Shown piece after piece: positions 1-64,000 of a stretch of DNA of 64,000 nucleotides; the stretch's first letter is position 1; each line of letters begins with the position of its first letter. Source of the stretch: Pegea sp. RAD2-039 (Eukaryota > Chordata > Thaliacea > Salpida > Salpidae). The DNA is taken from NCBI GenBank assembly GCA_034620365.1, contig JAQGEQ010000062.1, positions 228,184 through 292,183 on the forward strand, in the 5' to 3' direction. The position numbers were made by a program, and so were the translations under genes. The notes beneath the pieces were generated by a model, which made no database searches, had not been told where the DNA came from, and saw only the letters and a program-made list of their open reading frames with translations.

Positions 1-1360
1 GATATTGCTTTACTAATTCGAAGAAAGTTTTATTCTAGGTATAAAATTTAAATTTTTGTTCAAATAATTTAGAAAATTCACTTAATTCCTTGGAGTTTGA
101 ATGATACTAGTTATATTGAAATTCTTTTAAACATTTCTTCATTTATTCAACTTTTCAAGCTTTTTAACTAACTTAAAAATATAGGATAGAGTAAAGCTCA
201 TCAACTGAATTTGATTTAAGTTTTAAAGTATTTTATGAAGTATGTACAATATCAGTAAAAGATATGTTTTTGAGTATGCATAGATAATTAGTATACGATT
301 TGTCAATAAGACATGATTTTATGATTAGGTGATGCTGGTGTAAGTTTTTATCAAAAATCCACATCAATCAAATACAATAAACATGAAAAAAATATATAAT
401 AAGTTTAATTTCAATAACCAATTAGATAATTTTAACATTAAAGTTGTCTTACTATCTAAATTATAACATAAAACCAGCTACTACAAAAAAACTTTGATGT
501 CAAAATTTTATTGAGATTATTTAAGCCTTGTAGTTAGAAGAAGTAATTTCAACCTCCAAAAAAGTGAAGGTATCTTGGTTAATGAAGAATACTTAAACCA
601 ATTTAATTGTATGTAAGTTTTTCTAGGCCTTGAAAGTTAAAATAGTTGGAAATGAATTATTTTAAAGAAGTTTATCTTAGTTTGAAATGTAACACATTTT
701 AATAGAGAACTTCTAATCCAAAAATTCAGGTAAATAAAAGTCAATCTCATTACTTTACTTTAAAGTGGTTCCCACAGACTAAATGAAAACACTTGAAAAG
801 TTCAAACAATACTTGAAAATTTCAAATTGTAATTTACTTTGTAAAGAAAGTATAAAGACATTTTTAGTTTAAAACAATTCAATTCTTTTGTGTAAAAAAA
901 CTTTGCTGTATTCAAAAAATACTTTTGAATGTAGCTTTTTAACATCTTACAAACATTTGTTTTCTTTAACTTACAAATTTTTAAAACTAACAGATTCACT
1001 AAATTCAGTCATTTATTTAAATGTTATTATGAGGTCACTATGATACGATGAATAACCAACAATTTATCTATAAAAATACTTGAGAACTCTTTTTTATCTA
1101 TGGAATTCTAAATATTTTCTTGAAGATCTTTCTTTTAAAAGGTAATTATTTGTTTTTGTATCAGATCAATTTTTCTATAACATAATTGTATCTTTTATTT
1201 AAATAATTATGTTTATTTCTGCATTTAAATGATGCATTTTTTTCAAAGAATATTTTTTTTACTTTAATTAAAACTTTATCTCAATTTGAAAAAATAAATT
1301 TGTACAAATATTATCCAACAAAAATTAAATGTTAATTTTTATATAGATCACAAATACAAA
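1..1360. other. AT-rich intergenic DNA, no gene seen
   Basis: Very AT-rich sequence with homopolymer runs on both strands. No open frame in it has protein-like composition or a recognisable motif. It ends at the LITAF gene. A pyrimidine-rich stretch ending in tatatag, about 14 bp before that gene's ATG, looks like a 3' splice site, so a 5'UTR intron may lie in its right end. Confidence 0.6.
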
Positions 1361-1732
1361 ATGAATAACCAATTTAAAGAGCCTCCACCACCATATGAAC
1401 CTCAAAAAGCCCCAGACTGGTCTAATACCATCATAACAAATATTCCACAACAGACATATAGTCCTGGCATAGTTGTAACTCCCAACCAACCTGTAAAAAT
1501 TGTCACTGCAAGGCCTGTGATTGTTAGATGTCCGTTTTGTGGAAGTACTGTTACAACAAGACCTCGTGCCATAGCTGGTAATGGAACCTGGACAGCTTGT
1601 ATAATCTTGGCATTGTCTGGGTTAGTCCTGGGGTGTTGTCTTTTACCGTTTTGTGTAGATGAAGCAAAAGATTTCCAGCATAAATGTCCAAATTGTGAAA
1701 AAGTTATAAGCGTTTATAAACGCCTTTCATAA
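1361..1732 (+). CDS. LITAF-domain membrane protein (LITAF/CDIP1 family)
   Basis: Single-exon gene of 123 codons. The N-terminal third is proline-rich and starts with a PPPPYEP stretch, a PPxY-type motif of the kind bound by WW domains of NEDD4-family ubiquitin ligases. The C-terminal half is a complete LITAF domain: a first CPFC zinc knuckle near residue 57, a hydrophobic membrane-inserted stretch containing GCCLLPFC, then the second knuckle HKCPNC near residue 107. The family comprises small monotopic proteins on the cytosolic face of late endosomes and lysosomes that act in protein sorting. Length is usual for the family. The ATG is the first in frame. A canonical AATAAA follows 150 bp after the stop. 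The family call is secure; which paralog (LITAF or CDIP1 type) is not decided. Confidence 0.93.
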   Translation: MNNQFKEPPPPYEPQKAPDWSNTIITNIPQQTYSPGIVVTPNQPVKIVTARPVIVRCPFCGSTVTTRPRAIAGNGTWTACIILALSGLVLGCCLLPFCVDEAKDFQHKCPNCEKVISVYKRLS

Positions 1733-4090
1733 ATTCAAGAAAATCGAAACAAAATGACTTTTTTATAGTTTTCAGTCGATTAAATTTTGATTTATTAAAA
1801 ACTTAAACTGATAATTACATGATAAGTGTAAAATGTTTTCAATTCTTAAAAGTAATACTTAAATAAAAAGAAAGTTTTGAGAAAAATAAATACTGTTTTT
1901 TTGTTTTAATTTTTATGGGTTATTGATATGAAAAAGGAAAATTTAATTTGAGGTTTGTTATTTTCAAGAAAACTTATTTTTCAAACTAATCTGCCAAATC
2001 AATTCTGACAACAGAACAAGTTCATAATTTTTTAGACGAGATAAAAAATACATTTTCTTATAACTAGCCAACTTCTAAAAAATAATTTAAACTTTTTAAC
2101 TTAATCTTAGTAACGATAAAAATTTGAATTATGTATTTATTTTTATAACAGATATTATATAAATATCATTAATTTATTAAAGTATTCACCAGTTATAAAA
2201 TTTAATTTTACAAATATCATAAATACCATATTTTGCAAAACTAAAAACCAACTTCATTGAGTAAAGCAATATAAACTATTTCTATAAAATCTATATCTAT
2301 TTTTTCGATTTAATTTAAAGAGATATTTTCTGATAAGTTTGTATCTTATCTTAATTTTATAATTTTTAAAACTCTAGCAATTAAATAGATAAAATAAAAT
2401 TCTGAGTATTTTCAAATATTTGCTAAAAAATATTATAAAATAAATTAAAAAGTTTATATTTTTTGTGAACTTAATGAAAGAGATCAACGTTTTTATAAAA
2501 AGCAGTTGTTAAACGTTTTATCTTACTAATCATAAGTTCATAGCTAAGTAAAAAATGGGATATAAACTAATTTAACAGCGGTTACATTAGAGATTTGAAA
2601 ATACTTTAATATCTGTTTAAAAGCTATCAGATAAGCCAAGATATCTTAGAATATAACATTAATATTAAAGCTGTTTTAAAATATAAAAGAAAAATATTAT
2701 TAGATAAGTGTAGGGTGATGAAGATATAAGACCTTAAAAAATAAACATCGAAGTGATACAGAAAATGATCGTTTTAAAGAAGTTATGAGATTAATTAATT
2801 TTTAAGAAGTTTTTTTCACATTTTTCTAGAATTATATTGTTTTTTTTGGCGATATTTAAAAATCAGCTAGTTTTTACGTAAACAACTTAAAACAAATGTT
2901 TTTGGTGTCATCTTCAAAACATCGGAGTTATTTTAGTTCAGGGGTCTTTTTTGGGGATTTTAAATTCAAAATGTTTTATTTCAATAACAAAAATAGAATT
3001 TGACAATTAAAAAGAAGATATTTTTATGGGTTTTTTTTTATTGCCTTATTTTCTGATTGGTGATGTATCGTTAACAATTAAAGAGCTTGTTACTGATGAA
3101 CAAATGTCAATATGTTTCTTTTTTATCAAGAGTAAGCAGGAATAAATTAATTTAATTAATTGAAACTCATTAAAACATAAACAGTTTGAGGTTTAAATAT
3201 TGAAATTAAATTTTCTTTTTTAAAACATTTCTCTTGAAAATAAAACACTTGAATGTTTTTACTTTTTGAATTTACAAATAACATCAAAAACTTCCGACTT
3301 TGATTCTATCTTTAAAGTAGAAGATTTCTGCTGACTCATTTTTGTAACTTGATGACAAGCAAATTTTGAAAAGCTGCAGAAGACTACTTCAAACAATACA
3401 GACCCTTACACTAGCAATAAATTCATCATATAATTTTATAAATGTTGATAAAAACATCTTTAACAAGCTAACAAATTATTAAATAGATGGTATTTAGATA
3501 CTAATTGTTTGAAGTTTTATCCTAAACATATTTAACCAGATCACTACTTACATAACACTAAATGCAAATATCTGAAGTGCCACGTGACTGATAAACAAGT
3601 TACGGGGCTAGCTGCTCAGTAACTACAAACTGTTTAGTGCCTATTTAGCTTTAATAATGGGTTGTTTAAAAAATCAAATTGAAAACACACACAACATAAG
3701 ATGCGGAAAAAAACAGTTGGTTACATTTTCAGGTTGATTATTCGGAAGAAAATCAAAAATATAGTTTTGTAGAGAACATGTGATCAATACTTGCGGCCTA
3801 CATGTGAAGTGACAACATGCAGAAGATCAGGCAGTAATATTTGATAAAAGTCGCAAGGTTTCTGCTCCCTCCCTTATAATGGAACTTTTAAAATACTGGG
3901 GGAGGTGATAAAAAAATAAACAAAAAAACAAGACACATGTTAAAGGATTTCATCAAATGTGTTGTAGACGAAGAAAAAGAAGTTTAGAATAAAATCTAAA
4001 CTTGAAATTACGTCGGAAAAGTACGAAGTAATTGACGAATTGTAGAATATTACATCAAGAAATATTTCAAATGAAAAAAAAATAAACTAA
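1733..4090. other. Intergenic DNA, no gene recognised
   Basis: About 2.4 kb of AT-rich sequence after the LITAF gene. The segment 3550-4060 is less AT-biased and holds short in-frame stretches broken by stops, such as a lysine/glutamate-rich run near 3945-4000, which could be relics of coding sequence. No family is recognisable. Confidence 0.5.
1885..1890 (+). terminator. AATAAA poly(A) signal of the LITAF gene
   Basis: Canonical AATAAA about 150 bp after the LITAF stop codon, preceded by another at 1862 and followed by a T-rich run. Inferred from position and sequence only. Confidence 0.5.
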
Positions 4091-4267
4091 ATGATGGAAG
4101 AAGTTATCAATGATATACAAAAAAAAAGCAAAATACCCCATGATTGTACTCTAGAAGAGATCGTAGAAGTACATCAGATACCAGTTTTTAATACTTTATT
4201 AAAAAAGAATAAAAAACTGAAAACCAGAGATAAATTACAACTAACAGTTCCTTTGATCAATAGTTAA
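4091..4267 (+). CDS. Small ORF with a LysM-like pattern (uncertain)
   Basis: Open frame of 58 codons starting with two ATGs and closed upstream by an in-frame TAA at 4088. The translation has the spacing of a LysM module: D-x-T-L-x-x-I, then isoleucine-proline seven residues on, a K-x-N in the middle and a final L-x-L-x-V-P. Eukaryotic LysM domains occur in LYSMD and OXR1/NCOA7-type proteins, which are much longer, so this would be one exon or a relic. No partner exon or splice sites could be fixed. It lies tail-side to the TBL1 gene on the other strand. A chance ORF in AT-rich DNA is a real alternative. Confidence 0.3.
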   Translation: MMEEVINDIQKKSKIPHDCTLEEIVEVHQIPVFNTLLKKNKKLKTRDKLQLTVPLINS

Positions 4268-4422
4268 AAGCCCCACCTTCGAGAGTCTCTGTCGTTTGAA
4301 CTTTCTTCTTTTTTTCAAATGTTGCTTTTCTTCAAAAGCAGTTTATTTTTTATTTCGAACTTGGAAATAACATTCGACCACTTTCACTTCTTTTAATTCT
4401 GCTATTAATTCTAGATTCTTTT

Positions 4423-7400
4423 TCAACACATTTTCAGGTCCAGAACACTAACCTATAAGGAGAAACAAATTATTACAATGTGTCGACTACATGAGCCTAC
4501 TGCTATTTTATCGATTTTTACAAGCAATGCAAGTCAGCAAACAGTTATTACTCTGATAACAGTTAGTGATGATTTCAGTAAACCATTTGAAAAATGGTTT
4601 TTTGGGAATATGGTTTCTAAAAAGAACTTACTGAACCATCAGACGCACTAGCACCAACTTTATTACCATCTTTATTCCAACAGACTTCGAAAATACCACC
4701 AGTACCAGTATAAGTGTGAATTAATTCACCAGTCTGTTGTGAGGAAGATATCAAACTTTCAAATATTCACGACAACTTTCGACAAGCTACCTGAGTACAC
4801 CAAATATGAACCCTCTTGTCAAACGAACCACTTGCTAATAGCCTTCCGTCAGGACTAAACGCAACTGAATAAACTGGTTCCGTGTGTTTTTTTAGTGTGT
4901 ATTTACAAGCACCTCGCTCTAAATCCCATAACCTAACAGTCGAGTCGAAGGAAGCGCTGTTGGAAATAGTTTAGAAGGAAACTAACCAGAAAGTTGGTTT
5001 AGTTACCTGGCGAGAGTTAGAGTCTGAGGATTACCAGTTCCAATACCAGAAGGACTCCATTTTATTGTATAAATTTCTTTTTTATGAGCATATAGATCTT
5101 GTACAAAGGTGTCGTGTTTCATTGACCACAACTATAAGTTAACAGCAGTCGTGTTAGGTAGAAGTAGTTGGTATTTATCACTAAATTATTTATATTCTTA
5201 TTTTTGTTATTTACAACGTAAAGCTGCTTCCATCTTACTTTTATTGTCATATCATCTGAACAAGATGCCAACCAAGTGCCCGACGGGTCCCATTTAATAG
5301 CATTTACTTCATTCTGTTGTAAAATACAAATTACATGAAGCAAGAAGACATGGAGTATGACTCACCGTATGACCTAGAAAGCTCTTTACAGGATGATTGT
5401 GTCCTAATTTACAAACTAATATACTTTTATCCGTTGAACAAGATGCAAAACTAAGGTTATTCTGCCAGTCAACATCTAACGCTGGAGCTGAAATATATAA
5501 ATTAGTTGAGATCATTCAGAAAAGTGGTTTGAAGAGGAGAGAATGATGATGTAAACATGAAATTGAACGAAACAACTGAAATTACTGAACATTTTAGTAG
5601 AATCTGGTGAAAAATTGACAAGTTGTTGACTCATACAAGCGAGAACACGTGACAAGTGAAGTTGTACAATCCATCAATTGATGAAGTGTAATTGTAAGTT
5701 AAATTATTTATGTAAAAAGTCGAATCACTATATCAAGTTGGTTTCTGTTTTCAAATTTCAAATTAAACAGCATCAAGAGATCGAAGCAGAGATGCTCCAT
5801 CAAAATACATAAGTTGGAAAACTTAAACATCAAATTTTGACATCATTAAACACTCTAGATGAAGATTTTCACCAGAAACTTGATCAAGATCACATTTGAA
5901 GTCAACTAACCATTATGGAAAGCAAATTGTTGCTTCAGTTTCCCTGTATTTGCATCCCAGATAATCGTAGTTTTATCAACTCCGGCACTCAAGATAAAAT
6001 TCCCTTTTTTATTCCATTTTAACGCAAAGATTGGACCTTTGTGTTCACCTAGAGTTCGCTCCAATCTGCCTAAAAACCAACAGAATTGAAAATAATTTAA
6101 AAGTTGATGGGTTTGTAAATAGACGATGAAATGTTTAAACACAAAACCATTTATTTACTTTTCATGAACTTTTTATGAATTAATCTTCAAAATAATCAGA
6201 AACAACTAAATTTTGTTGAAAAAGAAGAAGATCAGAAGAAGATGACATTAAAGAAGCAAGAACTAGATCACGTGACTTTAAAAACACTTGTTGAATATCA
6301 GCAGCAGCGGCGGCAGAGAAATCTGACAATAGAGTTGCGCTGACTAGTAGATCACGTGACCCAACTCACATTTCAATGGTTATTGAAGAAACTGAATCAA
6401 TAGAATATGGAAATAAAACGCGCTTTCGAGGTGTTCAACGAAGCGTGACCGGGTAGTTTTGTGTGAACAAAGTGAGTATTAGTAAAAAGTTAACTGGTAA
6501 ATAGATTGAGAGTTAGAAAATGATTTTTTGCTGAAATACATTGGTGAAGGTGACATAAAATCCAACTAAACAGACGGAAGCTTCTAGACTTAAAAAATGT
6601 GTTGTTTGTTGAAATGGAAATATGAAAATATCAGCTGACAACAAATGATCTAATTACACAATTTGTCAATAAGAGATAGTTAGAGGATGGTTATAAAACT
6701 CTTTTTGATAATTATCAAAAACCACAAAAGCTCTGAATATGTGTGTTTGTATGACAAAGCAAAGATAAGAAAGAGTGAAGAATTATAAATGAAAGAGCAG
6801 TCATCTAATATCGCTGGCGGCTATCATGAAAAAGATATAAAAAGTTAGAATAAAATTTAAGATAAAAAAGTTGGTAGAATTGATGAACGAACTACTCGTA
6901 GTTGATGAGTTAACTCAGTTTCTACAAGGCTAGTTACGTAACAGCAAAGGCTGGTATGTCACGCATCACTACTTTCAACGTCTCTCTTCTGTCAGTCTAT
7001 AACTGAGATTTAAATTTGACGGAAAAGATATAAAAAGTAAATTTTTGAAGAACTTGCTTGCCAATATACAAGTTTACAAGTTGTAACAGAAAACATTTGA
7101 CAAACTAGAAATGGACAAACAGATTTGCAACAAACATTTAATTTGAGAAATTCTAGTAAATTTCAATTTGAGAATGCAATCAATGATTAATTTAAATTTT
7201 GGAAATGATTTGAAACAAATCAGAAATAAAAAGGTCAAGTGAAATATTTTGTTTACTTATAACCTTGAAATTAAAAGTCTGCAGACATGCTAGAAATTTC
7301 AAGAAATGTTTTAAATACCTCCTCAACAATTATCATGTTTAAAAAACAACTGTTATTTTCAATGAAGGAATATTAAAAGAACGAGTTAATAGAATACAAG

Positions 7401-10284
7401 AGATCTACAAACCAGAAAATAAATTATTCATTATTTGTTCAACTAAATCAAATAGTATCATGAAAATAATAAAATTTCATCAATTGATGAAGTAGATAGA
7501 TTACAAAAATTATTGAAGCTTCTATCATACCGTCTGTTCCCCATAATCTTGCAATCCCATCATATGAACCAGTTGCCAACATGGTTCCAGCACTCTACAA
7601 CAAATCACAAACTTCAAAACCTACTGGTAGCAAGTAAACACGTGTTTCATCATTGATTATAAAATCTAATTACGTAAAACATATATTACATTCCAATCTA
7701 ACGACGTGACATCTTTATTGCTTGGCACTTCTTGGTTGCCTTCACGAATACAATGACGTAACACTAGTTGGTGGTGATCAGAGTTGGAACCATTAGAACC
7801 ACCATACGCGTTTCCACCATTAGTAGAATAGCTTGAATCAGGTGATAGATTCCACAAGCGCGCTGTTGAGTCTCCGCTACTAAATGCAAGATAACAATTA
7901 AGTATAAAAGTTAGAGATCAACTCATTGGAGATGGTTGAGGTGTCAGCAGCACTTTTATGTAAGTTGACATGTTCAGAAAAATATTTATATTTTCAAACA
8001 TTACAGCAAAAAAAGTTTTTTATTTATGCCAACAAGAGATTGACAGTTTTGAAATGTAGTTTGAGTAAACTCAAATCAAGAATAATTCCATTTTTTGTAA
8101 ATAATTTTTCATATTTCAGTCTTTTTATTGTAACTCAACGTGAATAAACACAAACATTACTGGTGAACACTAACCCAGACGCAAGTAGATCCTTTGTAGG
8201 GCACCAGGCACATATAAACACCTCACTATCATGTCCTCGGAGTACAGTGGAGTTGTTTAGAGCAATTGAGATGGTACTCTTAGTAGCTGGTTGTTTGTTA
8301 CTGGTCGGTAGATGGGAGTTATTAGATTGGATATCCAAATCAACGTCCATCACTTCAGAGGTCGCATGTATGGAGTTTTCCTGGTTGGTGTTTGATGATG
8401 CCATGTTGGTTGTACCTAAGTTTGTTGATGTTGATATATTTGAGATTAAAGATTATTGATTTTAGAAAAACTATTGAAGCTTTCTAGTTTGTGTTAATTT
8501 ATCAAATATAGATTAACCCTATTTAGCTTTTAGGTTTTCTAACTTTTTTACTGTTTATAAATACATTTTCAAATTGATGGAAAGTACTTGCATACCAAAA
8601 ACTTTATTTTATTCCTAACTTATCAAACAAACCAATTTTCAGAAAGGACTTAAATAAATTTCAAAGTTTTGTCTTAAACCTTTGGTAATCAAATTAGTTA
8701 TTTTCAATAAAACCATCTAAAAATAATAAGAGGAAATGTACACTTTAGTAGTAAGCTATTGTGTTAGTAATTGGCAAACAACAAAATTACTGCTATAAGT
8801 TACTCACTAACAATAAAAATATACCATCAAGATAAACTACATCAAATTACAATATCTAAAGAGACCTACAACTCAAAAACCAATAAGTTAGCACAAAATA
8901 TTAGAAATTGGTCTAGACGTTTATTATTCCACCAAAAAATTCTTTGGCAACCCAGAGATTGATTTGATTTAGGTGCAAACATGCAAAAAAGGTGGCTGAT
9001 TTAAAAGACAACTGAAAATGTTACCTACTGTAAAATAAACTTTTCTATTTGAAAATAGAAAAGAACAACAACAAAACAGCAACAAACTTCACTTTTTAAA
9101 AAAATTTAAAAACAACATAGTTATCAACTGTACTACATAGAAGAACTCTTATATATTTTCAATTTACTAGAATATGGGTGGTCACCATTGGTACGTGGTT
9201 GGCTATTTCTTGAATCAGATTTCAGGGTCGGTGATGACATACTTTGAGCTTGCCATTGAGGTACAGTTGAAGCAACTGATGTGTTTGCAATCGATGTAAC
9301 TTGATGAGGAGTCTGGTTATTGTAAATATTTAACGAAGTGGTTGTTTCAACTGAAGGTGGCTGAGATGGGAATTTTGTTCCAACAGGACATGGATTTGAC
9401 TGATCAGCTGTTTCTGTAGAAGATGGGGCGGTAGCTGTATTTTCGGTGGCTTTAGAAGTCGTTGATTCCAGACTTTCTTCTTTTAAAGCAGTGAAGTTGC
9501 TGGTGGAAGTTATACAAGTTGTTGCTGATGGAGATAAAGTAGAAGTAGTTTGTTCCGCATCCATCGCTTGTTCTTCTTTAGTCATGTTGCTACTAGTAAC
9601 AGCTGTTTCAGTTTTAACTTTTTTAGAAGCTTCCAGTAATTGAGCTTTTTTATGTGATAACACATCCGGCATACAAGCATCAATTAGTGAAATTGGTTCT
9701 CGAAATTGGCTATCTATTAATTCGCCATCCTAAAATTATTTTGTATAAAAATCACAACAAATAAAAGAAACAACAAATACCTCAGCAATACTCATCTCTG
9801 CTTCGACATATTGAATACCTTTTTGAATCATTGAAATTAAAGCTGCCGGTGGAACAAGTTTTCCATTGATGTTTGACTGAGCAATATGTGATTCCATACC
9901 AAACAGATAGGCGCTATGAGGAAACCCTTTAAAAATAATCACTTCTGTAAGTTTGCACTTTTCAAATATTTCAAAAAATGAAGAATTTGGATTTAAATGT
10001 CGATTAGAAGTTTTCTTTTGTAATTAAATTCTTAAAAATATCAAATAAACATTTGTTGTGGCCACAAGTGCCTTTCATGGGCTCAATTAATATTCAAAAA
10101 TATCTCAGTGAAGTAAACAATCCAACAGAAAAAGATAAAAAAGATTGGATTCAAAATGAAACTTTACAAAAAATGGCTTAGCAAATTTCAATATTATGTA
10201 ACAAGATAACAAAAAGAAGGTTTTACCTGATTCATGTAAGTAACGAAATACTAAAAAATTTAATTCATCAGATGTGATACTCAT
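4423..10284 (-). CDS. TBL1X: TBL1/TBL1XR1-type F-box-like WD40 corepressor subunit
   Basis: Thirteen coding exons: 10227-10284, 9781-9926, 9168-9729, 8175-8415, 7690-7879, 7531-7594, 5911-6069, 5366-5487, 5239-5313, 5007-5131, 4791-4956, 4632-4733 and 4423-4452. All junctions keep phase and give 679 residues. Exons 1-2 encode the LisH and F-box-like region (start [12 protein letters not shown]; then [12 protein letters not shown]). Exon 4 onward carries the WD40 propeller with motifs such as [13 protein letters not shown] and [12 protein letters not shown], ending VLDLKMC from a 30-bp last exon. Orthologs form the NCoR/SMRT-HDAC3 corepressor core in the nucleus and mediate its exchange on target promoters. 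The serine/threonine-rich linker between the two parts is about 220 residues, much longer than the roughly 60 in vertebrates. A small upstream ORF overlaps the start codon. Introns range from 50 to 1461 bp. The TBL1 family call is secure. Confidence 0.95.
9975..10205. repeat. Intronic repeat, copy A (paired with 19964-20160)
   Basis: Most of TBL1 intron 1. Between about 9980 and 10195 it aligns by eye, in the same orientation, with the block at about 19980-20160. Shared landmarks are a run ending aattaaattcttaaaaata, an aatccaaca motif and a cttagcaaa motif in the same order and at similar spacing. Divergence is substantial, so the copies are old. Confidence 0.5.
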
Positions 10285-10363
10285 ATTTTTGAAGAATGGT
10301 TGGATTTCTTAACAGTTGTTTTTCTAAATGATCAAAAAATTTTGCAGCAGTTGAGGCGACCAT
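10268..10363 (-). promoter_or_regulatory. Upstream ORF overlapping the TBL1 start codon
   Basis: An ATG 79 bp before the TBL1 start opens a 31-codon frame that runs through the TBL1 ATG in another frame and stops 16 bp inside the coding sequence. If the transcript includes it, ribosomes starting here would bypass the main start, lowering TBL1 translation. The peptide (starting MVASTAAKFFDH) is not recognised. Whether the transcript begins upstream of it is unknown. Confidence 0.4.
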
Positions 10364-13300
10364 GCAAGTTGCTTGATAACAAATTTTGTATTCAAATTAT
10401 CCTGAAAAGAAGAACGCATAGGTGAATGTAATTGAGACAACTTTCAAAATGTTGTCAGAATAATGAACATTTAAACCAATTCATTTTGATGTCAGTAAAA
10501 ATTGCAACAAAAAAATTATTAGCAAAACCCTAATTGTTTGAATAATAAAAGTTTCTGTTAGTAAGCTAAATATAAAATGTTGAAAATATTTATTTTAAAG
10601 TTTAAGAGGTTTTGTAACTAAAATGTTTTTAGCTAAACATTTAAAGGTGTTGAAAAACGCTTATTTGAACTAAGTAACATGAATAAGATATTTTATTACA
10701 TCAATTTATTAGAACAACTTATTTATACATAAAAATATTTCAAAGAAGTTCAAAGTAAACTTGAAAATCAACTATACAGTTATAAAACTATTAAAAGAGT
10801 ATAAAAATGGAAAAATATAATTTGAGAAATAAACAAGAGTTAAACAATTCTGATAAAAAATTGTTTTATATAAAATCAAAATCCAAAGCTTTAAATATAT
10901 AAATATTGTTTACCATATATTAAAGAGGAAAGTGAAATTGAAAACTTTAAAACAAATTATTCATACAAATGACATAATAAATTTAATGTTAACCCTACTT
11001 ATTTCAGCTACAACCACAACATATATCAACCACTAGTAAAGTATAATGAAAATATAAGAAATACTTTTTCTACTAAAACAAATATATCAGAATATTAATT
11101 GTTGATGAAAACAACTTTTTAAAGACTTAAATATTAGTTTTTAGATAGATTAGAATATATAAAACCTCAAATTTCAATGAAAATAACATCTAACTTCATT
11201 ACAAAACTTTTTATAGAATTAATTAATAAGATTTTATAAGATTAAGAAACTATTTAGTTTATATCTATAGCAGTAAATAAATATAAGTTCTAAATGAAGT
11301 TTATCATAAAATCAAGAATTGAGTCAAAACTTAGTTTTACTTTATTAAATTTAAACTAAAAATATATCAAGACAATAGATGGCTTCCTTCCACTATAAGT
11401 TATGTTCTAAGCTATAACTTATCTTCTTATGCAGGCAAATTAAACAACATTTAGTGATTAAATAATCAAAGTTATATATAAATGTCTAGGCATTATGTTA
11501 CTATAACATTCAGAAAATGATACAACAAAATTAAAAACTTTTAAATTAAAATATGAAATATTTGAAGAAGCAAACTTAGCTATTATTATATATTTACTTA
11601 GATATTATGAGAAAACTCAGTTTGTAAGGAAATATAAAAACATTTTTTGATATTATATAAAAATAAAATTTATAAAAACAAATTTGAAAATAAAATATTC
11701 ATATAAATTTACTACATGTTCAAGTTTCATAATGATTATATAAGTTATTCTAAGTGTAACTATAAAATATACAATGAAAGGATTTAGAAATTAAATTTTA
11801 TAAAACTTTTTTAAACTATAATATTTTACTTGGTAAGGTTACTATTACAAAACACAAATTACTCATAAAAATGAAAAGCTTAAGCTATTTCATAACTACA
11901 AAAAGAAATGAAATTTCTATAAACAAATTTACTAATTATATTTTATAATAATGTTAGCTGAATAAATTGTGCTATAAACCATCAGAAAAAGTTCATTCAT
12001 AAAATGAATGTTACTAAATTTGACCATTATAAATATAAGTTATCAATTAATTTTTATATTCAAATTAGTAAAAAAGAAATAAGTGAAAATAGAATTTAAA
12101 TTTAATTTAAACAATTAAATAAATCATTTTTAAAGGGTAATTTATTTTAGTTTTTTATTTAAACAGGCTTTATATCCACACATTAAATATAAATAGTATA
12201 TACTAAAAATTATTATTCATCAAAAAATATAATCACATTTTAAAGTTAATAAGAGCTGATAAAAAAAACATTATTCAGCATATTAGGTAAGAAATAATTG
12301 AACTATCATATAAATAATTTCATAAATATCAAAAATTAATTATAAATAAATATAATAAACATATTTAGGTAATTTTGTAAAGGTATAAATTAACAACTTA
12401 ATAAAAAATGTTATACAATTATCTACTAAATAGCTAATTTCATGTTTTTGTACAATTAATTATATCTAAAATTGATTATTAATATTAGCAAAATACATTG
12501 CTCTGTAGCACTACAACTAAGTTAAACAAAATTAAATTTTAAATAAATTATGGTCACTTTGTAAAAGTTTAACATTTATATATATTTGAACCTTTTTAGT
12601 TTTTATCCAAATTATCATCTCTTAGTTTTTCCATTTATTCCATTTTCAAGCAGTAAAATATTTAGTTTTTTAAGTTACAACAAAAATCTTTAATCAACAA
12701 CTTTCTTAATTTTTGTTAAGTTTGATGCTATAGAAAATATTGAGAAAATTGACTTGATGAAAAAACAAAATATCTAACTTTTAAAATTATAATGTTTCTG
12801 AATAAAAGTCAACATAAAAATTAACTAAAAAATCATTTATATATCAAAATATTAGAACATGACAAAGATAAATATTAATTTATATACATGAATTTGAGTA
12901 ATAGAACATTATTGCTGGTTATACTTACTAAATATATTAATATACTATAAACTTAGCGACCTTAAGCTTAAATAATCAAACTTAAAATAATAAAAAGACA
13001 GTTTTGTAACGAATGTAATAACAAGTTTACAACAATCACATAAAATAATATTTGATTATAAATAGTTTAAACAAATTATAAGTTAACTATTCTTACGGTT
13101 ATATAAACAACACATAGAAACAAAAATCACAATTAAATACACATATTAAAATAAAAATACTAAATAATTATTAAGTAAACTTAAAAGTAAACTTTTAAAC
13201 AATTAAATTAGTCCTGTAAAAATTGCATAGTTAATATTTCATATCTACGTATAGTCACAATTATAAAAAATAGCAACAACAAAATAATCTAACTGAAATA

Positions 13301-16300
13301 AAAAAAAATACCTTTTTCTAAAATAACTAGACTAAAAACTATCTTTTTAACAACAAATCCTAAATTGAACTAAATGTAATTTTGGCTGCTTTGCAAATAT
13401 TTGATTATAACTAACATGAAAATCAAATGTAATATAATAATAGTGAAGACTTACTAAGGGTATATCTTGATTTTATAATTTTAAAATATAAAAATTCAAC
13501 CTAAAAAGCAAAAGAAGAGATAACTATAGTAGTTAAAATCACTTTTGACTCACATTATGACTATAAAATGTTTTATAAAGCAGACCAAACTTTTTCTACA
13601 TGATACTAGCTGCGTAAAGTTGTTTTAAAAGATTTTTCCAACTGAATAATTCAGTTATTTTTAGACTGGTCAGATTTTAGTTAATTTGGAAATTATTTTT
13701 TTAAATTAATCTTAAACAAAACTAAATATTTTCATTTATTTTTCAGTTTGCAAAAAACTGTACAAATTCTACTTGTTTTAAAATTATTAGAGAAAGATGA
13801 AAAAATGGTTTGAATGAACACCAGCCAGCAGATATCTAATTTTGGATCTAAAATATACATGCACGAAATGTACCATCCCTAAAATATTTTTTTTGGAAAG
13901 CAAGACAAAAACAAAATGTTTTATAACTATGCATTATAGTACATTTGATTAAAAATGTTAAACTAATGTGTAATACAAAGAGAAAAAAGAACATTTGCCT
14001 GAAATGTTTCTTTCTACTACAAAGAATAAGAGAAATAAACATGGTTTAAATTGGTTGTGTGTAGCTAAAAGCTCGTGCAGCACATACAATTCATGAAGCT
14101 AACTAAATCAATAAACGGATGACTGCGTCATTGTAATCGTGACTTCTTTTTTCTAATGTTTAAAAAAAGATTGCACAATCTAGGCTAGTGTATGAAACTT
14201 TATCTTGAGCATTGGCGGTACTTGCATAATTTTTAATAAACTAAGTTACAAAGATGTGTATAACCATTGATAAAATGTTTTGACCTTTTAATAGGATGCT
14301 TTAATCGGTTTCAAAGTTATTTAACTATTGTAAACATTTTAAGTCAAAAATAATACAAATCGTGTTTATTGAGTTGATAAAAAAGAAATAAATTGTAGTC
14401 GGAACTAAAACCAAAAGATTGTCTTTTTTCAATAACTAGCTAGTAAGACTGGTATGACTAAAAAATAAAACTGAAATTTATGCTGGCTGGTTTAACCTAT
14501 ATAGAATTAGAAAGTAGCCTGCAAGAAATGCCTTTGAAAGTTAAACCAATGGCAAAGCTTAACAATTGCTGACAGACGCAAAAAAAGCAACATTATTTTC
14601 ACATATCAAATTCAATCTTCAAACCTGAATTCAAAACTTTTATAAATAAAATCAATTATTAATTGAAAACCTTAGTTTTTGAAAACAGCAATTTAAACGA
14701 ATTATTATCAAAAAAACCTTCTTGCCTTTTCTACCAATTTCCACGTTGAGACAACGTATGCCTAAAATGAAAAGTAAATTATATTTACTAAAGCAAAGGT
14801 CTAAATGTTGTATAAGATAGGATGTGATTTCTACCAAATTTTCGTTGCAAAGTATCATAGGTTGTTACTTAAACTGTTTTAACTGAAACAAGTTCTTATT
14901 TGTAATCATTAAAAAGTTTGTTTTATGGTTCTTATGGTGAAAGCTAAGATAAAAATATAATCTTGGATGATGTAAAAGTCTGATCATTTGCTTGCTGGTC
15001 TTTAACCGTTGATGTTACGTCTTAAATAAAGAAACACTCGATGTTTCTTTCATGATGACGTCACAAAACGCAATCGCTCACAAAGAACGCTGTAATCGCC
15101 TTTTTCTTTCAGTTCAATATTTCTATGCAGCTTTAAATGTATAACATTTTATAAACGAATGCTAGAATGGCTTAACCTTAATGAACACAACATCATTTCG
15201 AACAAATTATTTGGTTGAAATCATAGCTGGTGAAAATATCTGAAATATTGTAATGTTTATTTACTGCCAAGCTCATCATAAAAGCTCTTTATTCTTTTGT
15301 GAATAAATATAAAAATAAAAACTTTACTAGATTGTTCTTTGTAAACTGATAATTAAAGTCATTTTTTACTAAAAACACAAACATATACTTGAAGGTAGTT
15401 TAAACATTCAATCTTAGTCAAAAGCTTTACATAATTTACATTTAGTAATCTGCTTTGTGGTTACATTTTTGTTATGCAACAATCCTCTAGTTAAAAACCA
15501 AACCCTATTTCAACCTATATTCTTAGAGTCATCAACTGATTTTTAATGTAATAGTTTTCAATACATTTTTTTATCATTTAGAAATCTTAACTAAGACAAT
15601 TGATATGAGAGATTTCTTTACAATCTGAAAGAGATAAACTTATTTGGATAATTTATAAAGATTTCGAAAAATAAATATAAAAAGCTGCATAAGTACCCAT
15701 TAGCAACATTTATAAAACCTTAAAATCTGTTTACTGTAACTGGAATTTTTTAGTTGTATAAAAATAATAAGCTAAATTTGAGGTATTATGTTAAAGAATT
15801 TTCAACGAACAAAGTTTATTTGTTAAATTTCTAAAAGATTTCAACAAAAGCGCAAATATTTCACTTGATTATGAAATATCAAGCAGATAGCTTTGACCGA
15901 TATTTAAATGTCAAAATAACACTTTGGTTTTAATCAGTCAAATTACAATAAATCAACGACAACTTTTAAAAAACAAATATTAAAAGGTCACAACAATAAA
16001 TTTGATTCTGTTAAGTTGATTCCTAGTAGGAGGCTTCCGTTGAAGTAGCTACAACTTCTAGTTGACTTTACATCATTAAGCTAACAATTTATTCCAGAGG
16101 TTATTTTTTCTTGCTTAATCTTATTAGATAATTATTATATTTGGCTTAATTTAATATATCGAAATACTAAATTGACTAAATGACTTTTTACAAATTTCTT
16201 TGCTATACAGAGAAATTAAACCAGCATTATTGATGTTACAAACCAACTACAGGGTACACAATCTCATATAGCTTTCTAATCATTAAAAAACTCTTTGTTG

Positions 16301-17892
16301 ATAATTTGAAAAGATTAGAGCATTTGATAAAAACTAGCTTATAAAATTAGTTTCAATTGAACTATTTATATTAACTAAAAAATGTGTTTATCTCTGAAAC
16401 TGGCTACATTTTTTTGTGAATCTTTTTCACTGCTATTAAAGACTTGATTAAGAAGTTATTCACCTTAATAACAAATTTCTAAGACCTTGTCCATACTTCA
16501 GTCAAATCAGATGTTAGCTGCTTACTACTAGTAGTAGGGTTTGTTTGTATTTGGTTACATCAATAGTTTTAAGAGTCTATGACCTTTGAAAGAGGTGAAG
16601 TGATTAGTTAATTACAAATTGATTACATGAAATTGTTGAAGGGAATAGTTTGTAGATAAAACTAGAACAAGTGCTTATTTCATTAATATAAATATTTCCT
16701 TTTTATTAACTTTAATGAATAACAAATTAGCTTAAAATTGTAGATTTAAGTTTTAGATTATTTTATTTACGAAAAAAGAATGTATAAAGTGGCCACTGTT
16801 ATCAGACAAAAGTTAATAATCATACATAGATACTCACTATCATTTTAAAATCATCTGATAAAAACTTTTTGTTTCAAAGTTTCAGAATAGTTATAATAAT
16901 GACTGATAATAAAAAGTTTTTTAAAATATTAAAAATAACTTTCATATTTTCTGACTAATTTCCATGAAATGTAAAATAGATAAACTAAAGTCATAATTAA
17001 AATTGATGAGCTACATTATCGACAACTTTAACCACACTCTCCAGTTACATAATAGTATGACGTTAAAGACAGAAACTAGAAAACAATAAGTAGTAACAGC
17101 ACTTACCTACCTAAAAATTCAAATGTCTACAGTACTTCAAATTGCTAGTTTTACTATTGTGGTGAAACCAACTTTTAGAAATCTAAATATTTGTTATTAT
17201 ACTTTTATTACTACCATAGCAATCATTTTACAAACCAATATTAATGGTCTCTAACTAATAAACTATAAACTTTATTTTCAATAATTTATTCTGGACATTT
17301 TTCTACAAATGAATAAAAGTTTGAAATCTAGCTATTAACATATTTACTCAACAATAATAAAAACAACGGCTACACAATTACGAGAGAATTTTCTTTAAAT
17401 TAGTATTTATTTATGTAATAAAAAGATTTAAACCACAAAAATACAGAACTTAAAGTACAATTTTTATGTATTTATATTTATTAAACTAAAATTAAAAGAT
17501 TTCTAAAAGTTTAAACTTTGAAATGTACCAAAAATTGTTGTGATGCCTCTTAACAAATTTTGTGAAAATATCAAAACTCAATAAATTGGAAAACTTAAGT
17601 AAGTTGTTTGCTTTATATAGAATAGAGAATAGTTAAAGTTAGTTACAATAAATAACCTATCAGAGCTTCTAAGAATACTCAAAAATACCAAACTAAAACC
17701 CAAATATCGGCTGCAAACGAATCCCACATTATCAATTATTCATTAATACTTTTCTATTTAATCATTTTAATTAGACATAAAAGAATTAGTAAAATTGATA
17801 AACACTTTAAACGTTTTAAGCTGTAATACTGATCTAGTTTAAACCTATAAGCTACAATTAATCAATATTAGTACAATTAACTAATTACTTTG
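10364..17892. other. Long AT-rich intergenic tract, no gene seen
   Basis: More than 7 kb of extremely AT-rich sequence upstream of TBL1. Open frames are short and have no protein-like composition or motif on either strand. The only structured spots seen are a perfect 9-bp inverted repeat at 15028-15050 and a CRE-like TGACGTCA just after it. Confidence 0.55.
15028..15063. promoter_or_regulatory. 9-bp hairpin next to a CRE-like palindrome
   Basis: AAAGAAACA and TGTTTCTTT are perfect inverted repeats around a 5-bp loop (15028-15050). They are followed at once by TGACGTCA (15056-15063), the consensus binding site of CREB/ATF factors. No gene lies close by, so any enhancer or promoter role is speculative. 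Confidence 0.2.
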
Positions 17893-17973
17893 TCAAAGCT
17901 TTTTAACAATAAAGTTGTGAGGATAATAATGATATCCGCCGGAAGCTGTAAGACTGTGACCCACTGTTACATG
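17893..17973 (-). CDS. Orphan exon-like ORF, unknown (possible 3' terminal exon)
   Basis: A short island of higher GC in AT-rich DNA. On this strand it reads 26 codons open to a TGA, with a protein-like composition (it includes SGGYHYYPHN). Candidate acceptor AGs stand at its upstream edge (after gtaacag). No other exon was found, no family is recognised, and no ATG opens it. It may be a terminal exon, a relic, or chance. Confidence 0.2.
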   Translation of the reverse strand, partial: HVTVGHSLTASGGYHYYPHNFIVKKL

Positions 17974-19839
17974 AGATGAAGATCAATTGAAAATATTAGC
18001 TTTTAAAAAAGTCTCGAAGCACATTTTTATCATTGTGATAATATATATTTATAATATATATTTTTAAACTTTGTAAATTTAGAAACAAATTTCTTAATTC
18101 TATTTTTTTTCTAAATTATATTTAGAATTGAAACATCTTCATCTAATTTCTATTCGTAGATTTTAATAGTTTTGATACCAATTATCAATTGTATATAATC
18201 GCTAATAAAATTTAAAATATACCAAAATAAAAACAATTTTTAGAATAATTTGTTAACAGTTTTTTATATCTACCTCAAAAATTACTTGCAGAGTTAGTTA
18301 AGTAGGTTACATTAATCAGATGTTGCAACTAGAACAAGTTTAGAAAAAAGTTCTTGATAAATGATGACAATAACCATAAAAAATGATTATATTTATACAA
18401 TAAATTTTACAAAGTTTTTTTAAACGAAAATTTTATTGTGTAGAAAGACTTTATAAATGAGTTTAAATAAATAACTAAAATAGTTTACACAAAAGACATT
18501 TTTGGAAAATTGTTTTTACACAGTTGACCAACAAATTTATTGATGTACTTATCCTTACTAACTGGACTTTCAACTAACAAATGCATGAATTAAGCTACTA
18601 ATTTGTACTATATTGTAAATATTGATATTTGCTTTGTATTACTATTTTAGTGTGCCAAAATTTTTACGTTTACGTTTGATATGATTTTATAAAAAGTTTT
18701 TTAATATTTCAAGAGACTATAATTGCAAGGTCAATATTGATTCTCATGATAAAACAAACAGAAAACCAACTATACAGAAAAACTATTGAAATGGAATAAA
18801 TTTACAATCTAAGTTTTAATAAAATATTAAAAAATTTTAAAACAAAATATTTTTATTGATCACAAATCAATCTGTAATAGATCAACAAATCATTTATTTT
18901 CTTTTTTATTACTGAAAAGCTTTATTTAAAAATAAAACTAAATAATAAATTCAACAAATTTTCAATTTTAAAAAAGCATTTTTAGTAATTTTATAAATAT
19001 CTAAAGTTATTTATTAATTCGTAATTTGTTCAAAAATAGTAAAAAGTTTACTTATTATAAAACTTTCAAAATTTAACTAACAAAAAGTGAAAAGTTATTT
19101 TTAAATTTTAAACTAATTTTGTTGAAAACTAATAAATGATTAACTTCAAAAGTTTAAAAACTGTCTAATAGTTTATTTGACTGATTTAAACCATCTCTAT
19201 CAAATACATCTCAACAAAATGTCCTCATCTGCTTTTAACAGAAGTTCTCAATCAATAGAAACTAGAAACTCATAGAGATTTCTTAGAACCTTCAATCACC
19301 AAGCACAAAGTATGTTTGTGAATAAAGTTTTTTTGAGCAAAGTCACAAAACAATTTAACAGACGTTTTTAAATTGTGTGAAGTAGTATTTAAACTAACAT
19401 AGCTTATTATATGTGTGAGAAAGTCACAGAAAATATTATTTTCTTAATTTGTTGGATATTTTAAAATCAAATCAAACAGTTTACTTTACAATAGTAGCGT
19501 TAAGAAACTTCTAGAATAACTTTTTTTAAACAAATGGCATTAAAGTATTTTATGGTTTTTAGTCAAAATTCAATTAGTGTTCTAAAGACATGACTTTTCA
19601 TAATTGAGCTTTTCTGTTTTTCTAAATTTATAACCTTTAATTTATTCATTTAGAAAAATTAAGAGTCTTAAACAATGTTTGCTAAGTATAATCTTTATTA
19701 GTCACAGAGTAACATGAGCTGAGTTGTTTCATTTAAATTTACGTTTTTAGCAAACAAATCTTCCTAAGAAATACAAAAATATTTTTATTTCCAGATTTAT
19801 AAATTATAAGACTGCCGATAATCTGAGGTGGTAGATATT
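17974..19839. other. AT-rich intergenic DNA, no gene seen
   Basis: Homopolymer-rich sequence without any open frame, repeat or RNA gene I could recognise. Confidence 0.5.
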
Positions 19840-20293
19840 TTATTTTCCGTAAAAGGGACCAGGTCCTGGACCATTTACAGCATATTTATCTCGATTCGAA
19901 TAAATTACACTTTTGTTGAGTTTATATGTAATCTGTCCGTTATAAACTTTAAAAAAATAAAGTCTTTCAAATAGATACAGAATGTGGATCAAATGATTTG
20001 TTGTCGATACCTTTCTTTTGCAATTAAATTCTTAAAAATAGCAAATAAAACGTTCTAAAATGTTTCAGTGATGCAAAGAATCCAACAAAAGATTTTTTGA
20101 TAAATTATAAAAAAAGATCGACTTCTGTTTTAAACACTAATTTAAGATAAACTTAGCAAAAAACATATTGATACATAAAGTTATTTTATCTGATAGTTTT
20201 TGCCAATGCTTTATAAAAAATACATTTAAATTTTGCAACCGAAATATAACTTACTTTTATTTACCCGAAAAGTTGTTGAGACAAAAAAGGCAT
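19840..20293 (-). CDS. Possible two-exon 50-residue microprotein
   Basis: Exon 1 (20265-20293) starts ATG CCT and ends in a GTAAAT donor. Exon 2 (19840-19963) follows an AG acceptor in the matching phase and ends at TAA. The joined frame gives 50 residues: an aromatic, hydrophobic patch (LYFFKVY) near residue 11, a basic middle and a C-terminus VNGPGPGPFYGK. That PGP-rich end recalls SHIPPO/sperm-tail PG repeats but is too short to assign. The size would also suit a small organelle-complex subunit. The acceptor has a poor pyrimidine tract. The intron contains the repeat that TBL1 intron 1 also carries. No family is recognised, and the gene is hypothetical. Confidence 0.35.
19964..20160. repeat. 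Intronic repeat, copy B (paired with 9975-10205)
   Basis: Fills most of the proposed 301-bp intron of the microprotein gene. It aligns in the same orientation with TBL1 intron 1, which is 300 bp long. The near-equal intron lengths and same position after a short first exon suggest either a shared origin or a dispersed element inserted in both. Confidence 0.45.
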
Positions 20294-20886
20294 GTTTTAG
20301 TAATCACAAAATCTCTTAACGAAATTTTAAAGAGTTGAATTAATATTTTTTTTTGCAGTGGAGCATTTTTTTTATAGCTTTTCTGTTGTTAGAAATTTTT
20401 TAATTATCCTTTGACTACTTATATGTCAAGTTTTTTTTAAATCTGATCGTAAGTATTTTCAAGTATACTGATTGTTACTTTCTTGAATGTTCAAGTCAAA
20501 GTATTCTTTAAGCTGTTCGTCTTTTAATAGCATTTAAGATTCACCGTAAAATCTCATTTTCTCTTTTATTATTTTTTTTGTATATCAATCGCAATGTTAG
20601 CTGTAGCGAACTAGTAATTATTTTTTTCTCAACCTAATTTGTTCAAACTTTAAAAGTGCCAAAATGGCTTTAAATTTTTTAAACAAACCGCTGTTGTCAT
20701 AGAAACTACTAGCTTTTAGATATTGATTATATTTTAGTTGATACATTTAGTTGTAAACAACTATTTATTGTAACTTGTTATATAAATGAATATAATTTTA
20801 GCTGACAGGATTATTAACTTAAAATTTAAATTTTTATAGATTATAGACCACAACATTTGAGGTGATATTATTTTGACATTTCTGAA
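20294..20886. other. Intergenic DNA between divergent small genes
   Basis: AT-rich sequence with long T runs, between the proposed microprotein gene (-) and the eIF4E-binding-like gene (+). It would hold both promoters. No specific site was recognised. Confidence 0.4.
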
Positions 20887-21108
20887 ATGTCTGAAAATCT
20901 AATCTTTGGATTACCTCCAATGTGTAAAAGAACAGCTAAGATTTGTTATTCTAGGGATTTTTTAATGCAATGTAGAAGAAATGCAATTTGCAAGAGTTAT
21001 CCTAGTAATCTTCCTTTGTTTTCTTCTGTAAAATGCTTGAAAAATGAACGAACAAGTAAAGGAAATAAATTTCAATCTGTCAAAATTGTTCTTTATGAGA
21101 ACTTGTAG
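20887..21108 (+). CDS. Small eIF4E-binding protein-like gene (4E-BP/C8orf88 type)
   Basis: Intronless frame of 73 codons. Residues 21-27 read YSRDFLM, an exact match to the eIF4E-binding consensus Y-x4-L-hydrophobic that occurs in eIF4G, 4E-BP and C8orf88. The residues just after it (QCRRNAICK, then NLP) follow the order seen in 4E-BPs and in C8orf88, where an arginine-rich step and an x-L-P motif follow the helix. Such proteins bind the dorsal face of cap-binding eIF4E in the cytosol, compete with eIF4G and repress cap-dependent translation. Apart from this core nothing is conserved enough to choose the subfamily. The ATG is the first in frame, and AATAAA signals follow at 21198 and 21307. 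The main doubt is the small size. Confidence 0.55.
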   Translation: MSENLIFGLPPMCKRTAKICYSRDFLMQCRRNAICKSYPSNLPLFSSVKCLKNERTSKGNKFQSVKIVLYENL

Positions 21109-21197
21109 TTTTTCGGCTTCGTAGACAAATATTTTATTATGAATGAAATTTGTTGTCAAACTTGAATTATTTGTAGCTTTTGAGTGGATTGTGTCAT

Positions 21198-21203
21198 AAT
21201 AAA
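21198..21203 (+). terminator. AATAAA poly(A) signal of the eIF4E-binding-like gene
   Basis: AATAAA 90 bp after the stop codon, with a second copy at 21307. The rest of 21109-21552 is AT-rich and otherwise featureless; it must contain the promoter of the downstream dynein gene. Confidence 0.4.
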
Positions 21204-21552
21204 ATTGAAACCGATTTAAATTTCATAATTTGATTATATGTTGCATAGAAAATAGTTAATTGAAGCAATTTATGTTTGAAATTCTTAATTATAGTTGGAG
21301 GTTTTTAATAAAGAAGTTATATCAACAAGTTTAAAGTGACCAGTTTATTTCTAATTTTTAATGTAAAGTTTATATCTATAAAAAAGCAAGTTCATAAGTT
21401 TTCAAGTATTTTCTAAATTTCATAAAAAGCTTAACAAATATCTAATTTCAGTTTATTATTTTAAAGAACTTTTAAATAATTTAAAGTTGAGTTCAACTTG
21501 TTTGTGATAAGCATCAGTTTTTTTTTAACCTGATGAAAAAACTGTATCAATA

Positions 21553-24500
21553 ATGAGTTCAAAAGCAAATAGAAGTTTTATTTCATCACAAGCTCGACTT
21601 GGTACTAGGTAAAGTTTGAATAAATCAATTTATTAAATAGAATATGATTTTTTGCAAATAAATATTTATAATGTTTTTTGTGACACCAGTAACTAAGACT
21701 GAAAATTATGCTTCTATATAATATAGATAAAGTTTGAAGAATTGAAAATCCTATTTTGACACTTAATCAGAAATTTTATTTAAAGCTCGGGAAGTTCATT
21801 GAATCATAGCAGAAAGAAAAGAAGTACAATGAATTTTTCAAACAGCAGAAGAAGTATTATTGGAAATGGTGTTAATCATCAACCAGAAAAAATGGAAAAA
21901 CCCTCAAAATTTGGAGTGGTGGTACTATAAAAAGATCTAATTTGTAATCATAATCTCTATTGTTATTTACTTGATAGATTTTTGATGAAGATGGTAATGA
22001 TGTTACTCCTAAACCATTATATAACTATAATGGTAACAGAAGTCAGATACTTGTACATGACTCACATTCTAATGGAACTGCCACTGATGGAGCTTTATCA
22101 TTTGCCTCTTTATTTCAAACAGCAACACAGAGTGTATATGCCCAACCATTTAGTAGGTTAGTTTTCACGAAGTTTTCTTATTGTGTGCTTTAATCACAAC
22201 ATTTTTTAACTGCCCTACAATTAGCATTTTAAAGTAATAAAACCTGATTAAGTGTATCTACTTGATGATCTCAATATTTTATAGAAATCAAAAGGATACT
22301 TTTTTTGTAGATCCATCTATAATAGTGATAATAATAGATCTATAAGAAAATCTTATGATGATTCAAGCACGGGTGGTATAACAGAACCTGCACATGATAT
22401 CAATACTGCTTTTGATGGTTTGTTATTACAACTTGTTTATTAGTTGTATATTTCCTATTTATTTTGGAGCAGTTCAAACTTTTTCAATTAACTTTATGTA
22501 TCTTTAAATTGAAAGATGTGACAACTATACGAAGAGAAGTCAAAGAAGTATTAACTGAAAAAGATTTAGAGAAAATTGTTAATATCAATTTAGATGAGAC
22601 TGATACGATTTGGTTGTTTGAACAAGAAGATATTCGGGTATCTACAGAAGCTGATGAAAGCAATGATATCAGGTTTTAAACTATTTGAATTTAAGATTTA
22701 TAGTTTTTTGAAAACGTAAATTTTCCAGCGAAGTAATCTGCGATAAAATGATTATTATTGAAAACTTGTTTAATTTTTAAATTATTTTTTTTTACTCTTT
22801 TGATATTTTTAGTGGATCAATTCTTTAAAGGATTCTAAATGTTTTCAGACAAAGAAATGTAGTTTATGAAGAATTATGCAAGGAGAGAGAAGGTAATGAC
22901 CGATACTGTGAGAGAGGAATGCAAACTTTTAATTTGGATTTGAAAAACAAAGATGTCCAAGCTAACAAAGTAATCATTTACTGCTAGTTATATCAATAAA
23001 CTCATAACAATTTTTCTTTATTTCAATTAAACTTTTTCTACTCAAATACTCGATACTTTCAAAATAATTCTTTCTACAATGAGAGAACTTTGTTGTAAAA
23101 ACTCACCAACAAAAAGTTCTCCTGAAATTTATGCTTCCTAATTACAAACTAGTAACAATTACAGAAAACTATTCAATATATTAAGCTTCTTAAAACATAT
23201 ATTGTTCATTATCAATAAGATATTGGTTTGTATCATTTTATTTGATATATTTAGGTGGGTTTAAGTGATAATAAGACCCAAGCTTCAAACTGGGATATGT
23301 ATGATACATATAATGGTGAAAATATAATTGAAGAAAAAAGACCTTCTGATTCTAGATCTACAGCTAGATCATATACTACATCTCCATTAGCAAGTAGTTA
23401 TACTGATAGAGGTTTAAAAAGTAGAAATGGAGACTTAACAAGCACAAAGATTACTGGTTTCTATTTTTCTATTCTTTATTTTAAGATGAATTTAAGATTT
23501 TTAAAGCATCATTTCGAATTAAAAGTTTTGATAAAAATGTTGAAAATATTCCACAAATTTAGATAATTATTTGTAAAGTTTTTAAATTATTGCTGTTACT
23601 AATTAAAATGATGAAAGTTCTTTTGAAATTTCAGAAAGCCGCGTGACACTTGGAATTAGTTTTGAAAAAACTTTAATAGAAGATGAGCCATTGTTGAGTG
23701 GAGCTGATGATGAAGTTGTTGGTAAGATTAATTTAAATTAGTTGTAATATCCATCTATCTTACATTCTTTATTAAGTTGAATCATGAAGACACTGATAAT
23801 TTAAAGAAATTTTAATTGTAGAAGTCTATAAGCAGTGGCAATTATTATCAGAGAATTCCAGTTTAAGTGAGAAGCTACTAATTATGGAGAGAATTGTTAC
23901 AGAGAACATCTACCAACCTAAACTAGCTGTCTACAGAGGTCTTCCAGTTTACTTAGGTACTCTCTAATCTAATCATCACATTTTAAATCAATTTTAAAAC
24001 CTTTTAAAGATATTGATGATGATTCTGGTGATTCAACAACTAATCATTTACAGGATATTCCTGATTCAATTGGTCCTACTATTAAACGTCTGTGGTCATT
24101 CAACTGTCCTTTAACAATGGTACTGAACTCAGTTGCTGACCACTTTCAAATATCTTTCCTGATTTTAGGGTAAAAATGTCTCTTGTATGACTTGGAATAA
24201 AAAAAACCCGAATCTGCTAGCTGTAGGTTACGGTTCATTCAATTTCGTCGAACAAAATAAGACAAAGTTTGGAATAGTTTGCTGTTGGAACCTAAAAAAT
24301 TTGGAGGTAGACATTTTCATAAAGCTTACAGTGTTTGAATACTAACAAGGAAGTTGTCGATTTCGATATTTGAAAGTTTAAATTAAGTTTTTTAATTTTT
24401 ATGAAAACTGATAAAAATAATTAAAATTCAACAAAAGTTTACAAATTTAGTTTCCGGAGAGAATCTATCATTGCAAAGCGAGTATTTCTGCTGTTGATTT

Positions 24501-25777
24501 TAGCAATTCACAACCAAACTTACTTGCTGTGGGTTGTACTGACGGAACTGTTTGTATCTTCAATACTCGTTCATCTGTAAACACACCAACCTTAGATAGC
24601 TTGTAAGTTCACCAACTTGACGATTCCATTCAAAACCTACTTCACTAAACCACAGTGACTGTCCTGGTAAACATTCCAGTCCAGTTTGGCAATTAAAGTG
24701 GATCGAAAGAGAACAGGCCATAGATGTTACTGAGCGTTTAGTTTCAGTGGCAGCTGATGGTAGAGTTGTTGATTGGTCGATTAGAAAAGGACTTGAATGT
24801 ACAGGTAAAGTAAATTTTAAAAGTTGTCGAGTATCAGTTGAAAATGATTGTTTTTAGATTTGATGAAATTAAAACGAAATGTTGCCAAACCTAACCAATC
24901 AACAACAAAGAAAAAAGATAGAATGGAAGCATTGTTATCTCGACACGCGCCAGGAATGAGCTTCGACTTTCATCCTAATGTAAACAAGTTTGTTGTAAAA
25001 AATATCCAGATTTTCAAGATATTTGTGATAGGATGCAAGTGTCTATCTAGCTGGTACTGAAGAAGGAATGGTTCATAAATGTTCCTGCTCCTATAATGAA
25101 CAGTTTTTAGATACTTATGTTGGTCATACTGGTTCTGTATACAAAGTTAAATGGTCTCCCTTCGCAGATAATGTCTTCCTCTCTTGTAGTTCTGATTGGA
25201 GTATAAGGTTTCTTAACTCGTTTAATATTAGTATAAACAACTTTAACAATTTTTTAACAGGGTTTGGGATTCAGAAAAGTCGAAGCCAGCCCTAAACCTT
25301 CTCTCAACAACTAAAGCTGTACACGATATCTGTTGGTCTCCTTTTTCATCAACAGTATTTTGTGTAGTCAATGAAGGAGCTGCAGAAATTTGGGATCTAG
25401 CAGTAAATATGTGAGTAGAAGACAATATCTTGTTAAAATCTAACTCTAGTTGATTTTCTAGTTTAGATCCAGTTATAATTAACCCGGCAAGCCCACCAAC
25501 TGAACTAAGTAGTTGTATCTTCTCACAAACGTCTAATAGTGTGTTAATTGGTGACACAGAAGGTAACGTGACTGTTTATCAACTAAAAAATATTGGAGAG
25601 GATAGTAAAGATGATGTAAGTGATAAAAATACTTGAGAAGAAATCTCAGCTTAAACTGATGTCTATTTTCAGAAAAAAGAGTCTCTTAAAAAAATCGTTA
25701 ATTTGAGTTTTACTGATTTACATAAAAAAGAGTCTTTAATGGCAATCAAACAGGAAGATCCTCAGGATGAAGATTAA
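21553..25777 (+). CDS. DNAI4: Axonemal dynein intermediate chain DNAI4 (WDR78)
   Basis: Eighteen exons: 21553-21608, 21786-21921, 21978-22156, 22311-22417, 22516-22672, 22849-22969, 23255-23456, 23635-23721, 23822-23956, 24010-24119, 24169-24306, 24451-24602, 24656-24804, 24858-24979, 25032-25207, 25261-25410, 25462-25615 and 25673-25777. All phases agree and give 811 residues, close to the vertebrate length of about 850. Diagnostic stretches are IFDEDGNDVTP, VNINLDETDTIWL, MERIVTENIYQPKL, SRHAPGMSF and KCSCSYNEQFLDTY; the last two thirds is a WD40 propeller. The family is a component of the inner-arm I1/f dynein complex of motile cilia and flagella. Introns are mostly 50-150 bp. The gene converges on PLPBP, with 79 bp between the two stop codons. 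The call is secure. Confidence 0.95.
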
Positions 25778-25856
25778 CTCAACTTTAATCACTGTGATCT
25801 TCAAATTAATAAAAAAATATTCAATAAATTTTTGTATTAAAATACGGCATCTTAAA

Positions 25857-27311
25857 TTAATCCCTAGCTCCAAAGATTGTACTTCCAATTCTAATAATTG
25901 TGCTCCCAGCTTCAATCTACATCACAAGACTTTAGATCTTCATTTCAAATAGAGATCTATTCTTACCGCTTCTTCATAATCTCCTGACATTCCCATGCTC
26001 AACTCTAAATCTTCTTCCTTGCATCCAAGATCATCACTCACTTGTGTCCTTAATTTCGAAAGAAGCGTGAAGTCCGGGTTGGGACCTTTACTGTAATCAT
26101 GACCTCGTGCTCCTATGGTCATCAGTCCACAAAACTTCAAGTTGGGGCACTTTTCCACGATAAAACGGACAATCTCACAACAATTAGCTTCAGTTGCTCC
26201 ACTTTTAGCTATTTACAACAACGATTAGTCAATAGAATCACATCAAAAGATACTAACATTCTTCTCCGCTTGTGTTCACTTGAACCAACACATTTAGTGG
26301 TTTCTCCTGCTGCCATCTCTTGTTTACTGCTGTAGCTTCTTCTTTACCAGGTAACGTTTCTAACATATGAAGATTTGAAACTCTCATCAAAGAAGAAGCT
26401 TGTTTCTTGGTAAATGCTCCAACATAATGCCATTTGATACCAGGACACAATTCATTTATCTGTGATCATCATAAGTTCTAATTGCTTTAAATACTTTTGA
26501 AGAAGATCACAGCATTAAAAGGAACTCATTTTGTGACTTTTTGTTATTGAAGTGTGGATATGATGGATCTAATTTTTTATAAATTTATTTCAATTTTAAA
26601 TAAAATTTAATATTAACAAAATATTCAATTTTCAAAAGAATTATTTTTATAAGTTAATAACTACAAATGAATATCAAAATAACATATACATTTCTTTATT
26701 TTAATTAGGAAAGCAATAAACTATTTACTTACATCGGGGTTGTTAGATTTAAGTATTAACTCTTTAATATAATTTTCACCAAAATTTTTTTGTCCGGCTT
26801 CATAGGCTATTTTGATTAATTGTAATGGTTTCGTTTTGCTTACAGCAACTAAACAAGGATCTTTTGATACCTATAAAAAACCCGAGTTATTTAATAGATA
26901 TATAATTATTTACAGGATAAACAAGTTGCTAAAAATAATATATTTTCAGTCTTATCATTTGTGCAATTGGATAAAAACTCAAGTATCGTTTTAGTTTATG
27001 TTAAATAAAGTTAATACTCTATTTATTTTGATATCAATTGAGTAAAAAGTTGAATAAAAATATTGAATTTAAACAAATTTATTTATTTAATAAACTTTAG
27101 TTACATGAGCTTATAATTGTTTCTACAAGTTTAAGTTGAATTTATAAATATCTTATGATAAATAGAGATAAACTACTAAACATTTCAACTTATCAATATA
27201 TTCAGTTAGTATTTGATATTTGTTTACTTTTATTCTTTTTTGCGTAGCATCAGCAATTTTTATTCTAACTCCAGATAAATTTTCCGCAATATTTGGAAAG
27301 ATAGCTGCCAT
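25857..27311 (-). CDS. PLPBP: PLP homeostasis protein (PLPBP/PROSC, YggS family)
   Basis: Five exons (27228-27311, 26733-26870, 26258-26459, 25967-26208, 25857-25916) give 241 residues. The pyridoxal-phosphate lysine lies in LVAVSKTKP (Lys40). Other family marks are [44 protein letters not shown] and the phosphate-binding end [11 protein letters not shown]. Members are cytosolic or mitochondrial single-domain fold-type III proteins that buffer free pyridoxal phosphate and have no known catalytic turnover. The usual HFIGHLQ-type motif reads HYVGAFT here, so a normally well-kept His/Leu/Gln set is replaced. The C-terminus stops directly after the conserved Arg-Asp, lacking the extra tail seen in vertebrates. 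Its 3' end abuts that of DNAI4, so the two 3'UTRs probably overlap. Confidence 0.93.
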
Positions 27312-28319
27312 TATCTTATATCTCATTCTATTTAGATAAAATATATTATAGTATTTATGATAAAAGTAATGATTTAGATAAAGTATAGTTTAAAAAATAA
27401 AATTTTTATAAACATAATCATTTTTTGTATATTAAGTTTTTTATCTTAATATAAGCTTTACTTTAAAAACTACTTAAAAAATTGGAATCATTTCAATTCA
27501 AAGTAAATCTTGAACTGCTTCAAAGACTTTCAAAACAAATTTATAAAAAAGTTAACTTCAGTTTGTTGTGATCAAGTTTACGTGAGTCAAATTTATTGGA
27601 AATACCCTAAACCGAAACTAATTTATTTTTATTTTCTATTTTATTTTGCAAGATCTCCAACAGTACTAAGATATATTTATCCTGACAAAACTCTAATAAT
27701 TTTCTACCAATTAATTCATCACTTTACACAGCAGGCTAACATACGTAATAACTCACGCTTTATTTAATATTTCGGAAATAGATTTATATATGTGAAAAAA
27801 TTTAAGAGAAGAACTTTACTAATGTGTTAAGCTTAACAACTTAACAATTTTTAAAAAGCAACTGACGACTTATCAGTTAAAGTTATTAGTCTATTATTGA
27901 CAATACTTAACTTTGACCTTTTCCTAATACAAAATAAACATTTTTCAAAAAGTTATGACTAGTGTGGAATATATTGATAAAACTAGTCGATTCGTAAAAT
28001 GTAATCTTATCTATTGAACAAAATAGCATGAGTTAAATACTTTTAAAAGTAAATTTTAGCTAAAGTATGAGACATATGAGACATTTTATGAAGTATATTC
28101 ATCCTAGACAACGAGTTGATGGTAAAACACGTTCATAAACTACAAAAAATAAAACCTGAAAATGATGATTTTGTATATCACTTTTATAACTGCATTAATT
28201 TAGCGTAATTTTAAAGACAAAGTAACTGGCTAAAGAAAAAGTAAGAAAGACAATTCTTGATTAGTTGTGGATTACTATGTTTTTTTTTAATTATTTGCTA
28301 CAGGTTGAAAAGATTAGTT
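27312..28319. other. Intergenic DNA upstream of PLPBP
   Basis: AT-rich. A hydrophobic, aromatic-rich open frame near 27510-27767 has no ATG near its start and no motif, so it is not called. Nothing else was seen. Confidence 0.4.
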
Positions 28320-28515
28320 TAGATTGAAGATTGAAGAGTAACTAAAATATAGGTCTCGTCGGCAAAGAGATTTAAATTTCCCAAATCATTAAGATGAAGA
28401 GCAGTCTATAATGTCATTGGTATAAATACTAGAGAAAAGAGGACCAATAGAGAACACCACTGAAAGCCTCAAGAAAATTTGCAACTGAGTTATTAATGAT
28501 GACTTGAGTTTGTAA
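28320..28515 (-). mobile_element. Decayed LINE reverse-transcriptase fragment
   Basis: Read on this strand across frames, the segment shows the conserved middle of a non-LTR retrotransposon reverse transcriptase in the right order: a serine-glycine-valine block, a GPLF-like block, an IYTNDI block, then LFADET where an active enzyme has LFADDT. Two stop codons, frame changes and the altered catalytic pair show that it is dead. About 200 bp remain; neither ends nor target-site duplications could be found. Confidence 0.7.
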
Positions 28516-30869
28516 ATCTTAAAAAAAAATTGCACTATCTAATAGATAAGAGTTTGAATTAAATTGTTTAGGAGTTTTTATTAAAATAAGATGTGAAAGA
28601 TTTTATCATGCAAATATTTAGATATCTTACTCTTAAAATAACCTTCATATCATTAAATCGAGATTTTATATTGTTTACTTTAAGATAGTTTTACAATTTA
28701 AAAAAATTGAACAAATTTTATGACAAATTGTAGCTCGGTTAAAAATTAAAAATACTTATTATATAGTGACTGAGAATATAGTTTTTTGGCTAAAATTTTG
28801 TATAAATTAGTTTGATAAGTAGGTTAATGTATTATTCTTTCGCTATAAGTTAACTAAAATATGTTGTTGGGCTACAAACAGGAAAAACATATTAATATGG
28901 ATTTTCAACTTCTGAATATAAACCTGAAACTGAAAATAATCTTTCAATTTGACAAGTGAAGAACTTTCTTATAAAGAAAAGAAATTCGAACTGAATGAAA
29001 AACTATTTAGGGCAAAGTTAACAAGACTACTAAATAAACACCATTTCTTGACTGAGTTTTAAGATAATTGTTGTCTTTTCCTAGAATTCGTTTACTGAAT
29101 ATATTAGATAAACATTATAGAAATCGCTAAACTAAACATTCAAAGTACAGCTAGCAAACAAAGTATCATGCTTTAATCATGAATCAAAAATGATGAAATC
29201 ATAGGTAGCTTGAAGTATTTTCTCTTTACTCATACAAATAATTCATTATACAGTAAACTAAGGAAACTCTACGAAATACACTTGAATAGCAAATTTATAA
29301 AAACATGTAAATACTTTTTTTTAATCAAATTTTATTCAAATTATGTTCTTAATTAAGAAATTAATTATATTGATTAGATAATAATTTTGTAAACTGTCGT
29401 TAGGTTAGCTTTTTTATCCCTAATAAAATTATTTTTATATTATACTTTAGAATATTTATTGAAGAAATCTATTTTGATTTAGATTAGCTAGAAATATAGT
29501 TATCAAGTTAAATCAGATGATTATCATTACAGATTAGATAACAATTAGATTTTTTTAAATCAAAGTCTAGAGATACAGTTTTTTCGAAAAATCTTGGTTT
29601 GACTTTTTCAGTAGAAAAATTCTATTTTAAAAACTTTTATTAATGAGTCATTGTTGTTTTATATACTAACTACTAAAGAATGTAAGATTTTGATACTCCA
29701 CAAATAGTAAGATACTATCAATGTATCAAAGAATTTAAAAACCTTTTAAAAAATGTTGCCTACTAAAATATTGAAACAACTTATTTATCTTACTATAAAT
29801 CTATATGTTATTTTATTGTAGAACTTCTTTCTTGTTAATAAAAACATAATTATTTGTTGGAAAAACTTTTTTATTATATTTAAACTTTTCTTATCAATTT
29901 TATGATGAGCCAAACACAGTTAATAGAAGATTTCACGGAATTATAAAACTGCTGAGGAATGCAGTTTTTCATGAAGATGAAGACACTATTTTTAAAATGT
30001 TTGTAATATTTAGTTACATAATAGCAAAATTTTAATAATTTATGCATTGATTTCTAGCTTTAACTTGGAAATATATTTCAAACTTTAAAATAAATAATTG
30101 TTGTAAATCAAAAACTTGGCAACGTAAGATATATAAGTGAATATTTGTCTGTTAATTTTTCTAAATTGTCTTTAGTTTACTATCAACAATCTCTGCAATC
30201 TTGATTTTCTACTTTTTTACTTTTCAAAGTTTAAAACTTGATTCGAAATTAAGGAGGGATAATTTTAAATAGCCAACTTTCTAGACTTTTATTTTAAAAA
30301 ATTAGAATTTAAAAAGCTTGAAAGTAATGAGCTTTATTTTAAAAGATAAACTTAGAAGCTTAGAAACAAACCAACTTGACTTATTTTTTAAATTTCAATA
30401 ATTTTTAGACTTTTATAATTACCTGAAAAAATCAAAGCTAGATAATGCGATCGATTAATTTAAAAATAGTAATTTAAATAAATAAAGCATAAATGAAATA
30501 ATTATAAACTTGCAAATTGACGAAAGTATTAATGATCGTATAAAATATAATACAATTAATTTCATTGCTTCGGGTAGAAAGCTGCACACTATGGTAAACA
30601 ACCAATCAAATATCAGCATGATATAAGCATGCGAAAAAAACCGTTCAGGCGTTGCTAGTGCGTGAGACAGCTTTTCATTTGAGTTATAAATGTAAAGAGT
30701 TATAAAGTACATGAGAAGATAACTTCTTCTGACAACATTAGAAGCTTGTTCAGTTTTTCAGAATGATATTTTGTTAGTCTAAGATTTTCTAAATAAAACT
30801 ATACTTTTTTTATATTTTCTTACTAACTTATAATTTACCTTTTTTTTAAAAGAGCAAAAAAAGTTTTAA
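28516..30869. other. AT-rich intergenic DNA
   Basis: No gene or further retrotransposon motif was seen between the reverse-transcriptase relic and the phosphate transporter. A possible frame near 30455-30712 on the minus strand is low-complexity and hydrophobic and is not supported. Confidence 0.45.
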
Positions 30870-33800
30870 ATGGATGTATCTACTGTTACCACCAATATTG
30901 TTGGTGAGTTTTTCATTTTGCTTTTACTAAATGATTACTGCTGTTATAAAGATTCTTAAAATATTAAATGATAGAAAACAAGTTAGTTGATCAATTAGTT
31001 GATTACTTGCAAAATTAACTTTAAAGTATGCATTTTTACTTTATTAGATTGGTATAAACAATCTTTCGATTTCAATAAATTAAAAAAAGATTAGTTTTTA
31101 AGCCAAAACTGAATTAAGCTCAAACTTATTAACTTGTAAATGAACGCCTTTAGAAGTATTGAGAAAATAATCTTACAAATCGATTTTTTGGCTTTTTCTC
31201 AATAATAGAAAACTTTTTTATGACTGCGTTTTAAACTAGTGATATGTTTTTTATCTAAAACCAAATATTTATGTTTGGAATATATTTCCAAACAAGTTTC
31301 TGTGAGTATAAAATATCTGATTAAAAATCAAGTTAAAAAACTCATACCTTGTTGCTACAATTTTTTCGTATAATATGAAGTTAATTGAATTGTAATCTAC
31401 TAAATAAAATAAAAATAATCATTTGATTCTTTACAACAAATTAAATAAATTAATTTTTATAACATTCAGTTAATAGCTAAATGTTTTGTAGAGTTGACAA
31501 CACCAGCTTTGGATACCTCAACTTTATTATGGGTCACGATTGTTGGATTTATCGTCGCTTTCTTTCTGGCCTTTACTGTTGGAGCGAATGACGTTTCCAA
31601 TAGTTTTGGGACCGCTGTAGGGTCGGGAGTCTTAAAATTTCGACAAGTAATTAAATTGTTACAAAAAAACTTTTCTTCAAAATTTCTTTAAGTTTCAAAT
31701 TCTTAAAACGATTGTTTGAAATTTTGATGTTTTAGGTTTGTATTCTTGCTACAATCTTTGAGACTACTGGGTCAGTTTTACTTGGAGCAAAAGTTGGAAA
31801 TACAATTAGAAAAGGAATAATTGACGTTTCGATATATGCAGAGATTACAAATGGTGAAATTATTCTTTCACTTGGAATGCTAGCAACAATGGCAGGTAAT
31901 TAACAAATAACTTCTTTTAATGTTTGAAGTATTTGGTTTAATATCATTTATCTATACCACAAATTTCTATTCTATTTAAAGATGTTTTTAAGTTCAGATA
32001 TTTTATTTTGTGACCACAGGCTCAGCTATCTGGCAGTTTATTGCAACATTACTGAAAATACCAGTCAGCGGAACACATAGTGTGGTTGGTTCTTGTGTTG
32101 GCTTTTCCGTAGTCGTATCTGGCTTTAAAGGGTTAAACTGGATTACACTTATAAAAATTGGTAATAAATCAAATTGGTTGTTCAATTTTGTAAATTTTGA
32201 TAAATTTCCTTGAAGCTATTAGTTGGGTTGTTTCGCCTGTACTTTCAGGTCTTGCTTCAATCACTTTATACTGGTTCGTGGAGAAAACAACAGATAAAGT
32301 AAAAATACAATCTACAAAATTCCATCTAATTTTTTCAAATGTGTTTACAGACTAACCCTATGAGGTTTACTAAATTCATGTTGCCCTTGTATGTCGGTCT
32401 TACATTCTTCATAAATGTATTTTCTATTCTCTATTCTGGTGCACCATTGATTGGACTAGACTTTTTAACTTTGACGCCAATCATACTAATTGGTTTTGCC
32501 ATCAGCATTATTTCTTCTTTATGTGTTTATTTTTTATATATTCCTCGACTATCGAAATATATCGATGCTATAATGGCAGGTAATTAAAAGAAAAATCACT
32601 TTTTTTACACTAAACTATTAAAAATAATTAAGGAGCAAATGAAGAAGGGAAAAAGATGACAGACTTTAATACATCCAAGGACTCAATCCAAAAAATATGT
32701 GTTATTGAATCGAATCAACTGAACAAGTTAAAAGAAAATGAAGAAAATACTTTTGGTGAGGTGGTTTCATCAATATTTGGAACAATTTAAACAATTTAAA
32801 GCTTATCACTTAAACCCTTTCTCGATAAGGATAATCCTATTTAAAATTTTTGGAAAAACTTTAAGCTTGTTTAAAAGATAAGATTAAAGTTTAAATTAAA
32901 TTATAAAAATCTTCTTATATAAACAATATCTATCTAAATTTTAGCAAATTTAAAACAATAGATGAAAATTTTTTCGTTAACAAAATTAAATCAATTCCAA
33001 ATTTATTAATTTTTATCAGCTTTAAAAGAAATTAAAACAAGTTTCAGTAAATAAAGAGTTGACGAATTATTGGAAAATTTTTAAAACTTTAATTGATAGA
33101 AAATAACTTAAAAGGATTTTAGTAAATAACTAAAAGCTTTTTGAACATACACAGGCCTGCAAATAATCGATGAGTCTGCTTTCACTGAAGACTCAAGTCA
33201 TAATACGGTATTTTGAGTTGTATTTATAATATAATAATTTATAAATATCTAAAAAGACAAAAGTGAAAACAGTTTATAACTCTTACAGATCGATTCAAGA
33301 AAGTCAGCCAAGTTTGAGGTAAGTACCTATGCAAGGTTAATGACAAATTACACAAGTCATAACATAAGGCTAAATAAATCTAAAACACAATTTAAAATGA
33401 CCATTTTTGGCTACTCTTTTATGAGTTGACATGTTTGATTGATATGATAATACCATAGAACGATTCGACCGATGATGATTCAATTGTTAAATCAAAAAAC
33501 GAATCTGAAAAATTTTTGGAAGAGAGTAATGATGAAGATGAGGATTCAGTTCACGAATCTGTCATTAAAAAGACTTACTCTTCACTTCAAGTTTTAACTT
33601 CCTGCTTTGCAAGTTTTGCACATGGCGGAAATGACGTCAGGTGCTACACGATCGACGCTTAACTTCCCGCCATAATCCCCTACAATCAACTAATTTCTTT
33701 TAATTTCTTTTTACTCTTTTTTAAATTATCTTTTGTCTTTTCAGTAATGCTATCGGACCATTAATCGCTGTCTGGTTGATATACCAAGGTGGACAAGTAC

Positions 33801-34321
33801 AGCAGAAATCGATGACACCATGGTACATTTTGTTATATGGCGCGTTTGGTATTTGTGTTGGTCTTTGGTTGTTTGGACGACGAGTCATTGAAACTATTGG
33901 AAAAGATCTTACAAAAGTCACTGCTTCCAGGTTTGCTGTAAAACCCAACAAAATGTGATTTTATGTCTTTGGTTTAATTGTAGAGGTTTCTGCATTGAAT
34001 TTATGACAGCTGTAACTGTTTTAACTGCTTCAAATATTGGAATTCCTCTATCAACAACACACTGCAAGGTAAGCAGAATTGAAACTTAATTAAACAACGA
34101 TGAAGATCATTGGAAAACACAACTAATCATTTTTTTCATGGTTAATCTCACTAATTATGTTGTAGGTCGGTGCAGTAATTGCAGTTGGCTGGTACTGTGA
34201 CAGATCCACGGTTAAATGGCGAATGGTACGAAATATTGGAATTGCATGGTTCATTACAGTACCAATGTCTGCATTGTTTACTAGTTTCATTATGTGGGTC
34301 TTACTGAAAATTGCTGTTTGA
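30870..34321 (+). CDS. SLC20A: Sodium-dependent phosphate transporter PiT (SLC20A family)
   Basis: Thirteen exons: 30870-30903, 31492-31646, 31736-31895, 32020-32160, 32216-32298, 32351-32579, 32633-32755, 33155-33207, 33289-33318, 33459-33640, 33745-33930, 33984-34068 and 34166-34321, in phase, 538 residues. Both halves of the inverted-repeat fold carry the PiT signature: [16 protein letters not shown] in exon 2 and HGGNDVSNAIGPL across exons 10-11. PVSGTHS and PLSTTHC are the second conserved pair. Family members move phosphate with sodium across the plasma membrane and were the receptors used by some gammaretroviruses. About a dozen membrane segments are visible. The large cytoplasmic loop between the halves is only about 110 residues and acidic, against more than 200 in vertebrate PiT1/2, and is encoded partly by 53-bp and 30-bp exons. 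The paralog type cannot be told. Confidence 0.95.
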
Positions 34322-35819
34322 GCAATTTTTCTATAAAAGCTGTAATGAGTGCTGCAATAATAACTGGGCTTTTTGTAAAACTGATATTTTTGGGAAGCTC
34401 AGTTTGATTAATTGTAGCTTTTTCAAGCTTAGTTTTATTTGCCAATCTTTTTTTTTAAATCTTAACCTAAGGCGTTAAAAAAAATTCCATAAGATTTTCC
34501 GCAAACTGAAAAACAAAAAACAATTATTGTAAATTATTAAAACTTTAACTATTTTTAATTTTCTAATTTGATGTTTAAACTCCACATAATACTTTATTAA
34601 ACTGCCTTATTTTCCTATCTTGACTAATTTACAAAATACTTTTTGTAATTCAATCTCTAATAATAAACTAATATGCTTGTAATTTATATTAATTAAAAGA
34701 ATTTGTAGAAACATATATTTACATCTTAATTTTATTACATAACTTAGCTTCTAATAGAGTTATTAGATGAATGTAACTTACAAACTTTCTTGAGATTAAA
34801 ACAATTGTTTGTGGTTAAATTGTAAGCTTTAAAAATAGGAATGTTTAAATGTAATTTATAAAGTAGAAAAGAAACCTGTTTATTAACTCATTAAGCAAAA
34901 TATTAGTTTCGAAAGTAATATAAAATTAATAAGTTTAACTTTGTTAAATAGTTTATGAGAAAAAAAGTTGTAATGAAATATTACTGTAAATAAATATTCA
35001 CTTTGCTGGTGGGCTGAAAATATTAAATACATTTCAATGAGGTCTTTTCAATATTGAAGGTTAAGTATTACCAATTAATCATATTTTAGCTTATTAATTA
35101 AAAAAATTAATTATTTTCAGGAAACTTTTCAAGAGTTTTATTTTATTTGTTGACAAAACATTGCTGTAAAAAGGGGAACTATAAGGAAAGATAACATTTA
35201 GTTTTCAGTTTACAGAATATCTAAATTCATCCATTGAGTCCAAAAACAGAATTGATAAAGGTCTTGAAAGATTCCCACTAAAGATTAGAAAGCGTTCTAC
35301 AAATATTGTCATTTATTTTAATGCTGATAATGTTTAATTTCTAAAAAAAAAATAGCTTATAGTGAAAATTAAAATTGAATGTTTTCAGATAAGAATATTT
35401 AAAGTCAAAATAATTTATCAAAAAAATTATTAAAATTTTTGGCTATTCATTTCTAAGTAACTCATTTCATACACAAAGGTTATCATGAATTTATTATTAT
35501 TAAGTAAATGTTTTTTAACCTTTATAAACAGTTTTAGTTTACTATTTATAAAAAAAATTAAACGAACTTTTTAATAGTTATTTACTTTTTTTTATATGTT
35601 TATTATCTATCAAAATAATATTAAATAGTTGAAAAAAGTATATATTATTTTTCATAACTTCTACACCTAAAACTTGTTTAATAAAAAACGGTATTTCTAT
35701 TTTTAATAAATAATATAGATTAAAATTATCTAAAAATGTATGCTTTTGTAACCTTAGAATATAAAATTAATCATAATCATTAAATTACAATCAGTAAATT
35801 GGTACATTAATCAGATTGA
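34322..35819. other. Intergenic DNA after the phosphate transporter
   Basis: AT-rich 3' flank and 3'UTR of the transporter. No further gene was seen. Confidence 0.45.
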
Positions 35820-36135
35820 ATTTGTTCTCATACCGCACGATTAGTACTTGGAACCAGCTGTCATCAGACATTGTCATGTCAGAATCACTCGCGTTGTTCA
35901 AGCAGAAGTTATAAAATTGTCATTTCTAAACTGAATTATTTCCCCTTTTTTTATATTATTAACATTCTATGTAATTGTTCACTGTTATATGCTTTGAGGA
36001 CTACTGAACTACCATGTGTTGCATCTTTTGCTTTCTATATTTTTGGCTAAATAGATGTTATTTGTGAGAATGTGTGTTAGCGAGAGGTGCTCTTTTCAGG
36101 TAGCCTCCTTCGCATTTATTGTAATAAATAATAAA
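35820..36135 (+). mobile_element. 3' end of a non-LTR retrotransposon (LINE), truncated
   Basis: Codons 35834-35914 read the typical C-terminal end of a LINE ORF2 reverse-transcriptase protein: an arginine-threonine start, STWNQLSSDIV, then SLALFKQKL and a stop. About 200 bp of untranslated tail follow and end in an AATAAATAATAAAA run of the kind found at LINE 3' ends. No reverse-transcriptase core lies upstream, so this looks like a 5'-truncated insertion. It points toward the secreted-protein genes. Confidence 0.6.
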
Positions 36136-36703
36136 ATTAATTTGCTGTAAACTAACCCCATATAATGCTCTCAGAGATTGTGCTTTTGATAAATTACAAA
36201 ATGTATTCAAATATTATAAGAATTTGGTAAACAAATGGGGTGTCTGTTATAAAAATTACAAAATAAACTTTACTGCCAAGAGAAAACATTTCTTCAAAAT
36301 ATTATTTCATATCAAAAGCAATGAAACAAAATTTCATGAAATAAAATCGAAAATTAATTTAATTACTGTTCTAAAAATTAGTTTTTCTTTTAAAATAATA
36401 TCATAGCAGTCAAAATTTAAAGTTAAAATTTCGTTAAGATCACATAATGTTAAAAGACATTAATTTAATAAAGTAAAACATATCTCATGCAATTACAACA
36501 GAATGATAAAATGTTAACAAATCGAATGTTGGTAAAAGAGATTTGAAAAGGTATTTCTTCTAATTAAATACTTGGTAACAATAACTACTTCGTCATTCAA
36601 AACAAATTCTGTTTTTTAAAAGCTTAAAACAGAATGATGGATTATACTCTGTGTTGATTTTGATGGGTTTAAATTTTTTTGTTATTCTATACAATTAATC
36701 TTT
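36136..36703. other. Intergenic DNA, no gene seen
   Basis: AT-rich. An open frame near 36224-36406 is lysine/phenylalanine-rich low-complexity sequence and is not supported. Confidence 0.4.
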
Positions 36704-36948
36704 CTTCATAGTCTTGTGATAACTTTAAAAATTAGTGTAATTATTTTTGACAGATAATAACTTAAAACAACAGATCAACAACAACAAATTATGTTTGTTT
36801 TTTTGCATAAAAAATGTATATAACCCGTTAACTTCCAGTGTTCGTTACCATTCAAACTTATTCCAGTTGAATAATAATTTGTAAAGAATTGAAAATGAAT
36901 TTCAAAACTTTTTTCCTTTTGACTTTAGTCATTGCTTCTGCTTCTGCT
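36704..36948. repeat. Inverted repeat arm 1: promoter plus signal-peptide exon
   Basis: This segment is nearly identical to the reverse complement of 40462-40707. By eye the last 200 bp or so, through codon 18 of the gene, show no mismatch. The outer 45 bp carry a few. Identity stops abruptly at the end of the signal-peptide codons. It contains the TATA-like box, start region and ATG of the secreted-protein gene. Confidence 0.9.
36817..36823 (+). promoter_or_regulatory. TATA box of secreted-protein gene 1
   Basis: TATATAA 72 bp before the ATG, in the stretch shared perfectly with the other paralog. The expected transcription start would fall near 36845-36855. Confidence 0.55.
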
Positions 36949-37797
36949 CAAGGTGGCTTCATCAAAAATTTGGTTAATAAACTGAAGAATTTGGAAAAAC
37001 CAAAAGTTGATGATAAACCAAAAACATTATTAGATGCTGCTTTGGCACCAGATGTAGAACCAATTGTTAAGCCAGTTGTTGAGCCAGTTGTTGACCCAGC
37101 TGTTGACCCAGTTGTTAAGCCAGTTGTTGAGCCAATTACTTGTAAACCAGCAGACGAACCTGCTGATGAACCAGCCGATGAACCAGCCGATGAACCAGCC
37201 GATGAACCAGCCGATGAACCAGCCGATGAGCCAACCGATGAACCAGCCGATGAACCAGCCGATAAACCAGCCGATGAACCAGCCGATGAACCAGCTGATG
37301 AACCAGCCGATGAACCAGCTGATGAACCAGCCGATGAACCAGCTGATGAACCAGTTGTAGCATGTAAACCAGTCGTACCACCAAAAGGTATAATAGTTAA
37401 AATTTGAAATCTAGATAAATATATAAAATAATTATCGATTACTTTATACTTGCAGCTATCGACTGTGAATCAATTTTCGTGAAACCAATTGCTAAAGTAC
37501 CAGCTCACTGTTACCATTTCCGAAACCCTATCCATTGTTACAAACCAGTAACTGGTAAACAGATTTCTATTTTTCAGAAAAATAAAAGAATTTATTCATC
37601 AGCTTCAAATGTTTGATTTTAAAACAAACTTAAAACACTTCTTGAGATAAACTAATCTTTTTATATTTTTAGGATATTCCTGCTATCAGCCTCATTACTA
37701 TAGATACGTTCGTCGACCACGTATCACCAGATGTTATAGAAGAGTTATCAGACGAACAAGACGAACCTATTACCCACAAACTTATTGTGGATGCTAA
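36895..37797 (+). CDS. Secreted protein with DEPA repeats and Cys/Arg/Tyr-rich tail
   Basis: Three exons (36895-37387, 37456-37554, 37673-37797), 238 residues. Residues 1-18 are a clear signal peptide ending ASASA. Then come a lysine-rich segment, a block of valine-proline-acid repeats (KPVVEPVVDP), and about 18 tandem copies of the tetrapeptide DEPA with few changes (TDEP, DKPA). Exons 2 and 3 encode a cysteine-rich tail that is strongly basic and tyrosine-rich at the end (CYRRVIRRTRR, then YCGC). The layout, an acidic extended stalk followed by a compact basic Cys-rich end, suits an extracellular structural, adhesive or mucus-type protein. This is inference; no family is recognised. A paralog lies in opposite orientation at 39487-40515 and shares promoter, signal peptide and the exon-2 pattern (CES-x-V-x-KVP). 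Confidence 0.85.
37151..37350 (+). repeat. 12-bp coding minisatellite (DEPA units)
   Basis: Tandem 12-bp units, consensus gatgaaccagcc, within exon 1 of secreted-protein gene 1. Most units are identical at the nucleotide level, with scattered silent and a few coding changes. It is in frame, so copy-number changes lengthen the acidic stalk without breaking the gene. Confidence 0.9.
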
Positions 37798-39486
37798 TAA
37801 GTTCACATGAAGAATAGAATATCGTTTAAAGATTTTAACTGTACTCTGAAAATGTTGAATCAATTTATCAGTTATTCGTATTTAATAATTGTAATATCAC
37901 TCATCAAAAATAAATAAATGTTATCAACTATATTTTGTTTACTGATTATCTTTATAAGCTTTCAAAATTTAAAGATAAATATTAAGTTGAGTGAAACACA
38001 GTTAGATTTAAAAATGACAAAATCAATCTTGAAATGGCTGTATATTGAAAATTGTTTCTTAAATAATCATTTGGTTTTTTAACTTTTCATTTACTAATTG
38101 AAAAAGGCAAACATAGCATCAAATATTCAACAGTATTTCATACAATATTTCTTTTACAAATTTTTACTGATATAAAATAGAGACATTTTAAATTATAGAT
38201 TTAGCAATATTCTGTGTCAACACGACTTGACTCATATCTAGTCAATTTTTATTTTAGTAACTTTTTAACAAGTTCAAAAAGTTGCAATGAAATTTTAAGT
38301 TGAAAAAGACACATTTTTGTGATATTTTTTCAAACATTTTTTATATTGTGTATTCGTGTTAAATTTTTTGTTAATTTTTGAAATTTATAAAATATATAAA
38401 TTTAAATGCATCCAAGTGCATCTGTAGATTTACACAAAGATGTAAAAAATTGTCACAAAAATATAAAATATTAAAGTGCTTTTTTAGAAGTGTATTTTTT
38501 GCTCTTTTTGGTCGAGAAGTTTTTAAAAACCATGCCGCTAAGTACACACCTGACTTTTTATAATATTTTTGTGCAATAAATTGGATTTGAACCATGATTG
38601 CAAGTATTGTAAAGTCAAAAGAGTTTTTATATTCAAAGAAATAAAAAAAAAATCATATAATTACCTTTAAACATACCTAAAAACCAAGAAAAAACTCTTT
38701 TAGTGATTTATTGATGTAGCTACTTCTCAAATTGTCATCTTTGTGTACCCACTTCTTTAAAACTATGATTGTTTATTTTTCTACAAACTTTTTATACAAA
38801 ATAATTGTAATAATATTAATGTAATTTTTGGGGGCATACTACACAAAGTTTTGATGCAAAATCGAACCTAGAAACTTCCCAACTTATTTTCTTAATTGCT
38901 GCTTATTTTCACTACCTGTTATCATCCGAAAAACTTTACATTGCATCCTGACCAAAATTTTTACTGCCTTGAAATATTTCCCATCTTCAATTTCGTCGTT
39001 TCGAATAACTGCTCGTGACTCGCTACTTTATTCAAAGTTAATTGCTGTATTTGCAAATTATTATGAGCCTAAGTTACTTTAGTGACGACAACATAAGGCT
39101 TGCTTCGACCGAGAACGGCCATGTCAGATGTGCTATAAGTGGTGATATTAAAAACAGAGCAAGACAATGTGAGATGCAATAGGACAAGTTTTTAGGGTTT
39201 TTTTCTTTGAAGCTGATTTTCTTCTGTAAGTTGTTTACGGAGTAGAGAATATTTATAAGAAACAAATTTGTTTGAATTTGATTTTATATATTTTCATTAA
39301 AGTTGTCATCAGATTTTTAGTTTGAAGTCTGTTAGCGCTAACTTTTGATTTGATTCAATTAATATTTTGTTCTTTTAAAGTGTTCAGCAACTTCTTAGAT
39401 ACTTTTTAGATTTTTTACCAAAAGTTGTTGTAAATAAACAAAACAATAATTGCGCTTAAATTTTTATTTAATTCGATGATAGCTTT
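37798..39486. other. Spacer between the convergent secreted-protein genes
   Basis: Holds the poly(A) signal of gene 1 and AT-rich sequence. The part 38880-39200 is less AT-biased and may be an old insertion, but no motif could be named. Confidence 0.4.
37909..37914 (+). terminator. AATAAA poly(A) signal of secreted-protein gene 1
   Basis: Two overlapping AATAAA copies begin here, 110 bp after the stop codon. Confidence 0.55.
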
Positions 39487-40515
39487 TTAATAAGTTGCAG
39501 AGGTGGATGCACTTGCTGATGCCTTGGCACAAGATTGAAGAGGATTATTTGTTGTTGATGTAAATGTCGAAGATTTTGATGCAAACTTTGGAAGACTTCT
39601 TCCACACAAGACAGGGGCTTTAAGAAGAGGCTGACACGATTGAACTAGAAACAGAATAAAGTCATTAAATATTTTGGTAGTTGGCAATAAAACACAAATT
39701 TTATGATTAGTTTAAATTTTAAAAACAAATAAATTGTTTGAAATTAACTTATTTAATTTTTATTACTTACTTTTTGGGACACAGGTTGGTTTAATCAACG
39801 GAAGTGGTCTTGAACAAAGTGTCACTTCTGGGACTTTGATTTTGAAATTAAAGCATTTTGTAAGTGGCATCATTTTAGTACAAGCAGAAGCTCTTGCATA
39901 AACTCGAACCACTAAATGAAAAATTTTCATTAAGTGCATCGAAAGAATACTTAGCTAGAAAATAGCTAACCTGGAGCAGAGATACAGAACTTTCGGATGT
40001 TGTAGTGATGATGTGGTACTTTTACGATTGGAACAACTGATTCACAAGCTGTCAGGATACAATATTTACTTGTAATTATCTATAAAACTTATCTTATAAT
40101 TACGATAAGTTGTTAAGTAATTTTCTGTTATCAGTTAAAATCTGATAGATAAATCAAATATAAGTTTGTTAAAAAGTAATTAATTGTTGCAACTTATATA
40201 ATAAATAGCTAAATTATGTTAACTTGGTTTTAATTAGTTTTCTTCAATTTATTAATACAAAGTATCTTTTAAATATGTCATAAATATAAAAGTTAAAATT
40301 TAAAATAATTGAAAAGTTTGCATACGTTCTGGAATGTTATCTGGTGCTGGTAGAACTAACGAAGTTGGTTCTTCGACTGGTTCTTCTGGTACAGGTAAGT
40401 CAAGAGTAATTGGTTCTTCAACAGGATCAGCAGCAAAGACTGGTTCGTCCATAACTGTTAAAGCAGAAGCAGAAGCAATGACTAAAGTCAAAAGGAAAAA
40501 AGTTTTGAAATTCAT
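39487..40515 (-). CDS. Secreted Cys-containing protein, paralog of the gene at 36895
   Basis: Four exons (40326-40515, 39971-40048, 39771-39911, 39487-39644), 188 residues. The first 18 residues are identical to the signal peptide of the gene at 36895. A short Pro/Glu-rich acidic stalk (VPEEPVEEP) replaces the DEPA array. Exon 2 (CESVVPIVKVPHHHY) matches exon 2 of the paralog in pattern but is clearly diverged. Exons 3-4 are new: scattered cysteines, basic patches and a Ser/Thr/Ala-rich C-terminus. Secretion is well supported; function is unknown. The 5' half of the locus is the second arm of the inverted repeat, so both genes probably share regulation. It converges on gene 1, with about 1.7 kb between the stops. 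Confidence 0.85.
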
Positions 40516-40707
40516 TTTCAATTCTTTACAAATTATTATTCAACTGGAATAAGTTTGAATGGTAACGAACACTGGAAGTTAACGGGTTATATACATTTTT
40601 TATGCAAAAAAACAAACATAATTTGTTGTTGTTGATCTGTTGTTTTAAGTTATTATCTGTCAAAAATGATTGTACTAAATTGTAAAGTTATCACAAGACT
40701 ATGAAAA
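40462..40707. repeat. Inverted repeat arm 2: promoter plus signal-peptide exon
   Basis: Reverse complement of 36704-36948, with no mismatch seen over the inner 200 bp. It includes a minus-strand TATATAA at 40587-40593, 72 bp before the ATG, exactly as in arm 1. Confidence 0.9.
40587..40593 (-). promoter_or_regulatory. TATA box of secreted-protein gene 2
   Basis: TATATAA in the conserved promoter arm, same sequence context and distance to the ATG as in gene 1. Confidence 0.55.
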
Positions 40708-41860
40708 AAGATATCGATCAGAAAAAATAACAAAATGTAACAAGTAATTGTTTTGATGTTCGTTGAAAGTTCAATAGTTAGTGTTTATTGACTTTACTTC
40801 ATTTACAAATCAATCTATCTTCCTGTTTGTGAATTCACTAGTTTTGTAACATATATTTATTAAAATAAGAGCTTGTTATGAGATGTCTTAAAAGACTATT
40901 TGATTTAGTTTTATGTATATTAGAAGTGGATTAATCATTTCTCCACATTTTGTATATTACAAAATTTATATCTTAACTTTTGACAAAATAAAACTGAATT
41001 ATGATTAAAGCGAATTTTCATAGAATTTTATAAAACTGACATTTATTACAAAAGTTTCAAACTTCAATTAGTTGAGTATTGTTTAAACACTTACAAACAT
41101 AAGTTGTATGTTTAAAGATCATGCCACCATAACGAGTATTTAGATTAATTACGTTCAGAAAACAATTATGTAGTTCTTTGATGTTTATTTCTTAAAGCAA
41201 CGCCTTATGTAACATATATTTTCAGAATGTATTTTTGTTAAATTATTCAACTTTTATTTTCATAAAATTGTTAAAATTTTGAAAATGACATTAAATGTAT
41301 GAAAATATGATTAAATGTTTCAGGCAATAAAAAATATAAACCTATTTTATGAAAACAACTTTTTAAAAGAAGATTTCATTCAGTAGGATTTACTAACGAA
41401 ACACATTTTATTCTAAATACTGTTTGCAATCGGTTAACTTCTAAATAACAAAGATATTTTCTGTGCAAGGAAATAACTATAATATTTGGAAACTTTTTAG
41501 TTAATAAACTTTTGAAATAGCCAAACAAACCTAACTTAACTAATACTAAACCGTAACTAGTTGATGATGTTAACTTTATATATTATTAGAAATACAAAAA
41601 CAATTATAGTTTGTTTTAATTAAAATCTTCAACTACAAACAAACAAAACTGTTTCTACATTAAAAACTTCTAAACTAAAAACTTATTTTGTTTCCTTCAA
41701 GAAAACTGGCAAATGATTAAATGAAAAAATATCTTGTTTTCTTTATTTTATATAAAAAGAAAAAGTTTGTAGAAAAATAAACAATCATAATTTTGAAGAG
41801 ACGAATACAAAGATGAAAATTTAAGAGCCAAACCCTTCACCAGATCTTTAAAAAAGTCAT
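40708..41860. other. Intergenic DNA; 3' flank of the BRCA2-like gene
   Basis: AT-rich. It was searched on the minus strand for exons that could add a C-terminal DNA-binding domain to the BRCA2-like gene. None was seen. Confidence 0.5.
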
Positions 41861-44800
41861 TTATTCATCTTTAAATAAAGAAGCTGTTTTCTGTAAACTT
41901 GAATTTGAAACTGAAATTTGATTTTGAGAGCTGCGTTTGAAACCAAGATATCGTCTTGATGAAATTGTAGGAACAAGAGAGGTTTTTCCATCAAGTCTCC
42001 TAGGAGGTTTGTATCCACGCTTTCTTTTTACTTTTATACTTTTTGGAATAATTTTCTGGTTTACTGAACTTTCACTTTTATCCACAAAAAATCTTTCATT
42101 ATTTACATCTTCTACTTCAGATGAAGATTCTGAATTTTTATGACCATCTACCAACAATCTTTTATCATTTACAGAATCATTAGAATCAAATATTAATGAC
42201 TCAACTGATTGTAGTGATTCAACTTTAACACAAACTACTTTTTTACTTGCTGTTTCAAATCCTGTTTTGATAACTTTTGAATCAATGTTTTTATGACAAC
42301 GAGATTCTGTTGTAAGTTCTCTTGAAGAACGTTTCATATTTTGATGACAAATAAGTTGGTTTGAACGTTTAACACCTTTTCTTGAAACCAAATGATCTGT
42401 TTTTGAAGTTAGAATGTCATTAGAGGAAGTAGTTGATTTATTTGAAATATTTGAAGTTTCTTCAACTTTATCATTTCTTGTAATGTTGTTTATACTTTTA
42501 CTACTTTCTAACTTATCTACTAAACTTTCAAACAACAAATTTGCTTTTTTTATGGATTGCTTTTTTACTTTTAGTAATTTGTTGCTAGCTGTTTTGAAAC
42601 CAACTTCAAATTTATTTAGATCATCAAAACATTTTCTTCCACAAATCTTTTTATCTTCATCAAAATCTCTATTTTCTTTGTCATTTACTTTTAATTTTGT
42701 TGTTTTATTTTCAATATTTTCAACATTTAATAAATCTTCTTGTGAATTGTTAAAGACTCTATCAATTTGAGTCATTGTAAAACCTAAAAGTTCATCCTTT
42801 TCAGAGTCTTGTGTTGTTTGTTTTTGGGAGCAAATAGTTGGGTCAACTGCAACATCTTTAACTTGAAGATTATCAGCTGATACTTCAGATAAAATTTCAT
42901 TTTTTTTGGAACCTTTTTGACTTGAGAGATTTAAACTTTTGCAAAAATCTTTTTTAGTTTCTTCATTAAGAGTCAAATCTTTTTTATCCAAACTCAAATT
43001 ATTATCTTCTACTTCAGATGAAGATTTTGAATTTTTATGACCATCTACCAACAATCTTTTATCATTTACAGAATCATTAGAATCAAATATTAATGATTCA
43101 ACTGATTGTAGTGATTCAACTTTAACACAAACTACTTTTTTACTTGCTGTTTCAAATCCTGTCTTGATAACTTTTGAATCAATGTTTTTATGACAACGAG
43201 AATCTGTTGTAAGTTCTCTTGAAGAACGTTTCATATTTTGATGACAAATAAGTTGGTTTGAACGTTTAACACCTTTCCTTGAAACCAAATGATCTGTTTT
43301 TGAAGTTAGAATGTCATTAAAGGAAGTAGTTTTGAAATCAGAAGTAAAACTAGTCGATGATTTTATACTTTTTTCATCTGTTTCATCATTCAACAAACTT
43401 TTTGATTTTGATAAAGAATCAACTGAAATTATTAAACTTTTGTTATTTGTAGTTTGAAAATCCACTATATTTGACAAATCACATGATTTATCTGAAGTAG
43501 TTGATTTATTTGAAATATTTGAAGTTTCTTCAATTTTATCATTTCTTGTAATGTTGTTTATACTTTTACTACTTTCTAATTTATCTACTAAACTTTCAAA
43601 CAACAAATTTGCTTTTTTTATGGATTGCTTTTTTACTTTTAGTAATTTGTTGCTAGCTGTTTTGAAACCAACTTCAAATTTATTTAGATCATCAAAACAT
43701 TTTCTTCCACAAATCTTTTTATCTTCATCAAAATCTCTATTTTCTTTGTCAACTACTTTTAATTTTGTTGTTTTATTTTCAATATTTTCAACATTTAATA
43801 AATCTTCTTGTGAATTGTTAAAGACTCTATCAATTTGAGTCATTGAAAAATCTAAAAGTTCATCTTTTTCAGAGTCTTCTTTTGTTTGTTTTTGGGAGCA
43901 AATAGTTGGGTCAACTGCAACATCTTTAACTTGAAGATTATCAGCTGATACTTTAGATAAAACATCATTTTTTTTGGAATCTTTTTGACTTGAGAGATTT
44001 AATCTTTTGCAAAAATCTTTTTTAGTTTCTTCATTAAGAGTCAAATCTTTTTTATCTTTTGTAACTTCAGTTGAAAAATGAGGAGATTGTTTACAATTTT
44101 GAGTTTCAGAAAAAACTTTTTTGTGTTTCTTTGAATTAATAATTTTCTTCTCACAAAAATTTGACTTGTTTTTGGATGAAAGACTTTGAAATCCATGTCT
44201 TTCAGGATTAGAATCATCTGATTTAATTTTGAAAACTTGTTGAGGGTTTTTGAAATCAACTTCACAAGGTAATGACAAGTTGACCTTGGACAGTTTCAAA
44301 CTTTTATCATCACAACTTAAATATTTAAAATTTTTTCTTTTATTTGAAACAATTACTTGATGGCTCTCTTGATGTCTGCTTACATGTTTTGGAACTACTT
44401 TTTGATAGGGTTGAAGACATTTTGAATGATAATTTCCATCAAGTGAAAATCTTTTAGCTGAAACTTGTGATTTGAGGCTATTATTATCTTTGTGATGATT
44501 GGTAAATTGCCCGAATGATTTACTTCTACAACTAGAAGTTGCTGTGAAACTTTCACTTAGATTTGGTGACTGATTCCAACTGTAGTTATCATAAAATGAT
44601 TTGTGAAAATGATTTGCAGATTTCATTTTCTTTTTTGGGGTTGATGATGTGGGTATTGAATCTAATTTAGCTGATAAATTTTGTTGTTCACTTTCTATAT
44701 GAGAAATATAAGCTTGTGTTAATGAAATATCTTCATCTACAATTTCTTCATCTTCATTCGAGGAAATATCCAGCAAAGAGCTAAATATAATTAGAAAGAT

Positions 44801-45398
44801 AAATTTTTAACATATCTGAAACTAAACTCGAAATAGTTATCTTAATCTTGATCAAAATAATCAAACTGTTTGTTCATACTTACTATGAAGCTTTAGAATT
44901 GCATGCATCATCTGATACTTTGACATTATCAACTAGTAGTTGATACCAGTCTTTATTAAGTTCACCTAGATCTACAAAATTTATCAAATATAAGTTAAAA
45001 AATTTATAAGTTTTTCTTTATTACTGAATTCTAAAAATTAAAAACAATCAATAACATATTAGCTAGCAAAAAACACTGTAGAAATTTACTTTAGATTTTT
45101 GCTAAAAGAAAACAAATATATTTTGATTTTATTAAATTAGCAAAATATATTTTTTAATTTCCTTTAAAAATAAATTTGAATGTAAAGCTAAATTGTTTCA
45201 GTAGACTGAAAAAGAAGACGAATATATCAAATTAATCTTATATAAGTAAACTTATGTAAAAATGATTTATCAAACTTTATATTGAAATTAGATTATGATT
45301 TTTAAAACAAAAACTTCATAAATACCTTCAACAAAAGATTCGTCTTCTAAAATTTGTTGAATTGTACCAAAAAGAAAATCATTATTATTAGCTGACAT
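41861..45398 (-). CDS. BRCA2: BRCA2-like protein with six BRC-type repeats, no DNA-binding domain
   Basis: Three exons (45326-45398, 44884-44971, 41861-44780), in phase, 1026 residues. Residues 25-38 read DLGELNKDWYQLL, matching the spacing DLG-x5-W-aromatic-x-x-L of the human BRCA2 N-terminal PALB2 contact. BRC-type repeats, which bind RAD51 through an F-x-x-A motif and a later L-F/L-x-x-E step, lie at residues 425 (FKTA), 495 (FQTT, degenerate), 595 (FETA), 781 (FKTA), 894 (FETA) and 1000 (FKRS, ending SLFKDE at the last codon). The rest is lysine/serine/asparagine-rich and disordered-looking. Members load RAD51 in homologous recombination in the nucleus. There is no helical/OB-fold domain; the frame ends six residues after the last BRC core. 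Residues 297-651 and 653-946 are a recent tandem duplication. The name rests on the BRC repeats plus the N-terminal motif. Confidence 0.82.
42104..44053. repeat. Tandem segmental duplication inside the BRCA2-like exon
   Basis: Two direct copies, 42988-44053 and 42104-42987, nearly identical at DNA level. The copies are offset by 1068 bp (356 codons). The second lacks an internal segment of about 58 codons that carries the degenerate BRC-type repeat. The frame is kept in both. Confidence 0.9.
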
Positions 45399-46847
45399 TG
45401 CTGAAAACTATTTCAATTACTAAAATAAAATTTCCAAAAATCTGCAAATAATAATTCAATTTTAAAAGTATTGAAAACTAAAAAAAATAACCAGAAAAAT
45501 AAATAAAGTTAAACCATGAACTGTTCAGCTTATAAGGTTTTCAACTTAACAAATGTATAAAATCAAATTTTTAAGTAAGTATTATAAAATTACAAGCTCA
45601 TTAATACAGATTTGGCAAAAATCATTCAAATAATTGTAAAAAGACCCTATAATAATTTGTATTTTTTACCAAAATATAAAAGCTTTAAAACTATATATTT
45701 GAGGCCAACTAACAAAATGTCTAAGAAAACGAAGATTTAATATTTGTAGAAACATATTAATGATATAAATAAAATCATAATTATCAGATAGCTACTAAAC
45801 TCAACTACATAAATCATATATAAAAATGAAATATGTGAAAATTAAAAAACATAAATCAATACATAAACACTGACAAAAATACCTTTAACAAAATAGAATT
45901 TAATTAGGTAATATTTCATAAGAAAGTAAACAACATAACAGTCCACACGGTCTTTATGAAGCTTATTTAAATTTCGAATTTAGTCCAAAATAAATTGGCT
46001 TCTATTAACTTTGACTTTTTTTTAGCAGGAATAATTTTATGAAATTTTTTTTAGAAAGTTAGCCATAAAAATTCTGACGAAATAATGAATTAGTAGTTCT
46101 TTAGTTTTTATTTTTTAAATAAATATAGTTTTTCAATATTATTCTGTGGTACTCGTATAAAGTTGTTCAATAATTTGAAGTCTGACAACTGCGTATTAGA
46201 ACAGCTTAGAATGATATTTGGTACATATGATGTTTGTTTACAGCGATTGAATTACTTTTATTTAGTTGTGAAATAAATTTGTTGAATTTCATTTCCATAT
46301 CATTCATTGGAAATTACAATTTCAATGATGCAAGAAACATAACTTGATATAAGAAATTAAAATCATAATTTGCAGAAATCTTATTAGAATTCAACTTTGC
46401 TACTCTGATAAGCGTAATAGCTATCTGAATAGAACAGTATTGACTAATAGTTTGTTGTGTATAAATTAAATTTTAGGATATAAGTTGCTACTTACAAGAT
46501 ATGAGATGAAATAGATAATAAAAAGTATGTAAGGCAAACACTTTAAAACGCTTAGAAACATCGATAACCATATTAACTATTTATGAAAAAATTTTATTCA
46601 AAGTAGTTTGTTTTTAATTAAAAAAAAAAACAATTCTTTATAATAACAGATAAACAATATCCTAATACAATCCAAATAAGTGCTCAAAACTTTGTGATCT
46701 AATTTAATTCTTATCACGATATAAAAGCTTTAAATGTGTCAAGTAGATCTGGTTTCACTCTGGTAATTTATAAATGTAAATCAGTTTTTGAACTCTCTTA
46801 CAAATTAAAAAATATTATTTTTGAAATTAATTTTTAAATTTTTTAAG
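45399..46847. other. Intergenic DNA upstream of the BRCA2-like gene
   Basis: AT-rich. It contains the BRCA2-like promoter. No other gene could be supported, though 5' exons of the orphan frame at 46848 would have to lie here. Confidence 0.4.
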
Positions 46848-46965
46848 TAAACTCATAAGGCAAGTATTAGTTAGAACCAAACGTAAAAAAGTAACTTTTT
46901 ATCGTGAGGATCAATATATTTCGAATTTTCATGAGCTTATTGACCAAGGAGTTTTTGCTAACTGA
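46848..46965 (+). CDS. Orphan exon-like frame with a KKVTF motif (uncertain)
   Basis: Follows an AG after a T-rich tract and stays open for 39 codons to a TGA. Composition is protein-like: a basic stretch RTKRKKVTFYRED, then an amphipathic end (HELIDQGVFAN). KKVTF fits the RVxF docking consensus for protein phosphatase 1, which is short and common by chance. No ATG and no partner exon were found. It could be the last exon of a plus-strand gene, a relic, or chance. Confidence 0.3.
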
Positions 46966-47292
46966 AATTGTGAATCGTTTGAAATTTCTTTTATTATATT
47001 GTTTGCGCGATACAAAAAATCATCTTTTTATTAGACAAGTACCACTATATATCAATTAGATAGACATACTGTATGTTGTAAAGAAAATTTTGTTATCTTA
47101 ATGAAAGTTGTTTAATGGTCAGTATTTGATATCACTGTATAGGTTAACACACACGTTGTTGCTACAAAAATAAAGATTTAAACACTATTCACAGAAAATA
47201 TCATTTTATTGTTTAATTCTACAAATGTCACCCAAAACCTTTTACTGAATCTCGTAAATAAAGAAATTAATTGAATCAATCTTGGAAAACAA

Positions 47293-48222
47293 TTAAGTTT
47301 GCATTCGTATTAATCGAACAACTTCTGCATGAGCATTACTACAGTGTATAACGACACATTTACTGGAACAAAAGTCAGTATTCCACTGCTGGTTATCAAC
47401 TGCTGGCTGGGTGCAACCACTTCTAATACAAATATTTTCAGTAATCATTTGATTTTCATCAACAGGAGTGAATTCCGGCTTAATTTCATTTTCTAGAGCT
47501 AGAGTTTGTAAGATTGGTTGTCTTCCTTCAATTGCAGAAGCTTCTGAGACATCTTGAGTATCTGAAAAATCATTTTCTTCATCTTTATCTGAAGACACCA
47601 ATTTAATACTAAGACCAGATTTACTGGGAATGACACAAATGGGGGCATTCCCCTGTTGTAGTTGAAAAAGATTCAAACGTTCTAATGCTACAGTTGGTTC
47701 AATTGGTGTAAGTTTCATCTTATTCTGTTGTGTCGTTGGTGAGGAATTAGTGGCTCGTTTTGGTGCTTTGATTAACTTAGGAGGCGGAGGGAGCTTCTTT
47801 TTTTTAGCTGCTGTGTTTCGTTCCATGGTTTTATGTTTCAATGAAGCTAGAGGCTTGTCCTCATCTTCATCTTCATCCATCGATCCTTCGGAGCTATCAT
47901 CTAAATTGATTCTTACTTCGAGTTTCTGAGCTCTATATTCCGCTAAGTCTTTAAGATACTTCTTCTTTGCTGTCTCTGTTTTCTTTTTGTAGAGTTCTCG
48001 GCATTCTGCTGAGAGACTATCCCACATTCGGGATACAATTTGAGAAATTTCTTTAAAGCTACAGTTAGGATGATCTTTTTTGATAGCATCTTGTGTGTCT
48101 TCAAAAAAAAGGGCGCATGCTGATGATGGTTTTAATGGCTCACTTAATTTACGTTTTCTTGAAACTTTCAAAATCTTTTTATTTACAGACTCATCTTCTG
48201 ATGAAGACTCACTACTATACAT
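47293..48222 (-). CDS. TOX4: TOX4-like HMG-box protein
   Basis: Single exon, 309 codons. After an acidic N-terminus ([10 protein letters not shown]) the HMG box spans about residues 29-97 with the TOX signature: [27 protein letters not shown] and [15 protein letters not shown]-terminal module CIRSGC...[12 protein letters not shown] matches the cysteine-rich end typical of TOX4 and not of TOX1-3. TOX4 binds distorted DNA and is a subunit of the PP1-PNUTS-WDR82 phosphatase complex that controls RNA polymerase II. The protein is about half the vertebrate length; the long N-terminal activation region is missing. The frame stays open upstream of the ATG to an acceptor-like AG near 48250, so an extra 5' exon is possible though none was found. 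AATAAA on this strand lies near 47204-47209. Confidence 0.85.
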
Positions 48223-49399
48223 ATTGAAGATGCAAGTATCTAACCACCTAAATTTACATCAAGTAATTGATTTTTTTACTTAAATTTCAATATAAAGTCT
48301 TTCAAAGCAAACAGATTCATAAAAGACGTAAATTTATATAACAGTGAAGAAGTTTAGAAGATTTATAGAATAGTTCTATAAAATAATTTAAGGACAAACT
48401 TAATTAAAAATAATAAATGAAAAAAATAAATTATTTTGTAGAAAGTCAAATACAAAAATATTGGTTGGTGTAAGTTCATATATAAAAGATGTTTTTATAT
48501 AAAACAAGATTAGAAAAGAGTTAAGAGATAAAAATATCATATTTAAAGAAATTATATAAGTTGGTCTTCTTTATCTCTTAACATCAAATTAAACTTTTGA
48601 AATTTAGAAATTATTAAAAATGGTCAAATAAAACTAAAAAAAATTTGATAGAAATTTTATAATTAAGAAATATTCATGCAGTTGTAATTATAAATTAAAA
48701 TAAAAGCTTAAAAATTAATAAAAGCATAATATATAGTGAGATATTTATAATGTAACCAAAACATCTTCTGAATATCAATAACACTAAACTTTATATTATT
48801 GTGCACAGATATAAAAATAATAATTATCTGAAAATAATGATAGAAACTATAAAAAGATTCAAATTAAAAAAAAATATTACATTTATTAAAAATCTAAGAC
48901 TTTAAACTTCTTAACATCATTTTAGAAATGATGTTTTATTAGCATTTAACATATAAATGATAAAAAATATCAGCAAATCAACAATAAATAAATATAAACT
49001 ACTTTTGCTAGTTATTTAACAAAAATGCAAAAACAAACTTTTAATTTGTAATAAGCAAATTTAATCGACAAATTTAACTTTTAGTTAAACACAAATTGTT
49101 GAAATCAAAATGATTAAAGTCATTAAAATATATAAAATAAAAGATTATTGTAAAAGAGTATATGTAGAATATATACCGAAACGAAAATTATACAAAAAAT
49201 TGTTGTTAGCAAAACCATAGTTTGATAATAAATATAGACGGACTTATTGCAAAAGACCAAAAAAGTACATACTAGTTATGAACTAAGTGGTCTTGAATAA
49301 AAGAAAACCTCTCTTAATGTCGGTCCAGCCAAGTTAAGTCGAACTTTAAGTAGGATGAAACATTAAAAAAAAATAATTTATTCTTTTTGGCAAAAAAAA
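48223..49399. other. AT-rich intergenic DNA
   Basis: Probable promoter region of the TOX4-like gene, otherwise featureless. Confidence 0.4.
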
Positions 49400-49710
49400 A
49401 GCATTTTTTTCATAAGTCTCTTGTTCGTAGGCTTCTCAGTAAAAATTACTTTCTTGCAAGCAAACATTGGCTGTAAGATCCCGAGTTTTAATGCGGTTTC
49501 AGATCAAATGATCTACCGTGGACACGATTCTTCTGTACATCAACAACAGGAAAAATACAAGGAACAACTTAACTTTGTATATTGCGTTCATTAACTTTCC
49601 CAAAGCTTTCGTCTTCGTCAGTTGGGAAAGTCCTCAACAATGCTATAAAAAACCAAGTACTTTTAACACATTGAAATTATTCTGCATAGCTTTTATTTTA
49701 AAGATAAGTT
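49400..49710 (+). mobile_element. Decayed LINE reverse-transcriptase fragment (N-terminal palm)
   Basis: The segment shows the start of a non-LTR retrotransposon reverse transcriptase in order: a CGFR-like block near 49490, a STVDTI-like block in another frame near 49515, then LTLYIAFINFPKAF near 49580, where active enzymes have a FxDxxKAFD core with catalytic aspartate. A stop, a frame change and loss of both aspartates show that it is inactive. It is a different domain part from the relic at 28320, so the two need not be from one insertion. Confidence 0.7.
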
Positions 49711-51582
49711 AAATTAAATCACTTTACATTGATACCAGCAAATGGTGGGATATCACAGCGCGGTTAGCTCAAAATATCGCTTTCTACTCCGTAAACAAAT
49801 GAGGAATAAAAACCGACATAAAAAAAAGAAACTTAAAAAAAAAGTCTAGCTCTTTCACTGCATTTTGTTGTTAACATTATCTCTAGAACACATCCAGTGC
49901 TGAAAAAAGCCACATTCAATTATAAAAACTGTCGCTAAAATTTTTTAAGAAAAAAAAAACAGTTTAGGGCGAGACCATTTTCGTAACTTAATTTTTTAAA
50001 GTACATATAAGTAAGTTTACCGAAATTACGACTTTATAATTAAGCTACACCTTGTTTCTAAGAAATCAGAATCTTTTTTATAAAAATTTCAATAAAATTA
50101 CAGCTTTCAAAAACTAAGAGGAAAAAGTTGGAAAAGTTTCCAGAATTCTTTATAACTTTTTATTGCAGCATTAAGCTACAATTAAGATGAACATATTCAA
50201 TTATATCACTTTGTACTCCTGTTGCAGTTCAATAAGAATCTTTATATGCTAACCAGCTATGTTTATTTATTCAAATTTATATTATTAATATACCTTATAC
50301 AATACTATTATAATATATCTTATACGAAAATGATTGAGTGAATTTTAAAAAAGTATTTCTAACAAAACTAAGTGACAAATATTTTCATAACTAGAATGAT
50401 TGGTGATCAAAAATGACAGAATATACGGAGTATGAAAGCTAAAGTGAAACATCTATTTAACAACAGTGCACAAGACCCTTAAATTAGTCAAATAAAGTTG
50501 CCATATATTCATTTTATATATGTTTGATGATATATCACTTTGATAAAAAAAATTCTCTTAAAATAATGTCTTTTCTTATAGAACCTTAAAGAATTAAGAA
50601 CTGTCATCATTATTAAATGATATTATATATAGATGGTAATTTGTATAAAATACAAACTTTAAAATCTGCTTTGTTTAGAGCTATTAACAATCATCAAGTG
50701 ATAAGTATCATCAAAACGTTTTTATTGTTTTAAGATTATTTTGAATCTTTATTTCATTTTAAGTAGTTTATATTGTTAACTAAACTGCTTTTCTAAATAA
50801 AACTTTATCATCTGACTGTTTCATTTTAGGGGAATTTATTAGAAAGCTCATTAGAATGACTTTTAGTAGCTTCACTTTATAAATAATTAGTTAATTTCAA
50901 ACTTCAAGTTATTTTAGTTTTCTTTATAATAACAGTTCTAAAAGTTTACATAAATTGTATTATGAACAAGTTAGTTATTAGTTTTATTTAAATTATATTT
51001 AACTATGTCGTCAACGTTGAAATATTACCGTTTTTGGTTCTTTGTAAAAACAAACTTTCAACCATATTTTTAAATAAGATTTATATTTATTTCTTGATAA
51101 TCAAACTTAAAGTCTTATTAGATATAAATTGTTAGAAATTGAACTGTGTTATTTAAAAGCACTTATAAGTTTTAGAAAAAAAAATGCTTTAAATTTTTAT
51201 TAAACTATTTTTAAGTTGAAATATTATATTAGATTGAAATATATTTTTTGGTTTAAAAAACTACATTTAGTTGTAAATTATGAAAAGTTAGAAGATAGTA
51301 TTCAATATTCAGCTATTTAATTGATGCTTTTGATTTTTAGTGATATCGTTGTGTAGTTTATTACAAAGTTATTATCATATTACAAAGTTATTATCAAATA
51401 AATATATTCAATTAGTTTAATATCTTTTGATAGTTTGTTTTATTTTGCTTATGTTTGAATTTTTGTGAAAACTTGTTATAAATAAACAATTTTATGAATA
51501 AAATATAAACTATTTTTTCATTTAGAAAATTTGTCAAGTTGTATAAAATTGACATAATTTATATCTCTAGTTTTTCAATATC
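49711..51582. other. Intergenic DNA upstream of the LRPPRC-like gene
   Basis: The first 150 bp may continue the retrotransposon relic. The rest is AT-rich. A pyrimidine-rich tract ending tctctag 13 bp before the next ATG could be a 5'UTR acceptor. Confidence 0.4.
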
Positions 51583-54500
51583 ATGTCCTTACTGAGAAAT
51601 CTTCTAAGGTTTCCTAAGAAACTACCGAACACAATTCAATTATCATCTTATATTCCAAGACTTTCAACTTTAGCCAACTCTTCAAGTTCTGCTGATAAAA
51701 AAGAAATTGAGATTACAGAAGAAAATCTTTTGATCAACACCAAACAAAATCTTTTTAAACATCCAGCTTTTAAAATTTATGATCAGTTGAAAACAAATAA
51801 GGATTTCCTCACGAATGAAGATGTAATAACTTTACTTAAAGGTTTTCAAAAAGAAAATGTTTCAAGCATTGAAGACATTATCAAAGTATCTCATCTTGTG
51901 TTTAGTCAAATAGAACAGAAGGATGTAGATGTTTATAATGCTTTGTTAAAAATCTACTTGACCAAAAATATCAGTACTTCATCTACTGAAATATTAGATA
52001 AATTAGAAAAAGATAAAGTGATTCCAAACCAATTAACATTTGATCTTCTTGTTGGTACACATTGCTTATCCGGGGATATAAAAGGTGCTGAAGAAATGAT
52101 TGAATTGATGAAATCTCATGGTTTCAAGGACACAGATCAAACTGCTGGTTATCTTGCTTATGCAAATTGTGTTGCTGGGCAACCAGAAGCAGCTGAAGTA
52201 TGGATAGAAAAATGCAAAGCAAGCCAGCCTAGTAAGGAGGCTGTTAAATATATTTGTAAAAGTTTAATTTTGACGAATCAAACAGAAAAGTTAAAAGATT
52301 TTATCACTTCAGTACAAAACCCAAAATTATTAACAATAATTGAAATTTTTGATCAGATGTTGATAAAGAAAGCAAGTGTTGAGTCGATTACACTGCTGTC
52401 ACCTATATTAAAACAAATCAACAATTTACATCTCCATGAGTTTGTTCAAACTGATGAAGGAAGGAAGTTGATTCTGAAAATTTTCTGTAATTTTTCAGAC
52501 TCATCACCTAAATTTTATAAAGATGCCTTCCGAATAGTGATGAAGCTCATAAGAAATCTTCCTCAAAATCAAGTTGAACAGTTTCTTCAGGGACTTCAGA
52601 AAAGTTTCCCAACTTATAACGTTTACTTAAAACTTTTGAAGGAATCTTGCATTCTAAATCCTCATCTGTGTCTTCCCATCTTAAGTAATATGAAAGATTA
52701 TGCCAAAATCAAACCACATATGCTTCTTCCAATTGTCATTGCTACAAAAGATGTTCAGATCTTTCAACAGTTTTCTCAAGATCAGGTTGATCCTATAAAA
52801 ATCCCTGAATCTGCTTTTGAAGTCTTTCAAAACTTCCTTACTGAAGACACAAATTCTGAAGATGTAGCTCGTAGACACATCCAAACTGCTGTAAATGATC
52901 ATTTTTATCCCATGTCTCCTCTTGCAGCATCTCTAGCTGGAATGAAAATGGCTTCAAACCTTGATAACTTCTCTACAATCATCTTTGAATCCCTCATTGA
53001 AAGATTAAACACTTTTCGGATTATTTCTCAAAGTTTCTTCTCCAATTACAGTTTTCTAACTTATCATCTCAAGCAGTTTGGTATTCAAAACAAATCAATG
53101 ACTTCATCACAAGTATACAAGCAACTAAAACCACAGCATCACCACGTGGCGAAAATTCTGATTAATGAACCTACACCAGAGGTAGTAGAGTACATCCCGA
53201 ACAAAAGTGCTTACTTCAACGACTACACATATTCGTTGGTACTTGAAAATAAAATTGATGATTTAAAAAAGAAGATTGAAATTCATCTCTCAGCAAAAAA
53301 TATGGTTAATAACAATGCTTCAATGTTGATTGAATTCGCAATTTTGTGTCCTCATCATCAAGATCGATCTGATTTAATTGATCTAATCTTTGAAAAATCA
53401 GCTAAATTGAATTCCGAAGCAGTAAATCGAATCTTGCATCTTAAGATTGATTCTGGAGATGTTGAAGGAGTTCGGAAGATCCATAAAAGTGATAAGATTG
53501 ATTTTGAGAGTTTGAAGAACGATTATCCAATCTTCTTCATCCCTGAGACATACTTGGATGCAAGTGAAGAGGTAAGAGAAGCTTTTGATGCTCATATATC
53601 TGCTTTATATGGAGATGAGATCAAGAGTTGGATCTACTACTTCTCATACATATCACATAACCGACTCTCAGAAGCTCGTAACTTGATTTCAAAGCTTCAG
53701 GCTGCTCCCAACATCTCAAAAATCATCTGGACTTCTCAACATCTCTCTCGGATTCCTCATCACATCGAATCAGTAATTGATCATTTCAAAGAGTTTAATT
53801 TTTTTTCTAGTTTCTTCAATACAACGACTTACATCAAAATCTTACTTCAAAGTCCCTCCACTTTTGATCAATTAGAATCTTTGATCAAGTCCCTGGATGC
53901 TCATAACTTCCAGCTCCCGATTCAAACCCGGAAAAAAATCTATCAAGTATTTACAGCTCACGGACGCCAACTACCGGATAGTTTTAAAATGATTGAACCA
54001 CAACTGCCAGTGAAGTTGAAATGTTCGAAGTATCCCGCTGAGAATGTGATTGAGATGATGAGATTATATGATCTGGGATGTAAGATCCATCCAGAGAGTA
54101 TTGAAGACTTCTTTTTCACTTTACCAGATTCTGATCATTTGAACTTTAATCTTGCGAAATCAATTCTTGTGAAGTCAATTGGTTCTGAAAAACTGGAGAC
54201 AGTCATCGATAAATCTCGTTTGATTCGGTCATTGGATGCAGGAGACATGGATGAAGCGATTAAATTGATGAGGAAGATGTTGAACGAGTCAACTGCTGAG
54301 ATGTTTGCTGATAAAATTGGAGAGATTGCAAGTAAGCAGGGAGATAGCAGCATATTGGATGTGATGATCAGTAGTTTTAGTGATTCACAATTGATGATGA
54401 AGATGTTGAAAGATCAGTTGTTGTTCTTTCAGTTTGTGAAGAGGGAAGATTTGAGTCTAGACCGCTCACATGCTCTTAAAAGCTTCAGAAAGATTGCAGA

Positions 54501-54981
54501 GGTATCTAGAAGTGACCCGGATGCAATTGACTTTTTGTATAAACAAGTTTGTGGCAAAGAAATAGAAAGTCATCAGCATTTGTTGGATCTTACTCAAAGT
54601 CTGATGCTTCAATATACAGATGAAGATGTCTTCTATGAAAATGTGATGAAAATTTCAGAAACTGATCTTTCTAAATTAGTTAATAAAGTATTATCGAGAT
54701 CTCTATCTTATGAAACAGTTGTTTACGTGAATAAATTTCTTCACCAAATTCCACTTGTTAGTTTAGAATCAGTTAAAATGATTAATAAGTCTCTTTTGAA
54801 AAATATCAAATATAATATGTTCAGAAGTGCTGATTTTTCATTTCATAAATCTCTCCATGAAATTGCTGAGTTTCACTACAAGGGAATCCCTCATTATCTT
54901 CATGAACGATCTTCAAACAGCTCTATCAGTAAAATTAGACATAATTCACTTTTTGGTTACCAAACTCGAATTTCTAATTAG
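51583..54981 (+). CDS. LRPPRC: LRPPRC-like mitochondrial PPR protein
   Basis: Intronless frame of 1132 codons. The N-terminus (MSLLRNLLRFPKKL, then serine-rich) is basic and free of acidic residues for over 30 positions, as expected of a mitochondrial targeting peptide. Residues 110-220 contain pentatricopeptide-type helix pairs: VDVYNALLKIYLTKN, VIPNQLTFDLLVGTHC, GDIKGAEEMIELMKSHGF, and a further alanine-rich pair. The rest is all-helical with weaker repeats. Length and layout fit metazoan LRPPRC/bicoid-stability-factor proteins (about 1300-1400 residues), which with SLIRP stabilise mitochondrial mRNAs and support their polyadenylation and translation. The PPR part is solid; the LRPPRC assignment is inferred because no other animal PPR protein has this size. 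Lack of introns in so long a gene is notable here. AATAAA lies at 55115. Confidence 0.7.
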   Translation: MSLLRNLLRFPKKLPNTIQLSSYIPRLSTLANSSSSADKKEIEITEENLLINTKQNLFKHPAFKIYDQLKTNKDFLTNEDVITLLKGFQKENVSSIEDIIKVSHLVFSQIEQKDVDVYNALLKIYLTKNISTSSTEILDKLEKDKVIPNQLTFDLLVGTHCLSGDIKGAEEMIELMKSHGFKDTDQTAGYLAYANCVAGQPEAAEVWIEKCKASQPSKEAVKYICKSLILTNQTEKLKDFITSVQNPKLLTIIEIFDQMLIKKASVESITLLSPILKQINNLHLHEFVQTDEGRKLILKIFCNFSDSSPKFYKDAFRIVMKLIRNLPQNQVEQFLQGLQKSFPTYNVYLKLLKESCILNPHLCLPILSNMKDYAKIKPHMLLPIVIATKDVQIFQQFSQDQVDPIKIPESAFEVFQNFLTEDTNSEDVARRHIQTAVNDHFYPMSPLAASLAGMKMASNLDNFSTIIFESLIERLNTFRIISQSFFSNYSFLTYHLKQFGIQNKSMTSSQVYKQLKPQHHHVAKILINEPTPEVVEYIPNKSAYFNDYTYSLVLENKIDDLKKKIEIHLSAKNMVNNNASMLIEFAILCPHHQDRSDLIDLIFEKSAKLNSEAVNRILHLKIDSGDVEGVRKIHKSDKIDFESLKNDYPIFFIPETYLDASEEVREAFDAHISALYGDEIKSWIYYFSYISHNRLSEARNLISKLQAAPNISKIIWTSQHLSRIPHHIESVIDHFKEFNFFSSFFNTTTYIKILLQSPSTFDQLESLIKSLDAHNFQLPIQTRKKIYQVFTAHGRQLPDSFKMIEPQLPVKLKCSKYPAENVIEMMRLYDLGCKIHPESIEDFFFTLPDSDHLNFNLAKSILVKSIGSEKLETVIDKSRLIRSLDAGDMDEAIKLMRKMLNESTAEMFADKIGEIASKQGDSSILDVMISSFSDSQLMMKMLKDQLLFFQFVKREDLSLDRSHALKSFRKIAEVSRSDPDAIDFLYKQVCGKEIESHQHLLDLTQSLMLQYTDEDVFYENVMKISETDLSKLVNKVLSRSLSYETVVYVNKFLHQIPLVSLESVKMINKSLLKNIKYNMFRSADFSFHKSLHEIAEFHYKGIPHYLHERSSNSSISKIRHNSLFGYQTRISN

Positions 54982-56163
54982 AATTCCAAATATTTTTTGG
55001 TGTATTGAAATAATTAGGAAATTTTACCAAACTTGTCACTAATTCATGTTTGTTTTACATTTTAAAAATGTTTTTTCATTTAATCAATTGTTTGATGAAA
55101 ATTGTTTTTCGAAAAATAAATAAAAACTCTGTTTCAGTCTCCAATTAGATTCTGTATTCGATTCTAGATGAATTTATTATTAATTTTTCTAATTATTTAG
55201 TTTGTATCAAGTATTTTTACTAAATGTTTTCTGACACATAAAATAGAACTAGATTAAAAAGGCAAATTTCAATTAAATAATTTACATTTAGGAAATAAAC
55301 TATTTAAATTTTGTTTATTTTCGTTTGCTATCTTCAAAAGCCAAGATGTTTCTGTTTTTTTTTAGATGAGTGTTAGATAAAGATATGAAGTATCCCAATT
55401 CTTTTGTGTGGTTTTTTTTTATAGATTGCTTTTATTGTTAAAAATCTGTCAACTTTAAAATACAACTTTTTTATTTCGAATAACTGATAATTTCTAAAAG
55501 AATTTTAAGATATAAAATAGTTCCTAATAAGTTGGTTTCTAAAATTTATTCAAGATTAAAAGATTTGAAAATTTATCTCAATTTAAATGGATTTATTTTA
55601 CTTGTAAACTTATTATGTAGGACATATATTTACATAACCTCAAGTTAACAGTTCATCAAAAACTATTGAATATCAAAATATTTTATGAAGCAATTTATTG
55701 AGTAAAAAATTTGAATTAACTGATTTTTGATTTGAAACTATTTAATAAAGAGCAAGAGAGTCTGTGGACCCCATGGATGCTTACATCAAGATACTCATTT
55801 GTGTATGTAGTGAAAATAAAGCACAATAAAATTCACGATCAGCTAAACATAAGAAAAATAATTTAAAAAGATAAGCATCGGTTTAAAAATCATTTGAATA
55901 ACAAGCAGTCTGATCTTTCACGATCTCTAAAACTTATTAACTTTTCTAAAAAGTCTTCACAACAATTATTAACTTGTTTAGAATTGCATGATAAAAAGGA
56001 TGATGAAAACAGAAGAATGTAGAAGAGTATTTTCTGGTTAGTTTGGATCGCAATATTTGATGCAATAAGATTTTATGATTAGTGAAAAAGCGAAAACGTC
56101 ATTTTACTGTCACCAACAAACATCAAATCGAAAAAGAAATAAAAAGAGCAATAAAAGATGTCT
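54982..56163. other. Spacer between convergent LRPPRC-like and ARHGEF10-like genes
   Basis: Contains the 3' ends of both genes and AT-rich DNA. A short non-AT-rich patch near 55755-55830 has open frames but no recognisable motif. Confidence 0.4.
55115..55120 (+). terminator. AATAAA poly(A) signal of the LRPPRC-like gene
   Basis: AATAAA repeated at once (aataaataaa) 134 bp after the stop codon. Confidence 0.55.
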
Positions 56164-59100
56164 TCAGAGCACTACTTTCCAACAGAGGATCTCTTGTTCT
56201 TCTTCGGATCTTTGATCTTCTTCACCTGATCCGAGCGGTTGAACTAATCCCGAAGCTATAACAAAAGAACATTGACGCGATGACTTCATCGACTTCTCCC
56301 AGTCGATAAAAGCAAGCTGCAACATCCAAAAGTTAAAAAAAAGTCTTTTGGAAGAAGATACAGACTCTTTGTGGTGATGCAATATCTTTGACTTCTCTGT
56401 TTTGATAAAGAGTATCATCTTCCAGATCAACATCCGCTGGAAGTCTTTTGGGATCGGAAACTGGAGCAGGATCAAGTGGAAGATCAATCACAAGAGACTT
56501 TCTTGGAAGCTCGTGACTGTAGATGAAGTTTGATATAAACAGCGCCACCTGGTGGCAACATTTACTTCATGAGAGCTTCACGTTTCGGGATTGGAGGTGG
56601 AGGAGGTTCTGTTTCAAGATTTTCATAGATTGAAGACTCTTTGGGAGGTTTGTAAGGAGCAGGAAGCGGAGGAGCAAACAGGAAATTGAGAGGACCTCGA
56701 AGACAGTGACGGGATACTTTACAAGGACCTGTGTAATTATGACGTCATTATCATATCGCGTCTCTTCGTGTGTCTTACCAGTGATCTTTGGAACAGAATC
56801 AGGAAGTTTTGGAAGCGGCATGACCAGAAGCAGCCCGTTACTTGTCCCAACATACAACTGACCGTTGCCGCTTTGAAGGGCGGTCAAGTGATAAGACTCC
56901 AACGTGGATTGAGGTTCAGACTCTACAAGTGGAAGTTAGCTGATTGCTGATTGGTTGATAAGGATCTAACCGAGTACAAAGTCCCGGATGATCCGAGATA
57001 GATTGAGTTCTTGAAGACGAGATAAAGTTTCGAGGTAGTAAAGGTTCAGAATTGCCTCGCCATGAAAAGCTAACCACAGACCACATCCCACCCTGGTCAC
57101 CAACTTCACTTGATGTGTGGGACTTTCAGATCTGATCTCGGATGCTTGATCATTGGTAGGGATCAATAGGGAGCTGTTTGAGAAGTTGATGAAGATTAGG
57201 ATTCAGTTTAAAGATTCACCTTTTAGTTTGAAACGTTTCGATGTCCAAGGTGACCACGTTGTTGCCCCAAAATGCCCACAAGTGGTCAGAGACACAAAAG
57301 AAAGTGGTCAGTGGTTCTTTGCCGATTACTATTGAGGACTTCAACTCAATATCAGAAGATCCTGCGGGAAATGAAGCTCTAAAAGCCGGCAAAACGAAAA
57401 GAAATTTCCGAACCCGGTAATCGATGATACATCAAAAGATCTCCTTCAAGTAAACTGACGAAAAGAAGATCTTTATGGGATTTAATCAACATCACTGAGG
57501 ACTCGGTTGGCATGGAAACCTCGCTTAAAGCTTGATAGTTACCACGATCAGCAGAGTATTCAAGTAAGCTGAAAATTTCAATCTTTGTTTTGTGTCTTTG
57601 ATGGCAAAATCTACCTCCCAGATTCTAATCCTAACCAAACAGAATCAGCATCTCCATTTGGATTCCAATGTTCGATACAACGAACTGAACTTTCCACCTT
57701 TCAATCAAAATATTCACAAAATTGATTTTGAAACCCTGAAATCCAAACCTGCATCACTCGTACTTTCTCCATACTTCCTTCAGTGACGTAATAGACAAAG
57801 ACGAGAGACTGAAAGCTCCCTGATGCACATGAGATCCACAAAAGTGTGTCATGTGGATTTTGCATGAAAGCATGACCACATTGAACCTACAAATATCTAA
57901 AGATGAAGACACAAAAATCTTGAAAGATCTACAAACTTTTAAAGTCTTAGCAGCAACTGACGGGGCAAAAAGAGGCGCGGACCACGAGGGGTCCCCCTCC
58001 GCTGCATCTGATATAAACCAGCTGTTCACATTGGTCGGATCTGTAAACAACCAGCTGATTGGTTGAAGTTGGTTTAGTTGCTTAGTTACCATTTGCTAAT
58101 TTCGCGTTTTTGATAGCTTCTAACCAATCATCTTTTTGAGAGACATATGGAAAGACGAATGTTCTTGTCGTGCTACCAGCCCTAAGAAGACACTAATCTT
58201 TAAATGATCTTCTTCTACATTCAAATAATTTACTTCCAAGGAAAGTGAACAGTTAGTGAGAAGTGTTCGGGATGCCTGGTGGTCTGTTCCGCTTGTCGTA
58301 TCTTCCTTTCAAGTTCTTGGATTGGTTTATCAAAGAGACTTGTAGATATTCCTTCATGTGTAAGATGAAGACGTTCACACATCTTACCTGGAAGCAGATG
58401 TAAGTGATTGTTGATTGGATGTAAGATGTCACTCACTCATTCTTTGTAAGATCACGAAATCGGAATGTAACATTTCTCGATTGGTATGTTCGACATGATT
58501 GAATACTCCGTTGTAAACTTGTAATTTATCGAGGTTTACGCGCCACTTCAGTTTGTAAGTCACATCTCTAGTTGATGTAGAGTTTGCTCTTTGCAACGCG
58601 ACACGTCTAAAGATTTGTAAAGATTAAAAGAATCATTTGAGTGATTTGAGAAGTTGAACTTGGTGTTGATGGAGCAGCAGATGAGCATATCACTGGTGAG
58701 AGCCAATGAACAAGTCTTCATCTTCTCCAACAGTCCATCGACGTTGTGTTCACATTCCTGTGTCTCCCCTAACATCAACACTTTGACATCAATCATAAAA
58801 ACAGGGGCTCTAAACCTTGTTTCAGCAGCTTCCTCAGACCCCCATCTTTCATACTTGGAGTGATCTTCAGATTACTGTTATCCAGGAGCAATTTAAGATC
58901 CGCGCGATTTTCATCATCTGCTTTTCGTTGATTTAATCTCTCTGTTAGGATTTCAAGTTCTGTCAGAGCAAGTTGAAGTTGAAGACGATCACAGTGATCT
59001 TCTTTAGTGTGCTTCAAGAGGTCCTTGGATGCAAGATTTAAGAGAGATCATCTTTGAAAGGATCAGATTCCTTACTTGGATGAGAAGAATAAACTGAGGG

Positions 59101-59875
59101 AACCTTTGAACAGGTTTCAACATCAACCCAAACAAATTGACTCTGCTGGTCGATTCGTCTTGTTTATGACGTAGAAAGTCGAGAAACTGAGGTTTCCGGA
59201 CACATGTCTTCCTCACTAGCTCCATGGCAACCGAGAAGTTGTTGATGTAGCTCCCATAACACTCCAAAACTACCGATTTTGAAAACTAGGGCAACTATAA
59301 GTGTGGGGTTTGAAGTTGGGGCGTTTTACCAACCGATGCAACAAAAGTCTCCCCGACAGATTCATCTTCATCCCATTTGCTCACGGAAGATGCAAGAGCA
59401 ATCTGAAAGAGCTGATGACATTGCAAGATCTCTGAGACTTTGAAGAACATCTTCTCGATGACGTCATTGGCAACTATTTGAGGTTTGCTTTCGAGAAGAG
59501 CTTGTCTGGATAGACAGAGATCAGCAGCAAAGAAGAAGATGAGGATCAACTGACTTATAGTCGGATTCAAGACGGATCAATCCATCGAGATAGGAGTTCT
59601 CGGTATCGATGATACTTTGAAGAATGTATCTTCTCTTCTTCTGATTTTTTGTGAGATCTTCTGGAGCTTGGGGTAATTGTGCCCTCGCCAGGTTATTCAA
59701 CGTTCGTGATTGGACGATTAAAAATGAGGGGGAAGGTTCACGGATGGGTGATTCCGCTAAAGATGAAGATTAGGGATCAAAATAGATTAAAGAGGAGAGA
59801 TGAACCTCTTTCTTGTATCTTCTTCTTTGTGGAAGATCGATCCCAAAAACGGAATGATTGAAGATTCTTGCTGAC
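56164..59875 (-). CDS. ARHGEF10: ARHGEF10-like Rho guanine nucleotide exchange factor (5' end missing)
   Basis: Eighteen exons, each in phase: 59806-59875, 59555-59756, 59330-59505, 59076-59269, 58816-59023, 58660-58780, 58437-58567, 58234-58387, 58090-58181, 57937-58007, 57749-57886, 57414-57624, 57220-57376, 56971-57173, 56779-56922, 56566-56728, 56366-56516 and 56164-56316; 912 residues, N-terminus incomplete. The DH domain runs from RRYILQSIIDTE to LQLALTELEILTERLNQ and includes GLMLKPVQRFPQFILLIQ. An atypical PH-like segment follows (TSDMLICC, YKLKWRVNL, then FPYVSQKDDWLEA). Then comes a WD40-like part (HDTLLWISC, KIEIFSL, LWAFWGNNVVTL, LYVGTSNGLLLV, VPKITG), a proline-rich linker and a final SFVIASG...ILCWKV strand. 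Family members activate RhoA-type GTPases. The missing 5' exons must lie beyond the minisatellite. Introns are mostly 46-52 bp; two proposed ones (35 and 37 bp) and weak donors at 58659 and 56365 need checking. Confidence 0.85.
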
Positions 59876-59895
59876 CTGAAGAAGACAAAAATGCA

Positions 59896-62800
59896 GGGAT
59901 CAAAAGAAGATTCAAGGATCAAAAGAAGATTCAAGGATCAAAAGAAGATTCAAGGATCAAAAGAAGATTCAAGGATCAAAAGAAGATTCAAGGATCAAAA
60001 GAAGATTCAAGGATCAAAAGAAGATTCAAGGATCAAAAGAGGATTCAAGGATCAAAAGAAGATTCAAGGATCAAAAGAAGATTCAAGGATCAAAAGAAGA
60101 TTCAAGGATCAAAAGAAGATTCAAGGATCAAAAGAAGATTCAAGGATCAAAAGAAGATTCAAGGATCAAAAGAGGATTCAAGGATCAAAAGAAGATTCAA
60201 GGATCAAAAGAAGATTCAAGGATCAAAAGAAGATTCAAGGATCAAAAGAAGATTCAAGGATCAAAAGAAGATTTAAGGATCAAAAGAGGATTCAAGGATC
60301 AAAAGAAGATTCAAAGATCAAAAGAAGATTCAAGGATCAAAAGAAGATTCAAGGATCAAAAGAAGATTCAAGGATCAAAAGAAGATTCAAGGATCAAAAG
60401 AAGATTCAAGATTCAAGGATCAAAAGAAGATTCAAGGATCAAAAGAAGATTCAAGGATCAAAAGAAGATTTAAGGATCAAAAGAGGATTCAAGGATCAAA
60501 AGAAGATTCAAAGATCAAAAGAAGATTCAAGGATCAAAAGAAGATTCAAAGATCAAAAGAAGATTCAAGGATCAAAAGAAGATTCAAGGATCAAAAGAAG
60601 ATTCAAGGATCAAAAGAAGATTCAAGGATCAAAAGAAGATTCAAGAATCAAAAGAAGATTCAACGATCAAAAGAGGATTCAAAGATGAAAAGAAGATTCA
60701 AGAATCAAAAGAAGATTCAACGATCAAAAGAAGATTCAAGGATCAAAAAAAAATTCAAGAATCAAAAGAGGATTCAAGGATCAAAAGAAGATTCAAGGAT
60801 CAAAAGAAGATTCAAGGATCAAAAGAAGATTCAAGGATCAAAAGAAGATTCGAGGAACAAAAGAAGATTCAAGGATCAAAAGAAGATTCAAGGATCAAAA
60901 GAAGATTCAAGGATCAAAAGAAGATTCAAGGATCAAAAGAAGATTCAAGAATCAAAAGAAGATTTAAGGATCAAAAGAGGATTCAAGGATCAAAAGAAGA
61001 TTCAAGGATCAAAAGAAGATTCAAGGATCAAAAGAAGATTCAAGGATCAAAAGAAGATTCAAGGATCAAAAGAAGATTCAACGATCAAAAGAGGATTCAA
61101 GGATCAAAAGAAGATTCAAGGATCAAAAGAAGATTCAAGGATCAAAAGAAGATTCAAGGATCAAAAGAGGATTCAAAGATCAAAAGAAGATTCAAGGATC
61201 AAAAGAAGATTCAAGGATCAAAGAAGATTCAAGGATCAAAAGAGGATTCAAGGATCAAAAAAAGATTCAAGAATCAAAAGAATATTCAAGGATCAAAAGA
61301 AGATTCAAGGATCAAAAGAAGATTCAAGGAACAAAAGAAGATTCAAGGATCAAAAGAGGATTCAAGGATCAAAAGAAGATTCAAGAATCAAAAGAAGATT
61401 CAAAGATCAAAAGAAGATTCAAGGATCAAAAGAAGATTCAACGATCAAAAGAGGATTCAAGGATCAAAAGAAGATTCAAGAATCAAAAGAAGATTCAAGG
61501 ATCAAAAGAGGATTCAAGGATCAAAAGAAGATTCAAGGATCAAGAGAAGATTCAAGGATCAAAAGAAGATTCAAGGATCAAAAGAAGATTCAAGGATCAA
61601 AAGAAGATTCAAGGATCAAAAGAAGATTCAAGGAACAAAAGAAGATTCAAGGATCAAAAGAAGATTCAAGAATCAAAAGAAGATTCAAGGATCAAAAGAA
61701 GATTCAAGGATCAAAAGAAGATTCAAGGATCAAAAGAAGATTCAAGGATCAAAAGAGGATTCAAGGATCAAAAGAAGATTCAAGGATCAAAAGAAGATTC
61801 AAGGATCAAAAGAAGATTCAAGGATCAAAAGAGGATTCAAGGATCAAAAGAAGATTCAAGGATCAAAAGAGGATTCAAGGAACAAAAGAAGATTCAAGGA
61901 TCAAAAGAAGATTCAAGGATCAAAAGAAGATTCAAGGATCAAAAGAAGATTCAAGAATCAAAAGAGGATTCAAGGATCAAAAGAAGATTCAAGGATCAAA
62001 AGAGGATTCAAGGATCAAAAGAAGATTCAAGGATCAAAAGAAGATTCAAGGATCAAAAGAAGATTCAAGGATCAAAAGAAGATTCAAGGATCAAAAGAAG
62101 ATTCAAGGAACAAAAGAAGATTCAAGGATCAAAAGAAGATTCAAGGATCAAAAGAAGATTCAAGGATCAAAAGAAGATTCAAGGATCAAAAGAAGATTCA
62201 AGGATCGAAAGAAGATTCAAGAATCAAAAGAAGATTCAAGAATCAAAAGAAGATTCAAGGATCAAAAGAGGATTCAAGAATCAAAAGAAGATTCAAAGAT
62301 CAAAAGAAGATTCAAGGATCAAAAGAAGATTCAAGGATCAAAAGAAGATTCAAGAATCAAAAGAGGATTCAAGGATCAAAAGAGGATTCAAGGATCAAAA
62401 GAAGATTCAAGGATCAAAAGAAGATTCAAGAATCAAAAGAAGATTTAAGGATCAAAAGAAGATTCAAGAATCAAAAGAAGATTCAAGGATCAAAAGAAGA
62501 TTCAAGGATCAAAAGAAGATTCAAGGATCAAAAGAAGATTCAACGATCAAAAGAGGATTCAAGGATCAAAAGAAGATTCAAGGATCAAAAGAAGATTCAA
62601 GGATCAAAAGAAGATTTAAGGATCAAAAGAAGATTCAAGAATCAAAAGAAGATTCAAGGATCAAAAGAAGATTCAAGGATCAAAAGAAGATTCAAGAATC
62701 AAAAGAAGATTTAAGGATCAAAAGAAGATTCAAGAATCAAAAGAAGATTCAAGGATCAAAAGAAGATTCAAGGATCAAAAGAAGATTCAAGGATCAAAAG

Positions 62801-64000
62801 AAGATTCAACGATCAAAAGAGGATTCAAGGATCAAAAGAAGATTCAAGGATCAAAAGAAGATTCAAGGATCAAAAGAAGATTCAAGAATCAAAAGAGGAT
62901 TCAAGGATCAAAAGAAGATTCAAGGATCAAAAGAAGATTCAAGGATCAAAAGAAGATTCAAGGATCAAAAGAAGATTCAAGGATCAAAAGAAGATTCAAC
63001 GATCAAAAGAGGATTCAAGGATCAAAAGAAGATTCAAGGATCAAAAGAAGATTCAAGGATCAAAAGAAGATTCAAGGATCAAAAGAGGATTCAAAGATCA
63101 AAAGAAGATTCAAGGATCAAAAGAAGATTCAAGGATCAAAAGAAGATTCAAGGATCAAAAGAGGATTCAAGGATCAAAAAAAGATTCAAGAATCAAAAGA
63201 AGATTCAAGGATCAAAAGAAGATTCAAGGATCAAAAGAAGATTCAAGGAACAAAAGAAGATTCAAGGATCAAAAGAGGATTCAAGGATCAAAAGAAGATT
63301 CAAGAATCAAAAGAAGATTCAAAGATCAAAAGAAGATTCAAGGATCAAAAGAAGATTCAACGATCAAAAGAGGATTCAAGGATCAAAAGAAGATTCAAGG
63401 ATCAAAAGAAGATTCAAGGATCAAAAGAAGATTCAAGGATCAAAAGAAGATTCAAGAATCAAAAGAAGATTCAAGGATCAAAAGAAGATTCAACGATCAA
63501 AAGAGGATTCAAGGATCAAAAGAAGATTCAAGGATCAAAAGAAGATTCAAGGATCAAAAGAAGATTCAACGATCAAAAGAGGATTCAAGGATCAAAAGAA
63601 GATTCAAGGATCAAAAGAAGATTCAAGGATCAAAAGAAGATTCAACGATCAAAAGAGGATTCAAGGATCAAAAGAAGATTCAAGGATCAAAAGAAGATTC
63701 AAGGATCAAAAGAAGATTCAAGAATCAAAAGAAGATTCAAGAATCAAAAGAAGATTCAAGGATCAAAAGAGGATTCAAGGATCAAAAGAAGAATCAAGGA
63801 TCAAAAGAAGATTCAAGGATCAAAAGAAGATTCAAGGATCAAAAGAAGATTCAAGAATCAAAAGAAGATTCAAGGATCAAAAGAAGATTCAAGAATCAAA
63901 AGAAGATTCAAGGATCAAAAGAGGATTCAAGGATCAAAAGAAGATTCAAGGATCAAAAGAAGATTCAAGAATCAAAAGAAGATTCAAGAATCAAAAGAAG
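59896..64000. repeat. 19-bp minisatellite, about 216 units, runs off the window
   Basis: Unbroken head-to-tail array of the unit gattcaaggatcaaaagaa with a small set of variants (agg for aag at the unit start; caagaatc, caacgatc, caaagatc or ggaac in the middle) and rare single-base indels near 60410, 61215 and 61290. Because 19 is not a multiple of three, every plus-strand frame reads a 19-residue lysine-rich repeat; these open frames are by-products and not genes. Blocks recur at multiples of the unit, for example 1919 bp (101 units) and 266 bp (14 units) apart. It begins 20 bp upstream of the first recognised ARHGEF10-like exon on the minus strand, so it probably lies in an intron or just 5' of that gene. 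Confidence 0.97.

Follow-up and report, generated by a model that had tools for sequence, protein, structure and literature searches.

A BRCA2-like gene with a PALB2-type motif and BRC repeats but no detectable DNA-binding domain in what is most likely a tunicate genome

Results

Gene structure and genomic surroundings

The window analyzed here is a 64-kb stretch of DNA that contains 0 Ns. A three-exon gene lies on its minus strand at 45398-41861 and encodes a protein of 1026 amino acids, which agrees in both span and residue count with a sequence-only reading of the window that had proposed a BRCA2-like gene at 41861..45398. Exon 1 (45326..45398, 73 nt) begins with ATG, encodes residues 1-24 and the first base of the Asp25 codon, and ends at the donor G/GTATTT; its frame joins that of exon 2 (44884..44971, 88 nt), which carries a PALB2-type motif, DLGELNKDWYQLL. 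Exon 3 (41861..44780, 2920 nt including the stop codon) encodes linker regions, six BRC repeats and a basic tail. Both introns have GT and AG ends. The large frame stays open for 981 codons in local DNA of 24-26% G+C, and the protein is rich in lysine (13.6%) and serine (14.5%), with only 15 prolines. A search with the whole protein, using words drawn from the first 500 residues (mostly linker), returned no homologs at E <= 10 among 7990 scored candidates, and the exon 3 sequence had no match in PDB.

A separate frame downstream is encoded on the same strand, has an apparent signal peptide and starts approximately 1.3 kb past the BRCA2-like gene. Elsewhere in the window, 36698-36948 and 40462-40712 form an inverted 251-bp duplication with 97.6% identity, which holds the starts of two opposite-facing frames with a shared apparent signal peptide (MNFKTFFLLTLVIASASA); one of these frames runs on into an ADEP repeat with a 12-base unit. 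A 19-base satellite (GGATCAAAAGAAGATTCAA) with approximately 216 copies and 94% matches occupies 59897-64000, up to the last base of the window, where the contig ends as well.

N-terminal motif and orthology

The DLG-x5-WY-x-x-L motif noticed near the N-terminus in the sequence-only reading is present as DLGELNKDWYQLL, which covers residues 25-37 (minus strand, 44934-44971 plus base 45326). It was assigned by sequence match, and approximately 1.2e-6 such motifs are expected by chance in a protein of the same composition. We take the human counterpart to be DLGPISLNWFEEL, so that the protein has Tyr at the key aromatic site where human BRCA2 presumably has Phe. An intron immediately precedes the DLG triplet and splits the Asp25 codon after its first base. 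Human BRCA2 exon 3 starts at c.68, and loss of the exon is described as p.Asp23_Leu105del (PMC3198910); the Asp23 codon of the human gene is thus split at the same point and in the same phase (c.67/c.68). Residues 21-39 of human BRCA2 are reported to bind the WD40 domain of PALB2 (PMC5915120).

The sequence features that would mark BRCA2 in the broad sense, namely BRC repeats with FxxA-type and hydrophobic modules, a PALB2-type motif and the position and phase of this intron, all appear in the gene. Because the motif, the intron phase and the BRC array occur together, the gene is most likely an ortholog of BRCA2 rather than another RAD51 binder.

BRC repeats and a recent internal duplication

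The Pfam BRCA2 repeat model (PF00634) matches the whole protein with E 2.7e-14, and four stretches pass alone. The repeats are arranged in the order A1, B, C1, A2, C2, D, so that A and C each occur twice. Cut out singly and compared with PF00634, they gave E-values of 2.6e-5 (A), 6.8e-4 (B), 0.04 (C) and 4e-4 (D); only repeat A, taken singly, exceeds the Pfam cut-off, and the terminal repeat D, at 20.2 bits, falls just short of the cut-off of 20.3. Two further F-containing segments cut out of the protein had no PF00634 match. A custom loose BRC expression found 6 instances in the protein, compared with a mean of 0.16 and a maximum of 3 in 2000 shuffles. Profile, single-repeat matches and shuffles together bear out the six BRC-type repeats proposed earlier.

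All repeats are encoded by exon 3 on the minus strand: A1 at 43586..43669 (residues 425-452), B at 43379..43462 (residues 494-521), C1 at 43076..43159 (residues 595-622, with an FETA core), A2 at 42518..42601 (residues 781-808), C2 at 42179..42262 (residues 894-921) and D at 41864..41944 (residues 1000-1026). A2 and C2 are identical in protein sequence to A1 and C1, respectively, and the stop codon, TAA, stands immediately 3' of repeat D, as had been described.

Repeats A and C are doubled because of an internal tandem duplication. The first copy (43004..44056, minus strand) contains an extra 171 nt, including repeat B, which is found only there; the second copy (42107..42988, minus strand) is without these 171 nt. 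The copies align as two blocks, 563 nt at 97.5% identity and 328 nt at 98.2%, with offsets of 1068 and 897 nt. The copies are nearly identical, so that, to judge from their alignment, the protein came by its six repeats recently. Of the base changes between the copies, 19 are nonsynonymous and 6 synonymous (pN 0.027, pS 0.034): replacements per site are nearly as frequent as silent changes, and the overall constraint on the duplicated stretch is therefore weak. BRC cores, which make up 59 of the 295 aligned codons, hold none of the 15 replaced codon pairs (hypergeometric P 0.03), two of which sit at alignment edges. It thus seems that the linkers are drifting whereas the repeats are being conserved.

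A profile search of the 105.7-Mb genome found no second BRC locus over the cut-off, so a second full-length BRCA2, which would have made this gene a partial copy, did not come to light. The search returned eight rows: four at the gene itself, two of them over the cut-off, and four elsewhere, in frames of 27-51 aa, with E-values no better than 1.2. At the gene it missed two of the six repeats, C1 and C2.

C-terminal tail and basic stretches

Past the last duplicated block the gene continues with KVKRKRGYKPPRRLDGKTSLVPTISSRRY, repeat D and TAA. This part includes a basic tail (residues 961-1003; 41933..42061, minus strand) with 15 K/R against 1 D/E, a candidate nuclear localization signal and DNA-contact region, in which the basic sequence KRKRGYKPPRR is kept. 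A second candidate DNA-contact region is a basic N-terminal stretch at residues 181-300 (44042..44401, minus strand) with 26 K/R against 13 D/E.

Within the tail, YKPPRR (residues 977-982; 41996..42013, minus strand) resembles the FxPPR recombinase-filament motif encoded by exon 27 in vertebrates. The single PP pair of the protein falls within [FY]xPPR, for which 0.0004 instances are expected by composition; [FY]xPPR was found in 8 of 20000 shuffles and the looser [FYW]xPP in 243 of 20000, frequencies to be read with the motif having been picked after it was seen. Vertebrate BRCA2 proteins that reach far enough carry FxPPR beyond the DNA-binding domain (DBD), in contexts such as KTFNPPRRSGTP. 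The motif is described as binding RAD51 or DMC1 filaments and shielding them from BRC peptides (PMC11436757). YKPPRR has Tyr where vertebrates have Phe, its flanks are not alignable, and the DEELAxIxTQAL element that follows FxPPR in vertebrates is absent from the protein. We also considered aligning repeat D with the human sequence beyond FQPPR but dropped this, since the vertebrate proteins compared do not conserve that stretch.

We consider it rather probable that YKPPRR is a motif of the vertebrate FxPPR type, in which case the DBD disappeared from inside the protein. The vertebrate motif that YKPPRR resembles is located C-terminal to the DBD, which suggests an internal loss and not a truncation or a split gene. 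Neither this motif nor the recent duplication that accounts for the number of repeats figures in the sequence-only reading.

Search for the DNA-binding domain

The genome searched comprises 105,744,746 bases in 387 contigs. Among Pfam models, BRCA-2_helical, BRCA-2_OB1 and BRCA-2_OB3 (PF09169, PF09103 and PF09104) had no match genome-wide, nor did the 597-aa DBD of mouse BRCA2 used as a query. This genome search is a loose first look, in which the control genomes, those named for the RAD51/DMC1 search being prokaryotes, likewise gave no match for the three DBD models. Profile and pattern tests for the DBD were added because no control genome matched these models.

A local profile of the helical/OB1/OB2 core was built from 17 aligned proteins out of 81 BRCA2 proteins and tested on pieces of held-out proteins, with a database of two million frames assumed for the E-values. 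At every cut size, at least one piece was recognized in each of the 13 held-out proteins; the pieces recognized were 73 of 127 at 30 aa, 71 of 93 at 40 aa, 48 of 62 at 60 aa and 31 of 38 at 90 aa. Because it was resemblance to the mouse DBD that had brought these 13 proteins into the set, the test covers DBDs diverged to the same degree or less, and a far more diverged one could escape. This sensitive profile, which covered the window and its contig (C142), recognized nothing in 1734 frames of the 64-kb window (best E 5.4) or in 12326 frames of the 292,183-base contig (best E 0.9). A profile of OB3 and the tower (10 rows) also found nothing in the same contig (best E 3.9). The absence of a downstream DBD exon, previously claimed for 1.1 kb, thus extends across the whole window and the 292-kb contig.

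When the genome was scanned with a 32-base degenerate DNA pattern of the helical core and a tolerance of 3 mismatches, a single match, on contig C222 and with 3 mismatches, was obtained. We rejected it as a chance match: the frame is 18 aa long, has a stop just before the motif and lies antisense to a 455-aa frame. When the 3010 frames of the fetched loci were scored with the DBD profile, this 18-aa frame reached E 0.006, a value that applies to a frame preselected by the pattern. A 455-aa frame on this contig (887-2254 of the fetched locus) is, by eye, rich in TGACGTCA palindromes.

The genome-wide hunt for a separate gene with the helical/OB-fold domain of BRCA2 thus yielded none by Pfam models, mouse DBD or DNA pattern, and on these searches the case for absence of the DBD from the genome is strong but not proven. 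The helical/OB1/OB2/tower/OB3 domain that marks canonical BRCA2 was not found, and the gene shows the combination of BRC repeats and no detectable DBD that marks noncanonical BRCA2.

Partner genes

The same genome search recovered RAD51, DMC1, an RPA1-type OB fold and DSS1. The RAD51 protein is 85% identical to human RAD51 over 324 aa, and the loop that binds FxPP reads IEQGGGE, compared with IDRGGGE in human. RAD51 (1219-2238 of its fetched locus, contig C106) and DMC1 (1489-2511 of its fetched locus, contig C250) are single open frames without introns. The RPA1-type C-terminal OB fold was found as two adjacent pieces. RAD52 had no match, a result given no weight because two prokaryotes were the only controls that matched.

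A DMC1 search returned 2542 proteins. Among the best 120, which were examined, the closest had 91% identity, and the named leaders were Clavelina (85%) and Styela (83%), followed by the sponge Amphimedon (83%). The query and 44 of these 120 were used for a midpoint-rooted tree, which groups the query with Clavelina, Styela and six more sequences in one clade (support 100). DMC1 thus most likely places the genome among tunicates.

A DSS1 gene is present in the genome; no DSS1-binding domain was found on the BRCA2-like protein. DSS1 has other jobs, for example in the proteasome. A 392-aa protein, P0079, carries DSS1 and BRCA2 OB1 domains according to precomputed Pfam labels and is possibly a natural DSS1/BRCA2 OB1 fusion.

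For PALB2 we found a weak candidate, a WD40 protein on contig C262 (locus L013) with E 0.0068; a second test gave E 4.5e-4 and 19.7 bits, short of the Pfam cut-off of 27, and among PDB sequences its WD40 part is more similar to WDR5. PALB2 has been dated late, 'before vertebrates emerged' (PMC3969565). At 3978-6999 of locus L018, the frame of the WD40 PALB2 candidate starts approximately 75 bases after a frame on the same strand read as PPAT (amidophosphoribosyltransferase), and the two could form an operon.

Discussion

A probable internal loss of the DNA-binding domain

We consider it probable (roughly 80%) that the gene is a tunicate BRCA2 ortholog which lost its DBD as an internal piece and in which the PALB2 motif, the BRC repeats and a putative recombinase-binding tail remain. 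From what is known of the family, the BRC repeats would bind monomers of RAD51, and perhaps of DMC1. PALB2 docking and the two basic stretches might then take over from the DBD in bringing this RAD51 cargo to resected DNA, after which the YKPPRR tail could stabilize the filament, while DSS1 would serve its other jobs. There are precedents for both ways of reaching DNA. A mammalian BRCA2 fusion without the DBD is described as active and wholly dependent on PALB2 binding, and DSS1 as dispensable in mammalian cells when its domain on BRCA2 is missing (PMC3240595). A moss BRCA2 without the DBD is reported to bind single-stranded DNA via a basic disordered region (PMC12412785). Judged by its motifs and composition, the tunicate protein has both options, in the PALB2-type motif and in the basic stretches at 181-300 and 961-1003. 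The suggestion of a reduced BRCA2 that must reach DNA by another route is supported; no recognizable DBD came up in gene, contig or genome search.

More tentatively, this could be a chordate without a BRCA2 DBD that loads RAD51 through PALB2 and basic tails, and in which YKPPRR and a BRC repeat 24 residues away act as a load-and-lock module. If true, this would be a natural experiment for the redundancy of PALB2 and the DBD seen in mammalian constructs.

Alternative explanations

An unlikely alternative is that the DBD is encoded elsewhere, or has diverged past recognition, and acts in trans or is joined by trans-splicing. Tunicate proteins evolve fast and tunicates trans-splice; moreover, the genome-wide absence rests on one search method and an assembly of 387 contigs, and this search left two of the six BRC repeats of the gene itself undetected. 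However, neither the Pfam DBD models nor the mouse DBD found anything genome-wide, and the only pattern match is the closed 18-aa frame on C222. Pieces of the DBD core as short as 30 aa were recognized in 13 of 13 held-out proteins, and none was recognized on the contig. A split gene with OB folds elsewhere, which the sequence-only reading had left as a second option, is disfavored, as no helical, OB1 or OB3 domain appeared in a genome where RPA1, DSS1, RAD51 and DMC1 were found, and as the search for a further BRC locus came back empty.

It is more unlikely still that the gene model is wrong, with the true mRNA splicing out the stop codon, or that the gene is a decayed, truncated pseudogene. 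The weak score of repeat D, just under the cut-off, and the closeness of pN to pS between the internal copies speak for this reading. However, the 981-codon open frame and the lack of a second BRC locus speak against it. The 200 bases that precede the stop codon contain three GTA/GTG sites, at 42039, 42031 and 42018, and their use would remove YKPPRR and repeat D. The separate same-strand frame with its apparent signal peptide follows from approximately 1.3 kb downstream, and the replacements between the internal copies avoid the BRC cores.

Finally, a BRC-bearing protein other than BRCA2, either a paralog or an unrelated RAD51 binder, would fit the failure to find similarity to any BRCA2 outside the motifs (protein search to E 10; exon 3 against PDB) but is very improbable given the PALB2-type motif with the human BRCA2 intron phase, the tandem BRC repeats and an xPPR tail arranged in the order of BRCA2, and a genome in which no other BRC loci were found.

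Comparison with known systems

BRCA2 is a tumor suppressor gene, and its DNA-binding domain carries much of its clinical importance. Even so, engineered constructs, Drosophila and mosses suggest that BRCA2 can do without this domain. BRCA2 is described as occurring in two kinds, with and without the DBD, the latter in Drosophila and mosses (PMC12412785), and by its recognizable domains the gene reported here belongs to the latter, noncanonical kind. We found no report of a tunicate or chordate BRCA2 without a DBD among the titles and abstracts listed in searches of the open-licence literature, and the chordate case appears to be new. Tunicates are the sister group of vertebrates, and loss of the DBD with the PALB2 site kept would be a third independent loss.

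The moss protein, PpBRCA2 of Physcomitrium patens, is similar in having BRC repeats, no canonical DBD and disordered basic stretches, but is described as a protein of 391 aa encoded by a single exon, with four BRC repeats and from an independent lineage (PMC12412785), whereas the gene reported here encodes 1026 aa in three exons and has a PALB2-type motif and a YKPPRR tail. BRCA2 of Drosophila melanogaster, likened here by its description, also has BRC repeats and no canonical DBD (PMC12412785); Drosophila is an insect, whereas the animal studied here is most likely a tunicate, and has DMC1. Insects, which had been brought in for comparison along with some protists, serve poorly as such: the DMC1 tree points to tunicates, and insects are not generally without the domain, since BRCA2 proteins of at least two, Bemisia and Timema, carry the helical and OB1 domains (PF09169 and PF09103). 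A recent expansion of BRC repeats is also reported for BRCA2 of Trypanosoma brucei (PMC2408642), which is a protist; here the expansion is one internal duplication of approximately 1 kb.

Canonical vertebrate BRCA2 shares with this gene the PALB2-type N-terminus with the same intron phase, the BRC array and, as a resemblance, a C-terminal [FY]xPPR. Unlike canonical vertebrate BRCA2, the protein has no detectable helical, OB or tower domains and no DEELAxIxTQAL element, and a BRC repeat follows xPPR. The role of DNA binding by BRCA2 would become testable by comparison of animals with and without the domain. A parallel to the proposed function is the mammalian fusion of Siaud et al. 2011 (PMC3240595), which as described combines the PALB2 site and BRC repeats without the DBD. 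That fusion is a laboratory construct, whereas the gene reported here is a natural one and would be the natural counterpart of a DBD-deleted, PALB2-dependent BRCA2.
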